A DNA stretch of 59,651 bases. It comes from Chitinophagales bacterium (GTDB lineage Bacteria > Bacteroidota > Bacteroidia > Chitinophagales > UBA2359). Where the stretch lies: positions 1 to 59,651 of the forward strand of contig JAEUUX010000074.1 of NCBI GenBank assembly GCA_016787295.1. Reading direction: 5' to 3'. This document shows positions 1-59,651 of this stretch, piece by piece. Both the position numbers and the translations under genes were made by a program. Each line of letters begins with the position of its first letter. Positions within the stretch are counted from its first letter, which is position 1. Below the pieces are notes generated by a model, which worked only from the letters and a program-made list of their open reading frames with translations, made no database searches and was not told the DNA's origin.

Positions 1-178
1 CGACGAGCAGATAGTTGAACAGTATCTCCTCTCACCCCACGCTACCACCTATCACCTCCACCTAAAAGTACAACAAGGCACCATTAGTAGCACCGTTATC
101 AAAGGTTTTACAATTCCTGTTACTGCCATTTTTGACGAAACGGATAATATGGCGGCTTTGGTGGAGTTGTTGAAATAA
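1..178 (+). CDS. C-terminal fragment of a probable Uma2-family (DUF820-like) protein
   Basis: An open frame enters from the left edge (codons start at base 2) and stops with TAA at 176-178, giving 58 residues. The stretch TISSTVIKGFTIPVTAIFDE resembles the C-terminal part of Uma2/DUF820 proteins, a PD-(D/E)XK-fold family of unknown cellular role that is common in Bacteroidota and cyanobacteria. The catalytic core would lie outside the window, so the identification rests on a short tail only. The next gene starts 38 bases downstream on the same strand. Confidence 0.45.
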   Translation, partial: DEQIVEQYLLSPHATTYHLHLKVQQGTISSTVIKGFTIPVTAIFDETDNMAALVELLK

Positions 179-216
179 AATTAAATTTTCTATTCCGCTA
201 AGTTATACACCTCCCA

Positions 217-1113
217 ATGCCCATTCCACAACTATCCATCGTCATCTGCACCTATAACCGTCAAAAATATATTGGCTATTGCCTCGAATCTTTGTACCAA
301 CAAACTTTAGCCAAAGAAGTATTTGAGGTGCTTGTTATCAACAACAATTGCACCGACCAAACGGAGTCTATCTGTATGGCTTTCAAAAAACAACACACTG
401 ATTGGCAGTTCCGCTATTTTGTGGAACAGCGACAGGGTTTGTCTTTCGCCCGAAACAGAGGCATTGCCGAAAGTCGGGGCGAAATGGTGTGTTTTATTGA
501 CGATGATGCAGTAGCCGAACCCGATTTTGCCCTCAATTTGCTCAATTTTATGCTCCAAAAACCCGATGCCATTGGTGTTGGTGGGAGAGTCTTGCCGCGC
601 TACGAACAAAGCGAACCCGAATGGATGAATCCTTACCTCGAAGGCATGGTGAGCAAAAGAGATTTGGGCGATAAAATACAGTTGTTCAAAGGCGGCAGAG
701 GCGGTTATCCTGTTGGTTGCAATATGACCTATCGCAAAAAAGCCCTGCAAAAAGTTGGTGGTTTTAACGAAAAACTATTGGCACGTGCCGACGACAAAGA
801 TATTTATATGCGTTTGTTGCCCATTTCAAACCAAATCTACTATCTCCCAACAGCCGTCGTTCATCACCACATAGACCACGCCCGCGTTACGCACGAAGGT
901 TTTGTGCGCCTAAGCCGAAAAATAGGCAGCGAAGAACACATTAGAGCAAGAACAGAAGGTATTTTTGCCACTACTTTGCTCGGAGAAAGTTACAAACTGT
1001 TGGGAAGTCTTGTGTTAGCCGCCAAATATGCTTTGCAAGGACAAAGCACCAAAGGCAAATACATATTTTTGTGTAAATACTATACTATGCTCGGTTTATT
1101 GGAAGGAAGGTAG
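217..1113 (+). CDS. Family 2 glycosyltransferase
   Basis: A 298-residue GT-A fold glycosyltransferase that would transfer a sugar from a nucleotide-sugar donor, probably for surface polysaccharide or glycoprotein glycans. The N-terminus LSIVICTYNRQKYIGYCLES is the canonical GT2 opening beta strand, and FIDDDA near residue 92 is the metal/donor-binding acidic motif. NRGIAESRGEMVCFIDDD is the usual sequence leading into it. There is no signal peptide and no clear membrane segment, so it should act at the cytoplasmic face. The acceptor and donor cannot be read from the sequence. It stands alone and ends just before a strong bidirectional terminator. Confidence 0.88.
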   Translation: MPIPQLSIVICTYNRQKYIGYCLESLYQQTLAKEVFEVLVINNNCTDQTESICMAFKKQHTDWQFRYFVEQRQGLSFARNRGIAESRGEMVCFIDDDAVAEPDFALNLLNFMLQKPDAIGVGGRVLPRYEQSEPEWMNPYLEGMVSKRDLGDKIQLFKGGRGGYPVGCNMTYRKKALQKVGGFNEKLLARADDKDIYMRLLPISNQIYYLPTAVVHHHIDHARVTHEGFVRLSRKIGSEEHIRARTEGIFATTLLGESYKLLGSLVLAAKYALQGQSTKGKYIFLCKYYTMLGLLEGR

Positions 1114-1147
1114 CCTTACTCCCGTTTTTCCTACCCCCATAAACCAC

Positions 1148-1195
1148 AAATTTCCCCCTTTCGTACCCAAATTGGGCAGAAAGGGGGAAATTTTT
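1148..1195. terminator. Bidirectional intrinsic terminator
   Basis: A perfect 15-bp stem (1148-1162 pairs with 1179-1193) has a 16-base loop and is flanked by A and T tracts. It lies between the convergent glycosyltransferase and metalloprotease genes, so it can serve both. Confidence 0.85.
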
Positions 1196-1214
1196 ATATG
1201 GCATAATTGTTTTT

Positions 1215-3365
1215 TTATTCTTTCACCCAAGTTTGCACCAGCGTTTTTTGAGCCGTTGCATAACTCAAAAAATATACACCACTTGGTAAATCGATGATAC
1301 GCAATTGTATGGAGGCGGTATTTTTCACTTCTTGCTCCAATACTTTTTGACCCAACATATTGGTCACGGATACAGTACCATTATGCGTTGCGGAAGGCAA
1401 AAAGACGGTTAATTGTTCCTTAGCAGGATTTGGAACAAGGCGAATCGAAGGTTCGGGTAATACCGCATCTTGTCCCAAAGGTGTACCGTTGATAGCCACA
1501 TTGTCGATAAACAACCAATTACCGCCGCCTGTGGTAGTGCGGAATCGAACCAATAAATTTTGCCCTACAAAATCGTTCAAACTTACCGTTTCGGTACGCC
1601 AATCATTGGCAGTTTGTGGGGTTTCGGTACTCCGTGTCGATAGTTCTTCGCCTGCTTTGTTGTATACTTCTACATAAGTAGCACCACAATCGGTCGACAC
1701 ATCTATCGCCAATCTATCCACCAAATCGTCCAAATAGGCATAACTAACATCAAATTCTAAAGTTGCATCTTCTACTGTTCGCAAATTAATAACGGGCATA
1801 AATAGGTCATCAAAAGAATTAAGCACATTAAAATAGTCGTGAAATTCGTGCTTAATGGTCATCGAAGGATTTATCAAACCATCACTGCCAATAGCTTCTT
1901 TTACCCACTGCCAAGGCACTGCGTCAGCAGAGTCAAAAATCGTCCAACCTTGTTCGATATAAGAAGAGTCAAAGGTTTGCAAATAAGGCAAATCTACCCC
2001 ATCTCCCACGCTGAACACTTGATGATATTGGTCGTTTTGAGGAAAAGCATCGTTTTGTCCATTAGGCATAGTTGTATACACTTCCAAAGTGTGCAAACCA
2101 TTAAACATTTCGGGTGTACCGAGCAAAATAGCTGTTGCTTCTTGGTTAGTTGCCAAATTTCCTGTCCATGAATAAGGCGTTTGTTCAATGCCATCTATGC
2201 GATAGTTAATGGTAACAGAGGTGAGTGGTGTTGTTCCCAAATTTTTTATATTGGCAGTAATTGGTGCAACGGTAGCATAACAATAAGGTACATTTGGATA
2301 CACGTCCGTAACGGTAGCATCGTTGGCAGCAACACCTTGACAACCCAAAGATTGCAACAAACGTGGACGCATCAAAGCTATGGTTGCTCTCATGCGCTCC
2401 GATTGTCCGATAGTGAAGATATTTTTACCACATTCATCATCGGCATAATCCATATAGTTCATATACATATCGCTCACGTTGTCGCAAGTGGAGTGTGGAA
2501 ATGTGGGACAACCAAAATTGGCTTCTTCTTGCGAGGGTGTGTCTGCCACAAAATCGTCGGAGCATTCGCCATTATCTGTATTGTCAAACGTATGCCAAAG
2601 GTTAAACCAATGTCCAATTTCGTGAGTCAATGTGCGCCCATATTGATACGGGCTGCCCGCAATAGTGGGACGACCTACATAGTTGTAACGACAAACAATG
2701 CCATCAACTTCGGGGTCGGCACCAGGCAAATATGCCCATGCCAAAACACCCGATTGAGACTCTAAATTACAAACCCAAATATTCAAATAATGGTCGCGAT
2801 TCCAGATATTTTTACCTCCCGTTTGGTCAAAGTGCATTTGGGTCAATAAGGCATAGTTCGAGGTAGTACCACTCGTTCGGAAAAACAATTTATCGGTATA
2901 TGTTCGCGTAATACCGTTGGTAGGGTTGCCCTGTGGGTCGCGCGTAGCCAAACAAAATTGTAATTTTGGATTGCCCGAAAGCGGTTTAAAATAGTCGGGC
3001 AAAATGACCGTATCAGCATTCATGCGAGCAAAATCTTCGTTCAATACATTCATCTGACTATAAATCAGCGAATCGGGAATATTTTCTGTATCAGTATGAT
3101 AGAGAACGTGAAACACCACAGGAATTGTCACCACCGAATCACCTAACCATGTATTACGGTTCACATTTTGCAAAAATTGTTGTAATTGATGTTCCAATTG
3201 CAACCTTTGGGTTGATAATAGCGGGTTAGCTTGCTCGGCTGCCTGTCGAACAGGATTCATGCCACAAGGTTCATTAAACATAATGCCATTTTGGGCGAAA
3301 AGTGAGGTATTTTTGCCTCCTATTACTGCCCAAAGTAGGCAGATAAACAGTAATTTTGTTTTCAT
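1215..3365 (-). CDS. Secreted M43 (pappalysin-like) zinc metalloprotease with T9SS type A sorting domain
   Basis: A 716-residue secreted protease. It starts with a signal peptide (MKTKLLFICLLWAV...FAQ). The catalytic zinc site HEIGHWFNLWH lies near residues 248-258, followed by the Met-turn region MYMNYMDYADD, a combination typical of M43 peptidases. The middle part is beta-sandwich-like (CARDB-like and MAM/jelly-roll-like stretches). The end (NPAKEQLTVFLPS...GVYFLSYATAQKTLVQTWVKE) is a T9SS type A C-terminal domain that directs export across the outer membrane and is cleaved there. Two ATGs are possible, at 3374 and 3365. I prefer 3365 because the -7 box at 3385-3392 would leave almost no leader for 3374. 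The substrate is unknown. Confidence 0.88.
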   Translation of the reverse strand: MKTKLLFICLLWAVIGGKNTSLFAQNGIMFNEPCGMNPVRQAAEQANPLLSTQRLQLEHQLQQFLQNVNRNTWLGDSVVTIPVVFHVLYHTDTENIPDSLIYSQMNVLNEDFARMNADTVILPDYFKPLSGNPKLQFCLATRDPQGNPTNGITRTYTDKLFFRTSGTTSNYALLTQMHFDQTGGKNIWNRDHYLNIWVCNLESQSGVLAWAYLPGADPEVDGIVCRYNYVGRPTIAGSPYQYGRTLTHEIGHWFNLWHTFDNTDNGECSDDFVADTPSQEEANFGCPTFPHSTCDNVSDMYMNYMDYADDECGKNIFTIGQSERMRATIALMRPRLLQSLGCQGVAANDATVTDVYPNVPYCYATVAPITANIKNLGTTPLTSVTINYRIDGIEQTPYSWTGNLATNQEATAILLGTPEMFNGLHTLEVYTTMPNGQNDAFPQNDQYHQVFSVGDGVDLPYLQTFDSSYIEQGWTIFDSADAVPWQWVKEAIGSDGLINPSMTIKHEFHDYFNVLNSFDDLFMPVINLRTVEDATLEFDVSYAYLDDLVDRLAIDVSTDCGATYVEVYNKAGEELSTRSTETPQTANDWRTETVSLNDFVGQNLLVRFRTTTGGGNWLFIDNVAINGTPLGQDAVLPEPSIRLVPNPAKEQLTVFLPSATHNGTVSVTNMLGQKVLEQEVKNTASIQLRIIDLPSGVYFLSYATAQKTLVQTWVKE

Positions 3366-3384
3366 ATTTTGCATTTTACTTCCA

Positions 3385-3392
3385 CAAAGGTA
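3385..3392 (-). promoter_or_regulatory. Bacteroidota -7 box (TACCTTTG) for the metalloprotease
   Basis: It matches the TAnnTTTG consensus about 20 bases before the preferred start. No clear TTTG -33 element lies at the ideal spacing. Confidence 0.5.
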
Positions 3393-3529
3393 GGGGTTTT
3401 CGTTGGTAATTAGCGCTATGTTTCTCTTAGAATAGCCTGAAAATTATTTTTTGAACGGTTTTTTGCTTTCTAAATAAAGCAAAATCACACAAAATGCGAT
3501 TCGATGTAGTAAATAATGCTATTTAGCTG

Positions 3530-3537
3530 TATTTTTG
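3530..3537 (+). promoter_or_regulatory. Bacteroidota -7 box (TATTTTTG) for the thioesterase gene
   Basis: It matches TAnnTTTG 65 bases before the ATG at 3603. It lies downstream of the earlier in-frame ATG at 3516, which argues against that earlier start. Confidence 0.45.
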
Positions 3538-3602
3538 CGACTTATACAAGCATTTCTGCACACCCTCTCTTTTTTTACAAGCATAAAACCAAGCATAAAA
3601 AA

Positions 3603-4049
3603 ATGACTCCCCAACAAATTTTTGAAACCATGTATGCCAAAGATTATTTTAGTCAATGGTTAGGCGTTCATTTGCTCCACATAGCGGCAGGACGGTGTAG
3701 CCTTTCGATGCTCGTCCGAAAAGATATGCTCAATGGCTTTGGGGTATTACATGGTGGCGTGTCTTTTGCTTTGGCAGATAGCGCCTTTGCTTTCGCCTCC
3801 AACTCTCACCGCCGAATTAGTGTATCCATCGAGACCAGCATTTCGCACACCGTAGCTGTTTTCGAAGGCGACACCCTCACCGCCGCCGCCGAAGAACAAT
3901 ATCTCAACCACAAATTAGCTATCTATTATGTCACCATTACTAACCAACACCAACAAATTGTGGCACTATTCAAAGGCACAGTCTATCGCAAAACACAAGA
4001 ACATACGCCCTTAGACGAAACTCCGCCGCTGCCGATTAAGCCACATTAG
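3603..4049 (+). CDS. PaaI-family hotdog thioesterase
   Basis: A 148-residue hotdog-fold acyl-CoA thioesterase. The motif NGFGVLHGGVSFALADSAFA carries the conserved HGG followed by the hotdog helix with Asp, as in PaaI/phenylacetyl-CoA thioesterases. The length fits the family (about 140 residues). The frame is open from 3516, but those extra 29 residues are low-complexity and would precede the -7 box, so I chose ATG 3603 (MTPQQIFETMYAKD). The substrate is unknown. No other phenylacetate genes are present, so PaaI proper is unproven. The 3' end overlaps the convergent membrane protein gene by 14 bases. Confidence 0.85.
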   Translation: MTPQQIFETMYAKDYFSQWLGVHLLHIAAGRCSLSMLVRKDMLNGFGVLHGGVSFALADSAFAFASNSHRRISVSIETSISHTVAVFEGDTLTAAAEEQYLNHKLAIYYVTITNQHQQIVALFKGTVYRKTQEHTPLDETPPLPIKPH

Positions 4050-5085
4050 TTTCTACAGCTTTTCTCTTCCAAATAAATCCGTCCAAAATATAGTGGGTCA
4101 ATTGAGGTACGCTCAACAGCGGCACCAGCAAAAAATAATAAGGCGCAATATCCTCCGTATCTATGACAGCCCAACTAAAATTATCGTTCCAAATGGTGAT
4201 TTCCCATATCCATTCTTCCATAAAAGCAATAGCCAAAAGTATAGCCACATACAACAATATCCCCGAACCACCGCCTAAGTAATGATACCAACGCGGCGAA
4301 TCAGTAGCAGGTTGCTGTAATGTTCTAAAATACACCAATGCCATATAAGGAATACCATGCGTCACCACATTCAAAAAAGTAAAAATCAAATCATTGTTGT
4401 ACAACACAATACCCACATACCAAGACAAAGCCGTTCCCAGCAACCAAAGATGTTTGGGCAAATTAAAATACCGTCGGTCTATGTATTGCCAAAAATAATA
4501 CAAAATATAGACCAACATAATACCGACATAAACCCACCAAGCTATTTCCAAGCCAATTTCAGACCTAAAATGCCAAAATTCGTCTTCCACAAACCAAACG
4601 AAACGGCGCGGATAAGACAACACCCAAAACAACATCGGATATAAAGTACTACTATAAATCGCCAACCCATCTATCATTTGTCGCCCAAAATCGGGTGCTT
4701 CGTGTCGAGCATAGAGCCGCATAAAACCATATTGTTGTCGAACAAAATGAAACACCGCCACATAAGCCATCATCGACCAAAAACACAAACTACTATAACT
4801 ATATGCCACAACACCCAACCCAAAAGCCACCAAAGGAGCAACCATATACAAACGTGAGCGTTCTGCAAAGGCAGTTCGCGAAAAATAGGTCTTAAACAAA
4901 GTAGCATATACATGAGCCACATCAATAAAAACAATCAACAATAGCCATGTCCAAAAACCAAAGCGATTTTCCAAATTAGGAAAATACGCATGAAACAACA
5001 ACACCAATCCCACCGCCAACAAAGACGGCAATAGGATAAACAATAAGTCATTGCGCGGACTATTTATCCAAGCAGAATGCAACAT
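4036..5085 (-). CDS. Histidine-rich multi-pass membrane protein, last gene of the DUF4178/SpeE-like operon
   Basis: A 349-residue integral membrane protein with about 8-10 hydrophobic segments. Histidines sit at conserved-looking membrane-edge positions: DVAHVYATLFKTYF, FHFVRQQYGFMRLYARHE, VVTHGIPYMALVYF and QLTHYILDGFIWKR. Clustered His in a polytopic protein recalls membrane-bound di-iron hydroxylases/desaturases or Blh-type oxygenases, but no canonical HxxxH/HxxHH set is complete, so an enzyme role is only inference. It follows the FAD oxidoreductase gene in the same direction, separated by a dispersed repeat copy. I do not recognise a named family. Confidence 0.8.
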   Translation of the reverse strand: MLHSAWINSPRNDLLFILLPSLLAVGLVLLFHAYFPNLENRFGFWTWLLLIVFIDVAHVYATLFKTYFSRTAFAERSRLYMVAPLVAFGLGVVAYSYSSLCFWSMMAYVAVFHFVRQQYGFMRLYARHEAPDFGRQMIDGLAIYSSTLYPMLFWVLSYPRRFVWFVEDEFWHFRSEIGLEIAWWVYVGIMLVYILYYFWQYIDRRYFNLPKHLWLLGTALSWYVGIVLYNNDLIFTFLNVVTHGIPYMALVYFRTLQQPATDSPRWYHYLGGGSGILLYVAILLAIAFMEEWIWEITIWNDNFSWAVIDTEDIAPYYFLLVPLLSVPQLTHYILDGFIWKRKAVETNVA

Positions 5086-5131
5086 GGCAACAGTTTTTGG
5101 GGTAAATATTTTATTTTTTTATTTTTATTGA

Positions 5132-5235
5132 TTTGGGCGTTTCCCTACGGGTCGGGCTTTACAGGGCTTCGCTACCGCTTCGGTGCAAGCACCTGCCTGC
5201 GGCAGCCCTTACAATCCCTAACGCGCTTCGCCACT
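5132..5235 (+). repeat. Dispersed GGGCGTTTCCC...TCCCTAACGC repeat, copy 1 (subtype A)
   Basis: A GC-rich element of about 104 bp in an AT-rich gap. It begins TTTGGGCGTTTCCCTACGGG and ends ATCCCTAACGCGCTTCGCC. Its outer ends are complementary (GCGTT/AACGC) and CCCTACGGG forms an inner hairpin. It shares the GCAAGCACC...GGCAGCCCTTACA core with copy 3 (42482-42590). Confidence 0.85.
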
Positions 5236-5265
5236 CGAACAATACACATCTCAACAGCAACATCG

Positions 5266-6879
5266 TCAACTTTTTTCATCGTCCAACAGTTGGTCAACAG
5301 CTCTTATGCCCGCATGAAAAGCCTCCTCAAAAATAGAAATACCACTCCAATCACTATGGGCAAAATAAATAGTCGGCTGCCAAGTGTGTAACTGTTGCCC
5401 AGCACCATACAAAAAATTAGGTACAGGACAAATCATGCCATGTCCCCAAACGTGAAAATGAGCAGTTTCTATCAAAGACTCGATGTTGTAATGTGCTTTT
5501 TGCAACTCATCTACCACCATTTGTAACCATTTTTCAGGTGTATTTTGGTATACCTTTTGGCGTTCTTGGGCGGCTTGCCCCTCAAAAGCATGATAATAAG
5601 TAATAACCGCCTTGGGGTGATGTTGTTGCAAACTCTGGTGCAAATCATTGACATATCCCAAACCTTTGCCTCCCAAAATAACATTGTCCCACGATAAAGG
5701 AAAACCCACACCGCGCGGCATTTGACGAAGTGTAAGCGTTGCCACCAACCAAGGTGCGTGGTGAAACAAGTTAGCATCGGCAAGTGGCACATCAAACAAA
5801 CGTTGCGCCACATATTGCGGGCAGGCTACAATGACTTTTTGTGCCGTATATACCGTAGTTCGGTCATTTTTTGCTTCATAAACCCATACTTTAGCGCCTT
5901 TTTCGGTCTTTGTCACCCGAAAAGCTATGCTTTCCAATTGTGTTTTGCCTTTAGCATAATATTGCAATTTTTCCACTAAATAGGCATTACCTTGCTGCCA
6001 TGTTAGCACATTATCGTCTTTTTGAGGCGTAGAATCTCCTTTGCGGGCTGCAAAATAGTGGATACCAGCCCAAGCCGACACATAGGCAATGCCCATGCCA
6101 TAATCATCACGACAACAGTAATCGACATATTGCAGCAATTCGTTGGCAACAAAACCATTTTCTTTCAACCATTGCTGCATCGTCATGGCATCTAATTGGC
6201 GCAACAAAGGGTCGTTGCTGCTATTTTTAATCGGAATATCAAACAAAAATTTGCCATCTGCACCTTTTTGTTCCTTAAAAACTTCCATATATGCCAAAAA
6301 TTGAGCAATATTGTGTTGGCTTTCCTCCGATAAACCATAATCGGGAATCACTCCTTCCTGCCATTTGTTGTTGATAAACAAACGTTCAGCAGGTGCTATG
6401 GTAAGTTGTGCTTCGTCAAAAATTGGGTAATTTTGTGTATCATATCCCACAATTATCTCACTTTCCTCCAAAAAACGCAACAATTCTGTGTCATTGCGGT
6501 TAGGCAAAGGCAAGTAGTGCGCCCCCAAAGGATAAGCTGTATAGGCATTACTTGCTGCCCTACTATTGCCCCCCATTTCGGCTTCAATATCCAACAACAA
6601 AAAATCGTCCACTCCTTTTTGGCGCAAACGCCGACAAGCACTCAAACCGCTGATGCCACCACCAATAATGAGAATTGGTATCGTTTTTTCTTGTGTTGGA
6701 GCAGGAAATTGCAGGTTTCGGAGGCGATGCCCTATCTGATGGTTTGCCCCACTGATGCTCAAATGTGGCACAACGGTCGTCTTTTTTAGGCAAGCAGGAA
6801 AAAGCATATTCAAGCACGAAAGGCTGCCATATTGCAAAAAATGGCGACGCGAAAGGGGTTTATTTATTCCATTCTTCAT
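5266..6879 (-). CDS. Tat-exported FAD-dependent (amine-oxidase-like) oxidoreductase
   Basis: A 537-residue flavoprotein. The N-terminus holds a twin-arginine motif, SRRHFLQYG, followed by a hydrophobic stretch ending in FPAC, which suggests a Tat-exported lipoprotein. IPILIIGGGISGLSACRRLR (about residues 68-87) is the dinucleotide-binding Rossmann loop, followed by DIEAEMGGNSR as in flavin monoamine oxidases and phytoene-desaturase-like enzymes. The C-terminal WSGISIFEEAFHAGIRAVDQ is the usual last FAD-contact segment. The first possible codon (6882) is TTG; ATG 6879 is preferred. The gene overlaps the end of the SpeE-like gene by 20 bases, so coupled translation is likely. Oxidation of a polyamine made by the neighbour is a reasonable inference but not shown. 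Confidence 0.85.
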   Translation of the reverse strand: MKNGINKPLSRRHFLQYGSLSCLNMLFPACLKKTTVVPHLSISGANHQIGHRLRNLQFPAPTQEKTIPILIIGGGISGLSACRRLRQKGVDDFLLLDIEAEMGGNSRAASNAYTAYPLGAHYLPLPNRNDTELLRFLEESEIIVGYDTQNYPIFDEAQLTIAPAERLFINNKWQEGVIPDYGLSEESQHNIAQFLAYMEVFKEQKGADGKFLFDIPIKNSSNDPLLRQLDAMTMQQWLKENGFVANELLQYVDYCCRDDYGMGIAYVSAWAGIHYFAARKGDSTPQKDDNVLTWQQGNAYLVEKLQYYAKGKTQLESIAFRVTKTEKGAKVWVYEAKNDRTTVYTAQKVIVACPQYVAQRLFDVPLADANLFHHAPWLVATLTLRQMPRGVGFPLSWDNVILGGKGLGYVNDLHQSLQQHHPKAVITYYHAFEGQAAQERQKVYQNTPEKWLQMVVDELQKAHYNIESLIETAHFHVWGHGMICPVPNFLYGAGQQLHTWQPTIYFAHSDWSGISIFEEAFHAGIRAVDQLLDDEKS

Positions 6880-8374
6880 CAAAATAACGCACCAAAATTT
6901 GATTGTCTAAACGGTTAATCGCAATGTCTTTTGCCCGCATATCGGACGGAAAATCGCACAATTTGTTGAACCGAAAATCGTAGAAACGCAAGGGCGAAAC
7001 CGTTCGAAACGGGACATTGGAGGGAGAAAAATCTTGTTGGGTAGCCAAGCTAAAACCCCATTCGCCAAACGAAGGTACATATATATGATAGGCTTGTGCC
7101 TCTGCAAAAACACTGGCTAAGGTTTTTTGGATACACCAAAAAGATTTGGGAGCTACAAAAGGCGAGGTTGTTTGAACACTGACCATCGCTTGTGGTGACA
7201 AAACTTTCTGCAAACTTTGGTAAAATCTTTGTGTGTATAGTTTGCCCACGCTATAGTTCGATGGGTCAGGAAAATCGACAATTGCCACATCAAATTGAGA
7301 ATCATTGTGCTGCAACCACACAAAAGCATCTTGGTTAATGACTTTGACTTTGGGATTTTGAAAGGCGTTTTGGTTAAATTGCGTCAAAAGATGATTGTTA
7401 CTACAAATTTCGGTCATCTCTCTATCCAAATCAACTAAGGTAATCTGTTGCACATCGGGATATTTCAGGATTTCGCGCAACGCCAAACCATCTCCACCAC
7501 CCAACACTAACACTTGGTCGACACACTCCGCCAACGACAAAACAGGGTGTACTAAGGCTTCGTGATAGCGGTATTCGTCGGCAGAAGCAAATTGTAGGTT
7601 ATTGTTAAGGTATAGTTTGCAGTTGTTTTTTTGGTGTGTCAATACGATGCGTTGATAGGGAGTGGTTTTGCTCAACAAAATTGTTTCGTCATACAAGTTT
7701 TTTTCGGACCATGCCAAAATATCGTTGGCAAATATAAAGGTAGTAAGTAACAACAAAAACACCAAAATAGCTTTGACCTGTAGACGAATAGCCATGCTCA
7801 CGCGTTGGCGCAAAGCAACAGCCAGCACCCAAGCAATAGCAATATTGAGCATACCAAAAAACAAGGAGGTGCGCATCAAACCCAAATAAGGTACTAATAC
7901 CAAAGGAAACAAAACCGATGCCACCAAAGCTCCAATGTAGTCCACTGCAAAAACGTTGGACACCAAATCTTTGAACTGCAATTCGTCTTGCATTAGTTGC
8001 ATAAGTAGCGGAATCTCCAAACCCACTAAACAACCTATACTAAATACTATAGTATACAAGAGCGGTTCAAAATAAAGGACATAATTGAACAAGACAAACA
8101 GCAAAGTGGCACTTAAACCACCAATCACTCCTATCCAAATCTCGATGAGAATGAATTTTTCGAGTAGTTTGTGATGTATAAATTTGGCTAAATATGCTCC
8201 GATACCCATAGAAAAAAGGTATACGCCAATGATAAACGAAAATTGACGCACCGAATCGCCTAAAAGATAGCTTGCCAAAGCACCCGCTACCAATTCATAG
8301 ACTAAACCACAGGTGGCAATAACAAAAATGGCAATTAATAACCAATAACCATAGCTTGCATTTGGTTTATCCAT
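6860..8374 (-). CDS. Membrane-anchored spermidine synthase-like protein
   Basis: A 504-residue protein with seven or so membrane helices in residues 8-215, followed by a class I SAM-dependent aminopropyltransferase fold. The SAM-binding motif LGGGDGLALRE is at about 291-301, the acidic loop is VDLDRE and the catalytic-loop motif VDFPDPSN is at about 366-373, as in the spermidine synthase family. Fusion of SpeE to a membrane domain is a known variant, usually annotated polyamine aminopropyltransferase. The start overlaps DUF350 by 8 bases and the end overlaps the oxidoreductase, so the three are translationally linked. The real acceptor is unknown. Confidence 0.88.
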   Translation of the reverse strand: MDKPNASYGYWLLIAIFVIATCGLVYELVAGALASYLLGDSVRQFSFIIGVYLFSMGIGAYLAKFIHHKLLEKFILIEIWIGVIGGLSATLLFVLFNYVLYFEPLLYTIVFSIGCLVGLEIPLLMQLMQDELQFKDLVSNVFAVDYIGALVASVLFPLVLVPYLGLMRTSLFFGMLNIAIAWVLAVALRQRVSMAIRLQVKAILVFLLLLTTFIFANDILAWSEKNLYDETILLSKTTPYQRIVLTHQKNNCKLYLNNNLQFASADEYRYHEALVHPVLSLAECVDQVLVLGGGDGLALREILKYPDVQQITLVDLDREMTEICSNNHLLTQFNQNAFQNPKVKVINQDAFVWLQHNDSQFDVAIVDFPDPSNYSVGKLYTQRFYQSLQKVLSPQAMVSVQTTSPFVAPKSFWCIQKTLASVFAEAQAYHIYVPSFGEWGFSLATQQDFSPSNVPFRTVSPLRFYDFRFNKLCDFPSDMRAKDIAINRLDNQILVRYFDEEWNK

Positions 8375-8576
8375 GAACAGCCGCGCTAATAATCATGCCC
8401 ATTGCCAATATGAGCGATGCCATTACTATCGCCAGAGCCACATTTTGGTTGTGTACAATTTCGTGCCAAGTCTTTTCGGGTGTTAGTTTCTCCATTAGCC
8501 AATAGCTAATTAACAAAACAACAATGCCTACTAATGCAAAACAAAGGGCATTTAACATGGGAATAATAGGAATCAT
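8367..8576 (-). CDS. DUF350 family small membrane protein
   Basis: A 69-residue protein with two membrane helices and the DUF350 (YjfL-type) pattern: NALCFALVGIVVLLISYWLM, then LTPEKTWHEIVHNQNVALAI, then an Ala/Met/Gly-rich second helix. It corresponds to one DUF350 unit, whereas many homologues carry two. DUF350 genes often accompany membrane SpeE-like and DUF4178 genes, exactly the arrangement here. Molecular function is unknown. Confidence 0.82.
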   Translation of the reverse strand: MIPIIPMLNALCFALVGIVVLLISYWLMEKLTPEKTWHEIVHNQNVALAIVMASLILAMGMIISAAVHG

Positions 8577-8638
8577 ACTATAAATTTTATGATATTGAAA
8601 GGTGTTTGCGAGTCGTTGAGCGGTGAATGGCGCTTTAT

Positions 8639-8821
8639 TTACTTATGATGTACGCCCAATGAAGTAGGACTGTGTGTGTAAGGTAAACGTTCGGTTGTTA
8701 TTGTATCGCAACCTAAAATGATAGAGTTGGTGTACATATAGTAACAATATGTGCCATAGATGAGCAAAGCTACACTAAGCGCAAATTTGTTTTGAAGTAT
8801 AAATGACTTAATGGTGTCCAT
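8639..8821 (-). CDS. Small single-pass membrane protein of the DUF4178 operon
   Basis: A 60-residue product with one hydrophobic segment (FALSVALLIYGTYCYYMYT) and a short polar tail. It starts 30 bases after the DUF4178 gene and is followed 62 bases later by DUF350 on the same strand. I see no family signature. Support comes from operon position, an ATG start and the membrane segment. Confidence 0.6.
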   Translation of the reverse strand: MDTIKSFILQNKFALSVALLIYGTYCYYMYTNSIILGCDTITTERLPYTHSPTSLGVHHK

Positions 8822-8851
8822 GATATAAGATTTATTTTTGGGTTGTGTGTT

Positions 8852-10075
8852 TTATTGTAAGGTATATTTTTTGGGAATAATATCAAGCCACAAGTGTAGG
8901 AAGAAGGCTATAATCAAGCCAAGTGGCAAAAAAATCAAGGTGAAACGCCAAAAATTGGAATAACTGCCATAGTTCCAATGTGCCTCGATGGTCATGTTTC
9001 GCGGTTCGGTGCTGCTCCGCTCTCCCACTACCGCCAAATGATAAGTTCCCGCAGGTATGCAACACAAGGTAAGCGTTTTGTCATGGGAGCCTTCCGTCCA
9101 AGGGTCACGATAATCAGTACTAAAATAGTATTCCATTTCCTGTTCCGTATAGCGCACCTCGTTGGTTTGGCGGTTCACAAGGGCAATGCTGGTATATAGC
9201 CACTCTTGCGACAACGGGCAATGCGATTTGAGTTGAAGGGTGGTAGGTTTTTCGATGGTAAAAGGCTCCGATATTTGCTCCGATATCATTGTGCTGTCCA
9301 TTGGTATATACATGGTGTAGCTATGTTCCGTTTTGTAAGAGTTAATGCCCATGTTGGTTAGCAATAGCAGCATAGCCAATACCAAAAATATAGTTATGAG
9401 CATGGTTCGGGGTAGCAAACCGGGTTCCACTCCATAGTAAAAAGTAGTACCGGGAAAATTAATAGTGGGAAAAAACTCTTTTGCCTTATTAGCGCTAATG
9501 GCATAGCCTTTAAAAAAATCGGTGCTTTCTGCGTGTTGCTCTACGGAAATAAGATAGGTATTGCGGCTATTGTAATCGGTTAGTTGGTAGGGTTGTCGAG
9601 ATATGGCATGGTCAAAAAAACCTTTCGCCGTCACAAGTGTTGCTTTTGAATAATGCAATTCTTCGGCATAATAGGCTTTAAAATTAGCTTTAACAAAGTC
9701 TTCGTAGTAGGCACTTGTAGGGGATACTTCTTCCAGCACACTCCAATCGCCATCGTATTCTACCAAATACTTGACCTTGTTGTGATTATTAGAAATATCA
9801 TGCAAGCTATATTCTGCCCAAGTTATATCTTCAGCTTCTTTGATGAGTATGCCTGTAACTTGGTGTTTTACCCCGCTAATCTGTCCCACAGCCCCTATTC
9901 TCAAAGCTATATAGTGGCGTTTGGCACTTTTGTAATCGGTATCCATAGATTTTTCCGCATCAGGAAAATCAGTACCATAACTCAATTGAGAACAAGAAGG
10001 ACACACAAAAGTTTCGAATTTGAAATACTGTGGCAATTGAACAGTATTGTTGCAAGCAGGACAAGTATGTTTCAT
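8852..10075 (-). CDS. DUF4178 zinc-ribbon membrane protein, paralogue A
   Basis: A protein of about 407 residues. The N-terminal zinc ribbon is CPAC...CPSC within the first 32 residues. A DUF4178-type beta domain follows, with GQISGVKHQVTGILIKEA, WAEYSLHD, YLVEYDGDWSVLEEV, then ATLVTAKGFFDHAISRQPYQ and YLISVEQ. A membrane helix (TMLITIFLVLAMLLLL), an exported beta-rich region and a C-terminal helix complete it. The frame is open to a TTG at 10102 with further ATGs at 10090 and 10084. I chose ATG 10075 because it aligns with the paralogue start (MKH-C). The role is unknown. Its position in the operon suggests it works with DUF350 and the SpeE-like protein in the envelope. Confidence 0.82.
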   Translation of the reverse strand: MKHTCPACNNTVQLPQYFKFETFVCPSCSQLSYGTDFPDAEKSMDTDYKSAKRHYIALRIGAVGQISGVKHQVTGILIKEAEDITWAEYSLHDISNNHNKVKYLVEYDGDWSVLEEVSPTSAYYEDFVKANFKAYYAEELHYSKATLVTAKGFFDHAISRQPYQLTDYNSRNTYLISVEQHAESTDFFKGYAISANKAKEFFPTINFPGTTFYYGVEPGLLPRTMLITIFLVLAMLLLLTNMGINSYKTEHSYTMYIPMDSTMISEQISEPFTIEKPTTLQLKSHCPLSQEWLYTSIALVNRQTNEVRYTEQEMEYYFSTDYRDPWTEGSHDKTLTLCCIPAGTYHLAVVGERSSTEPRNMTIEAHWNYGSYSNFWRFTLIFLPLGLIIAFFLHLWLDIIPKKYTLQ

Positions 10076-10120
10076 ATTTTTCATACACATATTTTGAGAC
10101 AAAAAGCAAACTCGTTATGG

Positions 10121-11323
10121 CTATTCATCGTCCGATTTTGGGTCAATATATTCATCGTATACAACATAAGTTAATGCCCAAATTGCCAATATTAACCCAC
10201 AAAAATATTTCATGTTGGTAGTGCTTGGATAGTTCCATTCTATTTTATAGCCAATTTCTTTTTCGGTATCATAATTTTGCTCGACCGCAACAACGATGTG
10301 GTAAGTTCCTTTTGGAATACAGCACAAAGTTGTGGTACTAATAGAACCGCCCTCTTCCCAGTAAGTGCTACCTTCATGTCCCGAATAATAAGAAACAGTG
10401 TTATCGACATACCGCACTTCGTTAGTTTTTTCGTTCACCAAAGCAATGTTACTATACACCCATTCTTGATTGACCTTACAGTATGCTGTAATCAAAATTT
10501 GGGTAGGATATTCCACCGTAAAGCTCGATGATATTTGTTCTTTTTTGACAGCAGTAGTGGTGGTGGTGAGCATACTAATATGTCGGGAAATTTTGGAGGC
10601 ATTAAGTAGTCCATTAGTCACTGCTATCAAAACTGCACAGCACAACAAAATTAGACTATAATTAACTATATTGAACAAAGGCGGTTCAAGAATATCATCA
10701 CTACTCATAAAAGGTATAACACGATGTGGAAAAGCTGCACTAACATCGTCCGACAGCACCCTTTGTCCTGCAAAATACCATGTTTCGTTCTTCCTTTTTT
10801 CTACCGATATAATGTAGGGCGGAGAAATATAGTCATACAATTGATAAGGTTTTTGGCTAATTATGTGGTCAAAAAAGCCTTCAGCGGTCAGCAAACGGAC
10901 ATCTTGTTCGTGTTGATAGAGCGAGTATTTGTTGTTATAACTTTGTGTTACATAATAGTAATAATTGGGGTGTGTTGGTTCTATTTCTTCCTCTATTGCC
11001 CATGTTCCGTCTAACTCGATGAGGTATTTTATCGCTTTTGTTTCGACATTCATTAGGCTATATTCGTTCCATAATTCCCTACTAGTGCGTTTAACTAATG
11101 CTCCTGTCACTTGGTAGGTGTCGGACAAAAGTGTGCCAACATCCCCCACTTTAAGAGAAAGTGTATAGTTTTCTTTGGAGGTATAATTGCCCGCTATTGT
11201 CTCATTTTGCTCCTTTTCGGTGTGTCTATGTACTTGTTTACAATGTGGGCAGACAAAAGTTACATACTCAAAATTGTGAGTAAGTTCAGTAGTCTTTTTG
11301 CAATTATTACAGATATGTTTCAT
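10121..11323 (-). CDS. DUF4178 zinc-ribbon membrane protein, paralogue B (first gene of operon)
   Basis: A 400-residue tandem paralogue of the downstream gene with the same order of parts. There is a zinc ribbon (CNNC...CPHC), a DUF4178 domain (VGTLLSDTYQVTGALVKRTS, YLIELDGTWAIEEEI), the shared AEGFFDHIISQKPYQLYDY segment, a membrane helix near residue 230, a periplasmic beta region with TTTLCCIPKGTYHIVVAVEQ (the counterpart of TLTLCCIPAGTYHLAVVGE in paralogue A) and a C-terminal helix. The pair arose by duplication. This gene is first in the leftward operon; I could not find a convincing promoter box directly upstream. Confidence 0.82.
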   Translation of the reverse strand: MKHICNNCKKTTELTHNFEYVTFVCPHCKQVHRHTEKEQNETIAGNYTSKENYTLSLKVGDVGTLLSDTYQVTGALVKRTSRELWNEYSLMNVETKAIKYLIELDGTWAIEEEIEPTHPNYYYYVTQSYNNKYSLYQHEQDVRLLTAEGFFDHIISQKPYQLYDYISPPYIISVEKRKNETWYFAGQRVLSDDVSAAFPHRVIPFMSSDDILEPPLFNIVNYSLILLCCAVLIAVTNGLLNASKISRHISMLTTTTTAVKKEQISSSFTVEYPTQILITAYCKVNQEWVYSNIALVNEKTNEVRYVDNTVSYYSGHEGSTYWEEGGSISTTTLCCIPKGTYHIVVAVEQNYDTEKEIGYKIEWNYPSTTNMKYFCGLILAIWALTYVVYDEYIDPKSDDE

Positions 11324-11772
11324 ATCATCATCAAAAGATTTTTTTGGTGTAGGCAGTATTTTCAGGAAAAATGTTGGAACAAAAGTGCGTTTTTTTATAG
11401 CATTTGGAGATTGGTGGAGGCTTTAATCAATGTATGTTTTACGCATTTCATCAATGCTATTTTGCTTCGGCATACGAACAAAAAAAACAATTAAAAATGC
11501 CAATAGGTTTTATACGCATAACAACAGGCATTGCCATTCAGTTCCCTTTCGCTTAAATTTTTGTACATTTTTGCTTTTATCTTGGTGTTTTTACTTGAAA
11601 AGTCTGTTTTCGCACTATTTTGAAGCATAAAATTGTGGCAAAAAGCGATAAAGAGCATCAAAAAATCTAAAAAAGCAGCGAATATTTCTTTTCTTTTCAA
11701 AGTGGCAAAAGTAGAAAAAGATGTTGTATTTTCCAAACTAATCAATTAATAAAATTTAGCTCACACTATATT
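11324..11772. other. Divergent intergenic region without a convincing gene
   Basis: This AT-rich spacer separates the leftward DUF4178 operon from the rightward membrane glycosyltransferase. It must hold the promoters of both, but I see no clear paired -33/-7 element. An 84-codon open frame at 11491-11745 on the minus strand has no recognisable features and I do not call it. Confidence 0.6.
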
Positions 11773-13230
11773 ATGCAATCCCAACCAAAGCAAAACTTTT
11801 TTTTCCAACACTTTTGGGTGATGGCATTAGCAGCTCTAATGGTCGGTTGCTCCCAAACGCTTAATGTCTTTTGGGACGGCATTAGTCTGCAAACTTTACC
11901 TGCTACTTACTACTACGAAAACCATTTTTCGAGCGTAGTTTTACCTTCGAATATCGATACAGGACATCCACCTTTTTATGCCTATTATTTGGCAAAATGT
12001 TGGCATTTTTGGGGTCGCAATTTGGCGAGTTTTCATTGGGCTATTTTTCCTTTTTTGATTTTTCTTTATGCCAACTATGCAGCTTTGTTGCGCTATTTTC
12101 TACCTGATAAAAAAACCTCACTACTCACCTTTGGCGGCTTATTTGCACTATTTTTGCTACAACCCACTTTGTTGGCACAAAGCAGTTTGGCTACCACTGA
12201 TGTTGTCATTATAGCAGGTTTTGTGGGTGCTTTACGTGCCATTGTCTATCGTCATAAAATTGGATTATTTTTGTCTTTGTTGTTGTTATGTAGTGTTAGT
12301 TTGCGTGGTATTTTTTTGGTGGGAGCAATTTTTGTGTGTCATTATTTGTTCGAATACCTTTGTGGCAATATGCAACAGCAAAGTCGTTTTTTGTTGTCAC
12401 CCCAAAAACTATTACCCTATTTTTTAGTTGCCCTTTTGTTGGGAATTTGGTGGATATATCATTACCAAATCAATGGTTTTTGGCTCGAAAACCACCATTC
12501 ACCTTGGGCTGTCAACTATGGTTTTGCCAACGGAAAACGTTTTTTGTGGAACATTGCGGTTGTTTTTTGGCGTTTATTAGATGTGGGTATGCTGGCAATT
12601 TGGGTGACATTGGCATATTATTTTGGGCGGGATATAGGCAAGAAAAAAGCCTTTGAGAGTCGGGAAAAAACGTTCCTATTTGGGTGCTTATCGGTGGTTT
12701 TTTTAACCTTATCTCTACCTGTCGTTTTGAAAGAAATACCAATTATGCACCGCTATTTTTTGCCTATACAGGTATTGGCAACACTTTGGTTAAGTGTTTA
12801 TTTGAGCAGCGAAAACCTGCTGCAACGCTACCTCATCATTTTTTTGTTGTTGCTACATTTGATAATGGGTCACAGGTGGATTCACCGTCCGCCTATTGCG
12901 AATGGTTGGGATGCCTCTTTAGCATTTTTGCCCTACCAATCATTGGAACGACAATTGCATAGTGATATAGATTCGTTGGCAATTCCGCCATCAAAAATAT
13001 ATACCACATTTCCTTTGCTGCATAGCAGAAAATACACTCATTTGTTGCAAGATACGTCAAACTTTAAGATGTTTAAACCAACCTTCTTGTCCCAAACACC
13101 TTATTTTTTGCATAGTAATTTGAGTAATGATATGTCGCCCGAAATACAACAAATTATTCGAAGCAAAGGAAAAGTTATCAGAATTTGGCAAAGATTTGGT
13201 GTATATATAATATTGTATAAATTGAATTAA
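11773..13230 (+). CDS. GT-C type membrane glycosyltransferase-like protein (ArnT/GT39-like)
   Basis: A 485-residue polytopic protein with about ten membrane helices. An early periplasmic loop has a D...HPP motif (SNIDTGHPPFYAYYLAKCWH), which in ArnT/PMT-like GT-C enzymes holds the catalytic Asp used with lipid-linked sugar donors. Conserved helix-loop patterns follow (QSSLATTDVVII, KEIPIMHRYFLPIQVLATLW). It would transfer a sugar or similar group from a polyprenyl carrier to an envelope acceptor. Donor and acceptor are unknown. The N-terminal MVGCSQ looks lipobox-like but is probably part of the first helix. Confidence 0.72.
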   Translation: MQSQPKQNFFFQHFWVMALAALMVGCSQTLNVFWDGISLQTLPATYYYENHFSSVVLPSNIDTGHPPFYAYYLAKCWHFWGRNLASFHWAIFPFLIFLYANYAALLRYFLPDKKTSLLTFGGLFALFLLQPTLLAQSSLATTDVVIIAGFVGALRAIVYRHKIGLFLSLLLLCSVSLRGIFLVGAIFVCHYLFEYLCGNMQQQSRFLLSPQKLLPYFLVALLLGIWWIYHYQINGFWLENHHSPWAVNYGFANGKRFLWNIAVVFWRLLDVGMLAIWVTLAYYFGRDIGKKKAFESREKTFLFGCLSVVFLTLSLPVVLKEIPIMHRYFLPIQVLATLWLSVYLSSENLLQRYLIIFLLLLHLIMGHRWIHRPPIANGWDASLAFLPYQSLERQLHSDIDSLAIPPSKIYTTFPLLHSRKYTHLLQDTSNFKMFKPTFLSQTPYFLHSNLSNDMSPEIQQIIRSKGKVIRIWQRFGVYIILYKLN

Positions 13231-13370
13231 AAGAATCGAAAAATGCAAAACTCGCTATGAATATCCACTAGAAAAATGCAAAACAAGCCTAATTGTAGCC
13301 TTTTTATAGATAAATTTTTAAAATTTCAAAAAAAAATGTGCCAAAAGGAGTTATTTCAGAAAATAAACCC

Positions 13371-13378
13371 TACATTTG
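13371..13378 (+). promoter_or_regulatory. Bacteroidota -7 box (TACATTTG) upstream of murC
   Basis: It matches TAnnTTTG about 112 bases before the murC start, leaving a 5' leader of roughly 105 bases. No ideal -33 partner is visible. Confidence 0.45.
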
Positions 13379-13490
13379 TACCGCCATTTGCCTATTTGTT
13401 AGGGTAGGGCGCTATTGTAATCATATTTTGTTGGTATGCCATTGTGATTGGTTGCGCTAAATGCCCTGCCATTGGGTTTCATTTTAATAA

Positions 13491-14867
13491 ATGTCAGACA
13501 ATAATTTGCAAGTAGAACAAGTCAAAAAAGTATATTTTATTGGTATCGGCGGCATTGGCATGAGTGCCTTGGCTCGCTATTTTTTGTTTCGCGGGGCGGC
13601 GGTGTCGGGCTATGACCGAACACCCAGTATTTTGACCCAAACTTTGACAGCCGAAGGCATGTTGATTCATTATGAAGATAATCCACTGCTTTGTCCTGCC
13701 GATGTTGATTTGGTGGTGTATACGCCAGCCATTCCAGCCAGCCACCAAGAACTCCAATGGTATCGAACACATAGCTCGATTCCTGTTTTGAAGCGTTCCG
13801 AAGTTTTGCAATTGCTCACCGACCAGCATTATACCATTGCCATTGCTGGTAGTCATGGCAAGACAAGCGTAACATCAATGACTGCCCACATTTTGCACCA
13901 TTCAGGCTATGGTTGCACAGCTTTTGTTGGCGGTATTATGACTAATTATAACGCCAATTTTGTTTGCAGCAATACCGATGTTATTGTGGTTGAGGCAGAC
14001 GAATTTGACCGTTCTTTTTTGCGGTTAAATCCCAATGTAGCTGTAATTACTGCTGTGGACACCGACCATTTGGATATTTATGGTTCGCAAGAAGTTATTG
14101 AGGCTACCTTTTTGCAGTTTGCTACCCAAGTGAAAGAAGATGGTTATTTGGTTGTAAAATCGACTATTCCGATTTTACAACGCCTGCCCGAACGCCTATA
14201 CAATACCTATCATGCCCAAAACAGTGATGCCGATTATTGTCTATCTGATGTGAATTATGATGATACACATCTGTGGTTTAGCATACAAAGTCCGTTAGGA
14301 AATATTGAGCATTTATCTTTGCCTAAATCGGGTTTACATAATGCCGAAAATGCTTTGGCAGCAATAGCTGTTGCTCAATACTTGGGTGTTTCGTCCGACA
14401 AAATTAAAGCAGCCGTTAGCACTTTTACGGGTATCAAACGCCGTTTTGAGTACATTATTCGTCAAGAAAATTTGGTGTTGATTGACGATTATGCACATCA
14501 CCCCGAAGAAATTAGAACATTGCTACATGCTGTTCGCCACCTCTATCCTACCCAAAAGGTAAGCATCGTTTTTCAGCCACATTTGTATTCGCGTACCAAA
14601 GATTTGTACCGCGAATTTGCGGCTGTTTTGCAAACCGCCGACGAAATTATTTTGTTAGATATTTATCCTGCTCGCGAATTGCCTATAGACGGTGTGACTG
14701 CTGATTTGATTTTCAAACACATCGACAATCCCAACAAAATTAGCTGTACTAAACAAGAACTATTGTCACAACTCACCGACCGAACATTTGAAGTTTTGCT
14801 GACCGTTGGAGCAGGAGACATCGATACTTATCTTCCTGCTATTTCGGCATTATTACAAAATCCTTAA
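13491..14867 (+). CDS. murC: UDP-N-acetylmuramate--L-alanine ligase MurC
   Basis: A 458-residue Mur ligase that adds L-alanine to UDP-MurNAc in the cytoplasm, the first amino acid of the peptidoglycan stem. VYFIGIGGIGMSALARYFL is the N-terminal UMAG-binding Rossmann motif. The ATP-binding P-loop is AIAGSHGKTSVTSM near residue 120. EADEFDRSFL and TAVDTDHLDIYGS are diagnostic of MurC, and DDYAHHPEEI is the Mur C-domain motif. The length is normal. It is followed by ftsQ, as in the conserved division/cell-wall cluster. Confidence 0.97.
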   Translation: MSDNNLQVEQVKKVYFIGIGGIGMSALARYFLFRGAAVSGYDRTPSILTQTLTAEGMLIHYEDNPLLCPADVDLVVYTPAIPASHQELQWYRTHSSIPVLKRSEVLQLLTDQHYTIAIAGSHGKTSVTSMTAHILHHSGYGCTAFVGGIMTNYNANFVCSNTDVIVVEADEFDRSFLRLNPNVAVITAVDTDHLDIYGSQEVIEATFLQFATQVKEDGYLVVKSTIPILQRLPERLYNTYHAQNSDADYCLSDVNYDDTHLWFSIQSPLGNIEHLSLPKSGLHNAENALAAIAVAQYLGVSSDKIKAAVSTFTGIKRRFEYIIRQENLVLIDDYAHHPEEIRTLLHAVRHLYPTQKVSIVFQPHLYSRTKDLYREFAAVLQTADEIILLDIYPARELPIDGVTADLIFKHIDNPNKISCTKQELLSQLTDRTFEVLLTVGAGDIDTYLPAISALLQNP

Positions 14868-14889
14868 TTTGCCTATTGATAGGGGCAAA
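14868..14889 (+). terminator. Weak hairpin after murC
   Basis: A 6-bp stem (TTTGCC/GGCAAA) immediately follows the murC stop, with A residues rather than a T run beyond it. It could be a weak terminator or just stabilise the 3' end. Confidence 0.3.
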
Positions 14890-14969
14890 AAATAGTCAAG
14901 TTGTTTACAATAAATGATATAAATTTTACTGTAAACTTGCTTAAAAAAAATTTTTTCATAAAAAAGTCG

Positions 14970-14977
14970 TAACTTTG
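14970..14977 (+). promoter_or_regulatory. Bacteroidota -7 box (TAACTTTG) for ftsQ
   Basis: A TAnnTTTG match lies 22 bases before the ftsQ ATG, after an A/T-rich tract. This indicates a very short leader and an ftsQ promoter independent of murC. Confidence 0.55.
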
Positions 14978-14999
14978 CCCCCTACTCAAAAGATTCTGC

Positions 15000-15773
15000 A
15001 TGTTGACACAAACAAGAAAACCCTTTTTAGTGGGTTTGTTTTGGTTTTTGGTGACATTATTTGGCTTATTGTTGCTTCGTCAAGCCTATTTTTGGCAACA
15101 AAACAGTTATGTCGATACCATTGTAGTAAGTATTAATGATAGCAACGAAGATAATTCAGTCAGTCAGGAAGAAATAAAAAATTTAGTACTATCTCAATTG
15201 CCTTCCAAGACCCTGAATGGCATGACTGTTGCTATGCTAGACCGCAAAAAAATAGAAGATTTTTTGGAAATGAATCCCTATATTGCCAATGCCGCTATTT
15301 ATACTGATATGCGACATCAATTACGAGTAGACATTGACCAACGCTACCCCATTTTGCGAATAGTTCCACGCAACGGCAAGGGTTTTTATTTGAGTAAAGA
15401 AGGCAAAAAAATGCCTGCCAATGGTTTGTTTTCGGCTCGCGTACCCGTTGCAACAGGTTATATCGTGCCTAACACCACCCAAACAGATACAAGTCAATCT
15501 CCTATTACCCAAAGTTTGTTTGAGTTAGCCACATTTTTAACCAATGATCCTTTTTGGTATGCCAATACCGAACAAATTTATGTCAACCCCAAAGGAGACC
15601 TTATTTTAATTCCCAAAATAGCGTCACACGAAATTATCTTGGGCAACACTACCAACCTGCCAGATAAATTTAACCGCTTGACCACTTTCTACCAAGATGC
15701 GCTAAACCGTCTGGGCTGGAATAAGTATAAAACCATTAGTGTAAAATATCAAGGGCAAATAGTTTGTAGATAA
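15000..15773 (+). CDS. ftsQ: Cell division protein FtsQ-like
   Basis: A 257-residue bitopic membrane protein. A short cytoplasmic tail is followed by one membrane helix (FLVGLFWFLVTLFGLLLL) and a periplasmic POTRA-like beta domain with LDRKKIEDFLEMNPYIANAA and LRVDIDQRYPILRIV, a pattern typical of FtsQ/DivIB in Bacteroidota. It would link the early Z-ring to the septal peptidoglycan machinery. Position directly after murC supports the call even though primary sequence conservation in FtsQ is low. Confidence 0.85.
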   Translation: MLTQTRKPFLVGLFWFLVTLFGLLLLRQAYFWQQNSYVDTIVVSINDSNEDNSVSQEEIKNLVLSQLPSKTLNGMTVAMLDRKKIEDFLEMNPYIANAAIYTDMRHQLRVDIDQRYPILRIVPRNGKGFYLSKEGKKMPANGLFSARVPVATGYIVPNTTQTDTSQSPITQSLFELATFLTNDPFWYANTEQIYVNPKGDLILIPKIASHEIILGNTTNLPDKFNRLTTFYQDALNRLGWNKYKTISVKYQGQIVCR

Positions 15774-16007
15774 AATGTTTAGTAGGCAGTTCGAATCTGG
15801 TATTCTCCACTCTAATCTGCCTTCCATAAAAAGCCAATAGCCCCAAAAGTTTTTGTTGTTGTTAGCAAAGCAAAAAGGAATGGTCAATGTATTGTTGCGT
15901 GCCAAAATGCAATTAAATAATGTAGGCATATAGAAGATTTTCATGAGAAATATTTTAATCCAAACATTTTCCAATTAAATTTATAGCTAAACGACACCCA
16001 TATAATT

Positions 16008-17120
16008 ATGGCTAAAAGAAATACTATTTCCGAAAAAAAAGTCATGGATCAACCACCCCATAAGGTTAGTGAGGGAGATGTGATCAATGCCAACACTACT
16101 ATTAGTGCGCGTACCAAAACGGTGGACAAAAAAATTAGGGCGCGGCTACACGGCGAGGCAGCAGTTTTGGACAATAAACTCACAACTGAGGAAGAAAAAC
16201 GCGCAACAGCCCAAAGCTACCTCAATAATTTTCCGGTAGAAGAACGAAAATACTTGCTTGAAATCCTATTAGATGATATCAAGAAAAAACCGTTACAACC
16301 CAATGCAGACGAAGAGTTGTCTAAGCATTGGCAAGACGGAGAGTATCCTTACAAAAACTTACTATCCCGCAAGGCATACGAGTTTCAAAAATATAACTTA
16401 CAAGTAGAACTTTTAAAGTTGCAAGCATGGGTCAAACAGACCGGAGCTCGCATCGTTATTTTGTTTGAAGGACGCGATGCAGCAGGTAAAGGAGGGACTA
16501 TCAAACGCATGATGGAACACCTTAATCCGCGTGGTGCAAGGGTTGTGGCTTTGGAAAAACCCACCGAAGAAGAACGCGGACAATGGTATTTTCAGCGTTA
16601 TGTGAAGCACCTACCCACAAACGGCGAAATCGTATTGTTTGACCGTTCGTGGTATAACAGAGCAGGCGTTGAACGCGTGATGGGTTTTTGCACCGATTCT
16701 GAGTATTTAGAATTTATGCGCCAAGTGCCTGAATTTGAGCGAAACTTGGTCAGAAGTGGTATCCTGTTGTTCAAATTCTGGTTTTCGGTGAGTCGCGAAG
16801 AGCAAAAACGACGCTTCAAAGACCGTGAAATACACCCTCTCAAGCAATGGAAACTATCACCTATCGATAAAGCTTCTTTGGATAAATGGGATCAATATAC
16901 CGAAGCCAAAGAAAAAATGTTTTTCCACACCGATACCACCGATGCTCCATGGACAGTCGTAAAATCGGACTGTAAAAAACGCGCACGCCTTAATGCTATG
17001 CGCTATGTTCTCCACAAAGTACCTTACTCCAATAAAGATCTAAAAATTGTTGGTAAAGTAGACTCTTTGATTGTGGGACGTTCTAATATCATCTATGAAA
17101 AAGGCGAAAACTTTGTATAA
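16008..17120 (+). CDS. ppk2: Polyphosphate kinase 2 (PPK2) family protein
   Basis: A 370-residue PPK2 enzyme that would transfer phosphate between polyphosphate and nucleotides. Walker A is LFEGRDAAGKGGTIKR (about 152-167) and the lid/Walker B region is IVLFDRSWYNRAGVERVMGF. KFWFSVSREEQKRRFKDRE and KLSPIDKASLDKWDQYTEAK are classic PPK2 segments. The first 100 residues are a charged N-terminal extension beyond the usual core of about 270 residues. The class (GDP- or ADP-preferring) cannot be read safely. It interrupts the usual ftsQ-ftsA adjacency. Confidence 0.93.
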   Translation: MAKRNTISEKKVMDQPPHKVSEGDVINANTTISARTKTVDKKIRARLHGEAAVLDNKLTTEEEKRATAQSYLNNFPVEERKYLLEILLDDIKKKPLQPNADEELSKHWQDGEYPYKNLLSRKAYEFQKYNLQVELLKLQAWVKQTGARIVILFEGRDAAGKGGTIKRMMEHLNPRGARVVALEKPTEEERGQWYFQRYVKHLPTNGEIVLFDRSWYNRAGVERVMGFCTDSEYLEFMRQVPEFERNLVRSGILLFKFWFSVSREEQKRRFKDREIHPLKQWKLSPIDKASLDKWDQYTEAKEKMFFHTDTTDAPWTVVKSDCKKRARLNAMRYVLHKVPYSNKDLKIVGKVDSLIVGRSNIIYEKGENFV

Positions 17121-17430
17121 TTTAAGCCTAATCTAAAAACTTCACTGTTATCAATTTTCTAAAAATTTGGTTTTTATGATTATTCCTTTTGGGGTGATAA
17201 AAAACAGTTTTTGGTACAAAAATATAGTTTCTGTCGTATTCTATATTTTTTTTGTTAATTAGCAAATACCCTATCTCTTCTATCATTCCTTTATCACCCC
17301 AAAGGAAATAATAAGCAATTCTACCATTTTGCGAATGATGCTATGTGCGTCATAACGATATATTTTTGTATATTGCTTTCATTGCTTCATTTTAAGCCAC
17401 CATCTCTTTACTTAATCGTAGCACAAGCGT
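17121..17430. other. ppk2-ftsA spacer with separated inverted repeat TTTGGGGTGATAAA
   Basis: The 14-bp sequence TTTGGGGTGATAAA at 17188-17201 occurs as its exact reverse complement at 17290-17303. A near-identical copy (C for T at position 8) lies before ftsZ at 21185-21198. The arms could form a large hairpin or be binding sites. No gene is present. Confidence 0.6.
17361..17368 (+). promoter_or_regulatory. Bacteroidota -7 box (TATTTTTG) for ftsA
   Basis: It matches TAnnTTTG 62 bases before the ftsA ATG, just after the inverted repeat. A TTTG at 17328-17331 is too far away for a normal -33 element. Confidence 0.4.
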
Positions 17431-18777
17431 ATGAAAAACCACTCCCCTATCGTAGTCGGACTTGATATTGGTACCACCAAAATTTGTACAGTTATTGCCC
17501 GTCGCAATGAATTTGGCAAAGTAGAAGTGTTGGGCGTAGGACAAGCTCCTTCGCTCGGCGTGATGCGTGGTGTCATTTCCAATATAGACAAAACCGTCGA
17601 TGCCATCACCCGTTCCTTTGCCGAAGCCCAACGTGTGGCGAATATTGATATGGATATTAGAGACGTATATGTCGGCATTGCAGGACAACATATTAAATGT
17701 TATCAACACCGTGCTTATATGATGCGCCAATACAGCGAGGACGAAATTCGTCAGCGTGATATTGAGCGTTTGGTATCAGACATGGAAAAAGTTGCCATTC
17801 CCCCAGGTGACCAGATTTTGCATATCATTCCACAAGAATTTATTGTTGATGATGAGCAAGGCATCAAAGACCCTATTGGTATGTCAGGAACACGCTTAGA
17901 GGCAGATTTCCGAATCATTACAGGGCAAACAGCCGCTATCCGCAACATCTATCGTTGTGTGGAGCGAGCCAACTTGCACGTAGCAGGACTTTATCTTGAG
18001 CCTATCGCCTCGTCAGGAGCAGTATTGACCGACGAAGAATTAGAAGCGGGCGTAGCTATAGTAGACATTGGCGGCGGTACAACCGATATTGCCATTTTCC
18101 ACGAAGGACTAATACGCCATACTGCTGTCATTCCGCTCGGTGGCAACATCATCACCGAAGACGTTAAAGAAGGTTGTATGGTGATGCGCGACCAAGCCGA
18201 AAAATTGAAAGTTAAATTTGGAGCAGCACAATTCCACCATAACGAAGTGAATGCTATCGTCTCTATTCCGGGACTAAGAGGCAGAGAACCACGCGAAATT
18301 TCTTTCCGCAATCTCGCCAATATCATTCAAGCCCGTATGGAGGAAATTTTGGAATATGTTTATTACCAAATCAAAGACTCTGGTTACGAAACAAAATTGA
18401 TTGGCGGTATCGTCATCACTGGCGGTGGCGCACGACTCAAACACCTCAAAAACCTCACCGAACAAGTGACAGGTTTGGATACGCGCATAGGTCTGCCTAC
18501 CGAACACCTTATCAACGGACGCGGACAACTCAATGATCCCTTGTATGCCACAAGTATCGGTTTGGCTATCAAAGCACTACAGCATTCCCAAACACAACAA
18601 CAACAAACATTGGCACCGCCAATTCCTGCCGCTGCCGAAGCCTCCGATGCTGATATGCACCAGTCATCTCTCAATAGCACAGAGCAAAACGCTACTCCTG
18701 CCAAAAAGAACTGGTTCGACAACGTGATGCGCAAAGGGCGCGAATGGTTGGAAGGTGATATTCGGGATTTTGAGTAA
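17431..18777 (+). CDS. ftsA: Cell division protein FtsA
   Basis: A 448-residue actin-like ATPase that tethers FtsZ to the membrane. Phosphate 1 is VVGLDIGTTKICTVIARR, phosphate 2 is AIVDIGGGTTDIAIFHEG, and the adenosine motif is IVITGGGARLKHL. The 1C-domain region RGVISNIDKTVDAI is present. The C-terminal end, NWFDNVMRKGREWLEGDIRD, is amphipathic and fits the membrane-targeting helix. It is a normal full-length FtsA. ftsZ normally follows directly, but here it is about 2.5 kb away, beyond an ATPase/DUF4435 pair. Confidence 0.96.
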   Translation: MKNHSPIVVGLDIGTTKICTVIARRNEFGKVEVLGVGQAPSLGVMRGVISNIDKTVDAITRSFAEAQRVANIDMDIRDVYVGIAGQHIKCYQHRAYMMRQYSEDEIRQRDIERLVSDMEKVAIPPGDQILHIIPQEFIVDDEQGIKDPIGMSGTRLEADFRIITGQTAAIRNIYRCVERANLHVAGLYLEPIASSGAVLTDEELEAGVAIVDIGGGTTDIAIFHEGLIRHTAVIPLGGNIITEDVKEGCMVMRDQAEKLKVKFGAAQFHHNEVNAIVSIPGLRGREPREISFRNLANIIQARMEEILEYVYYQIKDSGYETKLIGGIVITGGGARLKHLKNLTEQVTGLDTRIGLPTEHLINGRGQLNDPLYATSIGLAIKALQHSQTQQQQTLAPPIPAAAEASDADMHQSSLNSTEQNATPAKKNWFDNVMRKGREWLEGDIRDFE

Positions 18778-18802
18778 ATACGCATATACCTAATTTATTG
18801 TC

Positions 18803-18839
18803 AAGATAGGGTGTTTCAACCTTTTAAACACCCTATCTT
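18803..18839. terminator. Strong hairpin after ftsA
   Basis: A perfect 14-bp stem (18803-18816 with 18826-18839) with a 9-base loop lies 25 bases after the ftsA stop. There is no long T run, but position and stem strength suggest a transcript end, separating ftsA from the inserted gene pair. Confidence 0.65.
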
Positions 18840-18880
18840 AACCATCTATCACACCACAGCGAACACTAATTATCCATATC

Positions 18881-20221
18881 ATGACCATAAACAAACCATT
18901 GCTCATTCGTTCTTTTGCCATTAAAGGACTTTTTGGAACAACAGATGTGCAACTTTCTTTCCAAGATGATACCACCATATTGATTGGTGAAAATGGACTT
19001 GGAAAAACTCAAATATTAAACATTTTTTATTATACATTAGCACAAAGATTTGATAAATTAGCACAGTATTCTTTCGATTCTATTGCCTTAGAATTGGGAG
19101 ATGAAAAAGTAGAATTTAATAAAGTTTTGGTGGATATTATGAAACAGTATTCTCCATCGGTTAGAAGAGTGTTGAATACAATTGGCGTTAGTAACTTTAT
19201 AGCTTTACTAAAAGGCGATCCGGGAAGTTCTGTCTTTCGTAGTATTTCAAAAGAGTTTTCAATTCCAGGGGAGGAACTATTCTATATTAGGCGTGAAGTT
19301 GGTACTATAAGAGAACCTGAAAGCTTAATATTTAATAATGTTTCAAAGGGAAAAGAAGTACTGAATGATTTCCTACAAAACCACCAAATTCTGTACTTTC
19401 CAACTTATAGGCGCGTAGAAGAAGACCTGCACAATTTGGGTTATAAAGAAGAAAATTTTCAGGCAAAAAGTAATGATGATAGGCTGATACATTTTGGTAT
19501 GCAAGATGTGGATAAACAATTCAAAGCCTTAACCCAAAAGATTGAAAAACTGTCTACAGATGGTTTAGCCAAAATTTCGGGTGAAATTTTAAGCCAATTA
19601 GTCAAAGGTATTCCTGATATCGATACCGATTTTTTGAACAATATTAAACAAAAAGATATTGATATTGTATTGGCGCGTGTAGGTAATCAAATTAGCACAG
19701 AAGATAAAATACGCATAAAAAACATAGTAGCTACCAAAGCTATACAGCCTAAAGACTACCCAATGTTGTTTTTTCTGCAAAAACTAATAGCTATTTATGA
19801 TGAACAGCGCGAACTTGACAGAACTATCAAAGTTTTTCGCGATATTTGCAACAAATATCTTGTCAATAAGGAATTGATTTATGACGAAAGCCACATCGAC
19901 ATTTATATACAAGTCAAAGATAGTAACGAAAAAGTACCTTTGCGCAACCTTTCGTCAGGCGAAAAACAAATTATTTCTATTTTCTCCAAAATATACCTTT
20001 CGCCCGCGCACCATAGATTCATTGTCTTGTTTGACGAACCTGAATTATCTTTGTCTATTTTTTGGCAGAGAGAATTATTGCCTGATATTGTTAGATCGGG
20101 TAAGTGCGCCTTTTTGTTAGCTGTTACGCATTCACCTTTTATTTTCGAAAACGAATTAGACCAATATGCAGTGAGTTTAGGCGCTTATCTCACCCCTTCA
20201 AAAACCCTACAGCCTGTATGA
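18881..20221 (+). CDS. AAA_15/ABC-type ATPase, AriA-like component of a PARIS-like defence pair
   Basis: A 446-residue SMC/OLD-like ATPase. Walker A is LIGENGLGKTQ (residues 35-44), the ABC signature is NLSSGEKQII (356-365), Walker B is IVLFDEPELS (381-390) and the H-loop is THSPF (416-420). The short middle helical region, rather than a long coiled coil, is as in AAA_15 proteins. It overlaps the following DUF4435 gene by four bases (ATGA). An AAA_15 ATPase plus a DUF4435 protein is the composition of the PARIS anti-phage system (AriA/AriB), in which the ATPase senses phage anti-restriction proteins and releases the nuclease. The subtype is unproven. Confidence 0.8.
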   Translation: MTINKPLLIRSFAIKGLFGTTDVQLSFQDDTTILIGENGLGKTQILNIFYYTLAQRFDKLAQYSFDSIALELGDEKVEFNKVLVDIMKQYSPSVRRVLNTIGVSNFIALLKGDPGSSVFRSISKEFSIPGEELFYIRREVGTIREPESLIFNNVSKGKEVLNDFLQNHQILYFPTYRRVEEDLHNLGYKEENFQAKSNDDRLIHFGMQDVDKQFKALTQKIEKLSTDGLAKISGEILSQLVKGIPDIDTDFLNNIKQKDIDIVLARVGNQISTEDKIRIKNIVATKAIQPKDYPMLFFLQKLIAIYDEQRELDRTIKVFRDICNKYLVNKELIYDESHIDIYIQVKDSNEKVPLRNLSSGEKQIISIFSKIYLSPAHHRFIVLFDEPELSLSIFWQRELLPDIVRSGKCAFLLAVTHSPFIFENELDQYAVSLGAYLTPSKTLQPV

Positions 20222-21126
20222 AAAACATGGTAGAAGAGTTGCTCTCGGCGAGCAAGTCGTCAAGTAATGTTGCCTATATGACTTTCATTCGGCATCTAAA
20301 TAAAGACAAATGGGGTTTGTTTTGTTTTTTGGAAGGTAAAGACAGTCCCTACTATGCTATCCGAGTGAAAAACCATTTTCAGAGCAACTATTATCCCATA
20401 CATTGTGGCGGAAAAGAAAAAGTACTAAAGGTTTATGAACTCATTCGGAAACATCCAATAGAATATGGCAAGGCAAAAACTGCTTTTTTTGTCGATAGCG
20501 ATTTTGACGAACCTTTGAATAATACGGACATTTACGAAACGCCTTGTTATTCTATAGAAAATCTATACACAAGTAGCGCCGTTTTGGGCGAAATCCTGAA
20601 AAGCGAATGCCGACTATATGAAATAGACGAAGATTTTGAACACTGCATAAGTCTTTACGAGTCTTTGCAAAACGATTTTCATAGTCACACAACCCTATTT
20701 AACGCTTGGTACGCTTGTGTAATTCGGTTTAAAAACCGCACTCAAGAAGACATAGACGTTCCTTTAGACGATAAGTTTCCTAAAAAATTTGTCCAAGTTT
20801 CTTTGTCAGGCATTACTGCAAGCTATGATTTAACTGCTATATGTGTCGCATATCCTCAAGCCCCTTTCATAGATGACCAAACCATTGCTCAAAAAGTGAG
20901 TGAAATGAATATACAAAACAAAGGAAAGATATTTAGAGGCAAATTTGAGTTCTATTTTATGCTCACGATTTTAGACGAACTAATAAAGGACTCGCAAACA
21001 ACTCGAAGCATCGTTAAAAAAAATATCAAATACCATATTAATCACTCTAATGCCATTTCACAATTGGCACAATACGCCGAAACACCGCCAGATTTGATAA
21101 GTTACATTCAAAATCGAGTGCAATAA
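20218..21126 (+). CDS. DUF4435 (TOPRIM-like) protein, AriB-like component of a PARIS-like pair
   Basis: A 302-residue protein. FCFLEGKDSPYYAIRV contains the conserved TOPRIM-type glutamate (E39), and AFFVDSDFDEP (D93/D95) gives the DxD acidic motif, followed by YSIENLY as in DUF4435 proteins. These are the residues expected of the metal-dependent nuclease of PARIS. The frame is open further upstream inside the ATPase gene, but ATG 20218, overlapping the ATPase stop, is the natural start and gives translational coupling. The pair is flanked by ftsA and ftsZ. Confidence 0.78.
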   Translation: MKNMVEELLSASKSSSNVAYMTFIRHLNKDKWGLFCFLEGKDSPYYAIRVKNHFQSNYYPIHCGGKEKVLKVYELIRKHPIEYGKAKTAFFVDSDFDEPLNNTDIYETPCYSIENLYTSSAVLGEILKSECRLYEIDEDFEHCISLYESLQNDFHSHTTLFNAWYACVIRFKNRTQEDIDVPLDDKFPKKFVQVSLSGITASYDLTAICVAYPQAPFIDDQTIAQKVSEMNIQNKGKIFRGKFEFYFMLTILDELIKDSQTTRSIVKKNIKYHINHSNAISQLAQYAETPPDLISYIQNRVQ

Positions 21127-21184
21127 TCCAAAACAACACAAAAATCAGCTATAAATTATCTCCTCCATTCCGATACATTTCCTT

Positions 21185-21211
21185 TTTGGGGCGATAAATA
21201 TTCGCGCCGAA
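21185..21211. promoter_or_regulatory. Shared TTTGGGGCGATAAA motif and palindrome upstream of ftsZ
   Basis: TTTGGGGCGATAAA (21185-21198) differs by one base from the inverted pair upstream of ftsA. It is followed at once by the palindrome ATTCG-CGC-CGAAT (21199-21211). It may be a common cis element of the two division genes. Confidence 0.45.
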
Positions 21212-21265
21212 TCATTTTTGTATTTATCCAAACATTAAATTACACCCATCAAAAAACGTGATTTT

Positions 21266-22732
21266 ATGCAAGCCAATCCAAATAAAGACCATAAAGATAC
21301 CATTATAAAAGTGATAGGCGTAGGCGGCGGAGGCTGCAATGCCGTTAACCACATGTTTAAATTGGGTATTGTAGGCGTAAACTATGTCGTCTGCAACACC
21401 GACTCCCAAGCCCTCGACCAAAGTCCTATCCCCATCAGAGTACAGTTGGGACCTGGACTCACCGAAGGGCGCGGAGCAGGTTCGCAACCCGAAGTCGGTA
21501 AAAACGCTACCATCGAATCGATGGACGAAATCAAACGCAACCTCGCTGGTGGCACCCGAATGGTGTTCATCACCGCAGGTATGGGCGGTGGTACAGGCAC
21601 AGGCGGAGCGCCAATGGTTGCCAAAGCTGCTCGCGAATTGGGTATTCTCACGGTAGGCATCGTTTCGTCGCCTTTTATCTTCGAAGGGCGCAAGCGCGTC
21701 ATTCAAGCTCAAGAAGGCATCGAAGAAATGAAAAAAAATGTGGATACCCTCATCGTCATTTCTAACGATAAATTGCGCGAAATTCATGGCAATTTGAGCC
21801 TTTCCAACGCTTTTGCTCGCGCCGACGATATTATTGCCACAGCCGCCAAAGGTATCGCCGAAATTATTACCGTACCAGGATACGTCAATGTCGATTTCGA
21901 AGACGTAAATACCGTTATGAAAAATAGCGGCGTTGCTATCATGGGCATTGGTATTGCCGACGGCGAAGAACGCTCTCTCAAAGCTGTCAAAATGGCATTG
22001 TCCTCTCCTTTGCTCAACGACAACGATATTCATGGTGCGCGACACATCTTGTTGAACATCACTTCAGGCACCAAAGAAGTGCTAATGGACGAAGTGGGTG
22101 ACATCATCAGCTATATCCAAGAATCGGCAGGCTATACCTCCGAAGTCATCTGGGGTAATTGCGTCGATGAAAGTCTTGGCGAACGCATCAGTGTCACGGT
22201 CATCGCCACAGGTTTTGAAATCAAAAATGACGGCTTCCAAAAACAAGAACGCTTTTTTGAGGAAGCACAAAAACGAAACCCACAAGACAACATCCGCAAA
22301 CAAAATCCTGTTGTTAATAATACCCAACAAAATACCAACCAAACACCGCCACCACCACCAAACAAACAAACACGTGTGGTGTTTAACTTGGACGACGATA
22401 CCGATACCACCCGTAACCACACCCCTCAAAATCAAGACCGTCGACAAGAAACCAACAATTTCCGAAGCAACAATTACGAAGACTCCCAAAACCAACAAAT
22501 CTTGGAAGAACGTCGTCGTCGTTTGCGCGGCTTAAGCATGAAATTGAGTGGTAGCGACCTCAACGAATTAGAGAAAGAACCCGCCTACAAACGCCGAAAC
22601 ATGAATTTGGAAGATGTGCCACATTCTTCCGAAACCAATGTGTCGAAGTATTCCTTGTATGAAGAAGACTCCAAAAAGTCGGCAGAAATCAAACAAAAAC
22701 GCAATCCATTTTTGCATGATAATGTAGATTAA
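21266..22732 (+). CDS. ftsZ: Cell division GTPase FtsZ
   Basis: A 488-residue tubulin-like GTPase that forms the Z-ring. VIGVGGGGCNAVNHM is the nucleotide-binding start, VVCNTDSQAL follows, and the tubulin signature is FITAGMGGGTGTGGAP. The T7 synergy-loop region is NAFARADDIIATAAKGIAEI. The C-terminal linker (about 330-450) is long and rich in Asn, Gln and Pro, as in other Bacteroidota. The tail RNPFLHDNVD is the likely partner-binding peptide. Confidence 0.97.
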   Translation: MQANPNKDHKDTIIKVIGVGGGGCNAVNHMFKLGIVGVNYVVCNTDSQALDQSPIPIRVQLGPGLTEGRGAGSQPEVGKNATIESMDEIKRNLAGGTRMVFITAGMGGGTGTGGAPMVAKAARELGILTVGIVSSPFIFEGRKRVIQAQEGIEEMKKNVDTLIVISNDKLREIHGNLSLSNAFARADDIIATAAKGIAEIITVPGYVNVDFEDVNTVMKNSGVAIMGIGIADGEERSLKAVKMALSSPLLNDNDIHGARHILLNITSGTKEVLMDEVGDIISYIQESAGYTSEVIWGNCVDESLGERISVTVIATGFEIKNDGFQKQERFFEEAQKRNPQDNIRKQNPVVNNTQQNTNQTPPPPPNKQTRVVFNLDDDTDTTRNHTPQNQDRRQETNNFRSNNYEDSQNQQILEERRRRLRGLSMKLSGSDLNELEKEPAYKRRNMNLEDVPHSSETNVSKYSLYEEDSKKSAEIKQKRNPFLHDNVD

Positions 22733-22782
22733 TCCTACAAAAAATCTTGCCTACTTTTGTTCTATATTTTTTCATATATCAC

Positions 22783-22825
22783 AAATCCCATATAGACTCT
22801 CTTTTGTGTCCTATATGGGATTTTT
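22783..22825 (+). terminator. Intrinsic terminator after ftsZ
   Basis: A perfect 13-bp stem (22783-22795 with 22811-22823) is followed by a short T run. It lies 50 bases after the ftsZ stop. Confidence 0.85.
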
Positions 22826-22867
22826 ACTATCCAATTTATCCTATTTTTTTACTTTTAAACTATACAA

Positions 22868-23554
22868 ATGCGTTACAATATCCTATTTTTCTGGTTTATT
22901 TGCTTTTTCATGGGCTACACAAGCCAAGTTTTCGCCCAAAATACACCCGCAACCGTCGAAGTTACCGACATCAGCGAAAATAGTCGTCCGGGACTCAAAG
23001 TAACAATACCAAATGCCAACGTAGCAGAAGTTACCGCACATTGGAAAAAATACCTCAAATCATTAAAAGGCAAAACCCAAATACAAAAAGAAGGCTACTT
23101 TACTGACAATGCCATACTACCACAATTGAGTAACAACCCTGTAGATATTTTTTCCGAGATAGAAAGCTATCCCGCTGGTGTTGTCCTAAAAACCTTTTTT
23201 GACATGGGAGGGGCATTTCTCAACAACAACACATACGCCGACAAATATCCATTAGCGGTCACTCTTTTGCGCGATTTTGCAGCCCACGAGTCTTCCATCG
23301 CACTACAAAACCAACTGACCCTCGAAGAAAAAAAATTATATCGCCTAAGCGAAGAACGAAAAGCATTGAAAAAAGAAAACAAAGCCGCCGAAGCACGCCT
23401 CAATGCCCTCAAAGAACAATTGAAAGAAGCCGAATTGTCTTTGTCCGAAAACAAAGCCGCAGTGGAAAAAACCGATGCCGCTACCAAAACCCAAATCAAC
23501 CGCATAGAACAACTCAAAAAACAAATCGAATCTACTCTCCTACCTAAAAAATAA
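22868..23554 (+). CDS. Secreted protein with C-terminal coiled coil, unknown function
   Basis: A 228-residue product with a signal peptide (MRYNILFFWFICFFMGYTSQVFAQ). A small globular part follows (PGLKVTIPNANVAEVTAHWK through PLAVTLLRDFAAHE). From about residue 138, a long Lys/Glu/Ala-rich heptad-like coiled coil runs to the end. It should be periplasmic or outer-membrane associated. The N-terminal part may bind a ligand or partner and the coiled coil may mediate assembly. I do not recognise a named family. Confidence 0.78.
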   Translation: MRYNILFFWFICFFMGYTSQVFAQNTPATVEVTDISENSRPGLKVTIPNANVAEVTAHWKKYLKSLKGKTQIQKEGYFTDNAILPQLSNNPVDIFSEIESYPAGVVLKTFFDMGGAFLNNNTYADKYPLAVTLLRDFAAHESSIALQNQLTLEEKKLYRLSEERKALKKENKAAEARLNALKEQLKEAELSLSENKAAVEKTDAATKTQINRIEQLKKQIESTLLPKK

Positions 23555-23590
23555 CAAGAAAATTTCGTCGTTATTGACATTGCCTACTAT

Positions 23591-23712
23591 TTTTTTGGGC
23601 GTTTCCCTACGGGTCGGGCTGCTACGGGCTTCGCTGCCGCTACGGTGCTTCCGCAAGCTCCGCACTGGCTAACGCCACCCTCCGCATCCCTAACGCGCTT
23701 CGCCATTTGCAC
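23591..23712 (+). repeat. Dispersed GGGCGTTTCCC...TCCCTAACGC repeat, copy 2 (subtype B)
   Basis: This is a GC-rich element of about 120 bp. Ends match copy 1, but the centre has CCGCACTGGCTAACGCCACC and CCTCCGCATCCC, as in copy 4. Open frames read antisense through it (ending ARPVGKRPKK) are by-products of the repeat. Confidence 0.87.
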
Positions 23713-23817
23713 TTTTTCTACCCAAACCCTTTTTGTGGCGGCTAACGCCCGCTCAATTATTTTACTATCCTTTACAATCATCAAACATTTTTCCCTATTG
23801 AACTGCTGTCACCCATC

Positions 23818-25008
23818 ATGCACATCTTACAGTTAGCCAAAAAAATGCCTTATCCACCTCACGACGGAGAGGCAATTGCTATCCTACAACTCACCGAAGG
23901 GCTACAAGCCGCAGGACATCGCGTTCGCCTGCTCACCATGAACACCTCCAAACACCACTATCCTCTCGACCAGCTACCACCCACTCTACAAACACTCATC
24001 GATGCCGTTCCTATTGATACCACTATTCGCGCTTGGGCAGCCTTTCGCAACTTGTTTAGCTCCAAATCTTATCACATTGCCCGCTTTGTTTCCGAAGCCT
24101 ACCGCCAACGCATTATTGAATACCTGCAACAAGAACAATACGATATTATTCAGCTCGAAGGCATCTATTTAACCGCTTATCTTCCCACCATCCGTCAATA
24201 CTCTCGCGCTCCTGTCGTTTTGCGCGCCCACAACATCGAGTTTGAAATTTGGGAACGTTTAGCACAACAAACCCACAACCCACTCAAACGCTCCTACCTA
24301 CAACTATTGGCGCGGCGCTTGCGGGCTTTCGAATTGACACATCTTTCACAAGTAGATGCCATTGTACCAATATCAAGCAAAGATGCCCAATTTTTCCAAC
24401 ATTATGTGTCCTGTCCAATAATGACTTTGGTAGCAGGACTCCCAACTGACAAATACCTCCCCCCCACCCTACCCGCCGTTTTTCCAAGCCTATATTTCAT
24501 GGGCGCATTAGATTGGCTGCCCAATCAAGAAGGATTATTGTGGTTTTTGAACGAAGTCTGGACTATAGTAGCTCCTCAATTTCCAGCATTACAACTATCC
24601 GTTGCGGGGCGTTCGTGTCCGCCCGCCTTAGCCAATAAACTGCATCAAATGCCACAAGTGCGATTTTTAGGCGAAATTCCCGAAGCCTTACCTTTTATTC
24701 ATGCCCACCAAATTATGGTCATACCTTTGTTTTCAGGTAGTGGTATGCGCCTAAAAATTGTAGAAGCTATGGCAGCTCAACGTTGTATTATTGCCACAAG
24801 TATTGCCGCCGAAGGCATTGCCTATACCCACGAAAAAGACATTTTAATTGCGGATACCGCCGACACCTTTGCCCAGTATTTGTGCCAATGCCTACAAGAC
24901 CCTAATTTATGTGAAACCATAGGCAAGAATGCCCAACAACTCGCCGCCACACAACACAATAACCAGCAATTAATAGCCCAATTGGTGCATTTTTATGAGC
25001 AATTATGA
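23818..25008 (+). CDS. Family 4 (GT-B) glycosyltransferase
   Basis: A 396-residue GT-B enzyme. The N-terminal Rossmann domain carries LQLAKKMPYPPHDGEAIAIL, the typical acceptor-side glycine/acidic loop, and VLRAHNIEFEIWERL, the interdomain His motif. The C-terminal donor domain has FMGALDWLPNQEGLLWFL, LSVAGRSCP, VRFLGEIPE and IPLFSGSGMRLKIVEAMAA with the EX7E-like motif. It is similar to mannosyl/glucosyltransferases of polysaccharide synthesis; the sugar is not predictable. It stands alone after a repeat copy. Confidence 0.88.
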   Translation: MHILQLAKKMPYPPHDGEAIAILQLTEGLQAAGHRVRLLTMNTSKHHYPLDQLPPTLQTLIDAVPIDTTIRAWAAFRNLFSSKSYHIARFVSEAYRQRIIEYLQQEQYDIIQLEGIYLTAYLPTIRQYSRAPVVLRAHNIEFEIWERLAQQTHNPLKRSYLQLLARRLRAFELTHLSQVDAIVPISSKDAQFFQHYVSCPIMTLVAGLPTDKYLPPTLPAVFPSLYFMGALDWLPNQEGLLWFLNEVWTIVAPQFPALQLSVAGRSCPPALANKLHQMPQVRFLGEIPEALPFIHAHQIMVIPLFSGSGMRLKIVEAMAAQRCIIATSIAAEGIAYTHEKDILIADTADTFAQYLCQCLQDPNLCETIGKNAQQLAATQHNNQQLIAQLVHFYEQL

Positions 25009-25042
25009 CTACAATAAAAGTTTCAAGACTCCCATAAACAAC

Positions 25043-25092
25043 AACCGCTGTCCTGATTCGGCAATATCGCCTGAATCAGGACAGCGGTTTTC
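25043..25092. terminator. Strong terminator between convergent glycosyltransferase and norD
   Basis: A perfect 17-bp stem (25043-25059 with 25073-25089) is followed by TTTT on the plus strand. It ends the glycosyltransferase transcript and may also act on the norD side. Confidence 0.85.
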
Positions 25093-25175
25093 ATTAGAGA
25101 GCATCGCAAAATTCGCTAAAAATTCGTCGCCTAAACGCTCGTTTACATATCTAAAGTAGTCACACCCTATATTCC

Positions 25176-26945
25176 TCAAGACTGCATTTTTATCCGTTCA
25201 TATAATTTCACCAACGCGCCCAACAATTCGTTTGGTGAGCCTAATATTTGATAATGGTTGTTGCCAAACATTTGTGGTAGATAGTATTTGGCATCTGATT
25301 CTATTGCGAGGGCATAACTGTTGATACGGCGTTCGTGCATCTCACGCAACACCTGTTTTACATCTTCAATGCCATATTTGCCTTCATATTTGTCAAAATC
25401 ATTGGGTTTGCCGTCCGATAGAATAATAATCCACTTGTTTTTGGCTTGCCTTTCTTGTATCAAACGATACGAATGTCGCAAAGCTACTCCTATGCGCGTA
25501 TAACCCAGAGGCTGTGCCGCTCCGACTTTATAACGGGCTTGTTCCCATTTTTCGTCAAAGGCTTTGAGGGTCATATAGCTGGCATAGTTGCGGGTTTTGG
25601 AGTAGAAGCAATGAATAGAAAAATCTATGGCATATTCGTTCAGTATTTCGCCAAACAACAAAGCGGCTTGTTTTTCTATGTCAATAATGCGGTTGCCCGC
25701 CACATAGCCGTCGCTGGACAAACTAATGTCTAATAGCAACAAAATGGCGAGGTCTTTTTCTTTTTTGCGCGGCGAAACGTATATTTTTTCTGATGGTGTC
25801 GTGCGATTTTTCAGGTCGGTGTAATAGTCCACTACACTGTCCATATCCAATTCTTGTCCTTGTGTTTGGCGGCGTTGTTGCTGCCATTTATTGTTTACGC
25901 TGGTCAGCATTTTTCGCAAACCACTCAACACCACAGCATAGTCGCGCAAGCTTTGTTGATAATAGGCAATATCTTTGGCAGTTTGCTGCTGGGCATATAG
26001 TTTACAATAATCGCGTCTGTAGGATTTGGAGCGATAGTCCCACTCGTCGTACTGCCAACAAATAGGTGTTGCTTCGTTTTCCTCACTTTCGGCAACCGTG
26101 CTGTTTTCAATAAAATCGCTTTGATAAACACTATGCACCGTGTCGTCCACACGCACGGTTAGGTTTAGGTTTAGTTCGTCTAAGGCATTTTGGTGGCTTT
26201 CCAATTCGTCGTCGCCATCAAAATCGCGCCATGAACCGCTAAACTCCTCTGCCGTTTCTACTTTTTCAAAATTATGGGTAAATACATAGTCTTCTTGTTG
26301 CTTGGTATCTACTATGATGCTCCTAATCTCTTCTACAGCTTTGGCTTTGAGGGTTGTTTTGGGCTGAATGGAAGCTGTTTTTACTTTATCTGTAAAGTTT
26401 TTTAGTGCATCGTGGGCTTTGTCGGTTGTTTTTTCGTCTTGCATCACTTTGCCATACCACCAACTTAGGTCGGGCAGTTGCTTGGGATTCGTTGTTTGCA
26501 AATACCATTTGGCGAGCAGCAATTCGTACAATTCGTGTACTAAAGGAAAATTGTTTTGCAATTGTTGTAATATCGTAGGAGCATTTTCAGCGGCTATTTG
26601 TTGAGCTATAAGCGTGTCCAGAGATTGGGTATTAAACCAATTGAGGGCATTATTTTTTTGTTCGCTTAAATAAAATATTCGGAAAAAATAGAACGAAAGA
26701 TTTTCTTCTACGGTGCTAAAGTGCGAAAAAGTAGTGGGCAAAAAAAAGTTGTTGCCTTTGTAGCCACCCTCTCTTTCGGCGGGAAAAATCTCAATAGCTT
26801 GTCCCGTGAGGCTTCGCGCCAATAGGGTGAGCCTATTTTTGATGTCTGCCAACTGAACGGTACGGTCTTGTACGTGAGCGGCAGCTTTTTTGCGGTCTTT
26901 GAAATATCGCGCAATTTTGCCAAATAGAAATTCGTCTAAAGACAT
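25176..26945 (-). CDS. norD: NorD-like von Willebrand factor A protein, NO reductase activation
   Basis: A 589-residue protein with a long N-terminal helical/charged part and a C-terminal VWA domain. The MIDAS motif is LLLLDISLSSDGYV, and IILSDGKPNDFDKYEGKYGI is the following VWA strand. NorD and the AAA+ ATPase NorQ form a chaperone pair that inserts the non-haem iron into NorB. It sits 18 bases after norQ as the last gene of the island, matching the family context. Confidence 0.9.
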   Translation of the reverse strand: MSLDEFLFGKIARYFKDRKKAAAHVQDRTVQLADIKNRLTLLARSLTGQAIEIFPAEREGGYKGNNFFLPTTFSHFSTVEENLSFYFFRIFYLSEQKNNALNWFNTQSLDTLIAQQIAAENAPTILQQLQNNFPLVHELYELLLAKWYLQTTNPKQLPDLSWWYGKVMQDEKTTDKAHDALKNFTDKVKTASIQPKTTLKAKAVEEIRSIIVDTKQQEDYVFTHNFEKVETAEEFSGSWRDFDGDDELESHQNALDELNLNLTVRVDDTVHSVYQSDFIENSTVAESEENEATPICWQYDEWDYRSKSYRRDYCKLYAQQQTAKDIAYYQQSLRDYAVVLSGLRKMLTSVNNKWQQQRRQTQGQELDMDSVVDYYTDLKNRTTPSEKIYVSPRKKEKDLAILLLLDISLSSDGYVAGNRIIDIEKQAALLFGEILNEYAIDFSIHCFYSKTRNYASYMTLKAFDEKWEQARYKVGAAQPLGYTRIGVALRHSYRLIQERQAKNKWIIILSDGKPNDFDKYEGKYGIEDVKQVLREMHERRINSYALAIESDAKYYLPQMFGNNHYQILGSPNELLGALVKLYERIKMQS

Positions 26946-26963
26946 ATTTAAGGCATGTTTTTT

Positions 26964-27743
26964 TTAAATCATTAAATTGCTTAAATCTTCTAAGGCTTGT
27001 ATCAATTCGGGTTCGTCGGTGAGTGGCTCGAGCATTGCTACTTTTACAGACAATCGTTTAGGCAACCCACTTTTGATGAGTTTGGCAGCATCTACCAACA
27101 AGCGAGTAGAGACCGTTTCGGTCAAACCCAATTCTTTGAGGTTTCTTATTTTTTGGGCAATAGCCACCAATTTTTGAGCAATGTTGTCGTCAATACCCGT
27201 CTCGTTGGTCAATATCAATACCTCCATTTTGGGCAGCGGATAGTTGAAAGGCAATGCCACAAAGCGTTGTCGTGTGGAGGGTTTTAGCTCCTTAAATCCC
27301 TTTTGATAGCCCGGATTAAAGGAGGCTACCAACATAAAATCGGGGTGTGCAGCGATACTTTCGTTTAGTTTATCAATAAATAACTCGCGCCGATGGTCGG
27401 TGAGTGGGTGAATAGCTACAATGACATCGGGACGTGCTTCGGCTATCTCGTCCAAATAAACGATTGCTCCTTTTTTCATGGCTAAGGTCAAAGGACCGTC
27501 TAACCAAATCGTCTCCGCACCTTTGATAATAAACCTACCTATTAGGTCGGTGGAGGAAGTTTCTTCGTGACAACTAATCGTAATGAGCGGCTTATGGAGT
27601 TGATATGCCATATACTCCACAAATCTTGATTTGCCTGTTCCAGTGGGACCTTTCAATAACAAAGGCAATTTGTTGGTGTAGGCATGTTCAAATACTTCTA
27701 TTTCCCTCCCTGATGGGTGATAATAGGGCTGTTTTTCGGTCAT
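26964..27743 (-). CDS. norQ: NorQ/CbbQ-type MoxR AAA+ ATPase
   Basis: A 259-residue MoxR-family ATPase. Walker A is LLKGPTGTGKSRFVEYMAYQ, and Walker B is GAIVYLDEIAEARPDVIVAI. PLTDHRRELFIDKLNE and ASFNPGYQKGFKELKPSTRQ contain sensor 1 and the arginine-rich region of CbbQ/NorQ. It works with NorD to activate NO reductase. It precedes norD with an 18-base gap and has the expected size. Confidence 0.92.
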   Translation of the reverse strand: MTEKQPYYHPSGREIEVFEHAYTNKLPLLLKGPTGTGKSRFVEYMAYQLHKPLITISCHEETSSTDLIGRFIIKGAETIWLDGPLTLAMKKGAIVYLDEIAEARPDVIVAIHPLTDHRRELFIDKLNESIAAHPDFMLVASFNPGYQKGFKELKPSTRQRFVALPFNYPLPKMEVLILTNETGIDDNIAQKLVAIAQKIRNLKELGLTETVSTRLLVDAAKLIKSGLPKRLSVKVAMLEPLTDEPELIQALEDLSNLMI

Positions 27744-27822
27744 TTTGTTAGACTTTTAGGTTATTTTTGTTACTTTTTAGGGTAAAATAGTATACGCATT
27801 ATGGCGTTAGGTAAGTATATTT

Positions 27823-28284
27823 TTATTTCCAAAAAGCATCGGTTTCGTTGTCCACAAATTTGGTTTCTTGGTGCAAATCGCCTATGGAAGTTTGTTCAAA
27901 ATTAGGAGCATTTTGAATTTCATTGAACAACACCCTTTCTTCAAAGCGAATGTGTTCGCCCAATATATTTTGAATAGCGGTTAGCGCAGCAGTGTCTTTG
28001 TGTGGCTGCTCAAATAGTGCTTTCAATTGTTGGTGTTGTGCCAAAGCAATTTGCTTGTGCTTGTTGTTATCGGGAAGCATGGGGAAAAGCCATTTTTCTT
28101 CCATCTCAAAATGAGGCAATAAATGCGTTGTATAAAACCATTGCAAATAAGCATTTATTCGGTCTATAGCAATATTTTTAGCCAAACCCATTTTGATTTT
28201 CCAACATAATAACAAAGCATAATGATGCTCACGACTAAAACCGACCAATGCTTTTGCACGACTAATAGGTTCTTCGTAATTCAT
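27823..28284 (-). CDS. Hemerythrin HHE domain protein
   Basis: A 153-residue four-helix protein with the His/Glu set of a hemerythrin-like di-iron site: SREHHYALLL, THLLPHFEMEEKWLFP, AQHQQLKAL and GEHIRFEERVLF. Such proteins bind O2 or NO, or store iron. In this island, an NO-binding or iron-supply role for NorB or RIC is a reasonable inference. It lies between norB and norQ on the same strand. Confidence 0.85.
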   Translation of the reverse strand: MNYEEPISRAKALVGFSREHHYALLLCWKIKMGLAKNIAIDRINAYLQWFYTTHLLPHFEMEEKWLFPMLPDNNKHKQIALAQHQQLKALFEQPHKDTAALTAIQNILGEHIRFEERVLFNEIQNAPNFEQTSIGDLHQETKFVDNETDAFWK

Positions 28285-28317
28285 TCTATAATTTAATTAT
28301 TTTAGTTTAATAATAAT

Positions 28318-28395
28318 TTTTAAAATAGGCAATAGTAATAAATTAAAATATTATTATATTTTATATTTATTGCAAATAACTACTGCCTATTTAAA
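28318..28395. repeat. AT-rich imperfect inverted repeat between norB and the hemerythrin gene
   Basis: Two arms sharing the core AAATAGGCARTAGT (about 28322-28336 and, inverted, about 28379-28393) flank an A/T-only centre. It may be a transcript-processing or regulatory structure; no T-run terminator is evident. Confidence 0.45.
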
Positions 28396-28431
28396 ATATC
28401 TATTTACCATTTTGTCATAAAGCCTGAATTT

Positions 28432-29766
28432 TTAATTCAATTGCAAGGCTTCATCGTTGGGTGTGCCGTATTTTATAAATTCATAGAGATATAGGCAAAT
28501 GCCGGTTGCAAACATAGTAGCGCAAATAAGCAAAATGACAAAATGCACTTCTATTTCTTGTTGTACCACGCCAAACTCTAAACCCACTTTACGCTCCAAA
28601 TATACCTGTGCTACTCCCGCCACGCCAAAGGCAACGGTCATGCCCAACATGCCTATATTGGACAGCCAAAATGCCAATACGCCTCTGTTGCTGTCGTATA
28701 GTTTGCGTCCTGTGAGGTTGGGCATAGCATAACTAATAATTGCCAAGACAATCATGGCATACGCGCCCCAAAAGGCTAAGTGTCCGTGCATGGCAGTTAC
28801 CAAAGTACCGTGTGTGTACATATTAACTTGTGGCAAAGTGTGTGCCATGCCCAGCAAGCCTGCTCCTACAAACGACACTATTGCTGTGCCAAGTGTCCAA
28901 CTCAAAGCAATTTTGTTGGGGTGTTTTTTCTCGCCTTTGCGATACATAGCCACCGCAAACAATGCCATACCTAAAAAAGCCAGCGGTTCTAAGGCAGAAA
29001 AAATACCACCTACAATAAGCCAAATTTTGCCCACTCCGATATAATAGTAGTGGTGTCCGGTGCCTAATATGCCCGATATGAAGGTTAAACCGACAATGAC
29101 ATAAAGCCATTTTTCAATTACTTCTCTATCTACACCCGTAATTTTGATGAGCAAAAAGGCTAAGATACCGCCCATAATGAGTTCCCAAACGCCCTCTACC
29201 CACAAATGAACAACCCACCAACGGAAAAAAGAGTCCATAGTTTGGTTATCAAACCAAATCATGCCGGGCAGATAGAGCAATGCCGCAAACAACAAACCCA
29301 TAGCCAAAACAAGCGAGGTAGTTGTTTTTTTCTTACCTGCATAAATGGTTGCCAAAATCAGCCCTAAAAAGGTGAGTACATCTACCACCACTAACCAATC
29401 TAAAGGACGCGGGATTTCCAAAAACTTCCTACCCTCCCAGTAGTTGAAGTGATAGCCCACAATGGCAGCAACGCCTACCAGAGCAAATGCAATAAGTTGT
29501 ATGTATGCCAATTTGACATTGACCAATTCGTGTTCCGATTCTTCGGGTATGATGTAGTAAGCCGCCCCCATAAAACCGGATAGCAACCACATGACCAATA
29601 AATTGGTATGTACGGCTCTTGCCGTGTTAAAAGGAATATAGTCGTGTAGCCCTTGCCAGCCTATGCGGTCAAAACCCATCACAAAACCATAGACGATTTG
29701 TAGGGTAAGCAACAACATGGATAAAGCAAAAAACCAATAAGCTACTTTTTGTGATTTATATCTCAT
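28432..29766 (-). CDS. norB: Nitric oxide reductase large subunit NorB (cytochrome c-dependent type)
   Basis: A 444-residue haem-copper oxidase superfamily protein with about 12 membrane helices. It reduces NO to N2O in the inner membrane. ARAVHTNLLVMWLLSGFMGA has the low-spin haem His, WWVVHLWVEGVWE and GTGHHYYYIG have the Fe-B site His residues, and NMYTHGTLVTAMHGHLAFWG has the haem-ligand His set. The length and a separate norC gene indicate cNOR rather than the quinol-type fusion. It follows norC by 20 bases. Confidence 0.95.
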   Translation of the reverse strand: MRYKSQKVAYWFFALSMLLLTLQIVYGFVMGFDRIGWQGLHDYIPFNTARAVHTNLLVMWLLSGFMGAAYYIIPEESEHELVNVKLAYIQLIAFALVGVAAIVGYHFNYWEGRKFLEIPRPLDWLVVVDVLTFLGLILATIYAGKKKTTTSLVLAMGLLFAALLYLPGMIWFDNQTMDSFFRWWVVHLWVEGVWELIMGGILAFLLIKITGVDREVIEKWLYVIVGLTFISGILGTGHHYYYIGVGKIWLIVGGIFSALEPLAFLGMALFAVAMYRKGEKKHPNKIALSWTLGTAIVSFVGAGLLGMAHTLPQVNMYTHGTLVTAMHGHLAFWGAYAMIVLAIISYAMPNLTGRKLYDSNRGVLAFWLSNIGMLGMTVAFGVAGVAQVYLERKVGLEFGVVQQEIEVHFVILLICATMFATGICLYLYEFIKYGTPNDEALQLN

Positions 29767-29786
29767 ATTTGTACAATTTTTGGGGA

Positions 29787-30233
29787 TTATTTAGTAGTAT
29801 TTTGGGTAGATTGTTGATAATCGGGTTTTGGCGGAAAACCGTTTAAGTCGGTATTGCCTATCCATTTTAGAAATTCTATTAACTGCATGGCTTGCTCGTC
29901 CGAAAAACCGTATGCCACCATCTTGCGACCGCGTGGCTGCCAAGGTTCTTTGGACATTAACACGGCTTTGATATATCCTTCGCCGCGCCGTTCTACCACT
30001 TTGGTCAATTCGGGTGCATAATATGCCCCTTCGCCCAAAATGGTGTGGCAGCCCATGCAATTGTTTGCTTCCCACAATTGTTTGCCTGCAATGACTTGGG
30101 GTGTTAAGTTTTCGGGATGGGTTTGTTTGGGTACTTCGTTGGACAGCGAGTTCCAAGATAAACCTAAAAAGATTAGAAACGTCACTGCCGTACCGCCCAA
30201 AAAGAAAGTACGTGCTTGCGATTTAGATAACAT
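29787..30233 (-). CDS. norC: Nitric oxide reductase cytochrome c subunit NorC
   Basis: A 148-residue subunit with an N-terminal membrane anchor (AVTFLIFLGLSWNS) and one cytochrome c domain with the haem site CMGCH (C59, C62, H63). HTILGEGAYYAPELTKV and GRKMVAYGFSDEQAMQLIEF are typical of NorC, with the axial Met in the second segment. It passes electrons to NorB. It is the first gene of the norC-norB-hemerythrin-norQ-norD group. Confidence 0.94.
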   Translation of the reverse strand: MLSKSQARTFFLGGTAVTFLIFLGLSWNSLSNEVPKQTHPENLTPQVIAGKQLWEANNCMGCHTILGEGAYYAPELTKVVERRGEGYIKAVLMSKEPWQPRGRKMVAYGFSDEQAMQLIEFLKWIGNTDLNGFPPKPDYQQSTQNTTK

Positions 30234-30270
30234 ATACTGTTTGATTTTTATTGGTTAATGAATTTTCAAC

Positions 30271-30310
30271 AAAACGAACCCTATTTTTACCCGATAATAA
30301 GGTTCGTTTT
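30271..30310. terminator. Hairpin between the RIC gene and norC
   Basis: A perfect 10-bp stem (AAAACGAACC, 30271-30280, with GGTTCGTTTT, 30301-30310) and a 20-base loop. In the leftward direction it lies between the RIC gene and norC, so it probably ends one transcription unit or tunes readthrough. Confidence 0.55.
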
Positions 30311-30361
30311 GCCATTAATAGCTCTAAAATTCCTGAATTTTGTTTCCTTTGCCTCAATAAT

Positions 30362-31111
30362 TTATACTTGATGCAGTGTGGTTGCTAACACTTCTTTCTC
30401 CAACAAAATAGCTTTGGGAAACAGGATATTATTTTCCAAATGGACATGTATATGCAAATCCTCTTCAAATTCCTGCAATTTGGCATACAAGGCTTTGAAC
30501 GTATTACATGCCCATTCGGGAGTTTGATACTGTTCGGTGAGGTCGGCTATTTCTTTACAAATTTCACCTGCCGTATCATGCTCGGCACGCATCAACGCAA
30601 TAGGGTTATTGACTGTGCCAAAAGGTGGTTGATAAAATGCCGTTTGTGGGTCTTGCTGGGCGGCTGCCAAAGATTTGACATAGGGAAACAAAACCGTTTC
30701 TTCTTTTTGCAAATGTAGGCTCAGTTCATCGGCGAGTTGATGATACAAACGCCGAATATCCAACAAAGGTGGGTGATGTTCTCCGTGTACTCTTGCCACT
30801 TTTTCTACATATTGGTTCAAAATATGGAGCGATTCTGTGACATATACATGGTGCGTATTGACGATATAATCTATCAAAAATGGCAAGGACCAATTTTGAT
30901 AATCAGGCATACGGACACCTTTTTGGCGTGATTGTGCTATTTCATCACAAACTGTGGCGGTGTCCAAGTTTTTCTTTTCACACGCTTTTTGCACCGAAAT
31001 ACCTCCCCCACAACAAAAATCTATGCCATATTTTTTGAATACATGCGCTGCCTTAATGTTATCGCTCACTACTTGGGCAACAGTTTGGTCGGCTAAATTA
31101 TTGCTTATCAT
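30362..31111 (-). CDS. ric: Iron-sulfur cluster repair di-iron protein (RIC/ScdA/YtfE)
   Basis: A 249-residue protein. The N-terminal DUF542 (ScdA_N) motif FKKYGIDFCCGGGISVQKAC is followed by a hemerythrin-like di-iron domain with VNTHHVYVTESL, HGEHHPPLL, HLQKEETVLFPY, MRAEHDTAGEI and HVHLENNILFPKAI. RIC proteins repair Fe-S clusters damaged by NO and oxidants and may release NO from nitrosylated iron. The gene start overlaps the porin stop by four bases. It fits NO protection in this island. Confidence 0.93.
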   Translation of the reverse strand: MISNNLADQTVAQVVSDNIKAAHVFKKYGIDFCCGGGISVQKACEKKNLDTATVCDEIAQSRQKGVRMPDYQNWSLPFLIDYIVNTHHVYVTESLHILNQYVEKVARVHGEHHPPLLDIRRLYHQLADELSLHLQKEETVLFPYVKSLAAAQQDPQTAFYQPPFGTVNNPIALMRAEHDTAGEICKEIADLTEQYQTPEWACNTFKALYAKLQEFEEDLHIHVHLENNILFPKAILLEKEVLATTLHQV

Positions 31112-32367
31112 TTTTTAGGTTCGTTTTTATAGGAAAGTAATTTGGGGGTAAATTTCATAGACACATAGCCCCAATAGTTGCCATTGTCTTTGTTGCCACC
31201 TTTCAAGGTTTCCATTGATGTGGTAGCCAACATTTTAGAAATGCCGCCGTCTATGGTTACGTTTTCAAACAATTTGTAGGCAAAAGTGAGGTCTAACTCC
31301 GTAGCCAGCAAATTGTCTTGTTTGGTGCCTGCTTGGTAAAGTGATGCTGCTGCCGAAAATACATGTGGTTGCAACTTGAGCATCAATTTGTTTTTTTCAT
31401 ACACCAAATTGGCATACATATCTATCAAACCCACCGAATTGAGGTGATTACCCACATAAAAATAGTCCATGTAGCCATTAAATTTGTGGTTTGTGCCATA
31501 CAAGGGATTAAAGGATTTGATGGTAGTAGTTGCGTCATCTTGGGCTTTGCCCGACAAATACTCTGCTCCAATACCTATGGTAAAGGTGTTAATGGCTTTA
31601 TAATTCAAGTTAGCGGTATAATATTGCGCCAAAACCTCGTTTAAGCCTATTTTACCCGTTTGGAGATATATAGCCGCATCAGCATTTAGTTTGCCTTTTT
31701 TGTAGGTCAACCGAGGTCCGATAGTTTGGCTATAGGCTACTTTTTCTTTGCCTGCATCAATAAAGGGCATTCCATTGTTGAGGAACAAAAAACTAAGCCC
31801 TATGTTTTTGAAATCGCCATGATACCACAAATACTGCATTGCTTTGTATTGTGGCAATAGGTAATTTTCTTTAAAATTGCTTTCTTTATTGGCATTCAGC
31901 GCAAAACCTATATGAATAGTATGGTTGCTATCGGGCAAATATTTCGCCACAAAAGCGTCGTGGCTTCTGGCTTGCATTGCCCAATCTACATTTCCAAAAA
32001 TGCGGTGGTCGTCATAAACAATTTCTTGACGACCCAATTTCATGGAAAATTTTTTATTGATTACTGCCTCTGCCCATGCCTCGTGAAAAGCATTGCCTAA
32101 ATCACTTTTGGAGGTGGTTGCCACATCGCCCCAAACATGATAATTTTGAGGCGATATGCGCATTTTGAGGTTTTTGGAGGCAAAGTCAATATTGAGGCGT
32201 GCGCGTTGGGTCACAAATAGGGCTGCGTCTAAGGTATCGGGTTTTAGCGTACCGTATCCGTCGCGATATTCCAATCGTGCGCGCAAATCACCGTTAATAT
32301 CTAATTGCTGGGCATGGCAAAACCATGAACTAACCAATAGGGTTAGAGCTAATAAGATTTTTTTCAT
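31108..32367 (-). CDS. Alginate-export-family outer-membrane beta-barrel
   Basis: A 419-residue protein with a signal peptide (MKKILLALTLLVSSWFCHA). It has alternating beta strands and the motif KLGRQEIVYDDHRIFGNVDW, followed by AMQARSHDAFVAKY, typical of the Alginate_exp (PF13372-like) barrel family. It is probably an outer-membrane porin. In denitrification islands such porins could admit nitrite or other small anions, but the substrate is inference; alginate export is unlikely from context. It starts 11 bases after the lone cytochrome c gene. Confidence 0.82.
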   Translation of the reverse strand: MKKILLALTLLVSSWFCHAQQLDINGDLRARLEYRDGYGTLKPDTLDAALFVTQRARLNIDFASKNLKMRISPQNYHVWGDVATTSKSDLGNAFHEAWAEAVINKKFSMKLGRQEIVYDDHRIFGNVDWAMQARSHDAFVAKYLPDSNHTIHIGFALNANKESNFKENYLLPQYKAMQYLWYHGDFKNIGLSFLFLNNGMPFIDAGKEKVAYSQTIGPRLTYKKGKLNADAAIYLQTGKIGLNEVLAQYYTANLNYKAINTFTIGIGAEYLSGKAQDDATTTIKSFNPLYGTNHKFNGYMDYFYVGNHLNSVGLIDMYANLVYEKNKLMLKLQPHVFSAAASLYQAGTKQDNLLATELDLTFAYKLFENVTIDGGISKMLATTSMETLKGGNKDNGNYWGYVSMKFTPKLLSYKNEPKK

Positions 32368-32378
32368 GATGTTTTGAG

Positions 32379-32840
32379 TTACTTTTTGGTTCTTCTTGCT
32401 GCTACCATTTCGGGCGTTATAACCGAGCCATTATTACCCCATTGGCTATATACATAGGTCAATACAGCGGCAATTTCGGCATCGTTGAGTGTGCCGCCCA
32501 AAGGAGCCATTTCGGTATTATATTTTTCGCCATTGACAATCAACTCGCCTTTTCGTCCGTGTATTACACCGTCAATAGCTCCCTCCACATTGCTATTTAG
32601 CACATCGGCATTTGCCAAAGGAGGAAAAGCTTTGGGAACACCTTGTCCATTTTCTTGGTGGCAGGCTTGGCAAGTTTTGGTATAAATGGCTTTGCCGTCG
32701 GGAACGTCCTCTTTTACCATAGATTGAGGTGGTGGTGCATTAGGGTCGGTCTTGGGAGGTTCGCCACCACCACAAGCAACAATGAAAGCTACTAAACATA
32801 GGCTTAGTGCCAAACTGATTTTTTGTTGTACTTTGTTCAT
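32379..32840 (-). CDS. Lipoprotein cytochrome c, paralogue of the NirK tail domain
   Basis: A 153-residue lipoprotein (lipobox FIVAC, Cys 23) with one haem site CQACH (C57, C60, H61). The domain from KAIYTKTCQACHQENGQG to SQWGNNGSVITPEMVAARR aligns throughout with the C-terminal domain of NirK in this window, including the shared FPPLA, VNGxKYN and TPxMVAARR segments. It probably carries electrons in the periplasm to NirK or NorC, and the two domains clearly descend from one duplication. Confidence 0.92.
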   Translation of the reverse strand: MNKVQQKISLALSLCLVAFIVACGGGEPPKTDPNAPPPQSMVKEDVPDGKAIYTKTCQACHQENGQGVPKAFPPLANADVLNSNVEGAIDGVIHGRKGELIVNGEKYNTEMAPLGGTLNDAEIAAVLTYVYSQWGNNGSVITPEMVAARRTKK

Positions 32841-32879
32841 GATACGTTATGGTTTTTTATATTGTTATTGTTTAAAAAT

Positions 32880-33488
32880 TTAATTTTTAGCAAGTCGGTT
32901 AATGGCTTCAAGCGTTTCTTTATTATCCACGCCCAAACCTTCTTGTTGATGTGCCAATATGCCATTGTGGTCAAAAACGCTGATAATGTTGGAGTGTGAA
33001 AAGTCTAAGGGCGAAATTTCCTTATATTTCACCGACAACACATTGGCAAATTCGCGCACAGTTTGTTCGTTGCCTTGCAAAAATGTCCACTCTTCGCCGT
33101 CCATCATATTTTTAATGGCAAAGGCTTTTAATTTTTCGGGCGTATCGTTTTTGGGGTCAATGCTCACTAAAATATAATGCATGTCCGATTTTTTGTCGGC
33201 AGGCACTTGGCGTTCAATATTTTGCATATCTGCTACCAAGCGTGGACAAGCGGCTTTGCAAGAGGTATAAATCATTACCATCACTAATACTTTGCCTTTG
33301 AGGTCGGCTAAGTGTATTGCGTTGCCTTCTTCGGTGTGCCAGGTAGATGTGAGATTAAAAATGCTTTCATCATCGGTAGGCAACGAAGTAGTTGCTTGTG
33401 GGTGTTCGCTATCAGGTGTTTTGACTTGTGTTTTTTGGCAGCCCGCTAATAGCCACATCAGTCCTATGTAAAAAAGTATGCTTTTCAT
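32880..33488 (-). CDS. SCO1/SenC-family copper chaperone lipoprotein
   Basis: A 202-residue thioredoxin-fold protein with lipobox WLLAGC. The copper-binding CxxxC is YTSCKAACPRL (C77, C81), and the conserved His is in DFSHSNIISVFDHNG. SCO proteins deliver copper to cupro-enzymes, so in this operon the natural client is NirK. It follows nirV with five bases between. Confidence 0.92.
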   Translation of the reverse strand: MKSILFYIGLMWLLAGCQKTQVKTPDSEHPQATTSLPTDDESIFNLTSTWHTEEGNAIHLADLKGKVLVMVMIYTSCKAACPRLVADMQNIERQVPADKKSDMHYILVSIDPKNDTPEKLKAFAIKNMMDGEEWTFLQGNEQTVREFANVLSVKYKEISPLDFSHSNIISVFDHNGILAHQQEGLGVDNKETLEAINRLAKN

Positions 33489-33493
33489 CTGTA

Positions 33494-34378
33494 TTATGGT
33501 GTATTGTTTGTGTCTTTAACGCATCTAAACCCTAAATTTTGTATGCAAAAATTGGCTTTGAGGCTGCCCCGAAAGGAATATCGCATAAAAGCAGCGTAGT
33601 TCATCAGGTCGTTGGCACCGAGCGAGCCGCCCCCACAAAACAGATTATTATCGTCTGCTGCGGTATTGCGGTTTTCGCCGTCCATTAACAAGGAGTTAAA
33701 ATCGCTTGTCCATTCCCACACCAAGCCATGCGTGTCATATACACCCCAAACGTTTTTGTAGGTTTGCCCAATGGCATTGTTAAAGGTCTTGGGGGTTTCG
33801 TACCAACTTAGGATATATTGGTTATAGCTTTTTTTAATTCGGGCATCTTTGGTCGTTTCGTCTGTCATTGCCACATACTCCCATTCGTCTAAGGTGGGTA
33901 GCCTTTTGCCTATTGTTTGGGCAAAAGCGTTGGCGGCAAACCACGATACATTGGTGACCGGGGCGTTAAGCAATTGCCCATTGTTGAGCATAGTATCGTT
34001 TTGCCACGTATGCAAATAGTTGCCGTCGGCAAAGATTTTTTTGACTTTGGAGCGTCTCCATTGCGGGTTAGCTTTCACAAATGCCAAAAAATCGGCATTG
34101 GTCACTGGATACACATCTATCCAAAAGTCATTGACGGCTATGGCTTCTTTTTTGCCATACAAAGCCGTATATTGACCTTTGCTTATGGCAACCATTTGCT
34201 CCGCTCTGGGAAATGCTGCCGAAGTATCGGCAGTTATTGGTTCTTTGTTGCTGTTATGGGTTGGGGGTGCGGCAGGGTCATTGGCAGTACAAGCACTTAG
34301 GGCGAGTAGTATGCAACAGCCCACTGTTATTTTATATAGCAAATATATGCAACAATTAGGATATAGAGTAACGAGCAT
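33494..34378 (-). CDS. nirV: NirV-like formylglycine-generating-enzyme (SUMF1) family lipoprotein
   Basis: A protein of about 294 residues with a lipobox (LLALSAC). The FGE-sulfatase/SUMF1 fold shows FWIDVYPVTNADFLAFVKAN, PVTNVSWFAANAFAQTIGKRLPT (the last strand leads into LDEWEY), GVYDTHGLVWEWTSDF and LGFRCVK. A SUMF1-like gene adjacent to nirK is known as nirV; its exact role is not established. The first frame-open codon (34381) is TTG; ATG 34378 is preferred. It lies after nirK, separated by a repeat relic. Confidence 0.85.
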   Translation of the reverse strand: MLVTLYPNCCIYLLYKITVGCCILLALSACTANDPAAPPTHNSNKEPITADTSAAFPRAEQMVAISKGQYTALYGKKEAIAVNDFWIDVYPVTNADFLAFVKANPQWRRSKVKKIFADGNYLHTWQNDTMLNNGQLLNAPVTNVSWFAANAFAQTIGKRLPTLDEWEYVAMTDETTKDARIKKSYNQYILSWYETPKTFNNAIGQTYKNVWGVYDTHGLVWEWTSDFNSLLMDGENRNTAADDNNLFCGGGSLGANDLMNYAAFMRYSFRGSLKANFCIQNLGFRCVKDTNNTP

Positions 34379-34420
34379 CAAGTTTTTTTTGACTTTTTAA
34401 TTTTGCACTTTTTTATTCAT

Positions 34421-34520
34421 TTGGGCTTCCCCTTGCCACCTTAAAAGCGGCAAGGGGTGTGCTTACAGATTTTCGTTATGCTATATTGCAAGCACCTGCC
34501 TTACAGCAACCTTAAGCCTT
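34421..34520 (+). repeat. Degenerate copy of the dispersed repeat between nirK and nirV
   Basis: It keeps TTTGGGC at the left, CTTACAG in the middle and GCAAGCACCTGCCTTACAGC with TTTAAC at the right, in the same order as copy 1. The left hairpin is replaced by a perfect 9-bp stem (34430-34438 with 34450-34458). Confidence 0.6.
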
Positions 34521-34580
34521 TAACCCAAGGATAAAAATAACCAAATAAAATAATAACACATTTTGTAGCAAGCTAAGTTC

Positions 34581-36029
34581 TTATTTTTTTCTGCGGGCAG
34601 CTACCATAGTAGGCGTAACTTCTTTGCCATTATTGCCCCAACTACTATACACAAAAGAAAGTACATTGGCAACTTCTTCGTCCGATAAGGTTTGGGCGGG
34701 CATCACACCATTATATTTTTTGCCATTGACGGTTATTTCGCCGCTCTTTCCTTTTAGCACAAAATCAATGGCATTATTGACATCGGCATTGAGCAAGTCT
34801 GATTTAGCCAAAGGAGGGAATGCCTCGCCCAAACCTTCGCCATTAGCTTGGTGGCAAGCAAAGCAAGTTTTGCCATAAACAGCCTTACCCATTGCAATTC
34901 TTTCGGTCAAATTAGCTGCTTTTGGGGCAGCACTACCTGCTTCTTCGGGCATTGTTTGTATAGTTCCGCCTTCGGGGTGATAAATGCCTTCTTGTTGTGT
35001 GCCACTATAAATGGTTTTGTTAGGTTCACCTGTCACGTTCAACATGCCCAAGGAGCCTTTGTTAAAGGTTCTGAAAATAGAGTGGTCAACCAATATCAAA
35101 GTACCGGGAACTTCGCATTTAAACTCCACAATAGCCGAGCCACCTGCTGGAACCAAAGTAGTTTGTACATTTTCGTTGATTAGATTACCGCCTTCAACAT
35201 GTACGCGGTCAAAAATTTCGCCAATGACGTGGAACGATGACACCAAATTGGGACCGCCATTGCCCACAAACAAGCGTACTGTTTCGCCTACTTTGGCAGT
35301 CAAGGCTTTGTCGCCTGTCAAAGAGCCTACACTACCGTTGAATACGACATATTCGGGTTTTTCATCAAAGGCTTTTTGCATGTCAAAGGCTTGTAAACCC
35401 GCTTGACCATTTTTGCCTTTGGTATAAAAATCGCCTTGCATTACATAATACTCCTTGTCCACAGGTGGCAAACCGCCTTCGGGTTCTACCAATATCAAAC
35501 CATACATACCGTTGGCAATGTGCATACCTACAGGAGCTGTGGCGCAGTGATAGACATACAAACCCTCGTTGATGACTTTGAAAGAAAACGTGACTTCGTG
35601 TCCGGGAGCTACAAAAGACGATTTTGCGCCACCGCCAGGACCCGTAACCGCATGTAGGTCAATATTGTGTGGGAGTTTATTGTCGGGGTGATTTTTTAAA
35701 TGGAACTCCACTTCGTCACCCACACGGGTACGGATAAAACTACCCGGCACCGACCCTCCAAATGTCCAATAAGTGTAGGTTACGCCGTCTGCCATTGTGC
35801 TTTCTTTTTCCACAATTTCCATATTTACGACCAATTTGGTAGCGGCTCTATTGCCTATCGGTTTAGGAACCATGGGTGGCGCGGTTAGTTCGGCGGGGCT
35901 TTCGCCCGATACAGGAATGGTGGTATTGTCCGTAGAGTGTGTGCTTGCTTTGTGGGTATTGTTGTCTCTACAAGAAGCTGCCAACAACAAGAGAAAGGCA
36001 ACTAAAGTGTAAAATTTAACTTGTTTCAT
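34581..36029 (-). CDS. nirK: Copper nitrite reductase NirK with fused C-terminal cytochrome c domain
   Basis: A 482-residue lipoprotein (LAASC, Cys 20) reducing nitrite to NO in the periplasm. It has two cupredoxin domains. Type 1 copper ligands are H121, C162, H170 and M175 ([15 protein letters not shown]). Type 2 ligands are H126, H161 and H316 (LVDHSIF). The active-site Asp and His are D124 (HNIDLH) and H267 (SSFHVIG). After a linker, a cytochrome c domain carries CFACH (C389-H393), giving a built-in electron donor as in known NirK-cytochrome c fusions. It is first in a leftward operon behind an array of palindromes. Confidence 0.95.
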
Positions 36030-36070
36030 GAAAATACTGTTTATATTGTTTTTGTTTGTTGGATATAAAA

Positions 36071-36281
36071 ATAGGACAAAAATGTCTTATTTTGTTTTAA
36101 AAAAACGTAGCGGCATTTTTATTTTGTACAAATTGGTTTGGCATCTTCCAAAAATAGGATAAAAATACCCTATTTTTAGGTATGCAATTTAACGCGCTCA
36201 ATAGTCAGTTAATTAGGATAAAAATGTCTTATTTTGTTTTAAAAAAATGACTGAACAACAAAAAGGACAAGTTTGTCTTAT
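36071..36281. promoter_or_regulatory. Array of four 20-bp palindromes upstream of nirK (putative Rrf2/NsrR-type operators)
   Basis: Sites lie at 36071-36090, 36154-36173, 36213-36232 and 36262-36281, fitting ATARGACA-N4-TGTCYTAT with few changes. Sites 1 and 3 share a longer identical downstream extension. A TATTTTTG -7-like box on the minus strand (36149-36156) overlaps site 2, so binding could block transcription. The adjacent Rrf2 gene is the likely regulator, by inference. Confidence 0.7.
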
Positions 36282-36336
36282 TTAAGCTCAAATAAAAATG
36301 ACTTTCGGCAAGTCATTATTTTTTTTGAGTTTTGCA

Positions 36337-36774
36337 TTATTTGCTCTTCAAAAAAATCATATTTTGCTCCAGTTGGGTTGCCAAATCATTGACGAGCAAA
36401 GATTGCAGCATATTGAGTATATTATCTCTAATCGGAGCATATTTGTCGTGCATAGGACATGGGTTAACATTAGAGCAATTTTTTAAGCCCAACACACAAT
36501 CTTTTACTAAGCCATCTCCCTCTATTGCTACAACAATTTGTAGCAATGTAAGGTTTGGCAATGTTTGAGGTTCAATAAAAAAACCGCCATTTGTTCCTTT
36601 TACGGAAGTAACAATGCCATGTTTAACCAACTGTTGCAAGACTTTGGCAGTAAATGCATCGGGAGAGTCTATTGCTTTGGCAATAGTTTTTACATTTGCT
36701 CGTTCACTCTGATGTGCTTTTTGGGCTAAATAGAGGGTGGCTTTTATGGCATACTCACAGGTTTTTGAGAGCAT
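36337..36774 (-). CDS. Rrf2-family transcriptional regulator (NsrR/IscR-like)
   Basis: A 145-residue winged-helix regulator. MLSKTCEYAIKATLYLAQKA is the Rrf2 N-terminus, VLQQLVKHGIVTSVKGTNGG is the wing, and three cysteines in DCVLGLKNCSNVNPCPMHD sit where NsrR/IscR bind an Fe-S cluster. NO damage to the cluster would relieve repression. ATG 36774 is preferred over the upstream start at 36813, because a good promoter (-7 box 36800-36807) lies between. It stands directly upstream of nirK, beyond the operator array. Confidence 0.9.
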   Translation of the reverse strand: MLSKTCEYAIKATLYLAQKAHQSERANVKTIAKAIDSPDAFTAKVLQQLVKHGIVTSVKGTNGGFFIEPQTLPNLTLLQIVVAIEGDGLVKDCVLGLKNCSNVNPCPMHDKYAPIRDNILNMLQSLLVNDLATQLEQNMIFLKSK

Positions 36775-36799
36775 ATATAGAATGACTTGTAATAGGGTG

Positions 36800-36829
36800 C
36801 AAAGGTACGACAAAAAAATGTTGTGTCAA
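36800..36829 (-). promoter_or_regulatory. Promoter of the Rrf2 regulator (ATTG-N19-TACCTTTG)
   Basis: The -7 box TACCTTTG (36800-36807) has a -33-like ATTG exactly 19 bases upstream (36827-36830). The spacing matches the Bacteroidota consensus. The transcript would start about 20 bases before ATG 36774. Confidence 0.6.
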
Positions 36830-36830
36830 T

Positions 36831-37091
36831 AGTAATTGCAATATTTTTTTGTTTTTGGGTATAAATACTTTGGGTTCATCAATGATTTTGGCGAGAAGGG
36901 GATTATTGTCATAAAAATCAAATTATTTTGGCAATAGTTTCCATCTACACAAACCCCAACAACATGGTATTGCGTTTATCTTTGTTGTGGTTAATGTCGT
37001 CACCTTGTTGGGGTTTTGAATGGTACAAACTATTGTTTTTTGTTTATTATCGCCAGCATTTTATTACTCCAAAATGTTTATATTCTGTATT
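36831..37091. other. Intergenic region with no gene seen
   Basis: The spacer upstream of the Rrf2 promoter and downstream of the propeller-like gene is AT-rich. I find no hairpin with a T run and no plausible coding frame. Confidence 0.5.
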
Positions 37092-37991
37092 TTATTCATA
37101 TCGCACTAATCTCCATTGTTTTTGTGTGGCATCATACATATAAATATAAATTGTTTCTGGTTTTTCGGTAGGGGCTGTAAGGTTATAATAGAACGAAGTT
37201 GCATTGACTTGCAATGCTCCTTGAGTATAACGGATTTTTCGGGCGTGGTCGTCGCCACGTGGTCCCATGTTGTCTAAGTTAATAAGCATTGTAGGCGAAG
37301 CAGTAGCTTGGTTATTGCGGTCGAGGGGCATTCCAAAAATAGCTGATTCGCGCGTTTTACCATATACTAACCATCGGGTTCCTTCTACTTGAGCCATACC
37401 GATTCCCATAGCATCTACCTTATCAACAACAACAGACACTTTTTTGGTTTGGACATCTACTGCAAATATGCGTCCTTTTTCCGCCGTCTGTGTTGAGCCA
37501 AGAATGGAAGTTACAAATAAATGGTGGGTATCACAATCATAATAGATGCCCAAAGTGCCATACGGGTTGTGGTTGCTGGGTTCGGCGGTGGCAGGCAACT
37601 CCACAAAACGGCTCATTTCTCCTGTATTTGCATCCATTTTATATATGTAATTTTGGTCTTCGGGTTTGTTGTAAAGGATATTTACTGTTGGAGCGGGAAC
37701 AGCATAAACATTGCCATTTTCGTCTATGGCAATGCCACTCATATAACCCGCTTCTTTCCAAGAAGAGTGCTGATACTGTTTGTTACGTTGCCCTGTTTGG
37801 GGGTTTAATTCGATAAGTACGATACCCATGATATGCTTTTCGGAGGTACTAAAAGCAACACGGTTGGGATCGTATCCCATTTTTTGCACAAAATTGGGCA
37901 TTTTTTTGCACTCTGTTTGTGCCGAAATGTGACCAGAATATAAAGACACAAGAACAGTAACAAGCACAACTAAAGTAGTTCGGATAGACAT
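37092..37991 (-). CDS. Secreted beta-propeller-like protein of unknown function
   Basis: A 299-residue protein beginning with a signal peptide (MSIRTTLVVLVTVLVSLYSGHISA). The mature part has repeated strand-turn units: GIAIDENGNVYAVPAP, YIYKMDANTGEMSRFVELP, GTLGIYYDCDTHHLFVTS, GRIFAVDVQTKKVSVV and TRWLVYGKTRE. These recall SMP-30/NHL-like beta-propellers without a recognisable active site. The frame is open to 38078, but the -7 box at 38011-38018 lies inside that extension, supporting ATG 37991. No obvious operon partners. Confidence 0.75.
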   Translation of the reverse strand: MSIRTTLVVLVTVLVSLYSGHISAQTECKKMPNFVQKMGYDPNRVAFSTSEKHIMGIVLIELNPQTGQRNKQYQHSSWKEAGYMSGIAIDENGNVYAVPAPTVNILYNKPEDQNYIYKMDANTGEMSRFVELPATAEPSNHNPYGTLGIYYDCDTHHLFVTSILGSTQTAEKGRIFAVDVQTKKVSVVVDKVDAMGIGMAQVEGTRWLVYGKTRESAIFGMPLDRNNQATASPTMLINLDNMGPRGDDHARKIRYTQGALQVNATSFYYNLTAPTEKPETIYIYMYDATQKQWRLVRYE

Positions 37992-38010
37992 ACAAAAATG
38001 TTTTTGGGGA

Positions 38011-38018
38011 CAAAGATA
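38011..38018 (-). promoter_or_regulatory. Bacteroidota -7 box (TATCTTTG) for the propeller-like gene
   Basis: It matches TAnnTTTG 20 bases before ATG 37991 and supports that start. Confidence 0.5.
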
Positions 38019-38135
38019 CATAAAAAAACAACAAGTTCGTAGGGGTTTGGAATATAAAAATGGCAAAAAAGATGCCATAAGCGTTTAAAATTGTTTTTTT
38101 GTCCTTTTTGCGTTAATTTTGTGCCAAAACAATTG

Positions 38136-38143
38136 TAACTTTG
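38136..38143 (+). promoter_or_regulatory. Bacteroidota -7 box (TAACTTTG) for the flavin reductase-like gene
   Basis: It matches TAnnTTTG and is followed by GCGCCC. The preferred start is 38219. A TTTG lies 14 bases upstream, closer than usual. Confidence 0.5.
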
Positions 38144-38218
38144 CGCCCGTTAAGTGCTGTTATCGTGTAGATGAAGCACAATTTTTTGTTTTTCACTTTT
38201 TTATTTTATTTATTCAAT

Positions 38219-38947
38219 ATGGCACTAAGTCCTTGGATGGAAGGCGAATTTATACGCATTACACACGAAAGTCCTACCACACGTCGCTTTTGGGTGCGTA
38301 TTCCAAGTGTTGAACGTATAGATTATCAACCCGGTCAGTTTTTCACTTTTGACCTTCCTATTCACGAGAAAAAAAATAAACGTTGGCGCAGCTATTCAAT
38401 AGCTTCAACACCCAACGACACTAATGTATTGGAATTTGTGATTGTACAATTGGAGGGTGGAGCAGGCACACGTTATCTATTTGAGGACGTACAAGAGGGT
38501 AGCTCACTCATTTTACGGGGTCCTTTGGGTAATTTCCTCTTGCCCAAAGATTTGAGCAAAGAAATTTGTTTTATTTGCACAGGCACAGGAGTAGCACCGT
38601 TCCGTTCTATGTTGCACTATCTACATCAACAACGCGAACAACCACCTGCTATACACCTTATTTTTGGGTCGCGCACAATGGACAATGTGTTGTATCGAGC
38701 CGAACTGGAACAATTGGCTGCCGAATGGGATAGATTTCATTATCACCCTACTTTATCGCGCGAAAAATCTCCTGAATGGACAGGTAGAAAAGGTTATGTA
38801 CATAATATTTATGAAGAGTTATATGCTGACCGTCGCGATGCTTATTTCTATTTGTGTGGCTGGGATGTAATGCTCAATGAGGCACGCGAACGTTTGGGAA
38901 ATATGGGTTATGGCAAAGGGCAGGTTATTTATGAATCGTATGGATAA
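38219..38947 (+). CDS. Ferredoxin-NADP reductase-like FAD/NAD(P)-binding oxidoreductase
   Basis: A 242-residue FNR-fold protein. RWRSYSIAS is the FAD-binding RxYS motif, GPLGNFLLP follows, and FICTGTGVAPFRSMLHYL is the NAD(P) pyrophosphate-binding motif. LIFGSRTMDNVLYRAELEQL and AYFYLCGWDVMLNEARERL complete the reductase signature. There is no ferredoxin or globin domain, so it passes electrons between NAD(P)H and a separate carrier. The frame opens at 38171 with a hydrophobic stretch, but MALSPWMEGEFIRI at 38219 matches the family start. Confidence 0.85.
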   Translation: MALSPWMEGEFIRITHESPTTRRFWVRIPSVERIDYQPGQFFTFDLPIHEKKNKRWRSYSIASTPNDTNVLEFVIVQLEGGAGTRYLFEDVQEGSSLILRGPLGNFLLPKDLSKEICFICTGTGVAPFRSMLHYLHQQREQPPAIHLIFGSRTMDNVLYRAELEQLAAEWDRFHYHPTLSREKSPEWTGRKGYVHNIYEELYADRRDAYFYLCGWDVMLNEARERLGNMGYGKGQVIYESYG

Positions 38948-38976
38948 AATCATGAACATTTCCAGATAGCATAAAT

Positions 38977-39112
38977 AAACGTGACTGTCTCAAAAGTCAA
39001 TTTTATCATTATTTTAAATAAAATTTTATTTATAAACACTCCTAAATCAGCGTTTTGTAAATAAAAAATTACAATATGATAATTTTAACGACTTTTGAGA
39101 CAGTCACGTTTG
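38977..39112. mobile_element. MITE-like element with 22-bp terminal inverted repeats
   Basis: Left end AAACGTGACTGTCTCAAAAG...(38977-38998) is the exact reverse complement of the right end (39091-39112), and similarity continues for about 12 more bases. The interior of about 90 bp is AT-rich and non-coding. GACTGTCTCAAAA resembles ends of DDE-transposase insertion sequences, and ACGT on both sides could be a 4-bp target duplication. It sits between convergent genes and might also act as a terminator. Confidence 0.6.
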
Positions 39113-39136
39113 TTGCTAAATATTACGCAAAATAGC

Positions 39137-40321
39137 CTATCTATTCATGTTAAAAAACATCTGACGGAGCATGTTTAACATGGTTGTTGTGCTTTCGTCA
39201 TCTTCCACCAACGATATTTCAATATGTAGTGTTGTGCAGTAAGGTTTGAGGATTTCGTATAGTTTGCTTTGATTGATATAGATATCAGACGGAATTATTT
39301 CGAGCCTTTCTATGGTATCAAAGAAATACTTTTCTATGTATTGTCGCAATTCTTTGGGAGAACATAGGTTGTCTATCATTGAGATAGGGTCATCTATTAT
39401 CTCGTTAGTTTCGGTATCAAAACCAATTATCAGACTAGGGTAATAGGCACGTTTATCGTTTTTTTCCTTGACTGGTGCAGGAATAACTAAAGTTGTTATA
39501 AAAATGCCGTCCTCTCCTTGTGGTAATTTTTTGATAGCTGCTATTTTTGACGCATAGTGCAACGGGATAACTATAGCCTCCTCAACTTTTTCGTCTTCTT
39601 CCCAATTATCATCGTCGTCGTCGTCGTCGTCGTCGTCATCATCGTCCCATTCCTCATCATCGTCGTCCCATTCATCGTCCTCATCCCATTCCTCGTCGTC
39701 GTCCCATTCATCGGGTGAAACTAGGTCGTATTTCCATTCGTATTGTCCGTTTTCGTTAAGCGTACCAACAGCGGCGGGAATGTATTCTGCCAGTCGTTCG
39801 GAGTTTCTAAGCACCGAATTCTGGGGTTCTTTGCTCGCTTCTTCTAACATAAACAAGGCTTGTTCCAAGACTGTTATGGTTATATCAAGGCGGTCATCAG
39901 GAAGTGGACAAGGTACATAAAGGGGTGTCATATCTCTAAATTGTGGATAACGAACACGGGGTTTTTGTTCATACCCCAAAGCTGTAAGAATTGCTTTGTC
40001 TTCGTTTTCTAAGTCTTTTAACAATTCGAAATACAACATAGTTGTTTTTTGCTCTATCAAAAAAGCAAAGGGATCCATTGGAGAACCGCTTGCCATTTTA
40101 ACAAAATGCATAAAGGAGTCGAATCCTTCATACATTGCCATAGCATAAACTTCTTTGTTTTTGCCCATGATACTGCAAAAAAACACTTCGTTCTTGTCTA
40201 ACACCACCGCAAAAAGTTGGTCTTCGTACAAAAATTGCCATGGTTTAATAGCTTTTATTGCCTCTGCCAAAGCGTATAAACGAACGTATTTGGCTTTGTT
40301 TTTAACAGTTACTATTTTCAT
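39137..40321 (-). CDS. Protein with very acidic Asp/Glu/Trp repeat region, unknown function
   Basis: A 394-residue protein. The N-terminal third has KYVRLYALAEAIKAIKPW and LFAVVLDKNEVFFCSIMGK, suggesting a compact alpha/beta domain. Residues about 199-245 form a nearly pure acidic tract built of EWDDD-type units ending in 13 consecutive Asp, encoded by a GAC/GAT triplet repeat. The C-terminal part has YPSLIIGFDTETNEIIDDP and LCSPKELRQYIEKYFFDTIE. No signal peptide. It is 48 bases after rnc on the same strand. I do not recognise the family. Confidence 0.78.
   Translation of the reverse strand: MKIVTVKNKAKYVRLYALAEAIKAIKPWQFLYEDQLFAVVLDKNEVFFCSIMGKNKEVYAMAMYEGFDSFMHFVKMASGSPMDPFAFLIEQKTTMLYFELLKDLENEDKAILTALGYEQKPRVRYPQFRDMTPLYVPCPLPDDRLDITITVLEQALFMLEEASKEPQNSVLRNSERLAEYIPAAVGTLNENGQYEWKYDLVSPDEWDDDEEWDEDDEWDDDDEEWDDDDDDDDDDDDDNWEEDEKVEEAIVIPLHYASKIAAIKKLPQGEDGIFITTLVIPAPVKEKNDKRAYYPSLIIGFDTETNEIIDDPISMIDNLCSPKELRQYIEKYFFDTIERLEIIPSDIYINQSKLYEILKPYCTTLHIEISLVEDDESTTTMLNMLRQMFFNMNR
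39600..39725 (-). repeat. Trinucleotide (GAC/GAT) low-complexity tract within the acidic gene
   Basis: A run of seven or more CGT triplets (plus strand) and related units encodes poly-Asp and EWDDD repeats. Such tracts are prone to length change in frame. Confidence 0.8.
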
Positions 40322-40369
40322 TGAAAGTTTAAATTGTTTTAGGTGGTTGGAACAGCCGATGTGCGATAT

Positions 40370-41107
40370 TTATTTGGTACTATCCAACATTTCGGCGGCT
40401 ACATTTAGTTTTTCGTATACTTCTTTAGCAGCGTTTTTCTGGGCATCTTTTTTGTTGCGTCCTTCGCCTTTGCCCACCAATTTACCATCGACATACGCCG
40501 CTACAACAAAAATACGTGTTTTGTTGACCATTTTTTCTTCTACGACATCTAAGGTAAGTTTTTTCTCAAACTTTTGAGACCATTCAAACAAACGACTTTT
40601 GAAATTAATGTCGTTAGAATCCAATTCATCTAAGTCTATATAAGGCAAAATAATGCGGTCGAACACAAATTTTTGGGTTTTTTCATAACCCGCATCTAAA
40701 TAGATAGCTCCCACTAATGCCTCCAAAGCATTACCAAGCATGGTGCTATTGACCGTAACATAAGATTTGTCGTAGTCCAAAAAATCTTTTAACAACAACC
40801 TATCTCCGATATCTCCCAATTGCTTGCGATTGACGATTTTGGCGCGCATTTCGGTCAAAAAACCCTCACCTTTAAGGGGATATTTTCGGAACAAATACTC
40901 TGTTACTATAGCACCTAAAACCGCATCTCCCAAATACTCTAAGCGTTCGTTGCTAGTATGAGCATCGGTAGTGCGGGACGTATGTTTAAACGCCAACTTA
41001 AAAATGGATAAATTGGTTGGGATAAAACCTAATAGCCGCTCCAAACGCTGTGTTAGCTCTTTGGTTTCGGTATTAAATTGATTATATATGCGACGAATGA
41101 ACTTCAA
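40370..41107 (-). CDS. rnc: Ribonuclease III
   Basis: A 245-residue double-strand-specific endoribonuclease. The catalytic signature is NERLEYLGDAVLGAIVTEYL, and the second acidic site is NALEALVGAIYLDAGYEKT. The C-terminal dsRNA-binding domain is FKSRLFEWSQK to GEGRNKKDAQKNAAKEVYEKL. It matures rRNA and processes mRNA and small RNA. The only start that keeps the N-terminus is TTG at 41107, with an in-frame TAA five codons upstream; a -7 box lies at 41146-41153. Confidence 0.96.
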   Translation of the reverse strand: MKFIRRIYNQFNTETKELTQRLERLLGFIPTNLSIFKLAFKHTSRTTDAHTSNERLEYLGDAVLGAIVTEYLFRKYPLKGEGFLTEMRAKIVNRKQLGDIGDRLLLKDFLDYDKSYVTVNSTMLGNALEALVGAIYLDAGYEKTQKFVFDRIILPYIDLDELDSNDINFKSRLFEWSQKFEKKLTLDVVEEKMVNKTRIFVVAAYVDGKLVGKGEGRNKKDAQKNAAKEVYEKLNVAAEMLDSTK

Positions 41108-41145
41108 AATAGGTCTACATTATGTTTAGGCGGTCATATAGCCCG

Positions 41146-41153
41146 CAAAGGTA
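41146..41153 (-). promoter_or_regulatory. Bacteroidota -7 box (TACCTTTG) for rnc
   Basis: It matches TAnnTTTG about 38 bases before the TTG start of rnc. It indicates rnc (and the acidic gene after it) can be transcribed separately from the CoA-transferase gene. Confidence 0.5.
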
Positions 41154-41284
41154 AGCGTTTTTGGGCAATAATAGGACACAGGAATGACAAAAAAAATGCT
41201 TTTGCGCAAAAAACAATCAAAAAAGTACATTCCGCAACTATTTTGGGTTCGAAGTAAGGTTTCAAATAACCCAACTTCCTTTTT

Positions 41285-42334
41285 TTACGCTTCGACAAAG
41301 CGAATAGGGTAGCGTAGAGTTTTGAAATCTTTGTTCGCAATAGGTTGATGAACCAATAATTGGTGTTGTTCTACAGTTGGGGCTTGCAAAATATTGCTTA
41401 GGTTGTTGACTAAACTAAAGCAACAATCGACAGGTTCAAAAATGCTTTGCCAATAATGGCTTTCGTGTTGTGCAAAGAAATTAGTTAAAATGTCGTGCAT
41501 ATTACCGCTCATAAGTTCGTTCTCCCATTCTTCGTGTTGTGCAGCTTGGCAAAAGTTGCGCCAAAACTTCGGTTCCAACGCTGCCAAAGCCACATAACGG
41601 TCGTCGGCACAACGATACAAGTTGTAATTAGGCAGTCCGCCCGATAACAATCGGTTTTGTTGCAAGCTTTCTTGCTCACTATTGACTTGAGCAACAGCCA
41701 AGGGCAAAGCCAACAAAGGCAATAAATTATCCGTAATTGCCACATCGATATGACAACCTTCTCCCGTTTTTTCACGTCGATATAATGCCAACAAACAAGC
41801 ATTCAAGGCAGGATAAGTGCCTCCTGCCACATCAGCCAACTGAAAAGTAGGAATAATAGGACGGTTTTCTGCATCTAAATTGAGAGACAAAACGCCCGAT
41901 TTTGCCAAAAAGTTGAGGTCATGTCCCGCCAAAGTGCCGCTTTGTCCATAACCCGTCACAGAAACATAAATGATACGCCGATTGATAGTCCGAGCTGTGG
42001 CATAATCTATGCCTATCTGTTGCAAAATCCCTGCTCTAAAAGACTCTATCACAATGTCGGCAGTGGCGAGCAATTCCAGAAAATCAGATTTACCTTGTTC
42101 GCTGCGAAAATCAAAAGACAAACAACTTTTGTTTCGATTAAGCGCTAAAAAATAAACCGATTCATTGCCAATAAATGGAGGATACAGCCGAATAGGGTCG
42201 GGAGAACGTATGTCTTCTATTTTTAAGACTTCGGCTCCCATATCTGCCAAAAATAAACCCGCCAAAGGAGCTGGTAAATGGCGACTAAGGTCAAGGACTT
42301 TGATGCCTTGCAGCGGTAAAGCAGTTTCGTTCAT
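41285..42334 (-). CDS. CaiB/BaiF family CoA-transferase
   Basis: A 349-residue class III CoA-transferase or alpha-methylacyl-CoA racemase-like protein. The N-terminal signature is GIKVLDLSRHLPAPLAGLFL followed by ADMGAEVLKIE. Further matches are NRNKSCLSFDFRSEQGK, VIESFRAGILQQIGIDY and YVSVTGYGQSG. The catalytic Asp is in FQLADVAGGTYPAL, and TGEGCHIDVAITDN follows. The acid and CoA donor are unknown. The frame is open to a TTG at 42349; ATG 42334 (MNETALPLQG) is preferred given the -7 box at 42358-42365. Confidence 0.9.
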   Translation of the reverse strand: MNETALPLQGIKVLDLSRHLPAPLAGLFLADMGAEVLKIEDIRSPDPIRLYPPFIGNESVYFLALNRNKSCLSFDFRSEQGKSDFLELLATADIVIESFRAGILQQIGIDYATARTINRRIIYVSVTGYGQSGTLAGHDLNFLAKSGVLSLNLDAENRPIIPTFQLADVAGGTYPALNACLLALYRREKTGEGCHIDVAITDNLLPLLALPLAVAQVNSEQESLQQNRLLSGGLPNYNLYRCADDRYVALAALEPKFWRNFCQAAQHEEWENELMSGNMHDILTNFFAQHESHYWQSIFEPVDCCFSLVNNLSNILQAPTVEQHQLLVHQPIANKDFKTLRYPIRFVEA

Positions 42335-42357
42335 CTTTTGAGGTATCAAGTTGGGGG

Positions 42358-42365
42358 CAAAGGTA
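42358..42365 (-). promoter_or_regulatory. Bacteroidota -7 box (TACCTTTG) for the CoA-transferase gene
   Basis: It matches TAnnTTTG 24 bases before ATG 42334. Confidence 0.5.
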
Positions 42366-42481
42366 CAAATTTTATTGGATTATACACTTGAAAAATGCCC
42401 ATTGTTTATGTACGCCCCATCATCAAAGCATTTTTTAGAAATGTTTCAAGCAATAATGCCAAGACAGCGAGCTATCTTTTT

Positions 42482-42590
42482 CGAATGGCGAAGCGCGTTA
42501 GGGATTGTAAGGGCAGCCGCAGGCTGGTGCTTGCACCGTAGCGGCAGCGAAGCCCTGTAAAGCCCGACCCGCAGGGAAACGCCCAAAAAA
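42482..42590 (-). repeat. Dispersed GGGCGTTTCCC...TCCCTAACGC repeat, copy 3 (subtype A, inverted)
   Basis: The reverse complement of this stretch matches copy 1 almost throughout, including GGGCTTTACAGGGCTTCGCT and the GGCTGCCCTTACAATCCC-type core. It lies in the spacer between divergent genes; the rest of 42366-42750 shows no gene. Confidence 0.86.
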
Positions 42591-42750
42591 AGGTATTCGA
42601 CAAAATAATTCTAAACGGAACACCACATAAATTTGCTACTCATCTCATTGCCGAAGCATTCCCCCTATCCAAGCATAAATTTTTCTGTTTTATACACACA
42701 ATATCTAAAAACATAGACCCACAAAAACTTTGTGGCATCAACTTTATTCC

Positions 42751-45700
42751 ATGAAAAAAAATATCTATGGCTATTGCCTGCTACTTTTGGGCAGTTATCT
42801 CATAAGCGTCTTATGCTCTATTTCCCTCCATGCCAATCATGCCATGGCAGTTGACCTGCGCTACGAGTGGATAAGCGGCAACCAATACGAAGTATTTTTG
42901 TATTTTTATTTTGATTGCAATAGTACTATCCAAGACACGCCGCCTAATAATCCGCCTATTACCATAAGTTCGTCCACCTGTGGGCAACTATTTACTGCCA
43001 ATTTGCAGGAAGACACCAACATATCGGGCGACAATGTTTCTCAACTCTGCCCAACTGCTTTTAGTAGCTGCAACGGTGGCAGTTATCCCGGTGTGGAGCA
43101 ATACATCTATCGCCACATTATTGCTTTGCCCGAAAATTGTCCCGATTGGACGATAAGCTACCAACTTCCCACCGGACAAACCCGCAGCGCGGATATCACC
43201 AATTTATTTACGCCCGATTTTTATCGGCTATATACCGAAGCTACGCTGAACAATACCTTGGCAGGCAACAATTCGCCCACCATAGGCAGCATAGCCGTTC
43301 CTTATTTTTGTGCCAACGAGCATACTTTTATCCAAAGCCTCATTGATCCCGATGGGGATAGTTTGGTCTATAGTTTGGTGCCGCCTTTGGACAGTCCCAA
43401 CAATGCTATTCCATACATTGGCGGTCTAAACAGCCAAAACCCGCTGAACGGCAGCCTTAGCATTGATCCCGAAAATGGTGATATTAGCTTTTCGCCTTTG
43501 GGTGCGCAACGTCCTGTGATAGCCGTTTTGATAGAAGAATATCGAAATGGTGTAAAAATTGGGAGCATTCGGCGCGATATGCAATGGCTTATTCTCAATT
43601 GTAACAATGAAGCGCTATCGGTTGATAATCCTAATTCGAGCAATATTCTAAACGTTTGTATTGGCGAACCTATCAATTTTATGCTCCAAGCCAACGACAT
43701 AGACGGCAATAATGTGGTCGTGACATCGAACATCAATACTTTCCCCAATACTGCCCAACTTATCGTCAATACCGCCCCACCTGCTTCGGGTTATGACAAA
43801 CAAATCACTTTTCAATGGACACCTACCATAGCAGACATGGGAGATTATGCTCTTCAAATCAATATGACGGACAACCATTGTCCTGTTCCCGCCACTTGGA
43901 CGGGTAATTTTCTGCTCCACGTCTATGGCGCACCCGACGCAGGTGCAGACCTTAGTTTTTGCAATTCGAGCAACACGCCTCTTACGGTCATGCCTACTAA
44001 TGGTAGTCAATTTGCTTGGTCGCCTGCTCCTTTTTCGCAAAACGCCAATGGTTCGGTCGTGCAGCTTATTCCACCTACAAATATTGGTGACAATATAGCT
44101 TATATTGTCACCAATGAATGCGGTTTGAGTGATACTTTGTTTATCGAACGTCACAATACTTTTACTGCAAATATTACGCCCACTTCGCCTGCTGTTTGTG
44201 CCAACAATAGCGGGGTAGTGCTTTATGCCGAACCCAGTGGCAGTAACTATAGCTACTATTGGCAGCCCGAAGCCAGCGTCAACGTGCCAACTGATGCCAT
44301 TATTTACGCCACACCTCAGCAACCCACCGTTTATACCGTCCAAATCACCGATAACACCACCGCTTGCGTAGCTACTGCTACCACTACGGTCACGTTCAGC
44401 GACTTCACGGGTACGGTCATGGCTACTGCCGCCGCCGATACGGTTTGTGTGGGCGAAACGGTGCAGTTGAATAGCACTGCTGTGTATTTGCCACAATTAA
44501 CCTGCGGTATTAGCAATAGTGCGTGTAATGGTATTGACACCCTCGTCACCTTGGGTACACACATCGACTCGTCGTTTAATTTTACACCTTATAATGGTTT
44601 TTGGGAGAACGGCAGGCTACAATTCATCTACACCGCCGCCGAATTGCAAGCCATGGGCAATATTAATGACGGTTTGATTAAAGAAATGGGTTTCTACATA
44701 ACCCGCAAATTTTCTACCGCTCCTCTATCTCAATTTTACATCAAAATGGGCTGTACACAAATTGACAATATCACTACTTTTATAGATGGACTAACGGAAG
44801 TTTATGCTGCTACTAACCTCGTCACCACCGCGCAAATGTGGAATATGTACACCTTAGATACGCCTTTTGCGTGGGACGGAAGCAGCAATATTGTAGTAGA
44901 AATTTGTCATCACAACACTAATGCCAATCAATTTGACGAAGTTGCCGTCTCAACACTCACTTATTCAAGCACTATCAAAGCACAAAGTTCAATAGGTAAC
45001 AATCCCTGTTCACTGGTCAACAATGCCTTGGTCACCAACTTGCGTCCTGATATGCGCTTGTCGGTTTGTCTGCCCAATGCCAACACCAGCAACACCCAAA
45101 TCACTTGGCTACCCGCCGAAGGTTTGTCTAATCCCAACATTGCCAACCCTATTGCTACGCCCACAACCACAACGACTTATACTGCCATTTATGAAGACGG
45201 TGGCTGTTCGGGGTCGGGCAATGTGACGGTGGTGGTGCGACAACCCGCTTTCGAGCAACTGCACATTGTGGCAGACAGCCTGCTTTGTGCCAACGAACTG
45301 CCGCTATCTTTACCGCTATCTATTGCCGAAACACTTCCCAACAGTGCGCAACTTTTGTGGCAGAGCCTCGATACGCTCGACAATGCCAACAGCCTCTCTC
45401 CTACCCTATCCTGTACTCAAGCGCAAACCGTTGCGGTTTCGGTGCAACTCAATGATGCCTGCAATACTATAGTATACGACAGCCTACAAATCCAACTTGC
45501 CGAGCCGCCTTCACTCACGCTAACGCCCAACGAAGCGACTATCGACGAAGGCGAAAATATTACGCTTACGGCAACGGGTAGTTTTAGCACTTTGCAATGG
45601 CAATCCAACGCCCCAATAGACAATCCAACGGCTTTGAGCATTATTGTCAGTCCGCAAGAAAGCACTTCATATATTGCCATTGCTCAAGATGCGAATGCTT

Positions 45701-46026
45701 GTGCAATGCTCGACACGGTGCAGGTCAATGTTATTCCGTTTGTGCCAACGCAATGTTATTCTTTGCCGAATGCTTTTAGTCCCAACAATGATGGGGTGAA
45801 CGACGAATTTCATGCTATTGTCTATACGCCCAACAGTTTTGTGAGTCTACAAATCTACAACCGTTTTGGGGAAGAAATTTTTAGCTCCAAAGACAGCAAC
45901 GCGGCAGGGTGGGACGGCACCTACAAAGGCCTGCCGCAACCGATGGGGGTTTATGTTTTCTATTTGACGCTGATGTGCGATGGTGCGCCAATGGTGCTTA
46001 AGGGTAATGTTACGTTGGTGAGGTAG
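42751..46026 (+). CDS. Large T9SS type B (gliding-motility-associated C-terminal domain) surface protein
   Basis: A 1091-residue secreted protein starting MKKNIYGYCLLLLGSYLISV (signal peptide). The N-terminal third has a cysteine-containing beta domain common in such proteins (AVDLRYEWISGNQYEVFLYF, LIDPDGDSLVYSLVPPLDSP), followed by PKD/Ig-like modules, Thr/Ala-rich. The C-terminus YSLPNAFSPNNDGVNDEFHA to GVYVFYLTLMCDGAPMVLKG is the T9SS type B sorting domain. It is probably an adhesin-like or cell-surface structural protein. Its last 17 bases overlap the convergent cmr6 gene. Confidence 0.88.
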   Translation: MKKNIYGYCLLLLGSYLISVLCSISLHANHAMAVDLRYEWISGNQYEVFLYFYFDCNSTIQDTPPNNPPITISSSTCGQLFTANLQEDTNISGDNVSQLCPTAFSSCNGGSYPGVEQYIYRHIIALPENCPDWTISYQLPTGQTRSADITNLFTPDFYRLYTEATLNNTLAGNNSPTIGSIAVPYFCANEHTFIQSLIDPDGDSLVYSLVPPLDSPNNAIPYIGGLNSQNPLNGSLSIDPENGDISFSPLGAQRPVIAVLIEEYRNGVKIGSIRRDMQWLILNCNNEALSVDNPNSSNILNVCIGEPINFMLQANDIDGNNVVVTSNINTFPNTAQLIVNTAPPASGYDKQITFQWTPTIADMGDYALQINMTDNHCPVPATWTGNFLLHVYGAPDAGADLSFCNSSNTPLTVMPTNGSQFAWSPAPFSQNANGSVVQLIPPTNIGDNIAYIVTNECGLSDTLFIERHNTFTANITPTSPAVCANNSGVVLYAEPSGSNYSYYWQPEASVNVPTDAIIYATPQQPTVYTVQITDNTTACVATATTTVTFSDFTGTVMATAAADTVCVGETVQLNSTAVYLPQLTCGISNSACNGIDTLVTLGTHIDSSFNFTPYNGFWENGRLQFIYTAAELQAMGNINDGLIKEMGFYITRKFSTAPLSQFYIKMGCTQIDNITTFIDGLTEVYAATNLVTTAQMWNMYTLDTPFAWDGSSNIVVEICHHNTNANQFDEVAVSTLTYSSTIKAQSSIGNNPCSLVNNALVTNLRPDMRLSVCLPNANTSNTQITWLPAEGLSNPNIANPIATPTTTTTYTAIYEDGGCSGSGNVTVVVRQPAFEQLHIVADSLLCANELPLSLPLSIAETLPNSAQLLWQSLDTLDNANSLSPTLSCTQAQTVAVSVQLNDACNTIVYDSLQIQLAEPPSLTLTPNEATIDEGENITLTATGSFSTLQWQSNAPIDNPTALSIIVSPQESTSYIAIAQDANACAMLDTVQVNVIPFVPTQCYSLPNAFSPNNDGVNDEFHAIVYTPNSFVSLQIYNRFGEEIFSSKDSNAAGWDGTYKGLPQPMGVYVFYLTLMCDGAPMVLKGNVTLVR

Positions 46027-47257
46027 GCTGCATGTAGCCGTAGCCTACGGCGGTTTTTGCGCCTATGCCTTGTTGGGTTAGGGCGGTGGTTAGGTGGTGT
46101 TTTATGAGGTTCAGCATAGACATTTTATTGTCATCTTTCTTAAAATTAGCTAACTCATTTGACTCATCCAATCCTAAACCAACATAAAAAGTAAAGCAAG
46201 TGCCTGCATCAATAGTCAAGAAAGTAATGGGATTGGGAGATAAATAATCAGCAGGCGGGGTAGGCAGTCCTGTATCTTTGTCAATTTTATCTGCATAATA
46301 ATCTCCATAATGTGGAGTCATTACGTCAATTTTTACTTTAAGATTTTCGGAAGGAAAGGCATCGAAAAAAATAACTTTGCCTTGGCGGTCACCATTGTCT
46401 TGAGCTTTTGTTTTTTCTGCCTCTATTTTATAGTATGATTTAAAATCAACTTTTTCTCCATTAGCCACTTCAACTTTACCTTCTCCGCTACAGCCAAAAA
46501 TATCGCAAAAAGTTTTGTCTTTCAAGGCTTCAACTTCGTTATTGCCAAAAACTGTTGAAATGATATAGCTGCGCACAACACCCTTAACGCTACTTGCCGG
46601 TATGTAAGGAATGCCATAAATATGGTGTAATAGCATACCTGTTTCGTAAACAGAAGCTGTGCCTAAACCAATTGCCAAACGCGAATTAGGGTGTAGTTTT
46701 GTTTTAATACTATCAGAACTTTGACAGACCCTTACTACGTACTCTGCCTGACGTGCGTTTAGGTTTTTGATTTGCTGTTTATTGAAAGAGAAATTGTTGA
46801 TGGCTTCGTTTACATTGCGGCTTTCTTTGCGATCTTCTTTATCCTGCTGTTTTATCTTTTTATCCTGCTTCGAATACTTTTTTAATCCCCACTCTGGGGT
46901 AACCAGAAGTTGAGGAGGTTTGTTAATGAACAAAGCAAAATTGTTATTATCAGCATCTATAATAGGGGTATATTCAAACCCATTTGCCATAGTCCGTTCA
47001 TTTTTTTTAATTGGATTATTCTGTTTTGCAGAAACTTTGTTTATAAATCTAGCAACTTCTAATCCAAAACCATTAGGAGCTGTTTGTACGATGATTTCAA
47101 ATTTATCACCTACTTCTGCACGCTCTGGTATATTTCCACGTTCACGGAGCCATTGGAATTTAAAAAATATACGCTTTCCTGGATGTTTATCACTTTCTAA
47201 GAAAGTCCTACCGTCTTTATTAACAACAGTAGCTATTATTGTTTGTTGATTAATCAT
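46010..47257 (-). CDS. cmr6: Type III-B CRISPR RAMP protein Cmr6
   Basis: A 415-residue RAMP-fold subunit of the Cmr effector. The diagnostic segment SRLAIGLGTASVYETGMLLH then IYGIPYIPASSVKGVVRSYI contains the glycine-rich RAMP loop; ITFLTIDAGTCFTFYVGL and ALTQQGIGAKTAVGYGYM are typical of Cmr6. About 170 N-terminal residues precede the RAMP domain, beginning with an OB-like stretch. The frame is open to TTG 47266; ATG 47257 is preferred. It is last in the operon and overlaps both cmr5 and the convergent T9SS gene. Confidence 0.92.
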   Translation of the reverse strand: MINQQTIIATVVNKDGRTFLESDKHPGKRIFFKFQWLRERGNIPERAEVGDKFEIIVQTAPNGFGLEVARFINKVSAKQNNPIKKNERTMANGFEYTPIIDADNNNFALFINKPPQLLVTPEWGLKKYSKQDKKIKQQDKEDRKESRNVNEAINNFSFNKQQIKNLNARQAEYVVRVCQSSDSIKTKLHPNSRLAIGLGTASVYETGMLLHHIYGIPYIPASSVKGVVRSYIISTVFGNNEVEALKDKTFCDIFGCSGEGKVEVANGEKVDFKSYYKIEAEKTKAQDNGDRQGKVIFFDAFPSENLKVKIDVMTPHYGDYYADKIDKDTGLPTPPADYLSPNPITFLTIDAGTCFTFYVGLGLDESNELANFKKDDNKMSMLNLIKHHLTTALTQQGIGAKTAVGYGYMQPTSPT

Positions 47258-47627
47258 TTGAGACAAAGCGTTTTAACCATGTGAATAAGGCAAGAGTTTC
47301 GGCAGTAATGGTGCGTAATTGTTCGTCACTAACGTCTTCGACTAAAACAGCCATTAAAGATTTTTTTTGCGACAACAAACCTTTAATATTTTCATTAGGG
47401 TCGTGTACTTCAAAGTAAGTTTGAATATCGTCATACAATTGTTCCCATTCATTTTTAGGTTTATTAGGTTTTCCTCTTTTTGAATAGGCAAACGCTACTG
47501 CATTCACAAGTCCGTTTGTTTTTATGTACATTGGGAATTTTTTTACATACTGTCCGTATTCTTTACTTTTTCCTTGTGCGAAACCCCACGCTGCTTTAGC
47601 GCGTATTTGTCCTATATTAGTTGGCAT
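47250..47627 (-). CDS. cmr5: Type III-B CRISPR small subunit Cmr5
   Basis: A 125-residue helical protein. IRAKAAWGFAQGKSKEYGQY, KKFPMYIKTNGLVNAVAFA and LALFTWLKRFV match Cmr5, which lines the inner filament of the Cmr complex. It overlaps cmr4 by 11 bases and cmr6 by 8, in the usual gene order. Confidence 0.92.
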   Translation of the reverse strand: MPTNIGQIRAKAAWGFAQGKSKEYGQYVKKFPMYIKTNGLVNAVAFAYSKRGKPNKPKNEWEQLYDDIQTYFEVHDPNENIKGLLSQKKSLMAVLVEDVSDEQLRTITAETLALFTWLKRFVSND

Positions 47628-48648
47628 TTTCTTGTGTTTGGGTTTTAGGTGATTTAAGATTAGTTTTTACGATACCTTTTCCGATGGTGGCATTGCCGCC
47701 TAACTGAAAGTGTTGAGGCAAATGTTTTTCATAGAATTGTTTAACTTCTTCAAACGTTTTAGGTTTTTCTTTTTTAGCATTAGCAGTATCTTCTTTGGCA
47801 AACTCGTTTTCAAACAAGACCAAAGAATACAGAATAGTTTCTTGGGGCAAATATTCTTCGTTGAACAATTGTCCTTGTGCCACGGTTCCTGTTGTATTGT
47901 TTATTTTGGTGCGGGTAATTACTTCGGTGCAAAGTTCGGTTAGTTGCGCAAAATCGTTGTCGGGCAACACAACCACATTGTTTTTGATAAGGTTGTACAT
48001 ATAGTCGTTTTTTGGGAAAAACTGTTTAGCAATATGTTCGGCAAAATTAGTAGTTGCTTCTTCTACCTTAATACCACCGTAAATAAACTCCTCAATGCCA
48101 ACTTTGTCATCTATTAAGGAAAGATTGCTACTTGCTGTATCGGCTTTTATTTCAAAGGTCACTTTTTGCTCAATTTGTGCCATTTCGTTTTGCTCAATTT
48201 GTGCCATTTCGTTTTGCTCAATTTGTGCCATTTCGTTACAAAATTTAGTAACCACGCGCGGGCAAGTTATCCAAACACATACCCCTTTTTGAGATTTGAC
48301 AGGAAACAGCAACAACCGACAATCGGTTACTGTAAGGCAACCACGAAATTGTTGGTCTTCTTGATTGAGAAAACGCGGATTTCTTTTGACAACTTCATGT
48401 GCATTTGTATCATCGTAGCCAAAAATACGGTGAACCATAATTTCGTGATTTCGTGCGGTTTTATCAGCTTTTTTGCTTTTTTCAAAAGCTTCGCGCAAGG
48501 CACCTTTTAACGATGAACCTTCCACTTTCGGGAAGCCCGTGTGTCGTTCGCGTTGTATGGGTAGGTCTATCAAACCTAAATCGGAGCCGCTACCTGCGTG
48601 CAAAGGTGTTTCGCAGAGTAGAAAAAGAACTTCGGAAGATTGTTGCAT
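47617..48648 (-). CDS. cmr4: Type III-B CRISPR RAMP ribonuclease Cmr4 with in-frame tandem repeat
   Basis: A 343-residue backbone subunit that cuts target RNA. ETPLHAGSGSDLGLIDLPIQ then RERHTGFPKVEGSSLKGALR is the Cmr4 signature. By alignment to P. furiosus Cmr4, the catalytic Asp corresponds to D28 in LIDLPIQRERH. The C-terminal glycine-rich loop is FQLGGNATIGKGIVKT. Three perfect 8-residue repeats (NEMAQIEQ type) near residues 138-161 come from a 24-bp DNA repeat and lie in a region that varies among Cmr4 proteins. It starts 4 bases after the DUF1016 gene. Confidence 0.93.
   Translation of the reverse strand: MQQSSEVLFLLCETPLHAGSGSDLGLIDLPIQRERHTGFPKVEGSSLKGALREAFEKSKKADKTARNHEIMVHRIFGYDDTNAHEVVKRNPRFLNQEDQQFRGCLTVTDCRLLLFPVKSQKGVCVWITCPRVVTKFCNEMAQIEQNEMAQIEQNEMAQIEQKVTFEIKADTASSNLSLIDDKVGIEEFIYGGIKVEEATTNFAEHIAKQFFPKNDYMYNLIKNNVVVLPDNDFAQLTELCTEVITRTKINNTTGTVAQGQLFNEEYLPQETILYSLVLFENEFAKEDTANAKKEKPKTFEEVKQFYEKHLPQHFQLGGNATIGKGIVKTNLKSPKTQTQENAN
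48166..48237 (-). repeat. Three perfect 24-bp tandem repeats inside cmr4
   Basis: Units at 48166-48189, 48190-48213 and 48214-48237 are identical and keep the frame, each adding eight residues. Copy-number changes would lengthen or shorten Cmr4 without breaking it. Confidence 0.92.
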
Positions 48649-48652
48649 ATTG

Positions 48653-49675
48653 CTATTGCTTTATGGTGTTAATGAGTAAAAAATGTTTTTTGAGTAGTTC
48701 GGCACTTGGTAGCAAGTTTTTGAGATTATCGGGTAGGGTTGTGCCTATGGTATAGGTGGCTACACCTATGGGGGTTTGGGTATCGCGCAGGGCATATTCT
48801 ACGATAGTTCGGTCTTTCGATTTGCAAATGATAATGCCAATGCTTGGATTTTCGTCGGTTTCGCGTACTGTGTCGTTTAATACGCTTAAGTAAAACTGCA
48901 TTTTGCCTGCCATTTCGGGCGTAAATTCGCCAATTTTTAGGTCAATTGCCACCAAACAGCGCAGTTTGCGGTGAAACAATAGTAGGTCAATCCAATACTC
49001 TTTGTCGGCTATTTGTAGGCGATATTGGCTGCCGATAAACGAAAAATAGCCGCCCATTTCTAACAAAAATTGTCGAATATTGTTGATAATTGCCAACTCT
49101 AATTCGCGTTCCGAGTGCTGTTCGGCAAGTTCTAAAAAGCCGAATTGATAGTCGTCTTTTATAGCTAAAATGGCTTGGTGACGGTAGTTTTCGGCAATTG
49201 TTTGGTCAAAATTGCTTTGATTGAGCAGGTATTTTTCGTAAGATTGGTTGGCGATTTGGTGTATTAACACATTCTTTGTCCAGCCAAATTTTTTGGTCAT
49301 TATGATATAAAATTCGCGTTGCAAATCTGTTTTGCATTTTTCCATGATGACAATGTGGTGCGACCAACCTATTTCTGCCACCAATGGTGGCAGAAATTCG
49401 TTTTGGCTATACAATTCATAAAATTGCTTCATCCGCCAAATATTGCGTGCCGAAAAACCCGACATAGTGGGGAATTCTGTTTGTAGGTCTTTTGACATTT
49501 GCTCAACCACCGATTTTCCCCAGCCTAGTGCTGTTTGTTGCTCTACAATTTGCTGCCCAATATGCCAATATAAACTCAATAGCTGCTCGTTTACGGCTTT
49601 TAGGGCTTGGTATTGTGTGGTACGTATGTGGTTTTTTAGTTGGGAGATAAAGGTTTGGTAGGGATTATTGTTCAT
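48653..49675 (-). CDS. DUF1016/YhcG-family PD-(D/E)XK nuclease embedded in the cmr operon
   Basis: A 340-residue protein. The N-terminal DUF1016_N domain is seen in QLLSLYWHIGQQIVEQQ, WGKSVVEQMSKDLQTEFP and GFSARNIWRMKQFYELY. The C-terminal nuclease domain has EYWIDLLLFHRKLRCLVAID with DLK (D and DxK active-site pattern) and GEFTPEMAGKMQFYLSVLND. YhcG proteins are often near restriction or other defence genes. Here the gene lies between the CARF-nuclease and cmr4, 4 bases before cmr4, on the same strand and presumably the same transcript. Its role in the CRISPR system is unknown. Confidence 0.9.
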   Translation of the reverse strand: MNNNPYQTFISQLKNHIRTTQYQALKAVNEQLLSLYWHIGQQIVEQQTALGWGKSVVEQMSKDLQTEFPTMSGFSARNIWRMKQFYELYSQNEFLPPLVAEIGWSHHIVIMEKCKTDLQREFYIIMTKKFGWTKNVLIHQIANQSYEKYLLNQSNFDQTIAENYRHQAILAIKDDYQFGFLELAEQHSERELELAIINNIRQFLLEMGGYFSFIGSQYRLQIADKEYWIDLLLFHRKLRCLVAIDLKIGEFTPEMAGKMQFYLSVLNDTVRETDENPSIGIIICKSKDRTIVEYALRDTQTPIGVATYTIGTTLPDNLKNLLPSAELLKKHFLLINTIKQ

Positions 49676-49711
49676 TTTTTTGGGGGATAGATGAAACTAA
49701 TGCCATAAAGT

Positions 49712-51118
49712 TCAATTAAGGTCTACTTTTGTAATATCCTCTATTGGGTTTTGTAAAAAATCTTTATAGGCATCCTTAGTTTCGGGAATGTTTAACGTAA
49801 TTAACCAAAATGAAATAGGAAAACTGCCTTCTACAATTTCATCACGAACGCGAACCATACGGTTTTTAACATTCGTCATTATACTATCTGGTATATCTTT
49901 CAACAAGGTATAAACAATATAACGAAACTCAGTAGGTTTGTGTTGACATTTACTGATGTGGGAGCAAGTTTCGGTAAATTGTTTCCTTACATCTTTTTTA
50001 AATTTGTCGCCGTTACTAAACTTAGACAATGGCTTAACTTCACACGCGATGTAATCAGTTAATTCCATTTCCTTTATTGCTATGTTTGGTTCTTTATTAA
50101 GAATAGCATCATAAATTAAGGAATTATTGCGCTGTTCAAGTAAAATATCTATTTCATTACCTTTTTCGCCAATAGAATTATCATCAATCACAACGCTTCT
50201 TGTTGCTATATAAGTTTTTCTCTCTTCCGAATACAAATTAAAAAACTCTACTAATTTGTACTCAACCAAAATTCCAAGCGCTGTTTTTCCTTCAGGAATA
50301 TAGTCATTTGCATATGTAAAAAACAACTCCCCTAAAGCTGTTCGCTTACGTTTTGTATCGTCTACCAATTTTAACTTATATGCTTCATCCAACGCATTAG
50401 TGTCTATGTTCTTTAACACTTCTTCATCTAATAACGGATAAATCCTTTCAATTTTTTCTGCATCAAAACCAATCGGCAAATTACCCACCGTTACCAAAAC
50501 GGCATCTTTTAGTTCTGTTTCATTATAAATGTATTGAAGTCGCATTTCGCGCAATTGTCCATACAAGGTTAAAATAGGAATAATAGCTTTATAGCCGCCT
50601 GTTATGTTTAGAATGTCTCCTTCGCCCTTTTCCTTTTCTTCTTTACTAATTTCCGTTTTATTTTTCAAAATGTCTATCAATGCCATAAAACCGCTATCAT
50701 AGTCCGTTTGGTTTGTGATGCGCAAGTTTTCTACAATGTGGTCTTTCGTAGAATCAAAACGAACAGTGGAGAACTTAGTGTACTTGTCTTTATTGCCCTC
50801 AAACCATTGCTGAATTGCCCATGCGCACACCGCTGACGCAAGCGTATCTGTACACAACAAATACACTTCGTATTTATCCCCTTCTTTTAAGGATTCGTGA
50901 ATTTTATGCAGGCTGCTAATTTCGGCGGATAACTGGGTGTTGTTAAGGTGTTTTTTTATATTACCCTTCCAAGTTGATTTATTGGTACAAAAAGTTGCTT
51001 TTCGATTATTCTCCCAATTTTCATGGAATGATTTATCATCAAATCCACTAAATTTAAGAGTTTTTGTTATAGAAGTACCTACTGTTGTAAAGATTTTGTA
51101 TTTCATGTTAATTTGCAT
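49712..51118 (-). CDS. CARF-domain ring-nuclease/effector with C-terminal PD-(D/E)XK nuclease
   Basis: A 468-residue CRISPR-associated protein. The N-terminal CARF domain of the APE2256/TIGR02619 type shows FTTVGTSITKTLKFSG, QLSAEISSLHKI, VYLLCTDTLASAVCAWAI and ILNITGGYKAIIPILTLYGQ. The C-terminal half has a PD-(D/E)XK pattern: GNEIDILLE (D324) then YIACEVKPL (E360, K362), with E286 as a possible extra acid. It probably cuts nucleic acid when the CARF domain binds cyclic oligoadenylate made by Cmr2. An alternative ATG at 51106 fits the family start. It overlaps cmr3 by 11 bases. Confidence 0.82.
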   Translation of the reverse strand: MQINMKYKIFTTVGTSITKTLKFSGFDDKSFHENWENNRKATFCTNKSTWKGNIKKHLNNTQLSAEISSLHKIHESLKEGDKYEVYLLCTDTLASAVCAWAIQQWFEGNKDKYTKFSTVRFDSTKDHIVENLRITNQTDYDSGFMALIDILKNKTEISKEEKEKGEGDILNITGGYKAIIPILTLYGQLREMRLQYIYNETELKDAVLVTVGNLPIGFDAEKIERIYPLLDEEVLKNIDTNALDEAYKLKLVDDTKRKRTALGELFFTYANDYIPEGKTALGILVEYKLVEFFNLYSEERKTYIATRSVVIDDNSIGEKGNEIDILLEQRNNSLIYDAILNKEPNIAIKEMELTDYIACEVKPLSKFSNGDKFKKDVRKQFTETCSHISKCQHKPTEFRYIVYTLLKDIPDSIMTNVKNRMVRVRDEIVEGSFPISFWLITLNIPETKDAYKDFLQNPIEDITKVDLN

Positions 51119-52301
51119 TAGTTGTTAAAAATTTAGTATCCACTTTGCCTATAAATGCACGTCCAAAGCCTTCGTGGGCGCGGTGGTCAGAAATACATTT
51201 ATTGTGGATGAGTTCTACAATTTCGTTGAGTTGTTGAGCGGCGTTTTCAGTATTTCTTAGCTTAAAATAATACACGCTTCCGGCAGGTACGGCACGTTGC
51301 ATGGACTTGGGTTTGTTTTCAGCCATATCAAAACCGCCTACGTAAACTGCTTTCCCTACTGCGGCTGCCACCAATTCGGCTGCTGCTGCAAATAGATTGG
51401 GTATGGCAAAATCGGTATCGCCATTCCAAATGGCGGGGGAGGCTAAGTATAGTTTAAAAAACTGCTCATCTTCGGAAAATGTAGGTTTACCAATAGTTAA
51501 GTCGGTATTGTCTGTTATAAAACGTACTAATTTACTATCTGCACCTAATTTTACAAAACCGCTATTAGGCAATTCTAAATTATCGCATTGGTTGATAGAA
51601 AAAGAGATACTAAAACAAAGTTGTGCAGTTCTAATCCAATCTGTATTTTCCGTGTCGTTTTTATCAAGATACTCTGTACGCAGCATAGGCACTCTATATA
51701 GCTTACCTAATGAAGTAGTAGAAGTTGTTTTATCCCGACCAATGCCAATTTTAGGCTCACTTATTTTGTGCTTATTTAGATTTACAGCAGTTTTTTCTAA
51801 ATTAAAAATAGTTTGGCTATCATTCAAATAGTCTGTTAAAGAAAAATTGTTTAGAAAATAATCTTCAATATCTTGTATTTTTTGGGCTTCTGCCGCCTTT
51901 AATTCGTAGTCTTTGAAAAAAGAAGAGTCGAGTCCTTGTTTTTGTCTAAATTCCAAACCTTGGGTTTCCTCTTCGTTTTTAAAAGCAATAATGTCTAAGG
52001 GCATTGAAAACAGTGGGTCAAAATTACCTGCTTCTACTACACTTCCCACATCTGCTTGATTACCGTAGCGCAAATCTATACTATGTATAACAACACTTTC
52101 GGTCATTTCCTTAGCAATTTTTCCGTCTGTAATGCCATTATGAGCAGCAATTAGCCCGCGCAATGCGCCATAAAATACAGACGGCATTGGCGGAAACAAC
52201 ATATTGGCAGTTGTATCTTCGCCCATAGAAAAAGGGCGACCGTCGCGAAAAAATAGCGGGTCTTTAGGATAAAGGTATATGGTGTGTACGTTTGTGGACA
52301 T
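51108..52301 (-). CDS. cmr3: Type III-B CRISPR RAMP protein Cmr3
   Basis: A 397-residue subunit that holds the 5' handle of crRNA next to Cmr2. IYLYPKDPLFFRDGRPFSMG and MLFPPMPSVFYGALRGLIAA are the Cmr3 signature. The C-terminal AVPAGSVYYFKLRN and HEGFGRAFIG give the glycine-rich loop. It follows cmr2 with five bases between. Confidence 0.94.
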   Translation of the reverse strand: MSTNVHTIYLYPKDPLFFRDGRPFSMGEDTTANMLFPPMPSVFYGALRGLIAAHNGITDGKIAKEMTESVVIHSIDLRYGNQADVGSVVEAGNFDPLFSMPLDIIAFKNEEETQGLEFRQKQGLDSSFFKDYELKAAEAQKIQDIEDYFLNNFSLTDYLNDSQTIFNLEKTAVNLNKHKISEPKIGIGRDKTTSTTSLGKLYRVPMLRTEYLDKNDTENTDWIRTAQLCFSISFSINQCDNLELPNSGFVKLGADSKLVRFITDNTDLTIGKPTFSEDEQFFKLYLASPAIWNGDTDFAIPNLFAAAAELVAAAVGKAVYVGGFDMAENKPKSMQRAVPAGSVYYFKLRNTENAAQQLNEIVELIHNKCISDHRAHEGFGRAFIGKVDTKFLTTNAN

Positions 52302-52306
52302 GGGTT

Positions 52307-54028
52307 TTATTCGTTGATTTTGCGGTTAGAGAAATCGGCAATGGATAGTAAATCTATAACAGGTTGTATATTTTTGTCATTGACAAGCCAAATAGTATCT
52401 AACAACTCAGTGATAGTTTTGCTTAGTCGTTCAGAATTAACTTTCTTGGCATCTTTATCCGTCAATTTACAAGCACGATTAATAAGGCGTTGCAATTCAC
52501 TAACAAGCATTTTATAGGAAGTACTACCTATATTTACTGCGTCTTCAAAAATATCGCCTTCGTTTTCTAAAATGCGTATCCATTGGCTGCTAAAATTGTC
52601 GCGCAGTTGTTCATAAATAATTTGCAGGGCGGTTGTTGTCATATTGTCATCGCTGTAGTCTTTGGCAAAGTCAATTTTCCACTTCAATTTTGTGGTAGTT
52701 ACTTGTCCCGAATGGCGCACGGCAGCAATGGCAAAAGCGTCCTTTTTATCAACATCTTTAGCTTGTTTTTCCATTTTTCGCGCCCATTGGAGGGTTTCGC
52801 TGAGGGGTGTTTTGTAGTGTGCAATGGCAATGCCTGCCGAAAAGTTCATGCCTACTATTTCTGCAAATTTTTGTCGCAGTTTTTGTACTGTTTCGTACAA
52901 GGTTGGTAGTGTAAGCATTCCCAGAAAGTCGTCACCGCCGGCATAAATAACTTTTCCGCGGTTTTCATTTTCTACGTAATTTCTTGCCCATTCCGCAAAT
53001 TCGCCCAATTTTTCGGAAAGTTCATTTTGCATTTTTTCATCTGCCTCTCCTATCTTTTTGCCCATGTCATCGGCATCAAATAGCAAAACGGCGTAGTATT
53101 TGTGATAACTGTACTTAAGGAGTTTGATGCAAGTGTCTATTTGTTCCCATGCATCTTTTGCATCAGCTAATTTACCGTCTTTACCTTGTTGTGTGAAATA
53201 GGCTGCGTTATAGTTTTCTTTAAACCAAAATTGCCCTATGGTTTGGGGTGTTTCGCCTATAGCATCAGCTAAGGTTTTTATTTTGTTGTCAATTCTTTCG
53301 TTTAATTTACTAAACGTACTTAACATGGCAATATCTGCTGTAGAGGGAAACTCGTCAACAAAAATGTTACCTACACGTCCATATAATCGTTTGAGCAAAA
53401 CAATAGCCGATAAACCTTCTCCTGCTTCCAATGCCCAATAATGCAGATAGGTATCATTAAACGACAGAATAATGCATTCTTTACACAAATAGGCGGCTTC
53501 TTTTTTACCTTTATTTTTGCGATAAAATAAGGCATTTTGTGTGCCTGTTACACTACATTTACGTCCCCATTCATTGATTTGTTTGAAAGGGCGAAAGTTT
53601 TTAGCAGCCCCTAATTGTTGTTCTAATTCTTTATAATCTTTTCCATAATTACTTCCATCATAAGGAACAGCCGCCCAATGCACCTCCAAAAAATCACGAA
53701 GTTGTTGTTGACAAGCCTCCCAATTGCTAAAACAACCTAAATATGTTTGAGCAATACGCATAAATTCAGCCTTCACATCAGTTGTTAATTCTTCGGCATA
53801 ATTGCGCATAGCGTCTTTATCGCTTATTGGCATTTGGGCAATAAAACGATTGGGTTTTGAAGGCACGTTAGGTGCAGGATAAATAATGTTTTGCTCACCA
53901 ACTTGGTTAGTAGCAAAATGTATTAGGTCGGATAGCAGTCGGCTTCCCGCATACAAATCTTGCGTCTTGCGTGCTTGGGCAATAAAAGACTGAACGGGTC
54001 CGATGGTGAAAAGGAAAAGGTAGGTCAT
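52307..54028 (-). CDS. cmr2: Cas10-type subunit Cmr2 with GGDD cyclase motif and no HD domain
   Basis: A 573-residue Cas10. It opens directly with FTIGPVQSFIAQARKTQDLY, so the N-terminal HD nuclease domain of larger Cas10 proteins is missing. The zinc finger is C158 with C182/C185 (CSVTG...YLCKEC). The palm domain has AVLLFDADDMGKKIG and YAGGDDFLGML (GGDD at 364-367), so cyclic oligoadenylate synthesis is expected. The C-terminal helical D4 region follows. It overlaps cmr1 by four bases. The DNase activity attributed to HD should be absent. Confidence 0.95.
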   Translation of the reverse strand: MTYLFLFTIGPVQSFIAQARKTQDLYAGSRLLSDLIHFATNQVGEQNIIYPAPNVPSKPNRFIAQMPISDKDAMRNYAEELTTDVKAEFMRIAQTYLGCFSNWEACQQQLRDFLEVHWAAVPYDGSNYGKDYKELEQQLGAAKNFRPFKQINEWGRKCSVTGTQNALFYRKNKGKKEAAYLCKECIILSFNDTYLHYWALEAGEGLSAIVLLKRLYGRVGNIFVDEFPSTADIAMLSTFSKLNERIDNKIKTLADAIGETPQTIGQFWFKENYNAAYFTQQGKDGKLADAKDAWEQIDTCIKLLKYSYHKYYAVLLFDADDMGKKIGEADEKMQNELSEKLGEFAEWARNYVENENRGKVIYAGGDDFLGMLTLPTLYETVQKLRQKFAEIVGMNFSAGIAIAHYKTPLSETLQWARKMEKQAKDVDKKDAFAIAAVRHSGQVTTTKLKWKIDFAKDYSDDNMTTTALQIIYEQLRDNFSSQWIRILENEGDIFEDAVNIGSTSYKMLVSELQRLINRACKLTDKDAKKVNSERLSKTITELLDTIWLVNDKNIQPVIDLLSIADFSNRKINE

Positions 54029-55161
54029 AAAATAATAGAAGTTAGGTTTGGAAATTTTTGGTCTAAAAATTCTTTCACTATTTCAGGGTTTGCTAATTTT
54101 TGGTTATGTCCCGTTTTATCCATAATTTCATAACCTTGTGGGATTAAATCACCACTAAGCCAAACAACTATCGGAAAAACTTTTTCTTCATTGACTTTTA
54201 TCAATTTAAAAATCAGCGGGGATGAACGCCTTTCAAGTTTATCTATTTCTTTTTTACCATTAACTACTGTCCATTTGCCACCTTGCATAGTTGTTTTTAG
54301 GTTTTGGTGCAAAATTGGAAAACCAAAATTAGGAGTGTCTGTTATCCGACCTTTAACTGTCGTTCTAAACTCAAAAAATGGTTTGGCAATAGTTTCTAAA
54401 GAGATTGCCCAATTAGTTGTTGTACTTTGTGCAAAATAGATTTTGGCTTTTTTTAAGTGTGAATAATCATTTCTACCATGGGATGTGATTGAAAAATTAT
54501 CTTCTACATATTCTTGCAGCCCTTCAACAGAAGTAATACCTTTATTATGAAAAATCTTTTTCAATTCTTGTTCTTTTTTCCTTAATTCCTCATCAGTGTA
54601 TTCATTGAAATTTAAGTCCTTTATCCAAAATGAACCACTGCCCCTTCTACTTCGTGTTCCTAATGCACCTAAAAACACCAAAGCTTTTAAAGCATTGATG
54701 ATGTGGTCAAAATACTCCATTTTATGAAAAATTATCTTGAACTCAAATACTACATTAGGTTTGATACTCTTTCTAATATTTTCTCCATCAAGCCATGTCG
54801 AATAGTATAGGTAAGCCAATCCCTTAAGTTTTGCATTGCGAGAGTCTATGTATGGCTTGCCTTTTTTTGATACTTTTTCTTCACAACCTATTTGCTTCCA
54901 TGTGAGGTCATAAATATCACTATCTTTGAGTGGCGTAATCATCTGAATACTAAAACTACTTCGCATTGCTGTATTATTTCCCAAGCCGCCAAAAATTTTT
55001 GTTTCCAACTCTTTCATGTTTGACTCATGCCCATGCAAAGCCCTCCACCAAAACCTTAGCGCCCCCTTAATACTCGGCGCACGAAGCTCGGGCGTGATGC
55101 CATCGGCACCATTCAAAAACATAGGCGTTATCGTTTCGCAAGTAAAAGTTATACTGTTCAT
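54025..55161 (-). CDS. cmr1: Type III-B CRISPR RAMP protein Cmr1
   Basis: A 378-residue RAMP protein at the 3' end of the crRNA in the Cmr filament. TCETITPMFLNGADGITPEL followed by RAPSIKGALRFWWRALHG is the Cmr1 signature. GALGTRSRRGSGSFWI is the glycine-rich loop. It is the first gene of the cmr operon, behind a good promoter. Confidence 0.94.
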   Translation of the reverse strand: MNSITFTCETITPMFLNGADGITPELRAPSIKGALRFWWRALHGHESNMKELETKIFGGLGNNTAMRSSFSIQMITPLKDSDIYDLTWKQIGCEEKVSKKGKPYIDSRNAKLKGLAYLYYSTWLDGENIRKSIKPNVVFEFKIIFHKMEYFDHIINALKALVFLGALGTRSRRGSGSFWIKDLNFNEYTDEELRKKEQELKKIFHNKGITSVEGLQEYVEDNFSITSHGRNDYSHLKKAKIYFAQSTTTNWAISLETIAKPFFEFRTTVKGRITDTPNFGFPILHQNLKTTMQGGKWTVVNGKKEIDKLERRSSPLIFKLIKVNEEKVFPIVVWLSGDLIPQGYEIMDKTGHNQKLANPEIVKEFLDQKFPNLTSIIL

Positions 55162-55205
55162 TATAAACGGATTATTGAAATTACTAATAGATTAGAATAC
55201 GGCTG

Positions 55206-55236
55206 CAAAAGTACAAAAAACTTGCTTATCCACAAA
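55206..55236 (-). promoter_or_regulatory. Promoter of the cmr operon (TTTG-N19-TACTTTTG)
   Basis: The -33 box TTTG (55233-55236) and -7 box TACTTTTG (55206-55213) are separated by exactly 19 bases, the best match to the Bacteroidota housekeeping promoter in the window. The leader would be about 38 bases long. Confidence 0.8.
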
Positions 55237-55287
55237 AGAATTATTGGAATATTCCGCCGATTTCCTGAAAATTCCTACTTATCTTAA

Positions 55288-55323
55288 AAAAAGCGAACAG
55301 TTGTTTATGACTGTTCGCTTTTT
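55288..55323. terminator. Terminator overlapping the 3' end of the flippase gene
   Basis: A 14-bp stem (AAAAAGCGAACAGT pairing with ACTGTTCGCTTTTT) flanks a short loop in which the flippase TAA codon (55305-55307) lies. It separates the flippase transcript from the cmr promoter and is symmetrical, so it may work in both directions. Confidence 0.8.
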
Positions 55324-56750
55324 AGTATATTAATAATGGTGTGCCAATTCCACAAACCTAATAGGACTGACCAAAGCAATGAAAAAAAGATGGCAACTAA
55401 CCAACTGACCGCCCAAAAATAGGGCAAGTGCAGGCAAAGATAGGCGATAATTATTGTGCCTATCACAAAAGCTACTAATCGAAAAGTTTGTTGCCAAGAG
55501 GTGCTTAGATGACAAGTTTTGAGGGACAAGGTGAGGTAGGCAAGAGCAGCGATGACTTGGGTTAGGCAAGCGGCTTGGGCTGCTCCAATAGCTCCGTTGT
55601 GGTTGATGAGTAGGTAGTCTGCCAATAGGTTGAAGAGCAAAATGCCTCCTGCTATTCCGTTGAGGGCTCGAATCATGCCTTTGGCGGTGAGGAGCGTGCC
55701 ATAGACATAGCAAGAGGAAGTGGCAATGAAACTTAGGGAAAGATAATAGAAGATGGTGACCGAATCGGAAGTGGAATGCGGATAGAGGGTTTGCAAAATG
55801 GGTTGTGCAAAAAAACAACTGCATATCGATAGGGTACTTGCTCCTACAAATAACAAACGCCCGCTGAAACCCGTTAAACGGTTGATGGATTCGCCTTGAT
55901 GGAGAAGCCGCGAAAAAGTGGGCATAAGAACGGTGGCAAACAGAACGGCTATCATATTGGCAGCATCTAAAAGGCGGTAGGACTGTGCATACATACCTGC
56001 TTCGTATGCACCAACTGAAGTGGGTAGCCAATAGGTGAGCCAAACAGATTCTAAACGACTGTTGCCTGCTATAAATAGACTTAGAAGGGCAAAAGGATAG
56101 GTTTGGCGTGCTATTTTTTGCACCAAAACACGGTCAAAATGCCAAGTAATGCCGTTGGGAAGGGAGCGATAAAGGTAGTAAGCTCCCCAAAAGGCTGCCA
56201 AAGTGTATGCAATTGTCTGAAGGTAGATAAATTGACGGATATTGATGTTATTGGTATAGGCTAACCATGTACCTGCTAAAAGTAGCAAGCAGATACGGTC
56301 GGCAATGGACAGGTAACTGTCCTGCCGAAAATGGTGGAGTCCTTGTAAATTGGAGCGGATATAGAGCGAAAACGAGGCAATAATTTGAATAAGGGCAATG
56401 AAAAAAAGCCAATACCATTGCTCTGCGGGATAGCCTATAAAGGCAGCAAAAGCATAGCACAGCATCAAATAACTTATAGAAAGGACTATCTTGAAAGGAA
56501 TGATTACGCCAACATAGTTGGGTAGCAGTTGGGGCTGTTGGGCTATGGCGCGACTGTTGAAGTTGTTGATGCCAAAATCCAAAAAGATTTGTCCAACTAA
56601 GGCTAAATTGAATAAGGCAAAATAGAAACCATATTCGGATTCTCCGACTTTGTTCTGTACGACAAGCTCAATGCCAAATATGTAGAGTGGTTTGACCAAC
56701 AAATTGGCAAGTATTAGGAAACTTATGTTGGCAAGGAAGTTTTTCTGCAT
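55305..56750 (-). CDS. Polysaccharide flippase (Wzx/MVF-type membrane protein)
   Basis: A 481-residue polytopic protein with about 12-14 membrane helices of the polysaccharide-exporter/MATE-like superfamily. The N-terminus FLANISFLILANLLVKPLYI and GEYGFYFALFN-like GESEYGFYFALFNLALVGQI are typical, with QPQLLPNYVGVIIPFKIVLS and SYRLLDAANMIAVLFATVLM later. It would flip undecaprenyl-linked oligosaccharide for O-antigen or capsule. No other glycan operon genes are adjacent. Confidence 0.85.
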   Translation of the reverse strand: MQKNFLANISFLILANLLVKPLYIFGIELVVQNKVGESEYGFYFALFNLALVGQIFLDFGINNFNSRAIAQQPQLLPNYVGVIIPFKIVLSISYLMLCYAFAAFIGYPAEQWYWLFFIALIQIIASFSLYIRSNLQGLHHFRQDSYLSIADRICLLLLAGTWLAYTNNINIRQFIYLQTIAYTLAAFWGAYYLYRSLPNGITWHFDRVLVQKIARQTYPFALLSLFIAGNSRLESVWLTYWLPTSVGAYEAGMYAQSYRLLDAANMIAVLFATVLMPTFSRLLHQGESINRLTGFSGRLLFVGASTLSICSCFFAQPILQTLYPHSTSDSVTIFYYLSLSFIATSSCYVYGTLLTAKGMIRALNGIAGGILLFNLLADYLLINHNGAIGAAQAACLTQVIAALAYLTLSLKTCHLSTSWQQTFRLVAFVIGTIIIAYLCLHLPYFWAVSWLVAIFFSLLWSVLLGLWNWHTIINILKSEQS

Positions 56751-56948
56751 GGTCGCTTATCTGCCAATTAAGAGAGTTAAGAAAAATGAGCTACTTTAAG
56801 GTGACACAAAAAACGAACTGATTTTGGCAGCTAACTACGCCACAACCCAAACGATTCGCTAATGAATATTGATGTTGTGTATACCCCTAAATTGAAAATG
56901 TTCTTTGGTTATTATTTCTCCGAAAAGTATTTTCAGCTTAATATAAAA

Positions 56949-57980
56949 TTAATCTTTCGGCAAGGGCATGTCATCATAAGGATATTTCATACCATACCGT
57001 TCTTCAAATTCCTTTTTCGCAATATCGCCATACAAAATTAAACGAACCTCATAATCTTTGGTATCTATTGAACCGACAAATGCTCTTAGATGTACAGGAA
57101 TAGATTCATAGGCAATTTTGAGTTTGTTTTTCAGCGCATTAGTTGGATTTTGTTTGTATTCCTCAAAAATTCTTGCGCACCTTACGCGAGAGTTTTCGCT
57201 TCCATTCAGTTCGTTCAGTTTGTCGTTCCATTCGGCTAATTTGTAGTCCATTTTTATACCCTGACCTGATTTTATCTTAAACGACCCTATGTTAGCTATG
57301 GTGACTGTCTCACCGATTTGGGGCTGTGTAGTAATTAAACCTTTATTGGCAAATTCGACTAATTGCCCAAATTCAATAATCTGTTTCGTGGGCAAATTGC
57401 TTATCTCCACTCGTTTATTGGGATATAAACACAAATCAGCTATGTAAGTTTTTTGGTCGCTATGTCTAAAAAAAACAACAAACTTTTCACCCAATATTCT
57501 ATTTGTAGAGGTCATGTGATAGGGTTTGGGAGTAGGAACATTATAGGGTTTAACCGATATTTTGCTGTCCTCCCAAATGGGCTTATTGCTCTGGTGTTGG
57601 TATAAATTTTGTAAGTTGGGATTTAAACAAGTAAATAGTTCATAGACATTGTCATAAAAAGTAGTGGCGGTGTGTTGCCAACGTCCCTGTTCGATTTCCC
57701 ACTCTCCAACAAAGGAAATACTCATGGTTGTTCCATCAGGAATGGAAGTAGTCACCCAGCCACTGTTCAATTTACCTTTAAATCCTATCCAATCAGTCGT
57801 TCCCCAACAAGATATCAATCCATCACTATACATCTGAAGTGGGCTATAATGGTAGTTGATATTGTGGATAAAACACGGAATAAAAAACCCTTTCACGGAG
57901 TCCTCCATTCTAATAATACTCGTAAAATCTATAGACTGTTTGGTTGTTTTTGTAGAAAAAAGGCGTTTAAATAGGTTCAT
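56949..57980 (-). CDS. Unrecognised cytoplasmic protein
   Basis: A 343-residue protein starting MNLFKRLFSTKTTKQSIDFT; the frame is open to 58034 but the extra 18 residues look non-coding. MYSDGLISCWGTTDWIGFKG and PDGTTMSISFVGEWEIEQGR suggest a beta-rich domain, then GEKFVVFFRHSDQKTYIADL. The C-terminal third (RVRCARIFEEYKQNPTNALK) is helical. No signal peptide or membrane segment. Such layouts occur in immunity-like or accessory proteins, but I have no family assignment. Confidence 0.68.
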   Translation of the reverse strand: MNLFKRLFSTKTTKQSIDFTSIIRMEDSVKGFFIPCFIHNINYHYSPLQMYSDGLISCWGTTDWIGFKGKLNSGWVTTSIPDGTTMSISFVGEWEIEQGRWQHTATTFYDNVYELFTCLNPNLQNLYQHQSNKPIWEDSKISVKPYNVPTPKPYHMTSTNRILGEKFVVFFRHSDQKTYIADLCLYPNKRVEISNLPTKQIIEFGQLVEFANKGLITTQPQIGETVTIANIGSFKIKSGQGIKMDYKLAEWNDKLNELNGSENSRVRCARIFEEYKQNPTNALKNKLKIAYESIPVHLRAFVGSIDTKDYEVRLILYGDIAKKEFEERYGMKYPYDDMPLPKD

Positions 57981-58216
57981 AGTATAGTAATTATGGGTAA
58001 TAAATGTTGCTTCTAAGCTTGTTCGAAAAAGCATATTGCCTGATAACGCGGGAAATTTCGCAAAATCTCAAGTAACCAAATCAGCTTATTGATAACTGAA
58101 AATCAAGTTATTACGCTTTTTTTATTGCATAAACACGAACAGATAAAGTTGCTTTTTTTTAAAAACCACAAACTACTGTTCCATTTTGCTTAAATAGTCC
58201 GACAATAAGGCATTGA

Positions 58217-58339
58217 TTTTTTTGGGCGTTTCCCTGCGGGTCGGGCTGCTACGGGCTTCGCTAACGCTACGGTACTACGTTGCTCTCCGCACTGGCTAAC
58301 GCCACCCTCCGCATCCCTAACGCGCTTCGCCATTCGCAC
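58217..58339 (+). repeat. Dispersed GGGCGTTTCCC...TCCCTAACGC repeat, copy 4 (subtype B)
   Basis: An element of about 123 bp very similar to copy 2, with the same CTCCGCACTGGCTAACGCC centre and ATCCCTAACGCGCTTCGCC right end. It lies in the 450-base gap between the unrecognised gene and the methyltransferase, which otherwise holds no gene. Confidence 0.87.
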
Positions 58340-58431
58340 AAACCATATCGTTATTTTTTTACAGCAAAAACAGCTTTTTTCCAACAAAATAGTTAAAATC
58401 TAAAACACTACCATGACATTTTCGTTCCACA

Positions 58432-59301
58432 CTATTTTCGGACAATCCAAATATCTTCCAGCATTAACCGATATTGGGCAATGGTGGCAGCAGGTAGTTC
58501 ATACAAAAATTTGTCTAAATCGACCTTGAAACCAACACTTTCTAAACGGTCTTTTTTGTCCATGCCATAAGTACGGACATGGTCGTCCTGTCCAAAGCGG
58601 CGCTCGCGCTCTTTGGGGTCGGTGATAGTTAGGTCTTCTTCTGTTTCGGCTTTGTTGCTCATGGGAGTTTGCAAAATTGCCCAGCCACCGGGTTTCAACA
58701 CCCGATATAGTTCGCTCATAGCCAAATGATCGTCGGGAACATGCTCCAAAACATGGTTACAAATAATGACATCAAACGCATTGTCGGGAAAAGTGATATT
58801 GGTGATGTCCATCTGAATCATGGCTGTTGGCATATCCAAATCGGCGCTAATATAGTCTAAGTTGGGCGCGTTTTTGAACTTTTCTTGCAATTGATGTTCG
58901 GGTGCAAAATGCAAAACGCGCAGTTTATCTTTAAACAAGTTGGTTTTTTGATGAAAATAGAGCCACAAAGACCGATGACGTTCCAAGGATAAACAATGAC
59001 GACACAAGACATTCGGGCGCTTTACATAGCCATACGAAGCAAAGGAAGCAAAACTATGCCCACAACAAGGACAAGTGACAGCATTGCCTTTGTAGAGAAA
59101 AGATGTGGCGCGCAATACTTGCATACCTGCTACGCGAAGGTATTTTTTAGGAACAATTTTTTCTGCAATTTGTTTTAATTCGTAGGTTGCAAACATATCG
59201 TTGAAATATGGCTTTAATGGTTGATGAAAAAATAGAGTCAAGAGTGTTTGTTTTTTTATGAATGCCGTTAATAAGTCTGCAAAAATAACTAACTTACTCA
59301 T
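58432..59301 (-). CDS. Class I SAM-dependent methyltransferase with zinc-ribbon insertion
   Basis: A 289-residue protein. A zinc-ribbon-like CPCCGHSF...LCRHCLSLERHR precedes the Rossmann core. SAM motifs are LRVLHFAPEHQLQEKF, then YISADLD, then ITFPDNAFDVIICNHVLEHV and ELYRVLKPGGWAILQTP. The substrate is unknown; related proteins are linked to polysaccharide or glycan modification. The first frame-open codon (59310) is GTG; ATG 59301 is preferred, about 30 bases after a TATGTTTG -7 box. Confidence 0.85.
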   Translation of the reverse strand: MSKLVIFADLLTAFIKKQTLLTLFFHQPLKPYFNDMFATYELKQIAEKIVPKKYLRVAGMQVLRATSFLYKGNAVTCPCCGHSFASFASYGYVKRPNVLCRHCLSLERHRSLWLYFHQKTNLFKDKLRVLHFAPEHQLQEKFKNAPNLDYISADLDMPTAMIQMDITNITFPDNAFDVIICNHVLEHVPDDHLAMSELYRVLKPGGWAILQTPMSNKAETEEDLTITDPKERERRFGQDDHVRTYGMDKKDRLESVGFKVDLDKFLYELPAATIAQYRLMLEDIWIVRK

Positions 59302-59337
59302 GTTACACACTCGCTGTCGTAAAACAGATTATTGTAG

Positions 59338-59345
59338 CAAACATA
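59338..59345 (-). promoter_or_regulatory. Bacteroidota -7 box (TATGTTTG) for the methyltransferase gene
   Basis: It matches TAnnTTTG 36 bases before ATG 59301. Confidence 0.45.
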
Positions 59346-59651
59346 GCAATTACAAAAAACGTGCTTATGCCTACACTATTTTCGTCACCCGAAATAGTGC
59401 TGTTTCGGTCGTTGAGGCATGAAAGTTATGGTTAAACAGACAAAGAATGATAAATTGCCTCAACGATTGCCTACATTTTGTGGTAGCTAATACGATAAAA
59501 TAGACAAAAAGCCTACGATTTTGCTTGCTACCACAAAATTAAGCAAAGACCACAGCACGCCGGACGAATCCACTCGAAAAAGAACACCTTTTTTTGCTAC
59601 TTTTTTGGGTGAGCAAAAAAGTAGAATCACCATTTATCGCTTGTGACAATA
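59346..59651. other. Non-coding right edge with nested inverted repeats
   Basis: No gene is seen. It holds an imperfect hairpin (59374-59399), a 10-bp inverted repeat (59410-59419 with 59456-59465), a 12-bp inverted repeat (59476-59487 with 59527-59538), and an 11-bp T-rich hairpin (59597-59607 with 59614-59624) that could be a terminator for a gene beyond the edge. Confidence 0.6.

Follow-up and report, generated by a model that had tools for sequence, protein, structure and literature searches.

The gene pair between ftsA and ftsZ

The window, meaning the whole stretch of 59,651 nucleotides that was analyzed, is an entire contig (C33) of a 5.42-Mb draft Chitinophagales genome in 296 contigs. 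We found in it two genes between the cell division genes ftsA and ftsZ, all four on the plus strand (Table 1). The first, ORF A, encodes an ABC ATPase (Pfam AAA_15 52.9 bits, AAA_21 48.5 bits) and the second, ORF B, a DUF4435 protein (161.7 bits); they overlap by the four bases ATGA. The sequence-only reading had described this arrangement, and the reading-frame coordinates and Pfam searches agree with it. For ORF B the mechanical list of open reading frames gives a longer frame with a GTG start at 20104; the ATG at 20218 fits the N-termini of the homologs.

Table 1. Coordinates of the genes, motifs and hairpins at the ftsA-ftsZ locus, as positions in the window.
Feature	Position	Strand	Remarks
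ftsA	17431..18777	+	Left flank, host core gene; Pfam FtsA 9.1e-43, SHS2_FTSA
Hairpin between ftsA and ariA	18803..18839	+	14 perfect pairs, 9-nt loop; fold -21.3 kcal/mol, z -6.0
ORF A, ariA-like AAA_15/ABC ATPase	18881..20221	+	446 aa; putative sensor and effector inhibitor, by homology
Walker A GENGLGKT	18986..19009	+	A residues 36-43; N38, G39, G41 and K42 invariant (58 homologs)
ABC signature LSSGEKQ	19949..19969	+	A residues 357-363; intact
Walker B / D-loop DEPELSLS	20033..20056	+	A residues 385-392; intact
H-loop THSPFIF	20126..20146	+	A residues 416-422; intact
ORF B, ariB-like DUF4435/Toprim nuclease	20218..21126	+	302 aa; putative effector, by homology
Toprim acidic residue E39	20332..20334	+	Invariant (66 homologs)
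Toprim DxD (D93, D95)	20494..20502	+	D95 invariant, D93 nearly so (66 homologs)
RGK motif of the DUF4435 family	20935..20943	+	B residues 240-242; G241 and K242 invariant, R240 nearly so (66 homologs)
Hairpin between ariB and ftsZ	21185..21211	+	T-rich stretch 3'; fold of 21127-21265, -19.5 kcal/mol, z -2.7
ftsZ	21266..22732	+	Right flank, host core gene; Pfam Tubulin/FtsZ 2.5e-44

The active-site motifs had been called intact from the letters, and alignments confirm this: those for ATP hydrolysis and Toprim catalysis are nearly all invariant among 58 homologs of A and 66 of B, and B retains E39, D42, D93, D95, E114, N115 and the RGK motif. E39 is probably the equivalent of E26 of Escherichia coli AriB, for which the E26A mutant is inactive (PMC12409363).

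Elsewhere in the window, on the minus strand at 46010-55161, is a type III-B (Cmr) CRISPR-Cas cluster with Cas10/Cmr2, Cmr3 and three RAMP proteins. It also carries a CARF-RelE/Csm6-type protein (49712-51118), and a DUF1016/YhcG PDDEXK nuclease gene (48653-49675) is embedded between its cas genes. An Rfam scan of the window gave no match.

Assignment to PARIS

PARIS is defined functionally by its anti-restriction trigger, sequestration and tRNA cutting (PMC9122126, PMC11455837, PMC12409363). The published detection rule (PMC9122126) requires both genes, with either AAA_15 at 32 bits or more or AAA_21 at 27 or more, plus DUF4435 at 27 or more; the scores of the pair lie above all three thresholds. 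With the PADLOC profiles, AriA was the top family for ORF A (1.6e-30), the best competitor being PtuA (1.7e-14), while ORF B matched AriB (1.4e-39, over the DUF4435 region) with no competing family. Searching PDB by sequence, ORF A reached E. coli AriA at 1.4e-10 with the single sequence and 2e-28 with a profile. E. coli AriB was not reached in PDB from the B sequence, nor from a profile of 66 AriB relatives (E up to 1), so membership was judged from the profile libraries and from fold.

The AF2 models (pLDDT 89 for A, 95 for B) were compared with known structures. The A model has the fold of AriA (8ux9_B; Z 22.9, rmsd 4.5 over 356) and matches AriA of the AriA-Ocr complex (8v45_C) at Z 22.4; the next-best family is PtuA, at Z 16.9. 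The B model has the fold of AriB (8ux9_A; Z 13.5, rmsd 5.3 over 256, 10% identity), with a second AriB chain at Z 12.9 and the next family, OLD, at Z 7.0; the Toprim acids E39, D42, D93 and D95 are conserved in it. From profiles, published rule and comparison of the predicted folds, the assignment of the pair to PARIS is well supported. The gene composition proposed from the letters is thereby upheld, and comparison with the AriA and AriB profiles did not place the pair in a different two-gene family. AriB is divergent enough in sequence that the trigger and RNA target of B are not inferable, and on that divergence they may differ from those of E. coli.

The closest described system is PARIS of E. 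coli B185 (Rousset et al., 2022; structures 8ux9, 8v45-8v49), which likewise has two adjacent genes, ABC ATPase first and DUF4435/Toprim second, with similar folds and catalytic residues and similar sizes (464/306 aa in its chains). It differs in that the AriB described here is only about 10% identical and is missed by sequence profile, and in its site, a P4 satellite or prophage hotspot rather than a chromosomal gap between core genes. Several other systems combine related parts. PtuAB (Septu) and the PtuA effectors of retrons have a related ABC ATPase (Z up to 16.9), but the PtuAB partner is an HNH nuclease; Septu was rejected since the partner here is the DUF4435/Toprim protein, with no HNH PtuB, and the next genes are ftsA and ftsZ. 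OLD nucleases also join an ABC ATPase to a Toprim domain, their C-terminal region being the part that the B model resembles, but OLD is one polypeptide that cuts DNA; this candidate was dropped because ATPase and Toprim are here on two overlapping genes, with a DUF4435 effector. A retron with an ATPase-Toprim effector was likewise dismissed, since no reverse transcriptase gene adjoins the pair and the Rfam scan gave no match for an ncRNA.

Two further ATPase-DUF4435 pairs, very divergent from that of the window, were listed in the same genome: 287+355 aa on contig C103 (locus L041, 4563-6468) and 383+297 aa on contig C180 (locus L042, 9099-11076). PADLOC names both AriA/AriB, with AriA at 3e-62 and 2e-27, respectively.

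Insertion into the division locus

In all 29 relatives examined, 11 of them of the same family, ftsA and ftsZ are adjacent (gap 9-494 bp) and the pair is absent from the gap. The arrangement is therefore a lineage-specific insertion of a low-GC cassette and not ancestral, and the claim that it splits a nearly universal neighbor pair holds; the ancestral alternative, an arrangement common to all relatives, was not seen. ORF A has 34.1% GC and ORF B 36.4%, against 41.7 +/- 3.1% for the other window genes and 46.5% for ftsA/ftsZ; together with the absence from relatives, this fits horizontal gain in this lineage. A search for a target-site duplication at the junctions gave as its top shared word one of 9 bp, both copies of which are coding (ariA start and ftsZ start) and which is not evidence of a duplication.

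Two same-family genomes have ftsA-ftsZ gaps of 450 bp (G004:C554, L056) and 494 bp (G015:C164, L057), which are possible scars of former cargo.

More widely in Bacteroidia, among the matches listed, at least 125 genomes have ftsA and ftsZ on one contig, 124 of them co-directionally, where the matched segments are a median of 191 bp apart; these distances are overestimates, as the matched part of FtsA often ends short of its C-terminus. Only four of the genomes among the matches listed exceed 500 bp. One of these (G527) has a long N-terminal extension of FtsZ, as probably does a second, G556, which shares its family code and has a frame of similar length. A third, G622, has one opposite-strand gene in the gap. 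In G514, the one genome outside the 124, ftsZ is inverted, with genes between it and ftsA. Interruption of the ftsA-ftsZ pair is rare (about 2%) but not unique, with different cargo each time. The gap of G531 (L223, 1572-6243), the fourth of the long ones, has 5 kb of opposite-strand genes, one with BRO-N, and is possibly unknown defence or mobile cargo.

Location of related pairs

With the AriB alignment as query, 80 genome loci were recovered, in 77 of which ariA is directly upstream of ariB; the two genes overlap or almost touch in most loci where both frames are whole. Searching the genome contigs with AriB alone gave no confirmed relative. AriA-AriB pairs also occur on predicted viral contigs; a tblastn search of the phage collection found no AriB relative.

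In the tree the AriB of the window groups with three sequences, from one Cytophagales and two Saprospiraceae assemblies (support 98). These three lie upstream of a glutamine/glutamate-type tRNA synthetase gene (glnS), between ribBA and an M1 peptidase gene, and near an M1-peptidase-like gene. Among farther relatives, that of Methylovulum has ubiE on one side and an SCP2 (ubiJ-like) gene on the other, that of a Cytophagales assembly immediately precedes uvrA, and three Flavobacterium genomes have theirs in the gap between parE and parC. The ftsA-ftsZ site is rare, yet it is one case of a wider habit: relatives of the pair occur as solitary cassettes next to housekeeping genes of other kinds. 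At the locus of the closest AriB relative (L061, 4639-6029) the ariA frame appears to be split into two ORFs, by frameshift or sequencing error.

The parE-parC gap was compared among Flavobacterium relatives with 90-99% identity in ParE and ParC. One has an empty gap (51 bp), two have there a gene for a nuclease of DUF1016/YhcG type (1147 bp, confirmed with Pfam, and 1151 bp, judged from similarity), and the three above have PARIS (2.4-2.9 kb). Since its cargo is swapped in this way, the gap serves solitary cassettes as a small exchange site. Several of the Flavobacterium gaps (L083, L086, L095, L216-L219) also contain short repeated remnants, such as CAGTCAGTGACTG.

The small anti-phage hotspots of phages P2 and P4 (PMC9122126) are comparable, with one or two small defence cassettes swapped between conserved anchors; there the anchors belong to phages, whereas here they are essential chromosomal genes (ftsA/ftsZ, and parE/parC in Flavobacterium) and the gap is free of phage genes. 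We also considered a preference of AriA-AriB pairs for gaps between co-directional core genes and rejected it: flanking genes are co-directional in 34 of 59 cases (57.6%), against a local background of 46.2% (p = 0.14).

Transcription and relation to division

Hairpins lie on both sides of the pair. The one after ftsA is the longest inverted repeat of the window and occurs once in the genome; no T-run follows it, so it is not a textbook terminator, and it is probably the 3' end or an attenuator of the ftsA transcript. The one before ftsZ was missed by a strict terminator scan and is likewise not of textbook type; it is possibly the terminator of an ariAB transcript. Such hairpins were tested as a conserved part of the cassette and dropped: that after ftsA is not conserved among the other PARIS cassettes. 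A crude pattern search found no Bacteroidota-type -7 promoter element just upstream of ariA or ftsZ, and a sigma-70 scan was at the shuffled level. The two hairpins would tend to separate the transcripts of ftsA, ariAB and ftsZ.

The sequence-only reading had further suggested that the location could link a toxic effector, through its expression, to the division locus. No support was found for this: a hairpin stands on each side of the pair, cassettes of the same type adjoin housekeeping genes of unrelated function elsewhere, and deletion of either E. coli gene is reported not to be toxic (Rousset et al., 2022; PMC9122126). Because cassettes of this solitary kind come and go in small gaps between housekeeping genes, the location at division genes is most probably incidental.

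Interpretation

We read the locus, with a probability of about 0.82, as a complete two-gene PARIS-type abortive-infection cassette, acquired horizontally by a Bacteroidia lineage and cleanly inserted between ftsA and ftsZ. The strongest competitor, though an unlikely one, is a separate AAA_15-Toprim two-gene defence family that is kin to PARIS but is set off by another signal and has a different nucleic acid as its substrate, for instance DNA, the substrate of OLD. The failure of the AriB profile to find E. coli AriB by sequence would suit such a family, as would the spread of its AriB branch over Bacteroidota, Cyanobacteriota and others, and the breadth of DUF4435, along with the two further, very divergent ATPase-DUF4435 pairs of this same genome. 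Yet for both proteins the PARIS pair is the best match among the solved structures compared, well ahead of PtuA and OLD, the gene order, sizes (446/302 vs 464/306 aa) and catalytic layout agree with E. coli PARIS, and DUF4435 falls within the published PARIS definition.

A functional meaning of the location is much less probable still. The pair is co-directional with ftsA and ftsZ and could be co-expressed with them, or could detect phage attack on FtsZ and so guard the divisome; a parallel for the latter is CapRel-Ebc, an unrelated defence protein that FtsZ activates when in complex with phage Gp0.4 (PMC13423816). Against both, the placement is seen in one genome only, the nearest relatives adjoin glnS, ribBA and M1 peptidase genes, the hairpins separate the pair from either neighbor, and the excess of flanking co-direction is not significant. 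In its specific form, a guard within an ftsA-ftsZ operon whose ATPase would sense phage interference with FtsZ and release the nuclease, the proposal is slightly less credible again, and none of the present results points to it; if true, it would make the pair a variant of PARIS with a host target, not an anti-restriction protein, under surveillance. Least probable of all is an assembly artefact or inactive remnant. This is a draft genome with no close relative to confirm the junctions, but the pair lies 19 kb from one contig end and 38 kb from the other, both frames are open and every conserved motif is intact; a protein search of the genome found ftsA and ftsZ at one place each, so a misjoin at both ends is unlikely.

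If the cassette works as in E. coli (PMC11455837, PMC12409363), where AriA forms a ring from which AriB is released to cut tRNA, then A would form a ring-like assembly that holds B inactive until a phage anti-restriction protein or other trigger binds A. The freed B would dimerize and cut host tRNA, translation would stop, and the infected cell would make no phage. The same genome has several genes for type I restriction specificity, and type I restriction is a first-line defence of the kind that PARIS presumably watches for inhibition. Ordinary flanking core genes could move the cassette between strains by ordinary recombination.

What is new here is a PARIS cassette at the uncommon ftsA-ftsZ site; the system itself is ordinary for PARIS. 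It is a Bacteroidota member of PARIS whose effector is divergent, and it could help in asking whether the family varies in its tRNA targets and triggers; its position shows that the division locus can tolerate an abortive-infection cassette. Taken with the Flavobacterium parE-parC gap, it also shows a turnover of solitary defence cassettes in the small gaps that separate essential genes. Sites of this kind lie outside the classic defence islands, and enlarged gaps between near-universal gene pairs could be scanned for unknown systems.
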